A stretch of 64,000 nucleotides of DNA from positions 5,744,693-5,808,692 of the forward strand of contig OY811988.1 in the NCBI GenBank assembly GCA_963681505.1. Direction: 5' to 3'. The position numbers and the translations under genes are program-made. The stretch is from Eunapius fragilis. Taxonomy: Eukaryota > Porifera > Demospongiae > Spongillida > Spongillidae. The notes beneath the pieces were generated by a model. It saw only the letters and a program-made list of their open reading frames with translations, did no database searches and was not told where the DNA came from. This document shows positions 1-64,000 of this stretch, one piece after another. Within the stretch, counting starts at the first letter, position 1, and each line of letters opens with the position of its first letter.

Positions 1-245
1 GCAGGAGCTGTTGCAGCTTTGGCAGAGGGGAAGAAGAAGACCAAATATGAGGCCATAGCACAAACACATCCAATCGCTATCAAGACATGAAGTGCATGTC
101 TTTGGCCCAGGTGACAAAGATGCGATTTGGCTCGCAAAGCCACATCCAACGACCCTAATTCCTTTTCCAACAAATATCTGTTGCGGTGCAGAGAGGCAAT
201 GCTGCATCCGTTCTTGGTAGTTACATACTTTGTCTTGAGTTGAAC
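1..245 (+). mobile_element. LINE reverse-transcriptase C-terminal relic
   Basis: Two short frames read like the conserved tail of non-LTR retrotransposon Pol proteins. The first has the motif KKKTKYEAIAQTH. After a frameshift the second has ISVAVQRGNAASVLGS, the typical end of the thumb/tail region. Frame breaks and stops show it is dead. It is cut by the left window edge, so the 5' part cannot be judged. The same family recurs at 14735, 15310 and 36179. Confidence 0.7.
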
Positions 246-735
246 GTCAGGCCTACGGTTTAATACGCATACTGAATTCTCATGTATGCACTGGGTTATT
301 ATTATTATTTTTTAAAGTGTTGCATTATATATGCATGTTTTTTTAATTTTAAAAAGCTATAGTTAAGTTAATTAACATACCTAATTCTTTTGGTATTGGG
401 GTAGCAGTGTGTTCCCTTACTTTTTTGCAGGCATACAGATACCATGATCACTGGTTAAACACCAGACTGGTAAATACTCATGACAGCATCATGTGTAATT
501 CATAAATGATGCAACCACGCTTCCTCGATGCAACACCTTCCAAGGCCTCAGAGAACCATGTCAACCAAGAACCATGCACTCAACGGAAGCAACATATTGG
601 GACCCATATGGCGGTACACTTGATTGCTTTAAATTGTATGTCAACTCTCATAATGTCTATGCGTATCATATTCTCATCCTAGTCGGATCGATCAACAGAA
701 ACCAGATTAGAAGTAGTTGGTGTAATCTTGGCTAA

Positions 736-941
736 GGCATATCTATGGCAGGGATTACTGCACTCCATATAGGGCACATCTATGGCAGGGTCATATAGGG
801 CATATCTATGGCAGGGATTACTGCACTCCATATAGGGCATATCTATGGCAGGGATTATAGCACTCCATATAGGGCATATCTATGGCAGGGATTATAGCAC
901 TCCATATAGGGCATATCTATGGCAGGGATTATAGCACTCCG
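736..941. repeat. 37-bp tandem repeat
   Basis: Five full and one shortened copy of a 37-bp unit built around GGCATATCTATGGCAGGG. The second copy has a 12-bp deletion. The rest of 246-1129 is AT-rich and shows no gene. Confidence 0.9.
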
Positions 942-1129
942 TGACATATAAATATACATGCATCATTATACCCAACGAACAATTAGTTGTGAATGATGAC
1001 AGTTCACCAAAGGTGCCTGCTTTTAACATCATTTGTAAATAGCACAAAGCCACGATCTGCCTGAAAAACCTGTGTCTTTGGCTCAGGCATAAAAAATATT
1101 ATATATACAAAAATAGGGCAAAAAAATGT

Positions 1130-4100
1130 TCAAAGTTTGCTATAACCATCACAGCATCCACATAACTTGCAACAAGGACTGAAGGCAAAGAACACACCAT
1201 CCTGCAGGTCACATACAAAGAATGCCATAGGTTATCATGAGGTAATGGAATGGTATTCATGACAATGAATGAAAGTAGGGATTTCCCTCATCAACCAGGA
1301 AGTTACACTGGCTTTGAATGGGTTGAGATCACGTGTCACCCAATGGTGATGGGGGATGTATGTGTATGTATGTATGTATGTGTATGTGTGTGTATGCATG
1401 TATGTGTGTATGTATGTGTGTACATGTATGTATGTGTATGTGCATGAATGTATGTATGTATGTATGTATGTATGTATGTATGTGTTTATGTATTGTGTAT
1501 GTATGTATGTATTTATGTATTGTGTATGTATGTATTTATGTATTGTGTATGTATGTATGTATGTATGTATGTGTGTATGTATGTATTTATGTATTGTGTA
1601 TGTATGTATGTAGGTATGTATGTATGTGTGTATGTATGTATTTATGTATTGTGTATGTATGTATGTATGTATGTATGTAGGTATGTATGTATTGTGTATG
1701 TATGTATGTAGGTATGCGGTGTTGGCTCTTTATTGATTATTGCATAAAATGACACCTTGTTGCATCCATGGAATTGAATGAACTACAACGCTCGTTTTAA
1801 CATACTGCCACTACATGTACGCACATTTAAATTAAATGGTCATCATTTTGTGTCATGTTTTCAACATTATTATGATGTTAACATGTTACTGGCAATGGTA
1901 GTGATTACATGATGATCAAGTCAAGCCAAAACTCCTTGCTTGTATTTGAACCATTAATCAATAAATATTCAATACTGATGATGCTAATAAATACTTCTGT
2001 TCCCAAAATATTATACCTTGACAAGAAAGGGAAAATCCCTCCAGAATTCAATATTTGGGATCACTTCCAATCCACGAGCTCCTCTGACAGCATACAATAT
2101 TACGGCCCCCAACAAAAAATAGGAAACAAATCCACCAATTGAACTGTAGGATAGAAAAAACCGTATAATTATGACATGAAATAGGACATAAAGGTCAATT
2201 GGGCCACTACAGTAGCATGCAGGGGTTGACAGAAGGATACCAAAAATGTCATTCTAATTGTTCTGAGAATTTCACACTTACGGCAACCCTTACGTTGACC
2301 CCTGCAACAGAGGACATGTACCATAAAAATTACTGCACATAACCCCCCCCCCTTCAATTGAAAAAAAAAGGGTTATGTTTAAGCGTGCCTATTGTGAACG
2401 TTCCTGCATATCTTTTCAAAACACCATTTTATTACTTGAAAAGGTTGCGGAAGCGTTCACAGTTATGGAGATACGATCATTTAAACATAAGCCATTTATG
2501 GGGAGGGGGTGTGGGGGTGTGGCTTATATGCGATACTTTACAGTAATTGCTCAGAGTTATATGGGGGGGGAGGGGGAAGAGAGGGCAATATTGAATGCAC
2601 TGAGACCACACCATAGCTATTACAATATGAAGACGGTACACAATGGGATGCCATACAGAAAGAAAAGTGATAACCCCACAGCGCCAACTGCCGACGAAGA
2701 ACCACCAGAACCCGCCAGTGTCACAGTAAATTGCTGAGAAAGGAATAAAGTGAACCAAGTAAACAATACATAATGAGTGCTGCATGGAAGGAACACACAC
2801 AACAGGTCTTACATATTTCTGGGACTTGACTTCTTGGACTTTGGTATACGAATTAGACCCAGCTGACGGATCCTGAATAAAGTTGACTGTTGTCAAGCTA
2901 CACAATGGAAACAATAGTGAAGTAACCATTTGTCGAAGATTGTGTAATCCTTGTGAACCACATAACAGTGATGAGATCCTGAAGTTGTCTCATAAATCTT
3001 TGGTCAGCGAACGATTATCATTCTCTACATCTTCCCAACACTAACTCTCCCACATCTGTACAGAAATATCCATTCTTGTTCCTTAGACCCAATTAGGAGT
3101 AATGTTACTAAATCAACACCAAAGGAACCACCTAACTTTCCATAAGAGACTCCAAATCACTTCAATATTTGCTATGCACATAGGGGGACCCTGTTGATTG
3201 TGTTCATTAATATCAGTTACAAAGATACAGCTGTACAGGTACAATTCCTGGGTTTACTTATTTTTTCCCTCGCACCATTCATCCCATTGCATGTATGGGA
3301 GGTGGGTGCCTAAACCATTGGCATAAATCAAGCGCTCAGTACTGCTGGATCTCATAACAGTTAACATTTTTAAAAACCAATGACAGGACCCCTCTAGATA
3401 CTAGCCACAGGAACCCCCCCCCCCCCCCCCTACATACAAGCCACAGGACCTCCCCACCCCCCTACATACAAGCCAAGGACCTTCCTGCCCCCCTACATAC
3501 AAGCCACAGGCCCCCCCCCACAACCCCCCCCCCCCCCCCACAACCCTCTACACACAAGCAGAATTTGAAATGGTTTGAACTCTCTTATGGAAAGTTAGGT
3601 TTTGCACCTCTGGATATATCTAACCTCGTAACATTGCCCCGAATGAATGGGATGTGTGAATTCATACTGCATAAAGGTGTGGTGAGGTTGATAGCATTAC
3701 AGGAAGACGCAGCACGTTGGAAGGGTCATGCAATCCCCACATCATTACAATACGTTTTTAACTTTTGTTTTCAGTTAAGAAAATTCCTACAATAAATTTA
3801 TATAGTATTGCAAACAGCTAAATGTTAATTCATTACTTTTCAGCAATAGCAAGACAGGGTCCATATTCAGACCTGCTTGTATATGTACGTACAAACCACC
3901 CGGGCCACCATTTGTACATGTACTACAACTGTTCAAACATCCCATTCCAAAGTCCCCAAGTCCCAATCCACACATCACATTTCCAAGTCCCAATCCATAC
4001 ACCACATTCCCAAGGAAGTCCCAACCCACAAGCACATTCCCAAGTCCCAATCCACATGCACATACCACATTCCCAAGTCCTAATCCACATACCCAAGGAA

Positions 4101-5073
4101 GTCCCAATCCACATACCACATTCCCAAGCCCCAATCCACATTCCCAAGGAAGTCCCAATCCACATGCACATACCACATTCCCAAGTCCCAATCCACATAT
4201 CACATTCCCAAGTCCCAATCCACATACCATATGCCCACACCTGAGCCACCACTGTACTGTATGGTAAAATTCTTGGGATTGAGTGAGTACACAGTCCATG
4301 ATAATATCCTCTGACCACAGCTGTTCTCTTCCGAAGTATCCGCCTGCACCCGACATACCTGTAACATCAGAAGAGGAACCAGTCATGTTACTAGGTGTCA
4401 AAGTGAGCTCTCTCCTCTTGCATACAATGGTTAAAGGCCACACCCACCTCAATTGTTGGTACAGCGACCTTTCCATAGCACACACACCCACACACCCACA
4501 CACACATACACTACAGGAGGAACTTTCCCATCACTGTGACGTGCATAGGCCAAGACTTCTGATGTGGATACTATCTGCAAGTGTCATTGGGCAACAGACT
4601 TGTTGCATGTCCATTACTTTTAGCAGATAACCATCTCTATTTTTAGCAATACCTCCCCCACCCCCACCCACTCCCTCCCCCACACACTCCCAAAAATACA
4701 TAACGATGGAGCTAAATGCATGCACCTTACCCTGACGTCATCAGCATTACAGGAGATTGGGGGGCAAGGGCGGAACTTGAACCTTTCCACGGGAGGGGTG
4801 TTTGCATCGTCAATGATTAACCTGATCGATAGACACACAATTCGCAATTTATAAACGCAAGCCATTTTTTGCACGCAGACCCCTATTTCCTCCATCGGTT
4901 CCTCTCCGTATACTGTACTGCACTCACGGGTATCTGAAAAGGTCAGAGATATTTAGGGAGACGCTGACTCCGTTAAACGTTCCCGTACACCCGCAAAGAC
5001 TCGAGTCGACCGCGCAGTTTTGAGTGGCGGTTGGCCGCAGCAACAGAAGGAGGAAGGCGAGCACCGACAGCAT
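1130..5073 (-). CDS. M6PR: Cation-dependent mannose-6-phosphate receptor-like protein, paralogue A
   Basis: Seven exons on the minus strand: 5073-4928, 4782-4731, 4358-4228, 2897-2813, 2733-2624, 2143-2017 and 1201-1130, all GT-AG with matching phases, giving 240 residues. The order is signal peptide (MLSVLAFLLLLLRP), a lumenal P-type-lectin-like region with CGC and paired cysteines (RPCPPISC), one membrane span (exons 5-6), then the juxtamembrane signature RGARGLEVIPNIEFW and LVKDG seen in cation-dependent M6P receptors. The tail is cysteine-rich and ends YSKL, a YxxPhi endocytic/lysosomal motif at the extreme C terminus. The family carries lysosomal hydrolases from Golgi to endosomes. Ligand-contact residues are not conserved clearly enough to claim M6P binding. 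The start was chosen for the signal peptide. It is 354 bp downstream of paralogue B. Intron 3 begins with a minisatellite. Confidence 0.88.
1356..1715. repeat. TGTA/TG microsatellite in intron 6 of the M6PR-A gene
   Basis: Imperfect TATG tetranucleotide array, with a longer period marked by recurring TTTATGTATTGTG blocks. Reading frames through it are artefacts of the repeat. The flanks (1202-1355 and 1716-2016) are ordinary AT-rich intron. Confidence 0.95.
3408..3556. repeat. C-tract tandem repeat in intron 3 of M6PR-A
   Basis: About four degenerate units, each a C-run followed by TACATACAAGCCACAGGA. Intron 3 (2898-4227) otherwise holds no exon that I can place. Confidence 0.85.
3941..4227. 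repeat. Minisatellite starting at the 5' splice site of M6PR-A intron 3
   Basis: On the minus strand the array starts at the exon-3 donor (TG|GTATGTGGATTGGG). About ten units of roughly 25-40 bp then repeat TATGTGGATTGGGACTTGGG, with or without an inserted CTTCC. Many units keep a GT-rich donor-like core. This is one of several arrays in the window seeded at a donor site. Confidence 0.9.
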
Positions 5074-5114
5074 TGTCGGGAGCTGCTATTATATTACAGC
5101 TGCAACGTAGGTAC

Positions 5115-5120
5115 CACGTG
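5115..5120. promoter_or_regulatory. CACGTG E-box upstream of M6PR-A
   Basis: A palindromic CACGTG lies 42 bp 5' of the M6PR-A start codon. In vertebrates CACGTG-centred CLEAR elements drive lysosomal genes through TFEB/TFE3. That role here is inference from position and gene type. No equivalent site was seen next to paralogue B. Confidence 0.35.
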
Positions 5121-5427
5121 ATTATAATTAATGGTTAATTAACGATTCATAAATATATATGCCAGCCATGCATGTATGTGCCACGCCCCTATTATATTAT
5201 AAACACAAGCCTCCATCAAAGCAGTGCTCAAGATGGTCACATGTGCTTGGACCATATCTGAGGTTTCCAAGGAGTTATTGCTGCTCTTTCACAAAACATA
5301 CACATTGATGCACATGTCGTTACAGAACAAACAGCTGTGCTATAAAATTGATTATACAAATCCAATGATAAGAAAATTTAAATTTTTTGGCTAAGTGGGG
5401 CAGACACTCCATATGGCCAGTGTGTCT

Positions 5428-9660
<4,233 letters not shown>

Positions 9661-10088
9661 TTAAATGACCGAAACATGTACGTTTTAAAACGTATTCATT
9701 TGTTTGCACAATTAGATTCAAACACAAAAGGGTGTGTGCTGTAAACATTGCGATTATAAGTACAGGCAATATTTGTGTGTGTGTGGGTGGGTGTGGGTGG
9801 GTGCCTCTCCCCTACCCCACCCCTTGGTAAAACTGATCCTTTGCTAGACACACTATGCCCCAGTATTGTCCTCCAAAAGATAAGACTGCTCCCAACATTG
9901 AAATTAATAACATTATATAATGGGTTTTAGCTTTGCAGTTTTAATCTAAGAGATTTATTCATTTTTGCACCATTTTTGCACCATTGACACCTTTATAGAA
10001 TTAATGAGGCAGCTGCTTTTGGTCTTTGGTAATGTCCCCCACTTTATAAGCCTGTCCTCCTACCAGTAGCTAGCTTGGTGGCCATTTC
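9661..10088. other. Intergenic region between divergent genes
   Basis: It separates the start of M6PR-B (minus) from the predicted start of the small plus-strand gene, so it may act as a shared promoter. It holds a short GTGTGGGTGGG repeat (9775-9802). I see no convincing TATA box or other motif. Confidence 0.4.
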
Positions 10089-10875
10089 ATGGCTGGAGTG
10101 TTGATTGACTTTGCTGGTCCATTTCTTTGGTAAGAATAAACAACTATTATTGTATCATGTGTATTGCATCTGTATGTGTACAAGTAAATAAAAAACATTC
10201 TCTATGAGAAAGTTGGTGGCATATAGGATTTGAAGGCAATCGTGTAAAAAGGAAGGAAACAAGGGTCTAATAATAAGGGAAAATGGAATAGTCCTATATT
10301 TAGCACACGAACAACATACTATATCCTACATATAGAAATGTGCTAAATATAGGACTATTCCGTTTTCCCTTATTATTAGACCCTTGTTTCCGTCCTTTTT
10401 ACACCATCATTGCCTTCAAATCCTATATGCCATTCCCACCCCCCACCCCCCCACCCTGCTTGCCATGGTACATATTTGTGTGACCATACATCCTGTGCTG
10501 TTCTCCAGTGGGTTTGAGTGTTCCGTTTAATATACAGCTCTATCGATGTAAGCTTAAAGCAGATTGCTGTAACAGAGTCTAATCAGAGCCTCTTAAAAGA
10601 CACATGGCGGAGTACAGATAGCCCCGATGATGCAAGCCACCTTGAAATGTTGGAACTCCCACACGACCTAGAGGACAGCAGAAGAACCACGAGCGGTGAA
10701 GATTCTGGAAGCACAATCCCCCTTGGAGACAGCAGGAGTGCGACTCCTCTTAAGGAAGCAGTGGGGGCTCAGACCCCTTGTAAGTGCACCAGTAGCAGCC
10801 CCGTCCATCTTGAAGTCACAAGGACCAAGCTTCATTCCAAGGACATTGCAAGAATAGGAGGAGCAAGGTAAGGGT

Positions 10876-10912
<37 letters not shown>

Positions 10913-11176
10913 ATGGAGGGACCTACCACAGAGGATGGTGGTTAGTAAAGGACCGTGGTGGAGAAGAGGTCCACGAAAAATTCTGTGTGTGGGAGGTGGG
11001 AGAAGGAGAGGTTGTTAGGGCCAGAGCGAACATCACAATAAAAAGCATGAATTAAGGAGCTTGCTACTTTTTAAATGTGGCTATTTTTCTCCCTCTCTCT
11101 GTGCAGCCTAAGAGACAGTGGAGTGGATGTAGGGAGCACTGGTGACATCAAGATGGCTGGAACGTCAATAGTGTAG
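10089..11176 (+). CDS. Unrecognised Ser/Thr-rich protein, three exons
   Basis: Proposed exons are 10089-10129, 10538-10867 and 11107-11176. All junctions are GT-AG (GTAAGA and GTAAGG donors; ATATACAG and CTGTGCAG acceptors) and phases agree (2, 2), giving 146 residues. The first exon encodes MAGVLIDFAGPFL after an in-frame upstream stop. The body is polar and rich in Ser, Asp and Glu (SGEDSGSTIPLGDSRS), probably disordered; the end is MAGTSIV. No domain is recognised. Intron 1 contains a MITE (10181-10434) and intron 2 a 36-G homopolymer. Exons 2 and 3 are better supported than exon 1, which could be replaced by an unseen upstream exon. Confidence 0.5.
10181..10434. mobile_element. Fold-back MITE, family 1, copy 1 (right end lost)
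   Basis: The left end is CAAGTAAATAAAAAACATTC then TCTATGAGAAAGTTGGTGG. The interior forms a long inverted repeat centred on TCCTATATTTAGCAC / GTGCTAAATATAGGA. The right arm stops at CTATATGCC and lacks the terminal repeat. It lies inside intron 1 of the small plus-strand gene. Confidence 0.88.
10876..10911. repeat. 36-G homopolymer
   Basis: An uninterrupted G run a few bases after a splice donor. It is the longest of many G or C homopolymers in the window (others near 13968, 17289, 25464, 33737, 37218 and 39747). Confidence 0.95.
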
Positions 11177-11898
11177 GAACCTCCTCTGCCCTTTCAACCG
11201 ATACATGTCTGCACAGTGCATTATAACACTGCTCACTTCACTTATACGTACAATCATTATGCTCAGATTCGCATATGTATTCTTACATGTATGTATCCAA
11301 TGCATAACATTTCTGGTATGTACATGTATGTAGTTATTTATTCTGGTCATGAAAATGAGTACTAAATAACATCAAGTGGACCAACACGCAACATATCTCA
11401 TACACGACTGTATACACAATAGATTCCTGTGTTAATTAATAATTTGCCTCGACCTATTTTTAACGAAAGCCAATGCCATCAATGAATAATTAATGAAATG
11501 ATTATATAATTGATGGCAGGATTTTAGTCATTGGGTCTGGGGCCGAGACTGATATAGAGCTGGATAAACAGAAATCAGGCCATACAGTATTGCTGACATA
11601 CGGTAAACCACTCATACTCTTTCAACAAAGAGCACCAAGCAGCAAAGCATAGTTTCACAATCAGACCTCACATCTATTTGTTAAACTAGACAGATGACAT
11701 CACAGTTGCGAATGGATTAAGAAACATGACCCGTATGCATTAGGTGGCATACCTTGGCTGCTGACCCATCAGCCACACCCACTTACAAGCTAGTATTTAT
11801 AGCAGAGCAGTGATCATGAAGTCAAGAATAGCAGTTAAAAAAAAGTTTACATCCACAGGCTTGTTGTTCATGCCAGCCATGTCAGTGATTGTCAATAA

Positions 11899-12135
11899 TC
11901 AAGATTTCAAAATAAATAAATTGAGATCAGTATAGAGAACTGCTATACTCAGTGGTTGTCTACCATATATTTCATAATCTGTCTTCTCAACTGATAATGC
12001 AAGGCTTTTGATCAGCCATTTCATGCCGGTATGTGACCCTCCATCACTCCATCGACCCAGCTGGTACTTGGATTCAGTGATATTTTCTTTTGTATACACA
12101 TGAAAGTTAGGATTGAGATATAAGTTTACGCACAA
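11899..12135 (-). other. Possible minus-strand coding exon, unresolved
   Basis: The frame contains YTKENITESKYQLGRWSDGG then HTGMKWLIKSLALSVEKTD, which looks more protein-like than the surrounding AT-rich DNA. I recognise no family and cannot place convincing splice partners. The neighbouring 11177-11898 shows nothing. Confidence 0.25.
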
Positions 12136-12239
12136 ATTGAATTAATTCACGTACACACGTTAAAAAACTTTACGATGCAACCTACGCGCATGCGCAAAAT
12201 ATTCCTTTTATCGCACATCGTGATTAGATTTGAAATTTG

Positions 12240-12880
12240 TGTCCCTCGTGAATCTTAATTTTACTGGGAAGCGATGCAACCGAAAGCAAGCCACAGGTGT
12301 CATGTACCACGGATCTAATGATAAGGCGAGTTGTACTCCGTCTGACTGCATTTCATGTGTAGTATTTCAGTTGAAAGCGCGTGTATTAGGTTGATGCAGC
12401 TTCATTTAGAGAATGTCTTCTTCAGTATAGTTCCTAAAACCGTCATTTGTATTGAAAGAGCATTAAAACATCGGTTACTGCTTCGTGTGGTGCTGGTGGG
12501 ACCTTGTCTCGAGAACCTGTTGGGATTTGCAGGGTCACACAAATGTCTCTGGTCGCCAGGGAACCGCTGAGATTGCAATCTGTTAGCGCTGCCTTCAGCA
12601 TAGCCAGCATGTCATTCATTGTCCGTAAACACTCCTGGGTATAATCCCCATGCAGTGTGTTACAAACACCCGTACATCCACTGCGAGCTACTTTGGTGTG
12701 ACTTTGAACTACTCAGTTCGTACCTACATGTTTGTATTGGTACTTATTGGGCCACGACACTGGTTATCTCGCTGTTGCTTCCCGAGCAGTTGCCCAGCAC
12801 CGCCTGTGTAGACCAGAGCATTGTCCGGCGCCTGTACAGTCAGAATCGCTTCAACAGTCCGTAATGCTCGTAGGCCGCAT
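12240..12880. other. GC-richer block with overlapping possible exons
   Basis: On the minus strand a frame near 12640-12500 reads ECLRTMNDMLAMLKAALTDC after an acceptor-like TATACCCAG. On the plus strand ATG at 12552 opens MSLVAREPLRLQSVSAAF followed by a GTATAA donor. Both cannot be right and I recognise neither. A promoter or first-exon region is possible. Confidence 0.25.
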
Positions 12881-12975
12881 GTATTATTCGTTAGTTGTTT
12901 TATAAAATTGTTAACACAAATGAAAGACATTCTCAACCTATGCATTGTCTAATTATTAAGAATAGATCTAAATAT

Positions 12976-13197
12976 GGGGGTCGAGGCAGCGAAAAAGGGA
13001 CCTAGTGCATATTACAAAAATTTTCAGGAAAGGAAGGACACGCGTGCAATAAAAATGTAAAAAATTCCGACAGGACCCTGTAACTCCATGATGGACAGAC
13101 TAATTTCCAGTGCGTAAGAAATATGTTATAGAGGTCATAGGTGTCTCTTTGAATATAAAAACTTGAAAAAATATGCCCTTTCGCTGCCTCGATCCCA
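12976..13197. mobile_element. Short TIR element (MITE-like), family distinct from family 1
   Basis: Terminal inverted repeats of about 22 bp (TCGAGGCAGCGAAAAAGGG on the left; CCCTTTCGCTGCCTCGATCC on the right) bound 222 bp with no coding capacity. The target-site duplication is unclear. From 13198 to 14288 there is only AT-rich DNA and a 22-C homopolymer (13968-13989). Confidence 0.6.
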
Positions 13198-14288
13198 TTA
13201 ATAGTCCGTGCACCTGCTGACACTGGTTTGAGTAAATGTATGCGCCATGATTATAGCTATAGATGAATTATTAAACGGGGGCTTGCTAGGTGTACCGTAG
13301 CTGTACCATTATTGTACCGTACGGTAATTAGGTTTGAATTTGCAATTGGAGGGCAAAATATGGTAATTGGTTGGTAAAAATGGTGGGCTCGCCTCCTTTT
13401 AATAATTCCCCGAAATCATGTATTTCTAATTGATTTTTACCCTACTGCCCAGCGCAAAAGATTCTTACTCCTCGATTCGTTGGGCCTAGATTTGAAAGTG
13501 AGGATTATACTAACCTTGGTGTTGTGACGGCTCAGATTTTTTTTGTTGTTGTTGCTGCAGCAGACCCTGAGGAAGAACTACTGTAACAGTTTTAATGCAT
13601 AGATTTTGTACTTTGTGTGTGAAATTTCAATTAAAATGTCGAGGGGTGGGGCTGGTGGGTTGGTGAGTGTTGCAAAAGCGGACATATTGACGGGAAATAA
13701 CCGTCATATCATAACGTTAACTATAACATCAGTACTTGCATGTCACAAGATATTAACTATAAGAATTTAGATCGTGCTGGGCGTCTTATTTTTTTGCATG
13801 TAAGGCCATGCAGAGTTGATTAAATTCTAGTTTCTGATCCCATGAAATATTGTTCGGGTTACATTATTCGACTTACATGAAATTTTAGTCCGTGTTACAT
13901 GGCTCCAATAATTACACAAGTGAACGTGCAATGCATCCTGCCGCTCAGATGCTTTCAAAGGCTCCATCCCCCCCCCCCCCCCCCCCCCCATCTCCAACAT
14001 CTGGGTCGTCAAATGTAATCTTTATTTACCATCAGCCACATCTAGGATTCTACACCTCAGGTACATGCATGCCAAGCTGTGGAAGTAGCAACTAGCTCTG
14101 AATACCCCTTGGATTGGGTTAAAATCTGTTGCATTAATATCGGTCCTGGATTTGGCTTTGCTCCTGTCATACGCGAGCTATGTTCGATGGTGTTTCATTG
14201 TCCATTTCAAAATGTAATAGAGGCTGTTTTCTAAGACACGAGGTTTCTCACCGATCCCCTGTCAATAGAACAAATCTTTCTGAGGTTA

Positions 14289-14370
14289 TCTCGTACCCAG
14301 GCCCAGGTTTCTGTACCGATGATGTAATCCATCCGCTATTACACACACCGGAACTGGGCCTGGGACCGAG
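14289..14370 (+). repeat. Dispersed repeat, family 3, copy 1
   Basis: TCTCGTACCCAGGCCCAGGT, then GATGATGTAATC, then an inverted GAACTGGGCCTGGGACC. A related block occurs in opposite orientation at 36925-37010. It is short and of unknown origin, possibly another fold-back element. Confidence 0.5.
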
Positions 14371-14544
14371 AGTGAACTGCCAATGATGTCCCGTGTAGAC
14401 CTACACTCACAGGTTCTTTTATTTCTCACTGCTGTATGTACAACGACGACACAAAACGCGTGTGTGTCCGCACAAGCCTATGCGGGATGCTCCAGTGCCT
14501 CGTACCCATCTTGCCAGTCCCTCGAAGACATCCTTCGTAACCTT

Positions 14545-14723
14545 TAACCTATATTTAGCACAGAAACAGCATATGCCTTAGTCGAAGTGTGCTAAATATA
14601 GGACTATTACATTTTCCCTTCTGATAAAACTTGTTTCCTTGCTTTTTACACCAGTATACTATTTGCCTGCAAAACCTATATCCCACCAACTTTCTCAGAG
14701 AGAAAGTTTTTATTTACTTGTTT
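14545..14723. mobile_element. MITE family 1, copy 2 (5' truncated)
   Basis: It keeps the central hairpin (CTATATTTAGCAC ... GTGCTAAATATAGGAC) and the right arm to CCACCAACTTTCTC and TATTTACTTGT. The left arm is missing. Divergence is higher than in the copies at 16947 or 25908. Confidence 0.8.
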
Positions 14724-14734
14724 GAATAAGAGTG

Positions 14735-15225
14735 GCTTAAGCTGCAGAAAGAGCACAGGACGGTACCACCGTCATTCAGCTGTCAATGACATCATACACA
14801 GAGCTTTGGCTGCGGCACATTTCCATCACGTCTGGAGCCTTTGGGTTTGTATCGCTCAGATAGGAAGAGACCTGATGGTGTCTCAATTGTCCCTTGGAAA
14901 TGTGGCCAACTTCTAGTGTGGGATGCAACGTGTCCAGATACTTTTGCACCATCTTACTCTACAATTTCTGCACAGCAAGTTGGAGCAGTTGCTCAACAGG
15001 CAGAAGATAAGAAGATGAATAACTTGACTCATGCCACTTTTTCACTCCAGTGACAATAGAGACAATTGGAGTGTTTGGACCAAGGACAACTGAGTTCCTT
15101 AAACATTTGGGCCATCGGTTGAGGCAGGTGTCTGGTGAAGCTAACTCCTATGCTTGCTTCTATCAGTTGCCGTCCAACGGGGCAATGCAGCTTCCATGTT
15201 GGGGCAATGAAGGTGGACAGTGAAG
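14735..15225 (+). mobile_element. LINE Pol tail relic
   Basis: Frameshifted pieces read RHSAVNDIIHRALAAAHF, then RSDRKRPDGVSIVPWKCGQ, LLVWDATCPDTFAPS, QQAEDKK and finally IETIGVFGPRTTEFLKHLG. This order is the C-terminal part of LINE reverse-transcriptase proteins found in many invertebrates. At least three frame changes make it inactive. Immediately downstream lies the oppositely oriented relic at 15310. Confidence 0.78.
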
Positions 15226-15309
15226 ATGAAGTGTTTTTTGTATAAATTTATTATTTAGTGTATCTAGTTTAATGTAGTTGGACATTAGTGTTGTATCTTT
15301 TTTTCATTA

Positions 15310-15930
15310 CCACAACAAAAAAAAAGAGTAAATACAACGTAAATCCAATTTATTATGCAGTAATATAGGTTTCAAGTGCGATTGATAGTACCATTGGCTC
15401 GGAGGAGATCTGGTAATAGGCCAGGTAAGATGCCAGCATGGAGGGGGGTCCCAAGCCTCCTTGTCCCAATGGCTGTATGTCTCCATGCCAATCAAATGCA
15501 GGACCAACCTAACTCCTGGTATTTGGGTCCATTGGCGTGGAGCTTATAGGCCTTTGCAGGAAGGGCTGCTAGCACCAGCCTTGTGACATGGCTTGCCCAA
15601 GGTTGTAGGGAACAGCTGGCTTGTCTCTATGCCAACCAGTGATTAGCACTGCTCAGTATGGCTGTGCCCTTCTCCACACAGAAACTTATGATCAGATGAG
15701 CATGAATACATAGTTTGACAACCACATTGCCAGGTGGTGGCATATGACAACATCTTCCCCATGCCTGCAGGTCACTGCATGGTGGCTGAGGGGAATGAGG
15801 GTATTGTGTCTTGGGCAGAATGGGCACCCAGTCCTGCCAGATGTGTCCAAATCCAACCACCACCTTGTACTCATTGGGCTCCAAGTGTAAGCCCAAGCCA
15901 ATGGATAGGATCATTCGTCGCATGAGGGGG
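15310..15930 (-). mobile_element. LINE Pol tail relic, opposite strand
   Basis: Frames on the minus strand contain GLHLEPNEYKVVV, LDTSGRTGCPFCP and HHAVTCRHGEDVV, the Cys/His motif region near the end of LINE Pol, followed by KYQELGW-like sequence. Frameshifts interrupt it. With the 14735 relic it forms a tail-to-tail pair. Confidence 0.72.
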
Positions 15931-16946
15931 AAGGCTGATAAAAGACTCTATTGGCAGACAAACAAATTATTAAGTAATTTTTAAGTAATGATAACAGTAT
16001 TCTAATTTGTCATACCACATAGTTTTTATGTAGCATCGATTGCAAATGAAAGTTCTGTTCAACATTCTTTAGTGCATCTACAATGACCTATCATAAATAT
16101 TATTAGAAAGCAAATATTGAAGCTAACTGATATTTCTTTAGTAGTGAGTGCATATTGACCCCTACACAACACGAATATTTGGGCCACTCGTATCAAGTTA
16201 TTGTGCATTAAAGTTCGTCTACCAAGAGTGCTCAATCATAAATCTTGACATGCACATTTGCACTTACCAATTCAATTAATTACCTCTTAACAAAATGGAA
16301 CCTGGGCTTCACTCATATGGAACTAACAGAAGATCTTGCTATTTGATGTGTGACTGATAAACTGTACCATTATGGTTGATGAACAGTTACATAAGAAGCT
16401 AAGGGTCTGAACTAGCTGTCCAAAGTGACCAGAATTTGGCAGATGTACTGAATACACCTCATACTCCATCATTGGTGAAAGATTTTATGGTTATGCAGAA
16501 CAATAGGTGCATCACGTAAAGGGGTCAATAACTAGCTAGTAACACAAACCCATTCCTGTACCACATAGTATTCATCACTAGGACCCAGTATGTGACAATG
16601 GTACGTGGTGTCATTGTGGACAGAGGTGATGTGAGAATGCATCTTGAGTGAGTCCCTGTCACCAGGCCTAATTAGGTTAGTTTATACGTTTTTATGTGAT
16701 GGTGATATGTGTTGGTGTGTATAGACGTTTGGTCTATATATAGTACGTGATGTCCCTACATTTTGATTCTTCAATCACACTTACACAAAACCAATGTTGT
16801 AGGCTATGTGAGAGATAGTCCCCTAACTAGCTCACTTTAGATCTAGCTCTATAAATAGTGGATCCAGCATTTTGTGAAGAGGGTGGAAGGGTACAATCAA
16901 AGGTCGCCACACCACGCCCTCTTCAATCATTGAAAACTGAAATTAT
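15931..16946. other. Intergenic, no feature seen
   Basis: AT-rich sequence without coding potential, repeats or recognisable element fragments. Confidence 0.5.
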
Positions 16947-17237
16947 ACAAGTAAAGAAAAACATTCTCTAACGAGAAAGTTGGTGGGATATAGGAATTGG
17001 AGGCAAAGGTGGTGTAAAAAGGAGGAGAACAAGGTTTTGAGAAAAGGGTAAATGAGACAAAAATCCTATATTTAGCACTTCTTTTGGTTCTGTTACATTT
17101 ACACGTGCTAAATATAGGATTTTTGTCTCATTTACCCTTTTCTCAAAACCTTGTTCTCCTCCTTTTTACACCACCTTCGCCTCCAATTCCTATATCCCAC
17201 CAACTTTCTCGTTAGAGAATGTTTTTCTTTACTTGTT
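16947..17237. mobile_element. MITE family 1, copy 3 (complete, near-perfect palindrome)
   Basis: The two ends, ACAAGTAAAGAAAAACATTC and its complement, bound 291 bp that fold as a near-perfect inverted repeat of about 130 bp per arm around a short loop. No ORF. Near identity of the arms suggests recent insertion or gene-conversion-like repair. The same subfamily (loop TTCTTTTGGTTCTG) recurs at 35050. Confidence 0.92.
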
Positions 17238-17532
17238 TCCTCTATTTTTTAATTATCATTTTTTATCGATTATTAATACTGGCAAGTGCCCCCCCCCCCC
17301 CCCCCCCCCCCCCTCCGCTTCAATTACCGTCACGAGCAGACGCCCGCTTTTGTTTGGGATCACTGTAAGGAACGCGGGAGAATTCAAACACGTCGTCTGC
17401 TCTCCTCTTTTGTTTGCACAATTCTAAATATACGTAAATGTCGCCACGGGAACGCTTCTATTTAACACTACGCATTACGTAATGATTACGTATGTCAGTT
17501 TTATGCTTTATTCATACATCTGATACTTGAAG

Positions 17533-17623
17533 ATGGCCTTCCAGGAGATTCTAAAGCGATTGGTATAATTGGCGCTCTTTAAAACCGTTCCTATCCCGAG
17601 TTATGCTCACCCGAGAATTAGAA

Positions 17624-17667
<44 letters not shown>

Positions 17668-17898
17668 AGAAGATTTGGCCTGGGGACGAGGTAAAACACG
17701 AACTTTTTTGTTCTCTTAAAGCAAACAGTTTGAAGACTGGAACAAAACATTAAAATGACCGTCTTTGCCTTCTGGTTCGATAGGAACAAAGAGCTAAAAC
17801 TATCCGTTTCTTGGTACTACGCGGGTCGCGGTTTTTTTAATGATATTCACGACCCGGGTCAATTCCTATATAGGAACTACTATCGTAGTTCCTGATAG
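17533..17898 (+). mobile_element. Dispersed element, family 2, copy 1, with GAC expansion
   Basis: Blocks shared with 26230-26588: GATTCTAAAGCGATTGG, TTCCTATCCCGAGTTATGC, a triplet tract (GAC)n at 17621-17665, then CGCGGGTCGCGGTTTTTTTA and a small terminal hairpin with CCTATATAGG. Non-coding. The reading frame made by GAC is an artefact. Confidence 0.65.
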
Positions 17899-18235
17899 TT
17901 ATACACGCTACATGTACATTGCCCATTATAAATGCAAACTAAATGTGTGCACGTGTGAATCTTTCTGAAAAACCTATAACATTGAGTTGTTAAGCAGTAC
18001 ATGTACAAATCCAATGTATTAGATTAAAATGCAAAACAGTAATTGTTTTAACTTGCATACACAACCAGTGTAAAAAATAACATAAGGTTAAGTGTTACAC
18101 TTGTGCCACATCATTTTGCAGTTCTTCCTATATAAAGCTGTGTGTGTCTGAAATTTCTAACAAGTAGGTGCAATTCTGAGACATTTCTGGCTGTGTTGAT
18201 TATCCTCACATTGTCACCTGGATGCTGGATAAAAC

Positions 18236-18286
18236 TAAAGCACACACGCAAACAGTACACATGCACACACACATGCACACACACTT

Positions 18287-18333
<47 letters not shown>
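18236..18333. repeat. CA microsatellite
   Basis: CACACA with a few TG interruptions, then a pure run. The flanks 17899-18235 and 18334-18560 show nothing else. Confidence 0.95.
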
Positions 18334-18335
<2 letters not shown>

Positions 18336-18560
18336 ATTCCAACTACCTCCTTAAATATTAGATGCTGAACTGTAATCTTGCACATGGGTATTGTTAACAC
18401 AGGGTCTCAAATGATCATTAAATATAATTGGTGCCACTGTCTGACTAGATAAATACATGTATCTAAGCAGGAAGCATCCTAGCTACACTATTTAAAAAGG
18501 GTGTCCTTTCCCCTGTGGAATGTCCCCATCTAAAGGCAAAAACCAAGCCTAACTGTCACT

Positions 18561-18635
18561 TCCTTACACCAATATTGCCTTATTCCAATCCTATATGCCA
18601 CCAACTTTCTCATAGAGAATGTTTTTATTACTTGT
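18561..18635. mobile_element. MITE family 1, right-end fragment
   Basis: Only the last 75 bp remain: CCTATATGCCACCAACTTTC, TCATAGAGAATG and TTACTTGT. It sits 12 bp beyond the stop codon of the minus-strand candidate exon at 18647. Confidence 0.75.
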
Positions 18636-18646
18636 TTCATCTGTTT

Positions 18647-18952
18647 TTAATTTCTGATAATAACATGGTGTCCAATTGGGCTGCAAGAATATTTAGTTGC
18701 AGCAGACCCTCTCCAGATATGAAGATGGTGTATTAGGATCCCCAAATGGTGTCTAATTGTGGAGGTGGAAGTGGGAGTTGCATGTAGTGGTGGAGCAGGA
18801 GGGGTATACTGTGTGGAGGGGGGTCCTAGAGAGGTAGTGTCCCGATGTGGAAGTGCACCATCTAAGGAAATGGGGGTACCCTGATGAGGAGGAGGGAGGG
18901 GCCTTGTAGTGGTGCACATGTCCCAACTTGATGAAGCTAGCGGGGTGTCCAC
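18647..18952 (-). CDS. Candidate terminal exon, Pro/Thr/Ser-rich protein
   Basis: After a good acceptor (ACTTATAGCCAG) an open frame of 101 codons runs to TAA. It begins VDTPLASSSWDMCTTTRPLP and is rich in Pro, Thr and Ser up to about residue 70, then becomes His-rich and basic. It resembles an extracellular linker or disordered region. Upstream exons are not found; a similar Pro/Thr exon lies at 25105-25341 on the same strand. The function is unknown and coding status is uncertain. Confidence 0.35.
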   Translation of the reverse strand: MDTPLASSSWDMCTTTRPLPPPHQGTPISLDGALPHRDTTSLGPPSTQYTPPAPPLHATPTSTSTIRHHLGILIHHLHIWRGSAATKYSCSPIGHHVIIRN

Positions 18953-19699
18953 CTGGCTATAAGTATTGTAAGTGCTACATAGCTATATAGTGTTATACGT
19001 AGGTGTATTGCTAATATACTACCCTAGATTCCCCTAGTATACACATTAGAATACATACCCCCGTGTATATAGTCTCCATACGCAGTGTTATGCACACGCG
19101 TATAACAAATGTGGCGAGCACAGTATTTAACGTTAGAATATGCACCAAACCATATGAACTAGTTTATTTACTTTAAATTGAAATAGGGTTAACGATTCCT
19201 CCAGTACTTATTGGAGGAATACCGTTTATCCAAATCAACGGATTAATATGACTTCATCGTTTTGTATATATTTGCTTTTAATAACTAATAAACATACTGC
19301 TAGCTACACTTTTCAGTGAATGTTACTATTTTTACTGGTGCACCTTACTTTAATAGTTAACAAGAAGTGAGCTTGGTTTGTACATGTAAAAATAAGCTAT
19401 TGCACATCGGGGGCCGTGGTCTGGCCTGACAAGCCGGCTGGCCTTTGGCAGCCCTGTTCGGTACCTCTTGTGCACGTCCAATAAAATACTTTGGCGCATG
19501 CATAAACACTGAGCACACATGCAGATTCGGTTCTATCTAAGTATTCCTATCTTTCTTCAGTTTTATGTTTACCCCAAATGTCATGCACGTGCCAAAATGT
19601 GGATCATTTCTCCGCGTTTCATATTCTTCAATCAATGTAGCATGGGGCATATGCATGATCTGTCCTCTTGATTATCATCTGAGGTCACTGTACTACATA
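18953..19699. other. Intergenic, no feature seen
   Basis: AT-rich sequence with several TATA runs; no coding frame or repeat identified. Confidence 0.45.
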
Positions 19700-20830
19700 C
19701 TCTCATTCAGTGGAGTAGATTGAGCACGTGATTCCTGTGATCCGGGCTGTGACTGATCCTTGGATCCAGTACCTCTTCCTGATCAAGGTCCAAACTTTGA
19801 TGAGGGATAGTTGTGGATTCCTTCTCAATTGACCAAGTGGTATGTCTATTTGGTATGAACTGGTGTATGTAATGGTGCTACCACTTGACCCAGTCAACAC
19901 CCATATGTCTGTCCCATCTTCCAGTGGCGGGAATGGATGTGCCTGGTGAAATCGATTGTATTGAGTTTCCAGTTTATATCCTTAAACGCTTGGTTCTGTC
20001 TTTTGAACTCTTTTAGAAATGGCCACTCAGGGATCAGATGGATGGTTGTTTGTCACAAACAACCATCCATCTGATCCCTGAGTGGCCACTTCTAAAAGAG
20101 TTCAAAACACCACATTACCAGTGGTAAATGTGGTGCGAACAAAGTTTCCTGCCCATCAAAAATTCTGATGGACTGAGGTTACACCACAGGAGGGGAGTGG
20201 CATTATAAGACAGTATAGATATCCCTGGATCATCTGAGCACTTCAAAAGCTGCTTAGCAGTTTTAGCCCACTCAGCCTGATTGCCTTGAAGGTAGCGAGG
20301 GCTACACATGAATAAAACAATGTAGACATTGGAAAACTATTTCATCTCAGATGATGCATACTGTGGGCCATTGCCTGTAATCAATACCTCTGGGAAGGTT
20401 ATGGATGATTATTGCCATTGAAGTTCAGTGTAGCAGACAGCTTGGTCACTTCCAGGAATTGGGGGAAATAATCTAATAGAAGCATCCAATCCACTCAGAA
20501 AGCTTAAGGTCTGATCTGACCTGATGCACCATTGACTAAATCTCGGTTACCCCTAGCTGCATGGCCACCAAACATGCAGACTGCTGGGTCCTTAACCTAC
20601 ATCTTTGGATCCCCTGATGCCCGCTGTGAATCCTGGTAAGACAAGCCTTAGGAACCACAATGTGATCACCAAACAACAACAACAGCAACCCTTTGATTAT
20701 TGTGGACTGTCAAATTGAATACCCATCTATGGGCCCCGAAGAGTTTCCGTTTACTAGTAGGGTCAATGCTGTGTTTGTCAGGCCAGTCAAACGAGCAGCA
20801 CCTGGGGACCTCAGTTGGGATTCCTGTAAT
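19700..20830 (-). mobile_element. Ty3/gypsy Pol (integrase) relic
   Basis: Minus-strand fragments in order resemble the integrase region: a Zn-finger part (VVPKACLTRIHSGHQGIQRC), core parts (ITGNGPQYASSEMK, SPRYLQGNQAEWAKTAKQLL) and LSPSEFLMGRKL, then the C-terminal part with EDGTDIWV. Stops and frameshifts are frequent, and a palindrome (20001-20107) disrupts the end. No LTRs were recognised here. Confidence 0.78.
20001..20107. repeat. Long near-perfect palindrome inside the gypsy relic
   Basis: Arms of 53 bp (20001-20053 and 20055-20107) with a single mismatch and a 1-bp centre. The arm sequence is integrase-coding DNA followed by its own inverted copy, so it arose by local inverted duplication. 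Confidence 0.9.
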
Positions 20831-21001
20831 TTTCCTTCAGCTTAATTTCAGGTAAACGGTGGGTAACGCACTCTACGTTGATTCTCCTTGCTCACGTTAC
20901 GTATACGGTATACCACATCACGGTACCACAATAAACACGGCTCGCGTAGTTATAGCAGCGTGGCGCCGAAGGCGCCGAGTACGGCGCCCCCGTCCACAAA
21001 G

Positions 21002-22868
21002 ATGGCGAGTGTAGAGTACGTGGCGCCATTAAAGAGTTTCAATGAAGAGTGTCGGGAGGGAGGGACGGGTGCAATCGGAGGTCGGATTCGAGTCGTGGGT
21101 GAGAAGTCGATCCCCATGACAGGCCTTCCCCCCCCCCCCCCCCCAACCCCCAACCCCAAACACCAAGTGTACAAATCCTAATGTCGCAACTCTCTGCTCA
21201 TGTTAAGCCTGGTTCACAATATGACGCAAGAGCCCGCGATGCGTCGCGATGAATGAAAAAAAGTTCTGCGCTGGGCTCGGCCGTCACTTTTTAATAACGT
21301 ACCAGTATCGGGCGTGGTTTAGGTGTGGTTTATTGCTGCGACGTCGCATCGCGGGGTCTTATCAATTTGTGATCTAGGCTTTAGGCTCGCAATTAGGAGA
21401 ACCATAAATAAACGAGTATGAAGTGTTGTGTTATTTTTGTGTGGTTGTGAAATGAACTGTTGTCTACGTACGATAGTAATTAAATTTTAGTATATATAGC
21501 ATTACACCGCGAGATCATATATCAAAAACACAAACTCAATCTTTATATTGAATCCTATATGGGTTAAAACCGCATTCCAAAAAGGAAGTGGCCCTTGGAA
21601 TTTTCATCAGTAGCTTTAGCACATTGTACTCCAAACTTTAAGAATTCGGAACGTGAAAGGCGGCCATCTTTGTCTTCATCTATTTCATCAAAGCACAAAG
21701 GAGCATCATCTGGATTCGCTCCAATGGCTTGAAAGAAGACAGCCAGCTCCTTCATTGAAATCTCGTCATCACTGTCGCTATCGATGGCATCAAAGAAAGC
21801 ATGAAAAAGCTCGCAATACTGCTCCCCTGAAGTAAGAGAACGCGGCATCACATATAACTAGATGTCAGTTATGCAACGAGAATCCAGGTAAAACTTACCA
21901 GATATGCTTGCAGCATGGGTAAGGAAGTCTTTCTCCGTAAGAGCAACGCCGTCAGGTAATCCGTAGCATTCCCATAAGCGGAGGACTCGTGCGCGTACGC
22001 TCTTACCCTTGGACTCGTCCGGTTTTCCGTACAGAACCAGATTATCGGCTAAAAGCTGGAAATCTTCACGAGAGACATAGCCATCTTTATTTGCGTCGAA
22101 GTAGTTGAACCTAGCCTTCATTTTTCGCACCCAAAAGGAACTGTTCAAGCAATCCACAGCCATTGCTATTTCAGCACTTAAAGAATGATTTGATTGTGAG
22201 TGCGTGCATGTGTTATTTATACAAAGGGAATCAATATTAGCGTTTTCCCGGAAAGGTGCCAGCGGTTACACATAATTCTATGGGCGGTTACACATATGTC
22301 TATGGGCGGTTAACTTCTTAATTGGCACGGTTGTTTTGTGATGGCTTGGAAACTAGACTTATGTCATTCTCTATACGAGAAGGTTGGTGGTATCGGTAGT
22401 AGGTTCCACATAGGAATCCTGCAGTATGATGAAGTCATTAAAAATGTCACTCGCGCCTAGCGGGGCAGCCAAGAGTCGGGTCACTTCGCTCTTAGTGGCA
22501 AACGAGCGATATCAAATTTAGAGAACAAAAATACTCGTCCCCATTGCCGTACACAAAATTTCTCCTCCGTCGTCGTCGTAAGTCTCCTCCTCCTCCTCCT
22601 CCTCCTCCTCCTCCTCCTCCTCCTCCTCCTCCTCCTCCTCCTCCTCCTCCTCCTCCTCCTCCTCCTCCTCCCCCTCCTCCTCCTCCTCCTCCTCCTCCTC
22701 TTGGATTTAAGGCTCAGCTTGCAGTTATCTACAAATACAGGGCTAACAACTGCATTCTATGAACAGTATGCAACTGCACTGAGGGAGCTGACTGCACTTA
22801 AGGAGCAACTGGAAGTGTTACATCATGAACGCAGCAGTCTGAAGGATCTCTTCACTACTCTGCAATAA
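21002..22868 (+). CDS. Small coiled-coil protein, two exons
   Basis: Exon 1 (21002-21098) starts at AAGATGGCG in a CpG-rich segment and encodes MASVEYVAPLKSFNEECREG and a Gly/Arg stretch up to IRVV, ending at GTGAGA. Exon 2 (22741-22868) follows acceptor CTACAAATACAG with compatible phase and encodes LTTAFYEQYATALRELTALK and EQLEVLHHERSSLKDLFTTL, ending QTAA; an AATAAA overlaps the stop. The product is 74 aa, and its second half is a heptad-rich amphipathic helix typical of small scaffold subunits. I do not recognise the family. The intron contains the EF-hand gene on the opposite strand and a repeat element. Joining the two exons rests on phase and spacing only. Confidence 0.5.
21564..22163 (-). 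CDS. Sarcoplasmic-type EF-hand calcium-binding protein
   Basis: Two exons (22163-21899 and 21826-21564) joined across a 72-bp GT-AG intron give 175 residues, the usual length for sarcoplasmic calcium-binding proteins. EF-hand 1 has loop DANKDGYVSRED (about residues 23-34). Hand 2 is degenerate (around LPDGVALTEKDF). Hand 3 loop is DSDSDDEISMKE (Asp replaces the central Gly). Hand 4 loop is DEDKDGRLSRSE. Three hands should therefore bind calcium. The likely role is cytosolic calcium buffering. A TATA box lies 51 bp upstream of the ATG. The gene sits inside the intron of the plus-strand coiled-coil gene. Calexcitin-like proteins are the main alternative. Confidence 0.92.
22214..22221 (-). promoter_or_regulatory. 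TATA box of the EF-hand gene
   Basis: TATAAATA on the minus strand, 51 bp before the start codon; the spacing allows a short 5' UTR of about 20-25 bases. Confidence 0.6.
22370..22702 (-). mobile_element. Family 2 element, copy 3, with TCC expansion and MITE-like end
   Basis: Reverse-oriented relative to the copy at 17533: it shares GGGGACGAG, TTTTTGTTCTCT and TTTTTAATGACTTCAT blocks. The triplet tract is (TCC)n at 22577-22702 (GGA in element sense). The left end carries ATTCTCTATACGAGAAGGTTGGTGG, the terminal repeat of MITE family 1, which suggests the two families share ends. The tract lies 38 bp before exon 2 of the coiled-coil gene. Confidence 0.6.
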
Positions 22869-23164
22869 ATGTGGGGGAAATCAGTCCTCTTCTCTCTAGT
22901 CTAGCAGAGGAAGATATAAGCTACAGCAGTAAAATAATAGAATTGGTTAGTTACTGGATATTAGGCAACACATGTTATCCTCATGCCAATGGATGTAGGC
23001 AAAAAAAGATCTGTGATGTGATGAATCGGAAGTTAGAAATGGGGTTTGCACTGTCTAAGGGACCATTTGTGAAGGGGGTAGAAGCTGTACTCCAATCTCT
23101 CAAATGTACAACGCCAGAAGTATACCATGGTGCAGGTTGTATTAATGGTCATCACCCTGAGTAG
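22829..23164 (+). other. Unrecognised open frame
   Basis: A frame without ATG start that overlaps the end of the coiled-coil exon and reads VGEISPLLSSLAEEDISYSS, then ILGNTCYPHANG and ALSKGPFVKGVEAVLQSLKC, before entering the minisatellite. It may be an old transposon fragment or an unannotated exon; there is no family match from memory. Confidence 0.2.
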
Positions 23165-25055
23165 GTGGTATTAATGGTCATTATCACCCTGAGCAGGTGG
23201 GTATTAGTGGTCATTATCACCCTGAGCAGGTGGTATTAATCATAGATATTATACGGAAGGGATTGGAAACGGATCACGTGATGCAATACATTGCATAGGC
23301 TGGCTTACGGCCTGTCACTGTAGGATCAATTAACACGTTTGCCACTGCGTTTCAGATACTTTTTCGAAGAAAACCGGTCGTTGTGTATAGTTTGAGGCTT
23401 TTCCCTTTATTCTGTCACTTGCTTAAGAGGTATGGATATTAGTAGATATGTTTTTATGACTGTAAATGATTTTAGACCCGAGTTTTTTTAAAGACCCGCG
23501 TTTCGTGTCTTTGCGAAGCCTTTGTGGGCGTGTAGGAAACGTTAGCGTTGTCATATTGGCTACTTTATTGTAGAATCGAGTGGAGCTTCGTGAGACAAAT
23601 CGAACTGGCTAGGTATTATCTCAAAAGCTCTTGGCGCACTTTAGATGCCCACAACCAGTCTCATGTCAAAATCTTTATTGCCAACTTTTGTACGAGTGTA
23701 CAACACGCATTTGAGATAATACCTAGCCAGTTCGATTTGTCTCACGAAGCTCCACTCGATTCTACAATAAAGTAGCCAATATGACAACGCTAACGTTTCC
23801 TACACGCCCACAAAGGCTTCGCAAAGACACGGAACGCGGGTCTTTAAAAAAACTCGGGTCTAAAATCATTTACAGTCATAAAAACATATCTAAAAATATC
23901 CATACCTTTTAAGCAAGTGACAGAATAAAGGAAAAAGCCTCAAACTATACACAACGACCGGTTTTCTTCGAAAAAGTATCTGAAACCATAGATATTATCC
24001 GCCATTTTATTTCATTTTTCCTGCATGGATGGAACCTGTTGATTGGTGTTAAAGACGTCCGTTTCCAATCCCTTCCGTATAATATCTGTGTATTAATGGT
24101 CATTATCACCCTGAGCAGGCGGTATTAATGGTCATTATCACCTTAAGCAGGTGGGTATTAATGGCCATTATCACCTTAAGTAGATGGGTATTAATGGCCA
24201 TTATCACACTGTGCAGGTGGGTATTAATGGTCAGTATCACCCTGAGCAGGTGGGTATTAATGGTCATTGTCACCCTGAGCAGGTGGTATAAATAGTCATT
24301 ATCACCTTAAGCAGGTGGGTATTAATGGCCATTATCACACTGAGCAGGTGGGTATTAATGGTCAGTATCACCCTGAGCAGGTGGTATAAATGGTCATCAC
24401 CCTGAGCAGGTGGGTATTAATGGTCATTATCACACTGAGCAGGTGGGTATTAATGGTCAGTATCACCCTGAGCAGGTGGTATTAATGGTCATCACCCTGA
24501 GCAGGTGGGTATTAATGGTCATTATCACCCTGAGCAGGTGGTTTTAATTGTCATCACCTTGAGCAGGTGGGTATTAATGGTCATTATCACCCTGAGCAGA
24601 TGGTATTATCACCCTGAGCAGGTGGTATTAATGGTCATTATCACCCTGAGCAGGTGGTATTAATGGTCATTATCACCCTGAGCAGGTGGGTATTAATGGT
24701 CATTATCACCCTGAGCAGGTGGTATATATGGTCATTATCACCCTGAGCAGGTGGTATTAATGGTCATTATCACCTTGAGAAGGTGGTATTAATGGTCATT
24801 ATCACCCTGAGCAGGTGGATATGAATGGTCTATCACCCTGAGCAGGTGGGTATTAATGGTCATTATCACCCTGAGCAGGTGGGATTAATGATCATCACCT
24901 TGAGTAGGTGGTATTAATGGTCGTTATCACCTTGAGCAGGTGGATTATTAATGATCATTATCACCCTGAGCAGGTGGGTATTAATGGTCATTATCACCCT
25001 GAGCAGGTGGGTATTAATGGTCATTATCACCCTGAGCAGGTGGGTATTAATGGAC
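23150..25055. repeat. 33-bp minisatellite, split by an insertion
   Basis: About thirty degenerate copies with core TCATTATCACCCTGAGCAGG and GGTATTAATGG. The array is interrupted at 23244-24087 by a hairpin element and continues afterwards, so the element inserted into an existing array. Confidence 0.95.
23244..24087. mobile_element. Giant-hairpin fold-back element inserted in minisatellite
   Basis: The outer 30-bp ends are exact inverted repeats (AGATATTATACGGAAGGGAT at the left). Inside, arms of about 280 bp (23348-23627 and 23710-23986) are inverted copies differing by only a few bases around an 82-bp loop. No ORF survives. The arms contain GACCCGCGTTTCGTG and GACCCGAGTTTTTTTAAA. It is a non-autonomous transposon by structure; the superfamily is not determined. 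Confidence 0.85.
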
Positions 25056-25104
25056 CCGGGATAGCAGTTCCCACATACAAGCAAAATCTCCAATTAAGGC
25101 TCAC

Positions 25105-25341
25105 CTGATGTTATGGTAGGTGTGGCTGTTGCTATGCAGACAAGAGGATCAGTGGTGGTAGGTATGACCGGGGCAGGAGGGTTATTGGTCGGTGTTGTTA
25201 CTGAAGGGGGGACAGGAGAGTCAGTGGTGGTAGAAGTGACTTGGTTCTTTGGTGGGTTGGGAACAGAAGGTGGTGGGATGGCAGAAGAGCAGGTTGGTGG
25301 TGGGATGGGGTTCAGGTGCCCAACAAGAGATATGGTGGTAC
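25105..25341 (-). CDS. Candidate mucin-like Pro/Thr exon
   Basis: It is bounded by a strong acceptor (TATTTCCCCCTCCAATAG) and donor (CAG|GTGAGCC) and open for 237 bp. The translation is rich in Pro and Thr: NPIPPPTCSSAIPPPSVPN, then QVTSTTTDSPVPPSVTTPTN and IPTTTDPLVC. Such stalks are typical of O-glycosylated extracellular proteins. Start phase is 1 and end phase is 1, so it is a symmetrical exon. Neighbouring exons are not found. The gene may have been broken by the surrounding transposons. Confidence 0.4.
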
Positions 25342-25639
25342 CTATTGGAGGGGGAAATAATATAGAGTAAGCATGTAGGCATGGGGATGAGAGGTAATGT
25401 CAAGGGTGCCGTAATGTTGCCATGACAACATCACAATGCATCCTTCAGGCCTTATCTGTAGTGCCCCCCCCCCCCCCCCCCCCCCCCCCCAACATTCACC
25501 TCTGCCCTCCCTAAGTTGAAGGCTGTGACTGACACAGGGAAGGACTGGGATAAAATGATACCTTACCTCTTGTTGCTTACAGAGAAGTGCCACAAGCGTC
25601 AATAGGTACGTACCTCAAAATTCAAGACAACATATTAGA

Positions 25640-25820
25640 TTCAGCCCAAGTGGAACTACAAAGCAGATCCCGAAAAGGAACGGACCTCTCGACACGCAAG
25701 GTATCGAGCAGATCCTGAAAAGGAACGGGCTACTAAATGACAACGATATTGCCATAGTCCTGAACATGCATCTTGCTCGGCGAAAAGAGTTAAGGTCACT
25801 CAAAGGTATGTCGTACCATT
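25640..25820 (+). pseudogene. Relic with DPEKER peptide repeats
   Basis: Two tandem copies of a unit reading YKADPEKERTS and YRADPEKERAT, then RYCHSPEHASC. An in-frame TGA follows the second unit. Similar Asp-Pro-Glu-Lys repeats are found, from general knowledge, in transposon-associated proteins of cnidarians and sponges. It is probably a transposon remnant. Confidence 0.35.
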
Positions 25821-25907
25821 ACAACCTCCCTCTCATATCAAGATGGATTACTTAACATGCTATACGGCTCATAAACGGGTATGAATAAAAATCAATGAAA
25901 CAAGTAA

Positions 25908-26193
25908 ACAAGTAAGTAAAAACATTCTCTACGAGAAAGTTGGTGGGATATAGGATTTGATTATGACATTGGTGGTATAAAAAGCAAGGAAACAAGGTCT
26001 TATCAGAAGGGAAAATGTCATAGTCCTATATTTAGCACATTTCTAGGGCATGTGTTGTTTGTGTGCTAAATATAGGACTATGACATTTTCCCTTCTGATA
26101 AGACCTTGTTTCCTTGCTTTTTATACCACCAATGTCATAATCAAATCCTATATCCCACCAACTTTCTCGTAGAGAATGTTTTTACTTACTTGT
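25908..26193. mobile_element. MITE family 1, copy 4 (complete)
   Basis: Ends ACAAGTAAGTAAAAACATTC and complement; arms of about 130 bp are almost perfect inverted repeats around the loop ATTTCTAGGGCATGTGTTG. No coding capacity. Confidence 0.92.
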
Positions 26194-26229
26194 TTTCTTA
26201 ATTTTTTTTCATATATTATATAAAAGCGA

Positions 26230-26588
26230 GTCCTCCAGCCGATTCTGAAGCTATTGGTGAAATTTTCATCGCTTAGAAATGTTCCTGTCCTGAGTTATGC
26301 GTTGCCAAGAAGAAGGAGAAGAAGAAGAAGAATAAGAATGAGAAGACGACCCGCCCCTTGTTCCGAGACTGGGTACGTAGACGGGCAGTACACTCTTGTT
26401 CTCAACAACCACGCGGTTCAGCGACATGAAACAAAAACGAAACTACTCATTTTTGACTTCTAGATCGATTGCTAAAACAAGCTACACGATCCGATCGTCG
26501 GGAGTGTTGTTACAGACGGGTCGCGTTTTTTTAATGACTTCATAGTCGTGGTCAAATCCTATATGGAAGTTTCTAACGAAACTTCCGA
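26230..26588 (+). mobile_element. Family 2 element, copy 2, with GAA expansion
   Basis: Shares GATTCTGAAGCTATTGG, GTCCTGAGTTATGCG and GGGTCGCGTTTTTTTAATGA with copy 1, but the triplet tract is GAA/AGA (26307-26340) instead of GAC. It ends in a hairpin (GGAAGTTTCTAACGAAACTTCC) and lies between two family 1 MITEs. Confidence 0.65.
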
Positions 26589-26595
26589 TAAAAGC

Positions 26596-26860
26596 CATTC
26601 TCTATGAGAAAGTTGGTGGCATATAGGATTTGAAGGCAATGGTGGTGTAAAAAGGAAGGAAACAAGGGTCTAATAATAAGGGAAAATGGAATAGTCCTAT
26701 ATTTAGCACATTATACGTAGGATATAGTATGTTGTTTGTGTGCTAAATATAGGACTATTCCATTATTAGACCCTTGTTTCCTTCCTTTTTACACCACCAT
26801 TGCCTTCAAATTCTATATGCCACCAACTTTCTCATAGAGAATGTTTTTTATTTACTTGTT
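26596..26860. mobile_element. MITE family 1, copy 5
   Basis: Starts at ATTCTCTATGAGAAAGTTGG (outermost left bases missing) and ends TTTTTTATTTACTTGT. The right arm lacks about 12 bp (TTTTCCCTTATT) that the left arm retains, so the palindrome is asymmetric. Confidence 0.88.
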
Positions 26861-27211
26861 AAAGTCAATGGAGATAGCGTAACCACACTGACATGCTCTT
26901 TATGTATTAATTCAATGAAAGACAATTAAAAGCAGTAGGAACTACAACGCAGCTTTTATTACAGGATCATGTCATCTTCGTCTCTCATCTGTGAAAGACC
27001 ACGCAAGTTCCTACATGCATGAGCGGGCAATGCAGCTCGTCAATACTCTAATGTCACCGACTACGTGCCAAATAGCAAAGCGCTTTGTACAATGGATGCA
27101 ACGTCAGAGCTTAAGACGAAAAGAAAGCTTTGAGATTGTATAAATGCACTGCAAAGAACACATGGCATACACAAAAATGAGCCCATTACGTGAATTGGTA
27201 GAAAAACATGG

Positions 27212-27343
27212 GGCAGATCTTGGCTTAGGGTACAATGGGGCAGATCTTGGCTTAGGGTACAATGGGGCAGATCTTGGCTTAGGGTACAATGGGGCAGATC
27301 TTGGCTCAGGGTACAATGGGGCAGATCTTGGCTTAGGGTGCAA
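27212..27343. repeat. 27-bp tandem repeat
   Basis: Five copies containing GGGGCAGATCTTGGCTTAGG; units are nearly identical. Confidence 0.95.
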
Positions 27344-27433
27344 ATCAATGCTTAGTTTCTTAAGTTGCTTACTAGATTACTATATTGCAAATACATGTTA
27401 TTCCGACCAATTTATATAAATGACTGAACATGT

Positions 27434-30400
27434 TCAATATTGTTCAGACATCAATCTTGCAATCTTATCGTTCCCCCTCTGTATATGAATTGAAATTGTG
27501 AGTGTGAATTGGCAATTTAAGCAAAGATACTGAATTGCTGGCGGTGGCACATTTGGAGTTGGTCCTTGTGGTTTCCATTGTGTGGGGACAGACTGGGCAC
27601 TACCAGCTCTGTCACAGTGGGCACATGTGCATTGTGCACGTGGAGGAACTGTTATAGTACAGGATATCATTTTCATCTCCGTACTACATCTTGGTAGTAA
27701 CAGGCCCTCCTCTCCACCTTCCCCCCACCTCCTTAAATAACGCACATACCAGGAGGAGGAGCTCGCTGGATCAGCTGCTTCTTAGCAATGAAGTTATCAT
27801 TTCCCGCCAACTTGAGGGCCAGCCTGTGCTGCCCTAGGTGTCTGAGGGCACTCAGGAGGTCCTCAGTGCAGGGAAACGGTTTCTCAGGAGGGGCCCAGTT
27901 CAGCCACAGGTCTAGCAGCTCCTGGAAGTAGTCCTGGTCACTTGAAATCCCCTTCTTGGACCCTATGGCGTCCATCTCTCTCAGGGTAAACCCTAGCTCC
28001 CTCCCAATGTCCCTCCATTTTGCCTTGGCGCTCTGAACGATGGCAAAGAGAGAGTCCACATCTTCTGGATCAAGCAGATGGACCATGCCATCATCTGAAA
28101 CACAAAGTGATACACACATGAAGGAATATTCCTATAGACAGCAGGGGGAGGGGGGGTTTCCCCTCCCCACTAGCAATGACAACAACCAAACAGTACAGAG
28201 GTGTGTGGAGATGAGAACATGTGCTAGATTCATCACCACCCCCACCTCCACTCCCACTTCCCTCCATTTGTAAGGCCCAAAGACAAATGTGAATGAAACC
28301 AAATAACACTACACATCCCTCCCGGCTAACAGAAGACTGTACAAGAATAAACAGAAAACATCAGGTCACTGCTCTACATGGATTGGGTCGCTCGCTCTAT
28401 GACTTGATAGTTCTTTTCATCATAAATTTATCCCCGCTTTCGAAGGTATGGGCCAGTTTCTTCAGCTTTGCCTTCCCCAGAGTTCCCACTAGGTCCTCTG
28501 TGTTAAGACCTGTAGGGCGGAGCCCAATTCAGCCATTGGTCAAGGAGCTCCTCAAGGAAGTCTACGGGGGTGTTGTTCTTGGGTATCAAGTTGTCGAGCT
28601 CCTTGAGTTTGAAGCCAAGATGGCGTCCGATCTCCCTCCACTGAGGGGCAGCACTCCTCACTGCTCCAAGCAGGTCAGACAGATCTTCCAGATCTAACAG
28701 GTGGCCGTACTCAACTGAATGAAATGGAGGTATGTAGTATTTTGACTACGTTTGATTTTGAGAAACTAATCATAGAGCTATACACAGCCTAGTTAAAGCC
28801 ACCATAAACTAACACACAATCAGGAGTGCTAACAGTACACTGTGCTTTTTTGTGAGGGAGGTTGAAGGAACCAAAGTACCAATACAATGATATATTGACA
28901 AGAACAGAGATAATTGTTTTTCCTTGGTGGTGTGATAGGAACAATGTGGGGCGGAGGGGTGGGGGGTGGGGGAAGAAGTGAAAGGGGTTAATTTCATCTC
29001 CTGATGTGAATGCAAATCAAAATTTGCCACGTCCGTATATCTTTGCAGCCATACAACCTTTCTTTTCAAATTTTCTACACTTATTTCCACACCATTCCTT
29101 GCTACAGAAGTTGATTTTCACACTCTACATTTTGCTGGCCAAAATGAATAGAGAATACATTGATGTAAAGATAACCCAACAATGGCTGATGTAGCTAGAC
29201 ATGGTCCCAAACTAAACGTTTTATCGCCCAAACACCCAGTGAGTGGTAGGACGAATGTTATGACAGGTCCTCCACCTTAGCTGTATCGTCTCTGTAACAC
29301 CTACATAATATTAATGTACTCCATGGCAACCATGGCAACACCTTAAAGGGATTACAACCACAACCACACACCCACAACCCTTTCCCCACAGAAAAACACA
29401 CAACTTCCCTCCTAGTAATAAGGATCACTGGTCATTCCATACTTAATTGAACCACCCTAGTCTCAAGCAGAAGTAACATTTTCTACCCCAAGAAGTATAT
29501 GTACATGTATATAATCTTAAGTTATTCAGTTTATGAAATATAACCGTTATAATAATAACCTAGTTATGGCTATGCTAGGGAATCATACATGTACTGAAGG
29601 GTACAGTGTGGGCGTACTCATTAGTAATGCAATGTGTTACATAAGTCACAAGATGTTATTGATATCATGAATATTGGATTTTAAAGTACATAAGAATTCA
29701 TTAAACCAAATTGCACCAATTTTTTTTTTGGGGGGTGGTGGCTGCTAATGCCAATAAGGGTTCAAGCTTGTAAGTATTTTGGGAAACAAAAACACCGGGC
29801 TGGGACACCCTATGTAAAAGCTGGCAGCCATTTTTGTGTCCACCCTTAAAGTTGTTATGATCAAGTGGGTTTACATAGCACTCTTACGCGTAAATGCCAA
29901 TGTATTACACAAAATTTGGTGGGTTGTCTATAAAAACATCGGCATTTACACGTACTGTACTATGTAAACCATAAGGTGACATTAAGAGAAGGTGCCATTA
30001 ACAGCAGAGTGTCAAGAGGTGCCATTAACAGGGTGTCAAGAGAAGGTGCCATTAACAGGGTGTCAAGAGAAGGTGCCATTAACAGGATGTCAAGAGAAGG
30101 TGCCATGAACAGGGTGTCAAGAGAAGGTGCCATTAACAGGGTGTCAAGAGAAGGTGCCATTAACAGGGTGTCAAGAGAAGGTGCCATTAACAGGGTGTCA
30201 AGAGAAGGTGCCATTAACAGGGTGTCAAGAGAAGGTGCCATGAACAGGGTGTCAAGAGAAGGTGCCATTAACAGGGTGTCAAGAGAAGGTGCCATTAACA
30301 GGGTGTCAAGAGAAGGTGCCATTAACAGGGTGTCAAGAGAAGGTGCCATTAACAGGGTGTCAAGAGAAGGTGCCATTAACAGGGTGTCAAGAGAAGGTGC

Positions 30401-30763
30401 CATTAACAGGATGTCAAGAGAAGGTGCCATTAACAGGGTGTCAAGAGAAGGTGCCATTAACAGGGTGTCAAGAGAAGGTGCCATTAACAGGGTGTCAAGA
30501 GAAGGTGCCATTAACAGGGTGTCAAGAGAAGGTGCCATTAACAGGGTGTCAAGAGAAGGTGCCATTAACAGGGTGTCAAGACAAGGTGCCATTAACAGGG
30601 TGTCAAGAGAAGGTGCCATTAACAGGGTGTCAAGAGAAGGTGACATTAACAGGGTGTCAAGAGAAGGTGCCATTAACAGGGTGTCAAGAGAAGGTGCCAT
30701 TAACAGGGTGTCAAGAGAAGGTGACATTAACAGGGTGTCAAGAGCAGGGCATTATGTGTGTAT

Positions 30764-30797
<34 letters not shown>

Positions 30798-31176
30798 AAT
30801 ATCTTGTTAGCTAAAATAAGACATCTGTGTTCGTAACATACTTAATTAACAACACACACACACACACACACACACAAAAGCAATCCTCACCAGCTTTTTG
30901 TTCTGGTACATGCACTGTTGGTTGAGGCTGTGCTGTTGGATGATCTACTGTACATGAAAAATAAAATGTCAGGATCTCGAGTGATACATGTACCAAAACA
31001 ACAAAATCTTTCAAATCCAGCTACCTCCATCCTTTTACCACAGCCATGCCTCTGATCACCTGGTCATTAGCAATAGCCACACCCCTCAAATGGTTGATGT
31101 TTTTACTTTGAGCAATTAAGCAATATCAAAAATAAGTAGACCAGATACATCCTTGATAATACGTACCACACACACA

Positions 31177-31236
<60 letters not shown>

Positions 31237-31247
31237 ACATGCGTGCA

Positions 31248-31294
<47 letters not shown>

Positions 31295-31393
31295 ACGCGC
31301 ATGTTGTTAGCTATAAGTAGAAAATCTTGTTTTGGGCAAGACACCTGGTATAACACACTGTTCGTAACATACCATATATACACATACATCCAT

Positions 31394-31447
<54 letters not shown>

Positions 31448-32335
31448 GCACTCCTCACCAGTTTTTTGTTTTGGCACAACCACAGTTGGTTGAGGCTGTG
31501 CTGCTGAATGTTCTGCACATGAAAATGAAAATGTCGGGATCTCGAGTGAATGTAACAGAACAACATCATCTTTCCTTCAACTACTGAACTAATCACTGTA
31601 TCTCTTAGAATATCAAACCTGGTATTATGCTGAACCCTTTTAGCTGCAATGATGTCATATTTTTACCTGCGTAAGCTGCCCCACCCTCTTTTACCACAGC
31701 CATGCCCCCTGATCACCTGATCATTAGCAATAGCCACACCCCTCAAATGATGATACTTAGAACAATTAAATCATACAGATAATGATACATAGCAGCATCT
31801 TGTAACACACACATACCATGAGAGAGAGGGAGGGAGGGAGAGAGGGAGGGGAGAGAGAGAGAGTGAGGGAGAGAGTATTTTTACTAACTTGGAGCAGATT
31901 TTTCAACAGCAGGGATCAGATTTACACCTGATGGTATAACACGTGTGACTTAGTAACAAAAGGTGGTACAAAGCGACTAACCAAGCTTGTCACCAAGCTT
32001 TGTCACACTTTCGTTATTGTCTGTGTTTTTCAGTGCCTCAACAAGCTTCCCATATGAGGCATGGACATCCTGACGCAGCCATGTGCTGAACATCTCACGT
32101 TTCTGAGCGTTGACATCCCCTGGGTTGTTCCTTCTGATGGTTGTCAGGGTGTTGTGAGTTATGCCAAGCTCCAGACCAACTGGCTCCCAATCATGGAGGG
32201 GTAGGTTGTAGATCATCAGCAGCTCTGCTCTACTCTTCAGAACTGCTGATAATGGGAAGGACAAGTGAATGCCACACCCACCAGTAATGCCACACCCACC
32301 AGTAATGCATGCACGAATAAACACCTACCTGCCAT
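27434..32335 (-). CDS. Death-domain protein with two intact Death folds and a Cys-rich C terminus
   Basis: Exons: 32335-32329 (ATGGCAG), 32245-31982, 31927-31889, 31512-31459, 30947-30891, 28094-27750 and 27648-27434, giving 326 aa when the damaged exon 28714-28378 is skipped. Every junction is GT-AG and phase 1. Exon 2 encodes a Death domain (LPLHDWEPVGLELGITHNTL, KREMFSTWLRQ). Exons 3-5 are short Gln/Pro linkers; exons 4 and 5 are duplicates (AAQPQPTVVVPKQK and TAQPQPTVHVPEQK). Exon 7 is a second Death domain (KAKWRDIGRELGFTLREMDA, LLDLWLNWAPP). The last exon has CTCAHC and YLCLNC, a possible zinc-binding ribbon. Such adaptors act in innate or apoptotic signalling through Death-fold pairing; the partner is unknown. 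A large 27-bp satellite fills intron 5. Confidence 0.85.
28378..28714 (-). pseudogene. Decayed Death-domain exon within the Death-domain gene
   Basis: A good acceptor (CATTTCATTCAG) opens YGHLLDLEDLSDLLGAVRSA, PQWREIGRHLGFKLKELDNL and LLDQWLNWAPP, clearly homologous to the exon at 28094-27750. A one-base insertion near 28510 then shifts the frame; the lost half (LNTEDLVGTLGKAKLKKLAH) continues in another frame and meets a stop at about 28396. The length is 3n+1, consistent with the indel. Since flanking exons share phase 1, skipping it keeps the reading frame. A sequencing error could mimic the frameshift but not also the stop. Confidence 0.75.
29980..30745. repeat. 27-bp minisatellite in intron 5 of the Death-domain gene
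   Basis: About 27 highly uniform units built on GGTGCCATTAACAGGGTGTC. Because 27 is divisible by 3, long frames stay open on both strands (a 286-codon and a 255-codon frame), but the array sits within an intron. Confidence 0.97.
30765..30876. repeat. GT and CA microsatellites
   Basis: A (TG)n run at 30765-30795 and a (CA)n run at 30852-30876, just downstream (minus strand) of linker exon 5. The duplicate exon 4 is followed by similar runs, so the repeat was duplicated with the exon. Confidence 0.93.
31160..31443. repeat. CA/GT microsatellite cluster
   Basis: (CA)n at 31168-31229, (GT)n at 31252-31292 and (CA)n at 31396-31443, in the intron between linker exons 4 and 5. Opposite-facing CA and GT runs could pair as a hairpin. 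An AG-rich tract (31824-31875) lies just downstream (minus strand) of exon 3. Confidence 0.93.
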
Positions 32336-32367
32336 TTTGCGTTGCCGTATACGTTAGTACTAGGCCT

Positions 32368-32452
32368 ATGAAAATAGTTTACTACGATAGGAATTGACCC
32401 GGATCGTTTTTTAAAACCGCGACCCGCGTATAACTCGCGTAGTTACAGGGTC
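32368..32452 (-). mobile_element. Family 2 element fragment
   Basis: Reverse-oriented terminal part: CGCGGGTCGCGGTTTTAAAA and CCGGGTCAATTCCTATCGTAGT match the end of the copy at 17533. It lies about 33 bp upstream of the Death-domain gene start, so it may overlap its promoter. Confidence 0.6.
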
Positions 32453-32967
32453 CGCGGAGGGTATTATAAAGTGAGAGGGGGGGGGGGGGGGCAGATTTCA
32501 GTACTCCCAATTAAGTTGCAACACAACCTTCGCAGTCATTCATAGTTATAACGCGCGCATAACACAATAATACCTCATATCGATCTATACAGGGAGATTG
32601 GAAAGTCGCGCAAAATGGTATCACTCCAGAATTGAACATTTTAATAAACTGAGCAGTAACTTTTAAATTTGATTCATGCTTGAACGAAGCCAAGGTTTCA
32701 AGCTACGAGCGGTCGAAAAAGATCTTTCACTAACTGCCTTAGCCTGGATTGACCAAGATCACTTTAAATATAGTGAAGTCTGTCAGTAACAATCTCCGTA
32801 ACAAGGCATTTTTCACATTGCAAGTATGGCTATCCTCGGGTGCAGGTATGTCGTCTGGTAAAGTATACACGGTCATCATCTTCGTTTGGCACATCTGCAG
32901 TACCACGTGCTTCATTAAAATATTCTGCCGATATCTTTAAGCATGGTTGGATTACTAGGAAGAATGT

Positions 32968-33040
32968 AGCTATGCTATATATTAAGGAGATTCGCCCATA
33001 TTGCGTATGTAGCTATGCTATATATTAAGGAGATTCGCCC
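32968..33040. repeat. Short direct duplication
   Basis: Two copies of about 38 bp containing AGCTATGCTATATATTAAGG. The rest of 32453-33794 has a 17-G run near 32475, a 23-C run near 33737 and no firm gene. Confidence 0.8.
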
Positions 33041-33794
33041 TTGCGTATGTAGCGGACCGACCTGGCAATTAAGAGTTCGAATCCAATTGGTTGGCAGCTG
33101 CAGGCTATCTAACACAAGCAAATATATTTCGGAGTTTCCTAGCCCCTTCGTCAAGCAAACAATCAAATCACTATGACTTGCGGTGGATACACTGCACAAT
33201 AACAAAAGAACAAAAGGCTGGTCGCGCGCTGAGCCTGCATGCTTGTATGTAGGTATTACATGCATAAGTATACTGCATCGTTACATTTTAAACTCGCGGT
33301 TTACACAGATGCAGGGTAATATTGGGGAATATAAACCTCTAGGCATGATCCCCTGACTGAAAGGGTTATTAAACTGCACGTCCATACCTAATGATACAGT
33401 CAGATGGCTCTTCATCACTGTTGTAATGTTTGGTTGTTATACTAACCTCACCTAAAATTATATGAACCAGTCCACGAACATACAGGAAGTGACTGAGCAT
33501 GGTCAACTAGTATACTGAGCATCCACAAACACAAGGTACCAATTGGGGCTTGCCTGTGGTGAAAACTGTTATAAGACTGAAGATGTTAAGGAGGGCGTAT
33601 CGTGGAAGCCTGCAGTGATGGGGAGGGTAAAATAGGAGGATGAGGTGGAGGTGGGAAGATGAAGTGGTAGGGTGTAATGAAGTGTGTAGATATAAGAGTC
33701 ACCAAGACCTGCAACAAGGTCAATCACATCCTCCCTCCCCCCCCCCCCCCCCCCCCCCCATCCCAACATTGATTGCTCAAATGCGGTTTGATTA

Positions 33795-34255
33795 ATGTCC
33801 AGGGGTTAACAGTGTGTGAGATGATTAATGTCCAGGGGTTAACAGTGTGTGAAATGATTAATGTCCAGGGGTTAACAGTGTTGAGATGATTAATGTCCAG
33901 GGATTAACAGTGTGTGAGATAATTAATGCCTAGGGGTTAAAAATGTGTGAGATGATTAATGTCCAGGGGTTAACACTGTGTGAGGTTAAGAATGTGTGAG
34001 ATGGTTAATGTCCAGGGGTTAACAGTGGTCCAGGGGTTAAAAGTGTGTCAGATGATTAATGTCCAGGGGTTAACAGTGTGAGATGATTAATATCCTGGGG
34101 TTAACAGTGTGTTAAATGATTAATGTCCAGGGTTTAACAGTGTGTGAGATGGTTAATGTCCAGGGGTTAACAGTGAGTGAGATGGTTAATGTCCAGGGGG
34201 GTTATAATTAACAGTGTGTGGGATGGTTAATGTCCATGAAGGTGTTAACAGTGTG
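33795..34255. repeat. 33-bp minisatellite
   Basis: About fourteen units with core ATTAATGTCCAGGGGTTAAC followed by AGTGTGTGAGATG; several units are shortened. Confidence 0.94.
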
Positions 34256-34306
34256 TGAGTCATTACCATCCTGAGCTATCTATGACAATGGACTTTGAAT
34301 GACAAG

Positions 34307-34307
<1 letters not shown>

Positions 34308-34362
<55 letters not shown>

Positions 34363-34852
34363 GATAAAACTTACACAGAAGTGGAAGGAGACACTACTTG
34401 AGGCAAAGATGATTCCAAACCCTATGTCCTCCAAGCCAAACAGATGAAACAGTACCTTCACTGATCGGCTTATTAGCACAGAGATCAGCAAAAGCCTACA
34501 AGGGGAAGGGCATAGGTGAGGAGACTTGTGGTATGGTATGAGAGTGAGTTGTCCAGAGATATGAGGAGAGGCTGGGGAAGAGGAGGCATGCAAGGCCAGG
34601 CTGGGGAAGAGGAGGCATGCAAGGCCAGGCTGGGGAAGAGGAGGCATGCAAGGCCAGGCTGGGGAAGAGGAGGCATGCAAGGCCAGACTGGGGAAGAGGA
34701 GGCATGCAAGGCTGGGCTGGGGAAGAGGAGGCATGCAAGGCCAGGCTGGGGAAGAGGAGGCATGCAAGGCCAGACTGGGGAAGAGGAGGCATGCAAGGCC
34801 AGACTGGGGAAGAGGAGGCATGCAAGGCCAGGCTGGGGAAGAGGAGGAGGGG
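34308..34852. repeat. CA microsatellite and 29-bp minisatellite
   Basis: (CA)n at 34308-34360. Then, from 34553, ten units built on GGGGAAGAGGAGGCATGCAA with GGCCAGGCT or GGCCAGACT variants. The proteins translated from either strand are repeat artefacts. Confidence 0.94.
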
Positions 34853-35049
34853 GCATGCATGTAAGTATGTCGTGTCTATACTAAATACTTAGTACTGCGC
34901 GTGGAGATGTTAATTATGAATCGAGGCCTACACCGGCTATACGCAGATATGATACGTAATACATATGCGTATAGCCTCCCATTTCTGCTCTCTAAAGTAG
35001 GCGTGCTCGATCAATATTCTTCCGTCAATTGATCTTCGATCGCTTAGGA

Positions 35050-35241
35050 AAAGGAAAATGAGACAAAAATCCTATATTTAGCACTTCTTTTGGTTCTGTT
35101 ACATTTACACGTGCTAAATATAGGGATTCAGTTTTGTCTCATTTTCCCAAAACCTTGTTCCGGCCTTCCTATTTACACCACCTTTGCCTCCAATTCCTAT
35201 ATCCCACCAACTTTCTTAGAGAATGTTTTTCTTTACTTGTA
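35050..35241. mobile_element. MITE family 1, copy 6 (left arm truncated)
   Basis: Same subfamily as the copy at 16947 (identical loop TTCTTTTGGTTCTGTTACAT); it retains the centre and right end to TTTACTTGT. It lies about 140 bp upstream of the TATA box at 35379. Confidence 0.87.
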
Positions 35242-35378
35242 TTTAATGTAAGTATCCCACAAAACTATATAGTCAGTGATTCAAAAGAACCCACATTCTG
35301 TTACATTTGGGTCTGGATGTAGGAGAGATGAGGGACTAATCGCTTACATTGGCCACGCCCAACTAGTTAACGCGTGGC

Positions 35379-35386
35379 TATATAAG
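35379..35386 (+). promoter_or_regulatory. TATA box of the Pro/Ala-rich nuclear protein gene
   Basis: TATATAAG, 57 bp before the predicted ATG at 35443. The spacing is like that of the EF-hand gene, which supports the chosen first exon. Confidence 0.6.
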
Positions 35387-35442
35387 ATTATGAACAATTA
35401 CAAAAATTTGTTCGTTTTCGTTTGAGAGATTGAGAGAAATAA

Positions 35443-37682
35443 ATGGCAAATGTTCTTGTGAGTTCACGTTTTGTAGGACTTTTCCTGGTCATTATATACC
35501 CCCCTCCATGTAGCCGTTAACCCGTGTTGGGGTCAAGGACCTCTTGTGTGACCTGTTCCGCCGTGGAATCACTGATGGGCTCTGCTGCTTCCAGTGCCGT
35601 GGGGCTTTCACCATCCGCTGGCAGGTAGGGGGGAAAGGGAAAGGGAAAAGGTGTGTTTTGCAAACATAGCCCCCCCCCCCCGCTCATACCCTTTCCTTCA
35701 CCCTTGCTTATATTAACCATTGCATGCACGCAGGGCACAAGGATGCCGCTTCTGACAGCCGCCTCATCGGGCGAGGAGGTGTACCGGAGATGCGTATCCC
35801 AAGCCCAGCGGTACATGAGGCATATCTCTGTCGCCCACGGTGAGCTAAGAGAGCAGTAATATGTGCATGCTAACAGCACTTAATTATATATATATACACG
35901 TGCGAGTTAAGTAATCTTCACTTAAATACAAACAGCCTGCTCAGACGCGTCGCAAATTTGTATTGTGTTTTAAAGCTGTGTGAACATGCATATACGCGTA
36001 CAACACTTTTATAAAAAACGTCTGACCGGTTGGTACACCCCTTGCGTTTTATGGACATATTGTGACGTACGGTGTTAATATTACTCAGCTGAGTCATGTA
36101 TAGCTAATTAAAATCTACATGTACCCAACAATGGGTCCTTGTAAAAATGGCCGCCTGAGTGCCATGTTCTAACTTTCCATGAAGAGTGTTCACAACACCA
36201 AGCAACAACCCTTGCAAACACTTATAACGCAGCAAAAACAATTACTGCACCTAATCCATTTGCATAGAAAACGATCCATTTGCATAGAAAACGAGAAAAA
36301 GAGGAAATATGACCAACGCATTCGTGAAATTGAACATGCCTCTTTCACTCCACTTATTCTCTCTTGCACTGGTGGCCTTGGGCCTCAAGCCACAACAAGC
36401 TATAAGCGTCTGGCCTCTCTGCTATCTGCCAAATGGAATCAGGCCTATAGCCTAACCATCATGTGGTTGAGATGCCCCCTTGCCTATTCATTGCTGCGAA
36501 GTTCAGTTATGTGCATTCGAGGGGCACGCTCTCACCTTGGCCATTATATGTCTGCTACACAACCTCCTCTTGACCTGGTGTCAAGGGAAGCCCTTCTACT
36601 TGAACCATAAATTTTGATATTTTGTTTCCTTTTCATTTATGTGTATAGTTGCTTACTAATATAATAAAATTATTGAGAAAAAAAAATTAAAAAAATTAAA
36701 AAAATTAAAAAAAAAACATAGTTTACTAGTTAAATACTTGTTTATCCTGTACGTGCATTTGTCATATATCTATTGCAATGAAAAAAAAAAAAAAAAAATT
36801 TGCATAGAGAAAAGCTGGAACAAGTGTACTTTGAAAGGAAAGCGTTGAATGGTTGCGAAGATGTACATATATAAATGCATCTTCCGATGATCTTCGTACG
36901 CTAATTTTGGTGCTCCAGTGCGTATCATCAAATTTAGTCTCGCGCGTAGATTACATCACCGCTACATGTCCTGTGAACCTGGGTCTGGGTACGAGACTAC
37001 ATCACATTCGTATAGAGGAGTGCGGAAGCTTTTGGTAGGTAGCTAGCTATATTGCGCGACTATTAATAGATAATTAGACGAACGATGGGGGAATACAGCG
37101 CCCTCCCCCCAGCGGGATAGCGTGTACACTTAATTTGCACAGCAATATAACGCAACGGATTATATTCTACTATGGAAATAGCTACGGTACCCAAAGGCGG
37201 ATCACATTGGCGGTGGCGGGGGGGGGGGGGGGGGGGGGATTCGCGCCATTGATTTAAGCCAGTATACGGGAGGCGTGTGCATTGGCTTAAACATAAATTA
37301 GACTAGTCGGTCAATCATAGAGAAATTTCGCAGCTTGATTATAGAGAAAATAGAGCGTGGTTTCTTTAGTTACCAATGTGTACGCTTTATTTTCTCTTTG
37401 GATCAAAAAATAACGCAATTTACTGATAAAATCGTAACCCCCCAGAAGGACGGTTTAACTCTAATGGACACTAGTCCATCTGTCCCATATTAAACGACTA
37501 TTTACTTCTTATTATTCAGGCATCATCCTACCAACAGACGACCATACTCCCAAGACCTTGAGGGGTACGTTGCTTTTTTGCATGTGTATGGTAACCATAT
37601 CAACTATGCTACAATTGCCCAAGTACAATGCCCATGGTTCATAGGTGCATGATGTGAAAGTGCAATTGCATTTTAGAGATGT

Positions 37683-37761
<79 letters not shown>

Positions 37762-38717
37762 CTGTGTATGTGTGTGTGCGTGCATTGATTTTGAAGAGGT
37801 CTGTAATACGGCAAAATGCCCCTTTGGTGTGCACAGCATTTCAGAGGGAGGACCGTAGGCGTGTTGGCCTAGCTCAACGCTTGGCTGCAATAGAGAGGGC
37901 TATGGCAGCTGCAGCAGCACCACCACCACCACCAGCTGCAGCACCAGCACCACCAGTACCAGCAGCAGCACCACCACCACCACCAGCTGCAGCACCAGCA
38001 CCACCAGTACCAGCTGCAGCACCACCACCACCACCACCACCAGCTCCAGCACCAGCACCACCACCACTCTCAACCGACTCTAATGCTGCTGAGATCATAG
38101 CATTAAAGATGCGGGTGGGATTTTTGGAGACCCGGTTACAGTACTTAGAAGCCATCATCTCCACCCACCTGCCGGCACCACTCGCTGCCTCCACCCCTGT
38201 TGCCCCCCTAGGAGGGTCTCCCCCAGCCGATTCAAGCAGGCCGCCCTCCTCCTCTCGAGACGTGTCCCACCAGTCCCCTTCCTCGCTCACTGACACCGAG
38301 GCCACCCAACACCTTGTCACTGATGTTCCCTCCACACCGGCCCCTGCTACGCTCCAGTCCTCGCCTGACCTGCCTCTCCCCAGCTCGGCTTCTGAAGCCA
38401 CCATCCTGACCTACCATACTGCCCTAGAAACCTCTGTGGCCAAACCTGCCAGCACTCCCAACACCGCACCTCTGCCAGCCGCTGTTATCACACCTTCTGA
38501 TCCATCACCTGTGCCCCTCCGTCCTGCCCCATCTCGCAGGAGACCTTCACCTTCAGGCGAAATGCCCGGTCCTTCTGGGTATGTCCCCCCCTCCTCGTCC
38601 CCTTCGTCTTCTTCCTCTTCCTCCCCCCTCCCCCCTCCTCGCCGTTCCGTTCGTAGGTCGGCAAGCCCGGGTGTAGATGCCCCACCCCCTAAGCGTCGTA
38701 GGGGTGGTGGTGTGTGA
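35443..38717 (+). CDS. Putative nuclear Pro/Ala-rich protein with a weakly IRF-like N terminus
   Basis: Exons: 35443-35457, 35514-35624, 35734-35839, 37520-37564 and 37837-38717; all GT-AG, phases agree, 385 aa. Residues 1-100 include VKDLLCDLFRRGITDGLCCF, AFTIRWQ and TPKTLRGAFQRED, whose spacing faintly recalls interferon-regulatory-factor DNA-binding domains, though most of the tryptophans are missing. Next come Ala/Pro repeats, a leucine-zipper-like helix (IIALKMRVGFLETRLQYLEA), a long Ser/Pro region and a basic nuclear-localisation-type end (PPPKRRRGGG). A DNA-binding or scaffold role is inference. Without the donor at 35839 the frame would stop at 35859, giving an 83-aa isoform. Intron 3 contains a LINE 3' end. 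Confidence 0.62.
36179..36720 (+). mobile_element. LINE 3' end with A-rich tail
   Basis: An open stretch reads EKKRKYDQRIREIEHASFTP, then GGLGPQATTSYKRLASLLSA, AYSLTIMWLRCPLAYSLLRS and CIRGARSH up to the stop at 36608. This is the C terminus of a LINE Pol, apparently without frameshift. It is followed by an AATTAAAAAAATTAAAA tail (36675-36718), the expected 3' signature of target-primed insertion. It is 5' truncated and sits in an intron. Confidence 0.78.
36925..37010 (-). repeat. Dispersed repeat, family 3, copy 2
   Basis: The reverse complement carries GTCTCGTACCCAGACCCAGG and GTGATGTAATCTACGCGCGAGAC, matching the block at 14289. It is flanked by inverted GTCTCG ends. Confidence 0.5.
37686..37760. 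repeat. GT microsatellite
   Basis: (GT)n immediately upstream of exon 5 of the Pro/Ala-rich gene. A frame runs through it into the exon but the true exon starts at the acceptor at 37836. Confidence 0.95.
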
Positions 38718-40369
38718 GGGGTGTGTGTGGTGGGGGTGGGGTGTGGGGGGGGGGCTTGCCGGCCCCACATGACCTGGTGCTGAAAAGTAAAGTGGTGTGG
38801 AATTAAAAACTGGAATCTCATGTGTACCTTTAGTGGAGCATTTCAACAGGGATGGAGTAGTAACACAAAAGGTATACAGTGATACAATGTAAACATGTGC
38901 AAAGCATAGTATGCCTGGTATGGTGTTGAAATGCACTCCATCCCCCGCACCCACAATACTGAATACATTGAATCGAGATGAGGGTGTTGGTGACCTGCTT
39001 GTGGTGTGCAAGGCACACACCCACCCCTCCTCCCCCCGATAATCCCCATCGCCATGGTACCGGTGCACTGGAGCCTGCCGTCATGTCCACGTCAGGTGTA
39101 CCTCTGCTCCAATGGTCAGTACTGGTACACGCTGTTGCAGGGTAGGGGAGGGTGGGAGGGTAGGTAAGGTGAGGTTTGAGCAACAGACCAGTACTAACCA
39201 ACCAGGGCACCCCCTTACTGTTGGCAGAGGTGGTTGCCATGGTCTCCATAACCGTGCACTAGGGGACAAATGTCCTCTGTTCATAGCTGCACTGCCTCAA
39301 TGATGGTATGTAGCAACTACATTATCGAACGCTTTTAAATTTGATATAGCACACTTTTAGACATTAAAAAAAGGAGTTAGTATGTTTTAAGTCTTAATCT
39401 TACTAACTAGTGGTGTTCTAATCATTTTAGTTTATTGCTCCTCTGATCACATGCATGTCGATACCTCGGTCATTAAACACTTAGCTTCTGATGTAGTTCT
39501 ATGATGCCATCATTGATGCAATGAAGCTTTGACAAAAATAAGTGCAGGACATGTGGAGATCAGAGGCACCTCCTTCATGCTAGAAGCTGATCCACGGCTA
39601 GCAATGGTTGCCATAACAGTGGAGGGGTGTGGTTTGGCTGCCATCTGGGTGTAGGTGGTGCTGCAATGCACACAAGCTCCATTGAATCACCTCTACCCCA
39701 TGCATCCAAACCTCTCCCCTGTCATGAGCTATGTTGCCCTACATCTGGGGGGGGGGGGGGGGGGGGGGGTGTCTTCCTCTGGGTATTAGGTGTTGGATCC
39801 ACTGGGAGACACCTCCATTTCCCACCACAGGAATACTCTCAAGGGTGTCACATGACATTGTGTCATCCATTGGCACTGCTGGTCATGTCACATTCTTATA
39901 CAGTATTCTTGTGGGTCATTTAAGGTGGAAGGCAACATGGCTGGGTTAAGGCAACCATTGCTTGCCCTATCCCCACCTCTAAGGGGAGATGAAGTACCAA
40001 CCTCACAGCTCCTTATAGTACTTCTGGCAGTGACTGTGAGCATCATGATTGTCAATGGAAGCCGCTAGGGTTTGCATTGAACATGATGATCCTCACACAG
40101 CTCTCAGGAGTGCTATACGTATGCTGTAAGGTTAGAACTATCTCCCTGGGATAGCTGTGGCAGCTTGAAAGGGTGTGGCTCTCTGACTAGCGTGGTCACC
40201 GATGGGACACAGGTGTGCAGATGCAGTGTACCGGACCAATGGTGGTGGGGAAGGGGGAAAGGGGAGGGGTGAAGGTGTGTGCCCACACCATGAGAGGTCA
40301 TGTTGTTATGCTCCACGGCACCAGGTCATGTGGAAAGTGATGAGAATGGAACGGCTTAAAATTGTCCCT
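38718..40369. other. Intergenic, mostly featureless
   Basis: It contains the presumed 3' UTR of the upstream gene, a G homopolymer (39747-39769) and GC-richer stretches with short open frames on both strands. None has convincing splice sites or family signatures. Confidence 0.4.
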
Positions 40370-40900
40370 AAAAAAAAAACAGTCTAAAAACTTCTTTTCC
40401 CGATCCCTCCCTCCCTCCTCCCTTGTCCCCTCCCTGGATATACCCGAAAGGACCTGGCATTTCATCGCGAGGGTTGGGGGGCTTCTGCAGGTGTGGGCGG
40501 AGGAGTGTGAGCCAGGGGGAGGTGTGGTAATGGTGGAAGGTGGGGGGAGGGGAGCATGGGAGGTGAGGGCATGGAGGCGTACAGTGGTGGAAGTGGAGGG
40601 ATGACGGATGTTTGCGGGGGTGAGGGAGGGAGGGGGAGGTGGGGGAGTACGGTGGGGTGTCAGGGTGGTGGTTGAACAAGGGCGAGGTGTTTGGGTGTGG
40701 AAGGGTGAGGGGAGAGGGCGATGGGGAGGCCGTCCATGGGGTGGCAAAGAAGATCCTACTATCCATCCAGGTGAGCATTCAGCATTAAGGAGTACTTCAG
40801 ATGAAGGTTGTATATGGCCTTCCACAGGGGATGCAGTGGCAGTTGGTGTGGTAGCCTCGTGACCTTCATCTGCAGTTGGTGTGGTAGCCTCTTGTGCTGA
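40370..40900 (-). pseudogene. Inverted partial copy of the Pro-rich exon
   Basis: On the minus strand a Pro/Thr/His-rich open region ends with DEMPGPFGYI, close to GEMPGPSGYV in exon 5 of the plus-strand gene at 37837-38717. Upstream it reads EATTPTADEGHEATTPTATA. The frame ends abruptly in lysine/phenylalanine-rich sequence and enters the 40-bp satellite at its 5' side. It is likely a broken paralogue, but could be an exon of an undetected gene. Confidence 0.35.
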
Positions 40901-43050
40901 GACCTTCATCTGAAGTTGGTGTGGTAGCCTCTTGTGCTGAGACCTTCATCTGAAGTTGGTGTGGTAGCCTCTTGTGCTGAGACCTTCATCTGAAGTTGGT
41001 GTGGTAGCCTCTTGTGCTGAGACCTTCATCTGAAGTTGGTGTGGTAGCCTCTTGTGCTGAGACCTTCATCTGAAGTTGGTGTGGTAGCCTCTTGTGCTGA
41101 GACCTTCATCTGAAGTTGGTGTGGTAGCCTCTTGTGCTGAGACCTTCATCTGAAGTTGGTGTGGTGACCTCTTGTGCTGAGACCTTCATCTGAAGTTGGT
41201 GTGGTAGCCTCTTGTGTTGAGACCTTCATCTGAAGTTGGTGTGGTGACCTCTTGTGTTGAGACCTTCATCTGAAGTTGGTGTGGTAGCCTCTTGTGCTGA
41301 GACCTTCATCTGAAGTTGGTGTGGTAGCCTCTTGTGCTGAGACCTTCATCTGAAGTTGGTGTGGTAGCCTCTTGTGTTGAGACCTTCATCTGAAGTTGGT
41401 GTGGTGACCTCTTGTGTTGAGACCTTCATCTGAAGTTGGTGTGGTAGCCTCTTGTGCTGAGACCTTCATCTGAAGTTGGTGTGGTAGCCTCTTGTGTTGA
41501 GACCTTCATCCGAAGTTGGTGTGGTAGCCTCTTGTGCTGAGACCTTCATCTGAAGTTGGTGTGGTAGCCTCTTGTGTTGAGACCTTCATCTGAAGTTGGT
41601 GTGGTGGCCTCTTGTGTTGAGACCTTCATCTGAAGTTGGTGTGGTAGCCTCTTGTGCTGAGACCTTCATCTGAAGTTGGTGTGGTAGCCTCTTGTGTTGA
41701 GACCTTCATCTGAAGTTGGTGTGGTGGCCTCTTGTGTTGAGACCTTCATCTGAAGTTGGTGTGGTAGCCTCTTGTGCTGAGACCTTCATCTGAAGTTGGT
41801 GTGGTAGCCTCTTGTGTTGAGACCTTCATCCGAAGTTGGTGTGGTAGCCTCTTGTGCTGAGACCTTCATCTGAAGTTGGTGTGGTAGCCTCTTGTGTTGA
41901 GACCTTCATCTGAAGTTGGTGTGGTAGCCTCTTGTGTTGAGACCTTCATCTGAAGTTGGTGTGGTAGCCTCTTGTGTTGAGACCTTCATCTGAAGTTGGT
42001 GTGGTAGCCTCTTGTGCTGAGACCTTCATCTGAAGTTGGTGTGGTGGCCTCTTGTGTTGAGACCTTCATCTGAAGTTGGTGTGGTAGCCTCTTGTGCTGA
42101 GACCTTCATCTGAAGTTGGTGTGGTAGCCTCTTGTGTTGAGACCTTCATCTGAAGTTGGTGTGGTAGCCTCTTGTGTTGAGACCTTCATCTGAAGTTGGT
42201 GTGGTAGCCTCTTGTGTTGAGACCTTCATCTGAAGTTGGTGTGGTAGCCTCTTGTGCTGAGACCTTCATCTGAAGTTGGTGTGGTGGCCTCTTGTGTTGA
42301 GACCTTCATCTGAAGTTGGTGTGGTAGCCTCTTGTGCTGAGACCTTCATCTGAAGTTGGTGTGGTAGCCTCTTGTGTTGAGACCTTCATCCGAAGTTGGT
42401 GTGGTAGCCTCTTGTGCTGAGACCTTCATCTGAAGTTGGTGTGGTAGCCTCTTGTGTTGAGACCTTCATCTGAAGTTGGTGTGGTAGCCTCTTGTGTTGA
42501 GACCTTCATCTGAAGTTGGTGTGGTAGCCTCTTGTGTTGAGACCTTCATCTGAAGTTGGTGTGGTAGCCTCTTGTGCTGAGACCTTCATCTGAAGTTGGT
42601 GTGGTGGCCTCTTGTGTTGAGACCTTCATCTGAAGTTGGTGTGGTAGCCTCTTGTGTTGAGACCTTCATCTGAAGTTGGTGTGGTGGCCTCTTGTGCTGA
42701 GACCTTCATCTGAAGTTGGTGTGGTGGCCTCTTGTGTTGAGACCTTCATCTGAAGTTGGTGTGGTAGCCTCTTGTGTTGAGACCTTCATCTGAAGTTGGT
42801 GTGGTAGCCTCTTGTGTTGAGACCTTCATCTGAAGTTGGTGTGGTAGCCTCTTGTGTTGAGACCTTCATCTGAAGTTGGTGTGGTAGCCTCTTGTGTTGA
42901 GACCTTCATCTGAAGTTGGTGTGGTAGCCTCTTGTGCTGAGACCTTCATCTGAAGTTGGTGTGGTGGCCTCTTGTGTTGAGACCTTCATCTGAAGTTGGT
43001 GTGGTAGCCTCTTGTGTTGAGACTTTCATCTGAAGTTGGTGTGGTGGCCT
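40860..43050. repeat. 40-bp satellite array, about 54 copies, with higher-order structure
   Basis: The unit is built on GACCTTCATCTGAAGTTGGT followed by GTGGTAGCCTCTTGTGCTGA. Variants at fixed positions (GCTGA/GTTGA; TAGCCT/TGGCCT/TGACCT; rare CCGAAG) form blocks. The rare CCGAAG variant recurs at 41510, 41830 and 42390, spaced 8 and 14 units apart. Confidence 0.97.
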
Positions 43051-43640
43051 CTTGGTGCTGCATCAATTGAAGCCTTTTGCCCCTGGTGAGAATTTTCATC
43101 TTACCTCATATAATGTCATGTGATCCAAGTGTGGTCTTTCCCTGCAGTGGCAATATGATTCCCTTGGGATGATATGGCGTCCAGTTGAAGCCTATGCCCC
43201 TGGTGAGATTTTTCATCTTACCTTCGTATGATGTCATGTGATCCAAGTGTGGACTTTTTTTCATTTACCTTCGTATGATGTCATGTGATCCAAGTGTGGT
43301 CTTTTTCTGCAGTGGCAATATGACTCCCTTGGGATGATTTGGCATCCAGTTGAAGCCTTATGCCCCTGGTGAGATTTTTCATTATACCTTTGTGTGATGT
43401 CATGTGACCCAAGTGTGGACTTTTTCTGCAGTGGCAATATGACTCCCTTGGCATCTGGTTGAAGCCGTAAGCCCCTGGTGAGAATTTTCATCTTACCTTC
43501 GTATGATGTCATGTGATCCAAGTGTGGACTTTTTCTGCTGTGGCAGTATGACTCCTTTGGGATGATATGGCATCCAGTTGAAGCCTTATTCTCTTGGTGA
43601 GAATTTTCGTCTTATCGTTTTATAATGCCATGTGATTCAA
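43051..43640. repeat. Tandem repeat of about 140-bp units
   Basis: Four degenerate copies containing TCATGTGATCCAAGTGTGG, CTGCAGTGGCAATATGA and GCCCCTGGTGAGA. Downstream (43844-43895, plus) is a 52-bp exon-like stretch, LLAFPDYAMQVFDCYLQ, between CCTCCAG and GTGAGG, with no partner found. Confidence 0.85.
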
Positions 43641-44017
43641 TTATGACCTTTCTCTGCAGTGGCATTATAATTATGATTGACCCCTGGTTAATCTTCCAGT
43701 TGTTATGGTGGTGTGATCCTGACATCCATTGGCTCCTGGGTGTGATGCATTAAATTGGAACTGCTAATGTGATGTAAAGAATGCAGTGGTTCTATCAGCA
43801 GTATGGGGTGACTAGTGGTGACATCATGTGATACTCCCTCCAGGCTCCTTGCATTCCCTGACTATGCAATGCAAGTGTTTGATTGCTATCTCCAGGTGAG
43901 GATTGACAGATGTGATGCAATTATACTATCTTCAAGATTTCTTCCGTTTATGAGGTTAAATCCATTTATCAGTATTCACATTTGTCAAAAAGATTACCCC
44001 GAGAAGGAATCATTAGC

Positions 44018-46255
44018 TGCTCTTTAAATTCAAAGAGCCTATTGGTTTTGATGTGAGGTATCTCAGTCTCTTTCAAGCCTTCAACTGATTTGTTCTGAAG
44101 TTTGCTAGGTACTGGATTTCAACCGTTAAGATTTCATTGAAATCTTAACTTCGTGAAAGGGCAAATCGATAGTGAAGCACTGTTGCTCCATTTTTACCTA
44201 GCAGTTCCTTTATCTCACTTCTTAATTGGCGTGTCTTCTTGGTCAGAGGTCAATTTCCTTTCTATGAATAAAAAGGGACTCCCATCTCTCCCTCCTCCTC
44301 CCCTCTCTCCCCCCTCTCTCCCCCCTCCCCCTCTCTCATCCCTCTCCCCTCCTCCCCTCTAACCTCCCCTCTCTCCCTCCTCTTTTGCTCCTCTCCACAA
44401 GGGGAGGGAGAAGAGGGAGAGAGGGCCTCTCCTCTCCTCCCTCCCTTCTTTCTCCTTCCCTTCCTCCCCTCTCTCCCCCCTTCCTCCCCTCCCTTCTCTC
44501 CACGAGAGGAGTGAGAGACAGGATGAGAGGAAAAAGAGGAGGGAGAGGGCCTCCCTCTCCCCTCTCTCCTGCTCTCCTCCTCTCCCTCTCCTCTCCTCTC
44601 CTCTCTCCCTCCTCTCCTCCCCTCTCTCCCTCTCCTCTCCTCTCTCCCTCCTCTCCTCCCCTTTCTCCCTCCTCCTCTCCTCCCTTTCTCCCTCCTCCTT
44701 TCCTCCCCTTTCTCTCTTCTCTCCTCTCCTCCTCTCTCCCTCTTCCCGTCCTCCCCTCTCTCCCTCCTCTCTGCCCCTCTCTCCCGCCTCTCTACCTCCT
44801 CCTCGTGCCCCTCTCTCCCATCTCTCTCCCTCCTCCCCACAAGAGGAGGGAGAAGAGGGAGAGGGCCACCCCTCTCTCCTCCTCCTCCTCCTCCTCTCCT
44901 CCCTTCTCTCCCTCCTCTCCTCCCTCCCTTCTCTCCCTCCTCTCCTCCCTCCCTTCTCTCCCTCCTCTCCTCCCTCCCTTCTCTCCCTCCTCTCCTCCCT
45001 CCATTCTCTCTCCTCTGCTCCTCCTCTCTCCCTCCCCTCCTCCCCTATCTCCCTCCCCTCCTCCCCTATCTCCCTCCCCTCCTCCCCTATCTCCTCCCTC
45101 CTCTCCTCTCTCCCTCCTCACGAGAGGAGGCAGAGACAGCAGAAGAGGAGGAAGAGGAGGGAGATAGGGCCTCCCCTCTCTCCCTCCTCTCCTCCCTTCT
45201 CTCCCTCCTCTCCTCCCTTCCTTCTCTCCCTCCTCTCCTCCCTCCCTTCTCACTCCCTCCTCGCGAGAGGAGGGAGAGACAGGAGGTGAGGAGGAAGAGG
45301 GGGGAGAGAGGGCCTCCCTCTCGCCTCCCCTCCTCCTTTCTCTCCTCCCCTCCTCCCCTCTCTCCCTTCTCTCCTCCCCTCCTCCTTTCTCTCTTCCCCT
45401 CCTCCCCTCTCTCCCTTCTCTCCTCCCCTCCTCCCCTCTCTCCCTCTTCTCCTCTCACCCTCCTCTCCTCCCCTCTTCTCTCCCTCTCCTCCCCTCTTCT
45501 CTCCCTCTCCTCCCCTCTTCTCTCCCTCTCCTCCCCTCTCTCCTTTTCTCCTCCCCTCTCTCCCTTTCCTCCTCCCTTCTCTCCTACTCTCCTTTCTCCC
45601 TCTTCCTCTCCTCTCCTTTCTCCCTCTTCCTCTCCTCCCCCTCCTCCCCTCTCTCCCTCCTCCTCTCCTCCCTCCTCCCCTATCTCCCTCCTCATGCCTC
45701 CTCTCCTCCCATCTCCCTCCTCCACTCTCTCCCTCCCCCCCCCTCCTCTCCTCCCCTCTCTATCAGCAAAAGACCACGCCATCAACATGGTATTTTTGCC
45801 ATGTCCTTTTACTCTTTTGACGTTATGGTGTTCTTTATCTCTATATGCTGTGGGAAAAATCACATCTGGGCTTGGATGTTATCATTGATGTCTGTCTTGT
45901 TTAAACAACAGGTTGACTTTCCCGGGAAGCTGCTCTTTAAATTAAATGAATTTGTTGGTTTTGTTGTCAGGCATCTCACTCTCTTTCGAGTCTTCAACTA
46001 ATTTTTTCTGAAGTTTGCTAGGTACTGGCTAGATTTCATTGTAAACATTTTTCTTGATTTGAATTCTAGCCGAACAGTCCCTTAATGTGCAAGTCACAAG
46101 CATTTTTGTAATCTGGCTAATTATAGTAAAACAGTGTTGTTCCATCTTTTTGTTGCAGTTCCTTTATCTCACTTCTTAATTGGCATGTCCTATTCTTGCA
46201 TTTGTTACTATCTTTTGTGGTTAGAGGTCGGTTCCATTTCTTATAAATAACAATA
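44018..46255. other. Polypyrimidine block flanked by direct repeats
   Basis: About 260-320 bp at 44018-44280 and 45928-46255 are diverged direct copies (shared TTCTGAAGTTTGCTAGGTAC and CCTTTATCTCACTTCTTAAT). Between them is a 1.5-kb C/T-rich tract. The arrangement resembles an element with long terminal repeats or a duplication around an expanded repeat. A further duplicate segment links about 45790-45915 with 46500-46620. Confidence 0.6.
44275..45765. repeat. Polypyrimidine tract with embedded hairpins
   Basis: Long CCTCTCTCC-type sequence interrupted at least five times (near 44395, 44500, 44835, 45118 and 45262) by purine-rich inverted segments such as CTCCTCACGAGAGGAGG. Each can fold as a hairpin. 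The predicted proteins (Ser/Pro on one strand, Arg/Glu/Gly on the other) are artefacts. Confidence 0.93.
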
Positions 46256-46961
46256 GATAGTAGTGTTATGTATAGGCCTATTAGATTACTTTCGTGACAG
46301 AATAACTCATTCAATGACACTAAGAGAGGGAGTCGCATGATTATTTTCTTCATACAGATGTGGTCTTTTTACTTTGTTTAATGGGATGTTGTGTAGCCTG
46401 CCTGCTGTGAGCCCCGCCCTGTTTTCATGGAGCTGCTCCCGTTGGCGTGCTTTCATATGAGCAACTGACCACATCACTACCGTGGTTTTTTTTTTTGCCT
46501 CTTAAGGTGTTCCTTATCTCCGTATAATGCTGTGGGAAAAATAAGCATAATTACAATCTTGTTGTTAGCTTGTATGTTCATGCCTAGATCTCCGTCTTAT
46601 TTAAAACAGCAGGCTTAAAATTACTGCTGATTGTTTGTACAGATTTGTACAATCTATCCTTGGTTTTCCTTGAGTTAGAATGTTATAAAATTAATCATTA
46701 CTAAGCAGTGAATGTCTATTATAGTTATTAATGCTGCTCAAGCCTCATAAAAAAGGACATCTAAGTAGTGTTAAATACTCATGTAATTAACCTTGTTTTT
46801 GTGGTGCAGCAAAAAGTGCATGGCATGTCAGGTGTGCCTCCGTGCCACAACTCAGTGATTCACTGTGCAATATCTTTTGATGCTCATTCCAAATGCATTG
46901 AACTGGTTTTCCCATCCTGATTAAAGTATACTGGAGCCCACCAAAACAGTGCTAACCTTAC

Positions 46962-47420
46962 ATGTCATCATTAGCACCGAAGGGAAGAATTATTAAAGGC
47001 TTTATGATCGAGAACACAGTCAAAGTGTCTACCAATAAAGCACTTAGAATTCAGCACCCCATACAAAGCTTCTGTTATATGCACACATTGCCATGTCTCG
47101 TAATGTTGCAGCAACTATTTGAATTGGTGAAAGGAGATTTATCCGTGGAGGCCATGGAGTGCTCTATTGTGATTGGTGCATATATCATTTTTGATGACAT
47201 TTTCAAAACACCCCTACTGCTGTGCAACCTATTCACACTTGATAGTGTGGTTCCCTTTAACATGATGATGTGGCCGTCAGTGCCTTGTAAGAATAAGGAC
47301 ACTGGCACTGAAGAAAAAAGTCACCCTGATCACACAATATCTTTAACAAGACAATCTTATCAAGGTCACAGGACATCAATGAAGTCACATCATCTTACCA
47401 AGGTCACAGGACCCCGATGA
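46962..47420 (+). CDS. Hypothetical open frame
   Basis: 152 codons from ATG: MSSLAPKGRIIKGFMIENTV, then MLQQLFELVKGDLSVEAMEC and a hydrophobic stretch IVIGAYIIFDDIF. The end runs into a tandem repeat. No family is recognised, no splice structure is evident and the sequence is AT-rich. It may be a fragment of a mobile element. Confidence 0.22.
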   Translation: MSSLAPKGRIIKGFMIENTVKVSTNKALRIQHPIQSFCYMHTLPCLVMLQQLFELVKGDLSVEAMECSIVIGAYIIFDDIFKTPLLLCNLFTLDSVVPFNMMMWPSVPCKNKDTGTEEKSHPDHTISLTRQSYQGHRTSMKSHHLTKVTGPR

Positions 47421-47975
47421 AGTCACATCATCTTATTAAGGTCACAGGACCCCGATGAAGTCACATCTTACCAAGGTCACAGAACCCCAATGAAGTCACA
47501 TCATCTTACCAAGGTCACAGGACCCCGATGATGTCACATCTTACCAAGATCACAGGACCCCGATGAAGTCACATCATCTTACCAAGGTCACAGGACCCCA
47601 TGAAGTCACATCTTACAAAGGTCACAAGACCCCGATGAAGCCTCATCATCTTACCAAGGTCACAGGACTCCGATGAAGTCACATCTTACCAAGGTCACAG
47701 GACCCCGATGAAGTCACATCATCTTACCAAGGTCACAGGACCCCGATGAAGTCACATCTTACCAAGTTCACAAGACCCCGATGAAGCCACATCATCTTAC
47801 CAAGGTCACAGGACCCCGATGATGTCACATCTTACCAAGTTCACAAGACCCCGATGAAGCCACATCATCTTACCAAGGTCACAGGACCCCGATGATGTCA
47901 CATCTTACCAAGGTCACAAGACCCCGATGAAGTCACATCATCTTACCAAGGTCACAGGACACCAATGAAGTACAA
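47310..47975. repeat. Minisatellite of alternating 35/38-bp units
   Basis: About eighteen units with core CCAAGGTCACAGGACCCCGA then TGAAGTCACATC; the extra ATC doublet makes long and short units alternate. Confidence 0.94.
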
Positions 47976-48429
47976 TAACTGGCACATACAATATGCCAGT
48001 GACCAAAGTGGTATTGTGGCACCCTTCCAATAAAGTATCATGTGTGGAGTGTTTATATGCTGTCAAGTAGGAGATTGCTTTACAGCAGTTCCATGCAGTT
48101 AATAAAGCAGGGAATGTTGAACTATCAGACAGTCAATCAGCAGGTCCAGAGGTAAAAGACAAATGTAGCTTTCTCACTGCAGCAGTCTGATGGATTAGAT
48201 CTGTTCTTCCATTACTTAACTTATTTAGTTCCTGTGAATGCAGCTACTGCATCTTCTGACCTTTTGCTTCATGTGGAGGTACTGACAAGAGTTAACAGCC
48301 AGTCATTTTTGGAGAATAATGCTGTCTGAAATGCAATAAATGAAATATTATAGTATTAGGGGACGTCAAGGTTAGGAGTGCTCATGCAATCGTCTCTTTA
48401 GACATTAGAAGTCTTAGTAATTAGTGGCA

Positions 48430-48870
48430 TCTGTAGAGGTTACTGCCAACTTTAGAGGTTACAAGTATTAGGTGACATCTGTAGAGGGTACTAGTATTAG
48501 GTGACATCTGTAGAGGTTACAGGTATTAGGTGACATCTGTTGATGGTACAAGTATTAGGTGACATATGTAGAGGGTACAAGTGTTAGGTGACATCTGTAG
48601 AGGGTACAAGTATTAGGTGACATCTGTAGAGGGTACAAGTGTTAGGTGACATCTGTAGAGGGTACAAGTATTAGGTGACATCTGTAGAGGGTACTAGTAT
48701 TAGGTGACATCTGTAGAGGTTACAGGTATTAGGTGACATCTGTTGATGGTACAAGTATTAGGTGACATATGTAGAGGGTACAAGTGTTAGGTGACATCTG
48801 TAGAGGGTACAAGTATTAGGTGACATCTGTAGAGGGTACAAGTATTAGGGGACATCTTTAGAGGACAAAA
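48430..48870. repeat. 29-bp minisatellite in the gypsy LTR
   Basis: About fifteen units with TTAGGTGACATCTGTAGAGG then GTACAAGTA. The same motif occurs once in the other LTR-like ends (AAGTGGCATCTGTAGATG near 51906), so the array grew from LTR sequence. Confidence 0.93.
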
Positions 48871-50089
48871 AAATAAACCATCTGACAGAGGTTTCCTATA
48901 TTCCTGTGTATCTCTGTCTCCTCACACTCCAGCAGAATATTTCATATCCATCTCCACCATCACTTTTCTTAGTTGGACCGAAGTAGGTTACATAAATCCT
49001 GCTGAACCATATGTGTTATACTAGTGACACTGATTGGTATTACAGTGATAAGCCTGATGCATTGGCTGCAAATTGCCTGTCCTTGCCTCTTGCCGTTTGT
49101 AAATGTCTGAGTTCTGACAAAAGACAGGGCTTGTACAATATACCACCTCCAAATGAATGTTAAAATACTCTTTAACATGTATACACTATACAAAATCCAC
49201 CAATAGCTTTTATAGGTGGTTTCCATTAGGGGTACGTGAGAACAGATCACTCTATTGGTTCTCCTGTAGCGTCCAGTCAAGAGCAGCTTATATATTATCT
49301 GATGACGTAATTTACATGGAAGACACTCCTCTTCCCATCTTCTGCGAACAAGCTGGTTTGTCCTAATAAGGCATCTACATTGCAGTTGAGCCTTCACTTC
49401 ACTTTGAAAGGATACAGCTTCAGACCCAGACTTCACCTGATGTGTTTTGTGTTGTCCTCCTTTCAGGCAGTCGATCCACTCCTGGGTAGCCCATACTGTG
49501 AAGGATATCCATAGGAGGCATACCTGGAAGGCATGGGTCAATTGCCATGCACTCCTTCTCAATGATGGAGTACCACCTTTCCCATGGTAGTAGCTTCTTG
49601 CTGAAGTAGGCCACTGGATGAACACTTGTTTTCAGTAAGACAGCCCAGCTCCAACTCCTCAATCTGATGCATCCTTCTTAAGTGCAAAGGGACGCTTGAA
49701 GTTTGGGCACTTCAGTACGGGACTTATTGACAGGTGCTGCTTTAACGCCTCAATTGACTTGGGCACTCAACACCAGGCGATTGGGCTGTTGCTTTTTGGT
49801 CAGCCAGTGGGGCTGCGAGTGTGGTGTACTTCATTGTATCGCATCTACTTCATATTGAGCACTGGGAATGCCTCCACTGCAGCTACTTTGCCTTTCTCTG
49901 ACTGAACGTGCCCATTTCTCACTTGGCCCAGTAGTGCATTCTATGTTTGGCACTGGCTCTTGTCCCTCTACAACCAACCTCAGGAGCAGCTTAAAACAGT
50001 ATATCAATTTTGAAGTAATAATTGATGACGTGTGGAAGGGGTTACACCGTTTTAAAACCACTGCATAAAAATACTCCACTGGTCCATTG

Positions 50090-50345
50090 GATGTAAGTTG
50101 GTGCTTCCAATACTCTTCACAATTTCTTTAAACTACTTATTGACATTATTGGATGCAAGGTGGTGCTTCCAATACTCCACACAAACTACTTATTGACATT
50201 ATTGGATGCAAGGTGGTGCTTCCAATACTCCACACAAACTACTAATTGACATTATTGGATGCAAGGTGGTGCTTCCAATACTCCACACAAACTACTAATT
50301 GACATTATTGGATGCAAGGTGGTGCTTCCAATGCTCCACACAGTT
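50090..50345. repeat. About 53-bp tandem repeat inside gypsy copy 1
   Basis: Five units containing ATTGGATGCAAGGTGGTGCT and TCCAATACTCCACAC. Copy 2 has only about two units at the same place (56535-56625), so expansion followed the duplication. Confidence 0.92.
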
Positions 50346-52089
50346 TCTTGTTAACTACTACTTTTGTAAGTAAATTTTAACAAGGCTTGAGCAGCATTAA
50401 TAACTACTTCAGATAAGCATTCTTAATATTGATTAGTTGTATACCATAATAACTTATCCCATAAGGATAAACCCGTGGCATTAAAAAGTGCTGGCATATG
50501 CAGTGTTTTTACCTGCTTCACAACTCCATGCCTCGACTTAAAAAAAAAACGTTTTGTCTTTCCCATGCTTGTGAACAACCATTGATTAAAACAACATCCA
50601 TCAATACTCCAATACTATAAGACTCCAATACATCTTCTGATCCATCTCATCACAACAGTTCTCATTGCCTTATTTACCTACTTGCCATTTCTTTTGAATG
50701 CCACGAAATATAAAGCAAATCACACTGTTCTACAGAATCACACTTGTCACTACAGAATAAAGTCACACTTAACATGATGGTTGTAACAGGACAATACTCA
50801 CCATGGACACCGACTACTAAAGAGAATTACACCCATCACTGCTGATGCATCTGCAGGGTTGGATCCAGCCTGCCATCACTTGTAAAGATGTATCACAAAT
50901 GGTAGTCCAATAATACAAGATGTCCTTTAATATCAATCAAGCAGCTAAATGACAAATGAACTTCCAGCAGGCCTAACTACCAGGTGTTGGATCTGAGGCA
51001 AAACCTATTTCTGTAAAGACACACCTAGGTATGTCACTTTGGAGCTCCCTCACAATGTGAATCCTGCTATCTTCAACCACACACACAATCACAAGAAAAG
51101 AATGGTGGTTAGATGACCCCCAATACCCAACTTTGTAGATCCAGCTTGGTGGATATTGTAGCTTCATCAACCTACCCTTGGACTTCCCCTATCAGTGGGG
51201 TCAACTTGTGATAATCCACGCATGGTATAATGCTTCAAAGGATGCCACATCATCCCATAAAAGGAGCCATAACTCCACTGGAGTAATAGTGAAACCACGG
51301 AGAGTAGTCCGTGTTCTTTAAAGAAGTCTGTACCCAGAATTCCAGGCGTAATGAGATCCTTGACTACAATGAACTTATGTGATTTCACCAAGCCCCCAAC
51401 TGCCACCACTGCTTTAACACGATCCAGGATGGGCTAGGATGGGTATTCCATCTCCTATTGCTGATATCAACTGAAGTACAGGCTCCCATTGATACTCTCA
51501 GCTATTCCTGCTTAAGAAGTGCCAGGGAATATCCAAATTGAACATTATTGTTATTTCTAGCAGGAGATTGCTAGAAGTAATAAAGCAGGGTGATATTGGA
51601 CTACCAGACAGTCACTTGGCAGGTCTAGATATACTGGTGGCAGTCTGAAGGTTTAGCTTAGGTCAGCCATTATGTAACTTACCAGTTTCTAGGAATTCAG
51701 CTACTTCATTGGCTGCCTTTGGAGGTACTGACAAGAGGTGGCAGCCAAACATTTCTGTAATGCTGCCTGGAATCTTTTAGTAGGTAAAAAGTAGTATTAA
51801 GGTGACGTCAAACAAGAGATATGATTAGCAATATTGAAAAATACTCTTCTTTCTAGATGTTAGATGACTTGGTGATATGTTTGAGAAATATCTAAGTATC
51901 AAGTGGCATCTGTAGATGTTAGGTAACATCTTTAATAGGTGGCATTAAAGTAGAGGATAGGAATATTGCTGATGTAATCTTCATTTTATATGGTGAGGTA
52001 TCAGTTGGTGTTTTCGACAAATTAAAGGTTTCATAATATTTTCTTTGGTATGGCATTATTGGCTTATATGTCCATGTCTTCTGCTTTTC

Positions 52090-53005
52090 TGATTCCTGTT
52101 AGGAGGCTCTATCCATCTTCCTATGTATCCCTGTCCTTCCCTCTTCAAACCTTCTTAACACAACAGAATAGGCACTATCCATCTTCCTATGTATCCCTGT
52201 CCTTCCCTCTTCAAACCTTCTTAACACAACAGAATAGGCACTATCCATCTTCCTTTGTACATTTTGCTGCTATCATTTCTAAAATGCAAGTAGTGAATGG
52301 GTTAGCCCATCAGATGTTTATGAAACTGCATATCCTTTACCTCAAGAGAAAGTTCACAACATGCTACACACATCTTCATACTAATAGATTATATGTCATG
52401 CAGATGTACCAGATGATTTTAACAGCAGCTGGCACAAAGGTTGATGAAACGAAATTAATGTGCATAGTTCCGACAAAAAAAAAAGAACAACCTCTGACAG
52501 GACAGTCATATCATTTGCTGCTGCTCCATGAGATCATATTCAGCCTTCTGTAATTGTGATGATTGATATCTTCCCTTGTATCCCTGCCCCGCTTCTCAAA
52601 ACCTTCTTCACACAACAGAATAGGCACTATCCATCTTCCTTTGCATCCCTCTTCAAACTTTCACAACAGAATAGCCACTATCCATCTTCCTTTGTATCCC
52701 TGTCCTTCCCTCCCAAACCTTCTTAACACAACAGAATAGGCTTTATCCAACCTCCTTTGTATCCCTGTGGACCCTCCCTCTCCAAACCTTCGTAACAGGC
52801 TCTGTCCATCTTCCTTTGTATCCCTTTCCCTCCCTCTCAAAACCTTAACACAACAGAATAGGCTCTATCCATCTTCCTTTGTATCCCTGTCCTTCCCTCT
52901 TCAAACCTTCTTAACACAACAGAATAGGCTCTATCCATCTTCATTTGTATCCCTGTCCTTCCCTCTTCAAACCTTCTTAACACAACAGAATAGTTCACAG
53001 GCTCC
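52090..53005. repeat. 66-bp minisatellite
   Basis: Two units at 52110-52250 and about seven at 52560-53005, with CTATCCATCTTCCTTTGTAT and CTTCTTAACACAACAGAATA. The intervening 52260-52555 is unrelated sequence. The 22-codon period keeps frames open, but variants with indels argue against coding. Confidence 0.9.
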
Positions 53006-54609
53006 ATCCATCATAAGTTTCTATTTGCTTGTTCAGCGCCGTTTTCTAAATGGCTACAAAAGTAGGTCCTTTCACACCCTGCTGTATCATTTGTGTTATA
53101 CAAATAACACTGTATGATTACGTTTGCTTGCCTAGCTCTTTGCTGTTTAAAGCCACTGCACAAAAGGTGCTTCACTTGTCCAGCCATCTTTTACAAGGAT
53201 CAAGGCAGCATTTAATAACTACACCAGATAATCATTCACTGCTTAATGTTGTGTGCCATACTAACTCTGATCCTATGAGGACAAACATCTGGAGGGCATT
53301 CTTTAATCGAAATAAAAGTGCAGTTCTTGCACCTCTTCATAACTCATGTCTATGCCCTCCTTGATTCACTGTTGATTGGACATGCAATATCTTATCTTCA
53401 CTCCAAGTACAATAGACTAGGATCTCATCCTGATTAAATTTTGGATCTCACCACAGCAGGGCATTAGCTTTTACTAACCTTGCTGTTTTCAGTTCACTCC
53501 TTAATGCTCAATTTCATTCTTCAGCTTTGCTTGGCACTCATCTCAGCACTCTTTCAGTTCACCACTTATAAACACTTCTACTCAACACTCTTGAAATTCA
53601 TTGCATATACATATCTCAGCTCAGCACTCATTCAGGTTGTTTCTTTTGCTCTCAATATTATTTCAGCATCACTCAGACCTTATTGCTTACCTGACCACAA
53701 TCTGCTATTTATATACACTCATCATAATTGCTCTTTTTTTTTTCTGGTAGAATCAGTCATTAGTACTGGTCTTTTCTCACAAAGGAGAGACTGTAGCGGC
53801 TTAATTTTCAGAGCAAAATGAAATATACACCAAAAAGACGCTGATGAAATTAAACTGCAACTACAATTCAATTAGCCAAATGAGTAGAAAGGTACATACA
53901 ACTTGCCAGTCTCTTAATGTTGACAGCAACTATTTAAATACCACAAAGCCTCATAATCTTTCTTGTGCTAATCGGTTACACACATTAATCCATTATCATT
54001 TCCATTGATTTCTCTTGTCCTGAAAAGAGACAGTGATTCACCTGGCAGCTGCTTATGGCTTTAGAGCTTTTCTAAAATAGAAATGGTAAAACCATTTGGC
54101 ATCAATCCTTCCACCAGTAGCTTAGCACGCACGTACATGTAGGTCCTTTTTCATCTTCGCTAAAGTCCCAAGAAACTACAAGCCATTCCCCTTTGAGCAG
54201 GGTTGGAGGTTTGTTTCATCTCATCATGCCAGCTGTTCGCCACACTGCCTATATTAAAATCCTGAAACCACTCAATGGCGTCCCCAGAAATGAAGGGTTA
54301 CAGTACACTAATCCCAGCGCCTAATACAGCCATTCTCTGCTACAAATGTGACAAAGGGCTACTAAGTCAAAGGTGAAAGCAGGACATAATTACAACCTTT
54401 GATTTCATTATGCCTGTGTTTTGACCTGATAGTATCAAGGACATGCTTCAATCAACCTGTTGAACGGAATCGCACTGTTATCAGAAAATATTCACATCTT
54501 GTTTTTAATGAAGGAAATGAATACCACAAGCCATGAAGGAAATCACACAGTCTCTGCAGAGAAAGTACTGTATATGATGCATCATTTTGGCGATGCACAT
54601 CAAAGGAAC
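53006..54609. other. Spacer between the two gypsy copies
   Basis: AT-rich DNA with short open frames on the plus strand (one of 113 codons from 53480, hydrophobic and Leu/Phe-rich) that look like chance or decayed transposon. No gene is supported. Confidence 0.4.
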
Positions 54610-57600
54610 CTGCTAGTGTAGAGGGTCCCATAAGCTATCAAGCAGAGGATTCTACGGAATAATAAAGAAGGCTTATACTGAACTACCAGACATTCACTTG
54701 GCAGGTCCACATGTGCAAAATCAAATACGGTAGTCATGCTGCTTTCCCCCTGTGCTAGCAGCAGTGAAGGTTTGGATCTGGTCTGCCATTACTTAATTAC
54801 TGTATCTTCTGCTCTTTCGCTTTTGTGGAGGTACTGAGGGAAGATGGCAGCCAAATTCCAAGCTGTATTAGTCAAGGTTAGGAATATTGATAAGTACTCC
54901 AGCAATCTTCTTTATGGACATTACGTCTACTTAAGTGAGGTATTAGAAATATAGGTCTAAGAATTAGGTGACATCTGTAGAGGGTACCAGGATTAGGTGA
55001 TATCTGTAGAGGGTACAAGTATTAGGTGACATCTGTAGAGGTTCCAAGTATTAGGTGCCATCTGTAGAGGGTACAAGTATTAGGTGACATCTGTAGAGGT
55101 TCCAAGTATTAGGTGACATCTGTTGATGGTACAAGTATTAGTTGACAAATGCAGAGGGTACATGTATTAGGTGACATCCGTAGAGGTTAAAAGTATTAGG
55201 TGACATCTGTAGAGGGTACAAGTATTAGGTGACATCTGTACAGGTTACAAGTATTAGGTGACATATGCAGAGGGTACAAGTATTAGGTGACATCTGTAGA
55301 GGGTACAAGCATTAGGGGACATCTTTAGAGGACAAAGAAATAAACCATCCGACAGAGGTTTCCTATATTCCTATGTATCTCTGTCTCCTCACACTCCAGC
55401 AGAATATTTCATATCCATCTCCACCATCACTTTTCTTAGTTGGACTGATGTAGGTTCCATAAATCCTGCTGAACCATATGTGTTATACTAGTGACACTGA
55501 TTGGTATTACAGTGATAAGCCTGATGCATTGGCTGCAAATTGTCTGTCCTCGCCTCTTGCCATTTGTAAATGTCTGAGGTCTGACAAAAGACAGGACTTG
55601 TACAATATACCACCTCCAAATGAATGTTAAAATACTCTTTAACCTGTATACACTATACAAAATCCACCAATAGCTTTTATAGGTGGTTACCATTAGGGGG
55701 TACATGAGAACAGATCACTCTATTGGTTCTCCTGTAGAGTCCGGTCAAGAGCAGCTTATATAATATCTGATGATGTAATTTACATGAAAGACACTCCTCT
55801 TCCCATCTTCTGCCAACAAGCTGGCTTGTCCTGATAAGGCATCTGCATTGCGGTTGAGCCTTCACTTCACTTTGAAAGGATACAGCTTCAGACACAGACT
55901 TCACCTGATGTGTTTTGTGTTGTCCTCCTTTCAGGCAGTCGAACCACTCCAGGGTGTGATGGTCAGTTCATACTGTGAAGGATATCCATAGGAGGCATAC
56001 CCGGAAGGCATGGGTCAATTGCCATGCACTCCTTCTCAATGATGGAGTACCACCTTTCCCATGGTAGTAGCTTCTTGCTGATGTAGGCCACTGGATGAAC
56101 ACATGTTTTCAGTAAGACAGCCCAGCTCCAACTGCCCAATCTGATGCATCCCTCTTAAGTGCAAAGGGATGCTCGAAGTTTGGACACTTCATTACGGGAC
56201 TTGTTCACAGGTGCCGCTTTAACGCCTCAAATGGGCTGTTGCTTTTTGGTCAGCCAGTGGAGCTGCAAGTGTGGTGTACTTCATTGTAGGAAAGCTCTCT
56301 CACATCTACTTCATATTGAGCGCTGGGAATACCTCAACTGCAGCTACTTCGCCTTCCTCTGACTGAACGTGCCACTTGGCCCAGTAGTGCATTCTAGGTC
56401 TGGCACTGGCTCTTGTCCCTCTACAACCAACCTCAAGATAAGCTTAAAACAGTATATTAATAATTGATCACGTATGGAAGGGGTTACACCATTTTAAAAC
56501 CACTGCATAAAAATACCCCACTGGTCCTTTGGATGTATGGTGGTGCTTCCAATACTCCACACAATTTCTTCAAACTACTTATTGACATTATTGGATGCAA
56601 GGTGGTGCTTCCAACCATCTTCACAACTCCATGCCTCGACTTAAAAAAAAAGCTTGTCTTTCCCATGCTTGTGAACAACCATTGATTAAAACAACATCCA
56701 TCAATACTCCAATACTATTGACTCCAATACATTTTCTGATCCATCTCATTGCGAAAGTTCTCATTGCCTTATTTACCTACTTGCCATTTCTTTTGAATGC
56801 CACGGAATATAAAGCAAATCACACTGTTCTACAGAATCACACTTGTCACTACAGAATAAAGTCACACTTCATATGAGTTGTCCTTTAGTATCAATCCAGT
56901 AGCTAAATGACAAATGAACTTCCTGTAGGCCTAAGAAAACTACCAGGTGTTGGCCATTCCACAATTGCCTTCACTTTTGCTTCATCTGAGGCAAAACCTA
57001 TTTCTGTAAAGACACTACCTAGGTATGTCACTTTGGAGCTCCCTCACAATGTGAATCTTGCTATTTTCAACCAAACACACACACACACACACAAAATGAA
57101 TGGTGGTTAGATGAACCCCAATACCCAACTTTGTAGGTCCAGCTTGGTGGATATTGTAGCTTCAGCAACCTACCGTTAGACTTCCCCTATCAGTGCGAAT
57201 GGATATGCATCCTGGTGGTCAACTTGTGATAATCCATGCATGGTATAGGTATAATGCTTCAAAGGATGTGACATCATCCCATATAAGGAGCCATAACTCC
57301 ACTGGAGTAATAGTGAAACCACTGAGAGTAGTCCATGTTCTTTAAAGAAGTCTGTACCCAGAATTCCAGGCGTAATGAGATCCTTGACTACAATGAACTT
57401 ATGTGATTTCACCAAGCCCCCAACTGCCACCACTGCTTTAACATGATCCAGGATGGGCTAGGATGGGTATTCCATCTCCTGTTGCTGATATCAACTGAAG
57501 TACATACTCCCATTGATACACTCAGCTATTCCTGCTTAAGAAGTGCCGGAGAATATCCAAATTGAACATTATTATTATTTCTAGCAGGAGATTGCTAGAA

Positions 57601-57980
57601 GTAATAAAGCAGGGTGATATTGGACTACCAGACAGTCACTTGGCAGGTCTAGATATACTGGTGGTAATCTGAAGGTTTAGATCTGGTCAGCCATTATGTA
57701 ACTTACCCAGTTTCTATGAATTCAGCTACTTCATTGGCTGCCTTTGGAGGTACCGACAAGAGGTGGCGCCAAACATTTCTGTAATGCTGCCTGGAATCTT
57801 TTAGTAGGTAAAAAGCGCTATTAGATGACGTCAAACAAGAGATATGATTAGCAATATTGAAAAATACTCTTCTTTCTAGATGTTAGATGACTAGGTGATA
57901 TGTTTGAGAAATATCTAAGTATCAAGTGGCATCTGTAGATGTTAGGTAACATCTTTAATAGGTGGCATTAAAGTAGAGGA
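54610..57980 (-). mobile_element. Degenerate Ty3/gypsy LTR retrotransposon, copy 2
   Basis: Closely parallels copy 1: LTR-like ends (about 54610-54950 and 57550-57980), protease piece (57433-57176, again KSHKFIVVKDLITPGILGTD) and RNase H piece (about 56130-55690, GGQHKTHQVKSVSEAVSFQS). Similarity to 48360-51965 is high and collinear, so either two related insertions or a segmental duplication. It is coding-dead. Confidence 0.8.
54960..55335. repeat. 29-bp minisatellite, second copy
   Basis: About twelve units of the same TTAGGTGACATCTGTAGAGG family as at 48430, with more variation between units. Confidence 0.92.
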
Positions 57981-58384
57981 TCTTGGATAATTGGCAAGCC
58001 AGCTTCATGCTTTCAACCTAACAGTAATAACCCCCACTACTTAATAACTGAAGCAGATGCTACTAATGAGGCAGCTGAAACCTAAACAGTTGGTGGAGGT
58101 TAGCTTAGCTTTCATAGTGAGAGTGCTTGTACCAAAGTATATATTTGTCATTTAACCCTCGATGTGAAATGCCTCTCAGAATAGCCATAATGGTCTGGGG
58201 ACTATATGCGCATGGAGTAGTAGATAGAGGCAGAATAATTGTGCGCACTCATTTGAAGCATCACAGTGTCCAGTTGGTGATACACATGAACCAACACCTG
58301 AGAGAAGTATGCATGTATGTGTGTGTGTGCGTGTGCGTGTGTGCGTTTAAACAACAGTGTCATTGCACAAGTGTCATTGTGCAA

Positions 58385-58492
58385 GCATACCATATCTGAT
58401 ACAGCAGCCGTTGATATTACGATACCATATCTGATACAGCAGCCGTTGATATTAATATACCATATCTGATACAGCAGCCATTGATATTAATA
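58385..58492. repeat. 34-bp tandem repeat
   Basis: Three copies with ACCATATCTGATACAGCAGC and GTTGATATTA. The flank 57981-58384 has only a short GTGTGCGTG run. Confidence 0.88.
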
Positions 58493-58581
58493 TATACATC
58501 TGTGCTAAAAATGTACTAAAAAATTTCTTCATTAGAATGGTTGATCCATCTCCTTCTTAACCTAACATCTCCTCCTTAACC

Positions 58582-61500
58582 TCACACTGACCTAAGGTCA
58601 CGTGAGTGGGTCACCTGAAACACGACTGATCCCTGAGTCTCTCTGTCACTATGGCGACCACGGTCCATGAGCTTCATGACATGGTGCTCGGACTGACCAT
58701 CTCGTGGGAGGGGCAAGGTCACCTGACCCATGAATCTGTCCACAACAGCATTCTTGTTCCATACCTTCAGGTGAATGTGGGAGAAGGGGTGATATGGGGA
58801 GGAGATGGTGGTATGGGGAGGAGGTAGTGGTAGGGGGAGGAGGTGGTTGCATGGGGAGGAGGTGGTAGTATGGGGTGGTGTATGGGGAGGTGATGGTGAA
58901 GGTGAAGGTGATAGGTAAAGCATCAAGAAGATGCAATAGTATCCCATGTGGAAATAGTGGTGAGTAAACATGGTTTATCACGTCGTGTATGCAATTGTTA
59001 TATAAATTCTTACGGTGATCAACAATCACTGTTATCTCCCAATGGGACGACACGTCCACTTGACCGGGTGCACAACGGACCACAAGATCAAGCTATGCCA
59101 CTATCCTTCCTCCTCCCCATTCCACTCCCTCCACCTCCTCCCTCCCCCTCCCCTCACACCCTCTCTCCTCTCTCCTCTCCTCTCCTCTACCCCTCTCCAT
59201 CCCTCCTCCTCCTTCCTTTCTTCCACACCAGGACACGCGCTCCATATAGCTACTATGTATTTGCCAGGACTTCAATACTTGCTGCATGCACATGTACGTG
59301 TACCTCAATTTTGACGTTGGCCGTTTCGGGACGTTTGATATAAAATAGAAGACTGGAATCAAACTTTGGCTCCAAAGTGCCTTTTTGCACAGGTGTGGTG
59401 CCTCTGGTCTTCTCCACGGTAACAATGCAGTAAGGATCAGCTCCTGGTATTTGTGTTGTCAACATTGGTCATGTACACCATCACTCTCCCCCCCCTCTCC
59501 CTCCATTTCCTCTTCCTCCTCCCTCCCTCCCCTCTCACCAGCTCCAATCAGATCTTGCTTGGCTAACCCTGTGGCACTCGCCATTTCGACTGTCACCACT
59601 GCCTGCGGTGACTTCACGCAGCAACAGCAGAGGTAACCAAGGCAACCTCTAGGAGGGACGTCATACCTCAGCTCTCTGATAGAGGGAAAATATTGTGACC
59701 ACACCCTAAGAGTAACTGACCACACCCTAAGAGCGACTGACCACACCCCTACAATGCATGAATAACAAAATCTAATGCATGCAACATACTTATACAGCGT
59801 ACATACATAATTAATCCCTCACATATGGGCTCAGGTCATGTGACATAGGGCTTAGGTCATGTGACAACCCTCCACATACAGATTGAGGTCATGTGACCAC
59901 CCTCCACATATGGGCTCAGGTCCTGTGACCACCCTCCACATATGGGCACAGGTCATGTGACCTTACCTCGCCCTGTTAGCATGCTCGGTGTACATCCTGA
60001 TGTAGAAGGCCCTCAGGTACCCAGGCTCAAAGGTGGATGGGATTACAGCATAGCGGCCAGGCTTCAGCGTATATTTGCCAAATACACCAATCCTGTTGGC
60101 GTGTGTGATGGAAGTAATATGCTCTGGAATGCGGTGCAACCGACAGCTTCTGTTCTCCTCAACCTTCAAGGAGGAGAAATATGTTATCTCGGGTAACTAT
60201 TCTGTTTTCCCCAAACATCCCCATCCTCTCCTCTCCCTTTGCTCTTCCTCTCCTCTCCCTCCCCTCTCCTCTCCCTCCCCTCTCCTCTTCCTCTCCCTCT
60301 CCTCTTCCTCTCCTCTCCCTTTGCTCTTCCTCTCCTCTCCCTCCCCTCTCCTCTTCGTCTCCCTCTCCCTCTTCCTCTCCCTCTCCTCTTCCTCTCCCTC
60401 TCCCTCTTCCTCTCCTCTCCCTCTCCTCTTCCTCTCCCTCTCCTCTTCGTCTCCCTCTCCCTCTCCTCTTCCTCTCCCTCTCCTCTTCCTCTCCCTCTCC
60501 CTCTTCCTCTCCCTCTCCTCTCCCTCTCCCTCTCCTCTTCCTCTCCTCTCCCTCTCCTCTCCCTCCCCTCTCCTCTTCGTCTCCCTCTTTCTCATCTCTA
60601 TTTCCCTCTCCCTCCTCTCTCCTCCCCACTTCTCACCCACATGCAGACATATGTGCCTAGGTTCATTTTGTGCTGAAGGTGCTACACAGCTGTCCAGTGA
60701 TACCTCCCTCCTCCTCCCTCTTCACACACAGCTGTCCTGGTGATACCTCCCTCCTCCTCCCTCTTCACACACAGCTGTCCTGGTGATACCTCCCTCCTCC
60801 TCCCTCTTCACACACAGCTGTCCTGGTGATACCTCCCTCCTCCTCCCTCTTCACACACAGCTGTCCTAGTGATACCTCCCTCCTCCTCCCTCTTCACACA
60901 CAGCTGTCCTGGTGATACCTCCCTCCTCCTCCCTCTTCACACACAGCTGTCCTGGTGATACCTCCCTCCTCCTCCCTCTTCACACACAGCTGTCCCAGTG
61001 ATACCTCCCTCCTCCTCCCTCTTCACACACAGCTGTCCCAGTGATACCTCCCTCCTCCTCCCTCTTCACACACAGCTGTCCAGTGATACCTCCCTCCTCC
61101 TCCCTCTTCACACACAGCTGTCCTAGTGATACCTCCCTCCTCCTCCCTCTTCACACACAGCTGTCCTAGTGATCTGGCTAAAAGCATTTGCCTTAATATT
61201 GATCCATGCATGATATAGGCCATTCATTGCCAGCCCCTCATTCTTTTTTCACCATGAACACATCACATCCAATGGAGCACCCCTCCCTGCCCCTCACCTA
61301 GAACACATCACACCCAATGGAGCACCCCTCCCCCTCACCATGAACACATCACATCCAATGGAGCACCCCTCCCCCTCACCATGAACACATCACACCCAAT
61401 GAAGCACCCCTCCCCCTCACCATGAACACATCACACCCAATGGAGCACCCTTCCCCCTCACCATGAACACATCACACCCAATGAAGCACCCCTCCCTCCC

Positions 61501-63854
61501 CCTCACCATGAACACATCACACCCAATGGAGCACCCACCCCTCCCCCTCACCTTGAACACATCACACCCAATGGAGCACCCTTCCCCCTCACCATGAACA
61601 CATCACACCCAATGAAGCACCCCTCCCTCCCCCTCACCATGAACACATCACACCCAATGGAGCACCCCTCCCCCTCACCTTGAACACATCACACCCAATG
61701 GAGCACCCTTCCCCCTCACCATGAACACATCACACCCAATGGAGCACCCTTCCCCCTCACCATGAACACATCACACCCAATGAAGCACCCCTCCCTCCCC
61801 CTCACCATGAACACATCACACCCAATGGAGCACCCACCCCTCCCCCTCACCTTGAACACATCACACCCAATGGAGCACCCTTCCCCCTCACCATGAACAC
61901 ATCACACCCAATGAAGCACCCCTCCCTCCCCCTCACCATGAACACATCACACCCAATGGAGCACCCTTCCCCCTCACCATGAACACATCACACCCAATGG
62001 AGCACCCTTCCCCCTCACCATGAACACATCACACCCAATGGAGCACCCTTCTCCCTCACCATGAACACATCACACCCAATGGAGCACCCCTCCCCCTCAC
62101 CATGAACACATCACACCCAATGGAGCACCCATCCCTCCCCCTCACCATGAACACATCACACCCAATGGAGCACCCTTCTCCCTCACCATGAACACATCAC
62201 ACCCAATGGAGCACCCCTCCCTCCCCCTCACCTTAAACACATCACACCCAATGGAATAGTTTCTACCAGCCTTAGCATCACCAGTATCCCCCTGAGGGGA
62301 TGCAGCTGCACGTCTGGTCTGGGCACTACCCTTAAGGTCACGTGGATCCTTCTGTAGCAGGTTAATCATCACCTCTGATTCTGCTGTCACGTCTAAGATA
62401 TACTGTGTGGAGGTGTGGGGTAGGGTGTAGGATGTGGGGTGGGTGTAGAATGTGGTGTGGGATGAGTGCAGGATGGGTGTAGAATGTGGTGTGGTGTGGG
62501 TGTAGGATGTGGGTTGCAATGGTGTGTAGAGCAGTGTACATGGTTATGCATGGCAAGGTGGCTCAGTGACCCCAATGACTAATAGTGCACTTTTAAATGT
62601 ATGTCGCTAGTTTTTTGGACATGATAATTACATTTTGTGTGTATCGAGGACTTTGAAGGGTGAGGAATTTGACAGCACACCGGAGCAGAGCTATGATGGT
62701 ACCCAGAGGTTCACAAAGAGCGACATGATAAGAAATGATTCAGACTAAGTCTCTTTCTGTCCAATTCCAAACCATACGCATAAAGGGTCCATTATTAAGT
62801 TTTGATCTTTTAATTATACAGTGGGTTAAATGCACCTTATGCTGCACTTGAGGGGTTAAATGCACCTCGTGCTGCACTTAAGGGTTAAATGCACCTCATG
62901 CTGCACTTGAGGGGTTAAATGCACCTTGTGCTACACTTGAGGGGTTAAATGCACCTTGTGCTGCACTTGAGGGGTTAAATGCACCTTGTGCTACACTTGA
63001 GGGGTTAAATGCACCTCGTGCTGCACTTGAGGGGTTAAATGCACCTTGTAGAATACTGAGAGGTTAAATGCACCTTGTGCTGCACTTGAGGGGTTAAATG
63101 TACCTCGAGCTTCACTTGAGGGGTTAAATGCACCTCGTGCTGCACTTGAGGGGTTAAATGCACCTTGTGCTGCACTTGAGGGGTTAAATGTACCTGAGGG
63201 TTGGTCAGGAATGTGTCCAGATTATTCAGACACCCTCCTGAGGTGGCCTCAGTCCATTCACCATGGAATGAGGATTCGTGCCATCTCTTCTGTAGGCTGA
63301 GGACCCGGGTGTTGATGAGGTAACATATGCTGGCCTCTGTGAAGTGTGTACACCAGTCTTTGGCCTCCATCCTATAGAGGGAGGGAGGGAGGGAGGGAGG
63401 GAGGGAGGGGAGAGGTACAAATTATTAACTGCCATAGCAACCATGACACCACACACATATAACACCACATATAACACCACATATAACACCACATGTAACA
63501 CCATATAACACCACCACATATAACACCATATAGCACCACATATAACACCATATAACACCACCACATATAACACCATGACACCACACACATATAACACCAC
63601 ATATAACACCACATGTAACACCATATAACACCACCACATATAACACCATATAGCACCACATATAACACCACATATAACACTATATAACACCACCACATAT
63701 AACATCATATAGCACCATATATAACACCACATATAACACCGCATATAACACCATCACATTATGATTATGTACTTACCAAAACTCTCCCTCATCCTGCGTT
63801 GAGATGCCAAGCCTTTCACGTTCTGATTTGGGAATCCTATTCCACTCTTCTGAG
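58582..63854 (-). CDS. CAPN5: Calpain-5-like protease, C-terminal part
   Basis: Seven exons in the window: 63854-63777, 63371-63194, 62402-62232, 60163-59967, 59675-59539, 59443-59304 and 58764-58582; all GT-AG, phases consistent, 360 residues to TGA. Order: end of the protease core (EWNRIPKSERERLG, QDEGEFW), the C2-like domain III (HESSFHGEWTEATSGGCLNN, then VEENRSCRLHRIPE, FGKYTLKPGRYAVIPSTFEP) and a terminal C2 domain (LIGAGADPYCIVTVE, TPVQKGTLEPKFDSSLLFY). This layout, with C2 instead of EF-hands, marks the calpain-5/6/TRA-3 group, cytosolic calcium-regulated proteases. The catalytic Cys, His and Asn exons lie beyond the right edge, so activity cannot be judged. Introns are packed with minisatellites, three of which start at splice donors. 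Confidence 0.92.
59815..59966. repeat. About 37-bp repeat starting at a calpain donor
   Basis: Four units with CATATGGGCTCAGGTCATGT and GACCACCCTCCA. On the minus strand the first unit begins within the donor of the exon ending at 59967 (GTAAGGTCACATGACC). Confidence 0.87.
60226..60610. repeat. CCTCTC/TCTTCC polypyrimidine repeat
   Basis: Dense CTCTTCCTCTCC units in a calpain intron; open frames on both strands are artefacts. Confidence 0.93.
60690..61172. repeat. 43-bp minisatellite in calpain intron
   Basis: Eleven to twelve nearly identical units with TGATACCTCCCTCCTCCTCC and CTTCACACACAGCTGTCC. Confidence 0.95.
61240..62235. repeat. Minisatellite made from a calpain exon end plus its donor
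   Basis: About twenty units of roughly 40-50 bp. On the minus strand each reads TCCATTGGGTGTGATGTGTT, then C(A)AG or CATG, then GTGAGGGGGAGG, that is the last 24 bases of exon 62402-62232 followed by its 5' splice site. The array starts at the true junction. Confidence 0.95.
62395..62515. repeat. GGATGTGGGGTGGGTGTAG repeat
   Basis: Degenerate 19-24-bp units directly upstream of an acceptor of the calpain gene; on the minus strand they supply a C/T/A-rich tract before the splice site. Confidence 0.85.
62815..63193. repeat. 30-bp minisatellite starting at a calpain donor
   Basis: Twelve or so units with GGGGTTAAATGCACCTTGTG and CTGCACTTGA. The true donor CCTCAG|GTACATTTAACC is itself a variant of the unit (CCTCAAGTGCAGCACAAG|GTGCATTTAACC). 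Confidence 0.95.
63388..63758. repeat. GGGA run and ACACCACATATA repeat
   Basis: (GGGA)n at about 63388-63411. Then, from 63445, a 13-14-bp ACACCACATATAAC array with a longer period of about 120 bp marked by ATGACACCACACACAT. Confidence 0.92.
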
Positions 63855-63875
63855 CTAGAATATACCAATGTGGAT

Positions 63876-63930
63876 ATCAAAGGATATCCATAGGATATCA
63901 CAGGATATCACAGGATATCACAGGATATCA
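63876..63930. repeat. GGATATCACA repeat
   Basis: Five units of the 10-bp motif, just 5' (minus strand) of the first visible calpain exon. Nothing else is seen to the window end except a short CA run (63952-63968). Confidence 0.88.
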
Positions 63931-64000
63931 TGGAATATGCACAGGACATGCACACACACACACACACATATTTAGATATAATACGCACTGGAAGGATGAA

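What the first reader, a model, noticed from the sequence alone, without database searches (positions are those of the whole stretch)
61240..62235. Minisatellite built from an exon-intron junction
About twenty tandem copies contain the last 24 coding bases of a calpain exon (reading SIGCDVF) plus the GTGAGG donor. A spliceosome would meet many equivalent 5' splice sites in one intron. Use of a downstream copy would add repeated peptide or shift the frame. This looks like recurrent slippage anchored at the junction.
Basis: seen in the sequence. Interest (0 to 1): 0.78.

Follow-up and report, generated by a model that had tools for sequence, protein, structure and literature searches.

The report
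Repeats copying a calpain splice junction
In a freshwater sponge, the end of one calpain exon together with its splice signal has been copied about two dozen times in a row into the following intron; such junction repeats are already known from amphioxus, and here they recur at several exons of two calpain genes and once in a myosin gene.

Summary
On the minus strand, 24 head-to-tail copies (41 or 45 bp) run from window 62255 to about 61249. Each carries the last 24 nt of a calpain domain III exon (SIGCDVFK), with one to three substitutions in the intronic copies, plus the donor. Copy 1 is the exon itself; 23 lie in the intron. The window fits chromosome 18 of the freshwater sponge Eunapius fragilis.

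The donors are not equivalent: 18 of 23 decoys read ATG|GTGAGG against AAG|GTGAGG at the exon, 3 match the exon, 1 is intermediate, 1 nearly dead. Only the first decoy keeps the frame open. Array starts are not fixed: 9, 11, 17, 24 or 48 nt inside the exon in the five cases found.

Among 97 donors and 100 acceptors of calpain, myosin and kinesin exons, 5 donors (4 of 12 calpain, 1 of 66 myosin, 0 of 19 kinesin) and 0 acceptors have an array reaching 8 nt or more into the exon.

This kind is known: amphioxus 'mirages', reported to leave splicing intact. New member of a known kind, most likely an intronic passenger; RNA was not testable.

The parts
62232..62402 (-). Calpain exon (domain III part, ..NYSIGCDVFK|gtgagg), phase 0; its last 24 nt are copy 1 of the array
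   Evidence: (joined protein)
61249..62255 (-). Junction-spanning minisatellite, 24 copies of 41/45 bp (24 exonic nt + donor + rest of intronic part), 23 copies intronic; 299-bp higher-order period
60164..62231 (-). The host intron, 2068 nt, of which 1843 are covered by TRF rows
60684..61173 (-). Second array in the same intron, 43-bp unit of different sequence (11.4 copies)
60224..60593 (-). Third array in the same intron (purine-rich on the gene strand, periods 6, 11 and 17)
59967..60163 (-). Next calpain exon (VEENRSC..HANRA + AG|gtaagg)
59821..59962 (-). 32-bp array starting 4 nt after that exon's donor (abuts, contains no exon sequence)
63194..63371 (-). Calpain exon (MEAKDWCTHFTEAS..TNPQ|gtacat)
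62823..63195 (-). 30-bp array (12.5 copies) whose edge lies 2 nt inside that exon
63777..63854 (-). Calpain exon (SEEWNRIPKSERERLG..GEF + TG|gtaagt)
63446..63759 (-). 12/59-bp array beginning 17 nt after that donor

Best explanation
A short tandem duplication once straddled the 3' end of a calpain exon and its 5' splice site. Because the first exon end and donor stayed intact, the extra copy was simply intron. It was then amplified to 23 intronic copies by ordinary minisatellite turnover (slippage, unequal exchange or conversion, with block duplications of about 299 bp). The spliceosome most likely keeps using the first donor, which borders the real exon and has, with three decoys, the best score, so the array is mainly an intronic passenger. 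Occasional use of the first decoy would add 15 residues in frame; any later decoy gives a frameshift or a stop. This is the sponge counterpart of the amphioxus 'mirages', by likeness and not by descent. Shown: anatomy, copy number, donor contexts, frames, local uniqueness, recurrence. Inferred: origin by duplication plus turnover, dominant use of the first donor, near-neutrality.
For: The unit contains exon end plus donor. All 23 intronic copies have TTC where the exon has TTT, and blocks repeat at 299 bp, so the copies evolve together but not with the exon. All 5 matches of the array lie in the array. Calpain identity and splice phases agree across exons, and Cys, His and Asn contexts of the calpain triad (triad recalled) are readable upstream, so the gene looks intact. 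TRF rows cover 1843 of 2068 nt of the intron. Arrays abut exons more often than they enter them: of array-bearing sites (edge within 60 nt) 5 of 40 donors and 0 of 32 acceptors have the edge 8 nt or more inside the exon, as expected if invasion is tolerated only when the original site survives. Amphioxus mirages have the same anatomy, with splicing reported as undisturbed (PMC3087553, section 16).
Against: No RNA evidence. Three of 23 decoys match the true donor in score; in the His-exon array 2 of 2 and in the WSDG-exon array 6 of 8 recognised decoys score at least as high as the true donor, so decoy use cannot be excluded by sequence. The ATG state of most decoys may be a founder effect and not silencing. 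Four of the five junction arrays lie in the two calpain genes, which simple random seeding does not predict.
Confidence: 0.8

Rival explanations
1. The array is a functional splice-choice device: alternative donors are used, giving calpain isoforms or NMD-targeted transcripts that tune calpain dose with array length.
For: 23 donor-like copies, 3 scoring like the real one; the first decoy is open and in frame and would add 15 aa. A human minisatellite is, by the title of Turri et al. 1995, a provider of multiple splice donor sites (reference entries seen).
Against: 20 of 23 decoys score lower and 1 of 23 keeps the frame open; the commonest unit length, 41 nt, is not a multiple of 3; amphioxus mirages reportedly do not disturb splicing.
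Confidence: 0.12
2. Something about 5' splice sites makes them hotspots for minisatellite birth (for example G-rich RNA:DNA hybrids at intron starts), so arrays are seeded there actively.
For: Arrays near donors are G-rich on the gene strand (mean skew +0.31, 23 of 33 positive), those near acceptors C-rich (-0.62, 2 of 22 positive), p 1.6e-5 (one mis-picked donor included); array coverage 30-70 nt into myosin introns 0.35-0.39 from the donor against 0.23-0.26 from the acceptor; exon-invading arrays at 5 of 97 donors, 0 of 100 acceptors.
Against: Non-calpain sites with a near array: 26 of 86 donors against 17 of 89 acceptors, p 0.11. Exon invasion given an array: 5 of 40 against 0 of 32, p 0.061. 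The coverage difference turns round deeper in: 130-190 nt in, 0.19-0.25 from the donor against 0.26-0.30 from the acceptor. Array-free intron starts are also mildly G-rich (+0.18, 40 of 65 positive). Array units in general show no excess of donor motifs. Amphioxus mirages occur at both boundaries.
Confidence: 0.2
3. Assembly artefact: the copy number or the array itself is a collapse or expansion error.
For: The assembly has 802 gaps and was heavily curated.
Against: About 118x HiFi coverage and QV 60.4 are reported. The array (about 1 kb) is much shorter than usual HiFi reads (read length recalled), copies differ from each other, and like arrays stand at other exons.
Confidence: 0.03

Closest known systems
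'Mirages' of amphioxus (Adh3; globins BflGb6 and BflGb9)
   Same: Minisatellite-like tandem duplications spanning an exon-intron boundary, many copies carrying AG/GT signals, homogenised within the cluster with the cluster boundary left out (PMC3087553, section 16).
   Different: Other phylum and other genes; amphioxus units 10-72 or 150-160 bp; 3' intron ends are affected there too, while 0 of 100 acceptors here carries 8 or more exon nt; splicing and length instability are untested here.
Human minisatellite with multiple splice donor sites (Turri et al. 1995; gene 6-16/IFI6 recalled)
   Same: By its title, a minisatellite that supplies several splice donors in an interferon-induced transcript (reference entries only; paper not held).
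   Different: By the title the donors are provided to the transcript; here use is untested and only the first decoy is in frame and open.
Ordinary intronic minisatellites
   Same: Unit length, block duplication, local uniqueness; many such arrays fill introns in this genome.
   Different: This unit includes 24 coding nt and the donor of the neighbouring exon.

Membership tests
Mirage (exon-intron-boundary minisatellite) | Tandem array whose unit spans an exon-intron boundary | tested here: met
   24 exon nt plus donor in the unit, array 61249-62255
Mirage (exon-intron-boundary minisatellite) | Unit of minisatellite size (10-72 bp in Adh3, about 150-160 bp in globins) | tested here: met
   41 or 45 bp
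Mirage (exon-intron-boundary minisatellite) | Copies carry splice signals | tested here: met
   GT in 23 of 23 intronic copies, GTGAGG in 22
Mirage (exon-intron-boundary minisatellite) | Homogenisation within the cluster, boundary copy excluded | tested here: met
   23 of 23 intronic copies have TTC, the exon TTT; 299-bp blocks. Judged from copies of one haplotype, no tree made
Mirage (exon-intron-boundary minisatellite) | Regular splicing undisturbed | not testable with these tools
   No RNA reads on hand; run ERR11641155 is named in PMC12616128
Mirage (exon-intron-boundary minisatellite) | Length polymorphism, also somatic | not testable with these tools
   No reads or second haplotype on hand
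Minisatellite providing used alternative donors (Turri et al. 1995) | Transcripts using several donors of the array | not testable with these tools
   Sequence only; 3 of 23 decoys equal the true donor in score
Dispersed repeat or transposon | Unit occurs elsewhere in the genome | tested here: not met
   5 of 5 matches lie in this array; the search skips simple repeats and very common words

The most novel reading that the evidence does not exclude
In this sponge, 5' splice sites are preferred birthplaces of minisatellites: G-rich intron starts seed arrays that often abut donors and now and then swallow the exon end, so that introns grow and decoy donors are made continually, and the phenomenon seen in amphioxus is a general animal process acting mostly at donors. 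Calpain genes would be extreme cases (4 of 12 donors).
Probability: 0.17. Interest if true: 0.65.

Novelty: new member of a known kind. Interest (0 to 1): 0.42.

Why it matters
Junction minisatellites give a natural series of near-identical donors in one intron, a direct test of how the spliceosome picks one of many 5' splice sites, and they are a proposed step towards new introns. Finding them in a sponge, three in one gene, suggests that the amphioxus case is not a peculiarity of one lineage. The individual array is most likely a neutral passenger.

Tried and rejected
Motif-only test: units of 44 arrays are not enriched in strong donors over shuffles (score 4 or more: 4 of 44 against 12.2%). 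Codon-bias exon finding was dropped: trained on 13 of 30 kinase loci, it scored the five calpain exons between -2.8 and +5.4, and the training also rested on a wrong locus orientation. Searches assumed that loci are turned to the match strand; one search showed that they are not, so their splice-site counts are discarded and replaced. One myosin 'junction echo' (C9:1129190) was a wrongly picked donor: the real exon ends SNNKK|gtacat and the array only abuts it; it is left out but is still in the counts. RNA folding of the first copies is unremarkable (z +1.37). A dispersed-repeat origin is not supported. In one search the in-frame stop for the C19 array was computed one base off and is not used. 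The papers of Canestro 2002 and Turri 1995 are not held, so I know them only through citations. No sponge report of such arrays was seen in the listings (titles and abstract openings) of 'minisatellite + sponge + intron' (15 of 16 listed) and 'freshwater sponge + tandem repeats + introns'; among these I did not open PMC2267160, a sponge population paper that holds all three terms, nor PMC3902484, which holds 'mirage', 'minisatellite' and 'amphioxus'.
Full report
WHAT IS THERE. On the minus strand the window ends in a calpain gene. Five exons (63777-63854, 63194-63371, 62232-62402, 59967-60163 and one starting at 59675) can be joined in phase; the joined protein matches Calpain_III (2.1e-22) and Peptidase_C2 (1.2e-9) and aligns with m-calpain. 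The peptide of exon 62232-62402 alone hits no Pfam family. This exon ends in TCC ATT GGG TGT GAT GTG TTT AAG (SIGCDVFK) followed by gtgaggggga. From 62255 to 61249 this junction is repeated: 24 copies, 14 of 41 bp, 9 of 45 bp and a degenerate last one, the first being the exon end itself. So 23 copies lie in the intron. A 299-bp higher-order period shows block duplication. The intron is 2068 nt long and 1843 of these are covered by TRF rows, mostly from three arrays with different units.

WHERE IT IS FROM. The window lies at G000:C18:5744693-5808692 of a genome of 218,937,333 bases in 24 contigs. C18 has 6,262,926 bases, C19 6,159,499 and C24 28,504. This fits the genome note of Eunapius fragilis, a freshwater sponge: 218.91 Mb, 23 chromosomes, chromosome 18 of 6.26 Mb, 19 of 6.16 Mb, mitochondrion 28.5 kb, about 118x HiFi, QV 60.4 (PMC12616128, section 5 read in full; other passages). 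The identification is mine, from these numbers.

ARE THE DONORS EQUIVALENT? Of 23 decoys, 18 read ATG|GTGAGG (5.4), 3 read AAG|GTGAGG (7.4), 1 reads TAG|GTGAGG (6.0) and 1 reads ATG|GTGAAA (0.4). The inferred genuine donors in my sample have a median of 3.3 and an upper quartile of 5.6 (scores slightly lowered by a distance penalty), so most decoys would pass as donors on sequence alone. Reading on from the exon, the first in-frame stop comes at +87. The decoy at +45 is in frame and open and would add 15 residues; the decoy at +86 shifts the frame; the other 21 lie after the stop. All 23 intronic copies have TTC where the exon has TTT, so the array is homogenised within itself and not with the exon. 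Whether the weak ATG state was selected or comes from one founder copy cannot be told.

IS IT ALONE? No. Upstream in the same gene (L032) two more arrays swallow an exon end: one at ..GHAYCVLDVRK|gtgggtg, which holds the histidine of the calpain triad (triad recalled; 53/42 bp, 48 exon nt), and one at ..WSDG|gtacgt (16 bp, 11 exon nt). In these, 2 of 2 and 6 of 8 recognised decoys score at least as high as the true donor, and in-frame stops come at +12 and +10. A second calpain gene on C19 has one at ..ALGNCW|gtaagg (40 bp, 17 exon nt). A myosin gene on C2 has an irregular one at ..LPPH|gtaagtcacat (21 bp, 2.1 copies by TRF plus looser copies by eye, 9 exon nt).

HOW COMMON? I took the exon matches of PF00063 (87 matches; 67 donors and 70 acceptors could be placed), calpain exons (12 and 11) and 27 of 72 PF00225 matches (19 and 19), placed the splice sites by frame and score, and ran TRF. 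One myosin donor was mis-picked and is left out, which leaves 97 donors and 100 acceptors. An array reaches 8 or more nt into the exon at 5 of 97 donors (calpain 4 of 12, myosin 1 of 66, kinesin 0 of 19) and at 0 of 100 acceptors; one kinesin acceptor has 5 nt. Given an array with its edge within 60 nt of the site, that is 5 of 40 against 0 of 32, p 0.061. By the stricter echo test (score 10 or more), calpain has 4 of 12 and, in a table whose cells I entered by hand, the other families 0 of 86, p 1.4e-4, or 3 of 11 without the starting case, p 0.001. In that table the mis-picked myosin donor, which scored 19, was entered as no case, and the myosin case on C2 scores 9 and falls just under the threshold. 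Exons of one gene are not independent, and the calpain genes were looked at because of the finding, so these p-values flatter the contrast. Splice sites were inferred, not taken from an annotation.

BACKGROUND. Tandem repeats of all periods cover 26% of the window. In myosin introns, coverage by arrays of 10-150 bp is 0.35-0.39 at 30-70 nt from the donor and 0.23-0.26 at the same distance from the acceptor, but at 130-190 nt it is 0.19-0.25 against 0.26-0.30; in myosin exons it is 0 to 0.03. In calpain introns it is 0.53-0.75 from +10 on at the donor side (the mis-picked donor is included). Sites with an array edge within 30 nt: donors 22 of 67, 7 of 12, 4 of 19; acceptors 14 of 70, 5 of 11, 3 of 19 (myosin, calpain, kinesin). 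For non-calpain sites the donor excess is not significant (p 0.11). Arrays near donors are G-rich on the gene strand (mean skew +0.31, 23 of 33 positive) and those near acceptors C-rich (-0.62, 2 of 22 positive), p 1.6e-5; array-free intron starts have +0.18 and array-free intron ends -0.05. The donor arrays may therefore in part only amplify what intron starts already look like. Array units in general show no excess of strong donor motifs.

HOW IT MOST LIKELY WORKS. A tandem duplication that straddles a donor leaves the first exon end and donor intact, and the new copy is intron. Such a duplication is tolerated and can then expand as any minisatellite does. The edge counts agree with this: arrays often come up to the exon and seldom enter it. 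I expect the first donor to be used and the array to be a passenger, with rare use of the +45 decoy. That last step is inferred; there is no RNA here.

WHAT IS KNOWN. Minisatellite-like tandem duplications of exon-intron boundaries were named 'mirages' in amphioxus Adh3 and found again in globin genes; many copies carry AG/GT signals, regular splicing is reported to be undisturbed, clusters vary in length, somatic instability is reported at Adh3, homogenisation spares the cluster boundary, and both boundaries can be affected (PMC3087553, section 16 read in full, and passages; Canestro et al. 2002 seen only as its reference). A human minisatellite providing multiple splice donor sites is cited from Turri et al. 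1995 (title in reference lists). The present array meets the anatomical features of a mirage; splicing and polymorphism could not be tested. I therefore file it as a new member of a known kind, by likeness and not by descent. The listings of my paper searches (titles and abstract openings) showed no report of such arrays in sponges; the library holds only open-licence papers.

Noticed in passing
L071 (G000:C2:13124001-13133200), donor near 13132690: Myosin exon ending LPPH|gtaagtcacat is followed by irregular repeats of the junction (9 exon nt), perhaps a junction array at an early stage.
   Followed up: partly
L032:746-1108 and L032:352-505: Two more junction-spanning arrays in the same calpain gene, at the exon with the His and at the exon with the Asn of the calpain triad (triad recalled).
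   Followed up: yes
L039:6746-7147 (G000:C19): Second calpain gene with a 40-bp array built on the exon end ALGNCW|gtaagg.
   Followed up: partly
introns of the calpain, myosin and kinesin exons sampled: Arrays near donors are G-rich on the gene strand, arrays near acceptors C-rich.
   Followed up: partly
48453-50342 and 54959-57457: Two similar stretches, each with a 29-bp array of the same unit and similar ORFs that look retroelement-like (label recalled, not tested).
   Followed up: no
40861-43054: 40-bp array of about 55 copies, 97% matches.
   Followed up: no
27736-28131 and 28506-28745, minus strand: Two ORFs with similar sequence (..LLDPEDVDSLFAIVQSAKAKWRDIGRELGF.. and ..LLDLEDLSDLLGAVRSAAPQWREIGRHLGF..), death-domain-like by eye; not searched.
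   Followed up: no
G000: C18, C3, C13, C15: Many kinase-domain open frames clustered on a few contigs.
   Followed up: no
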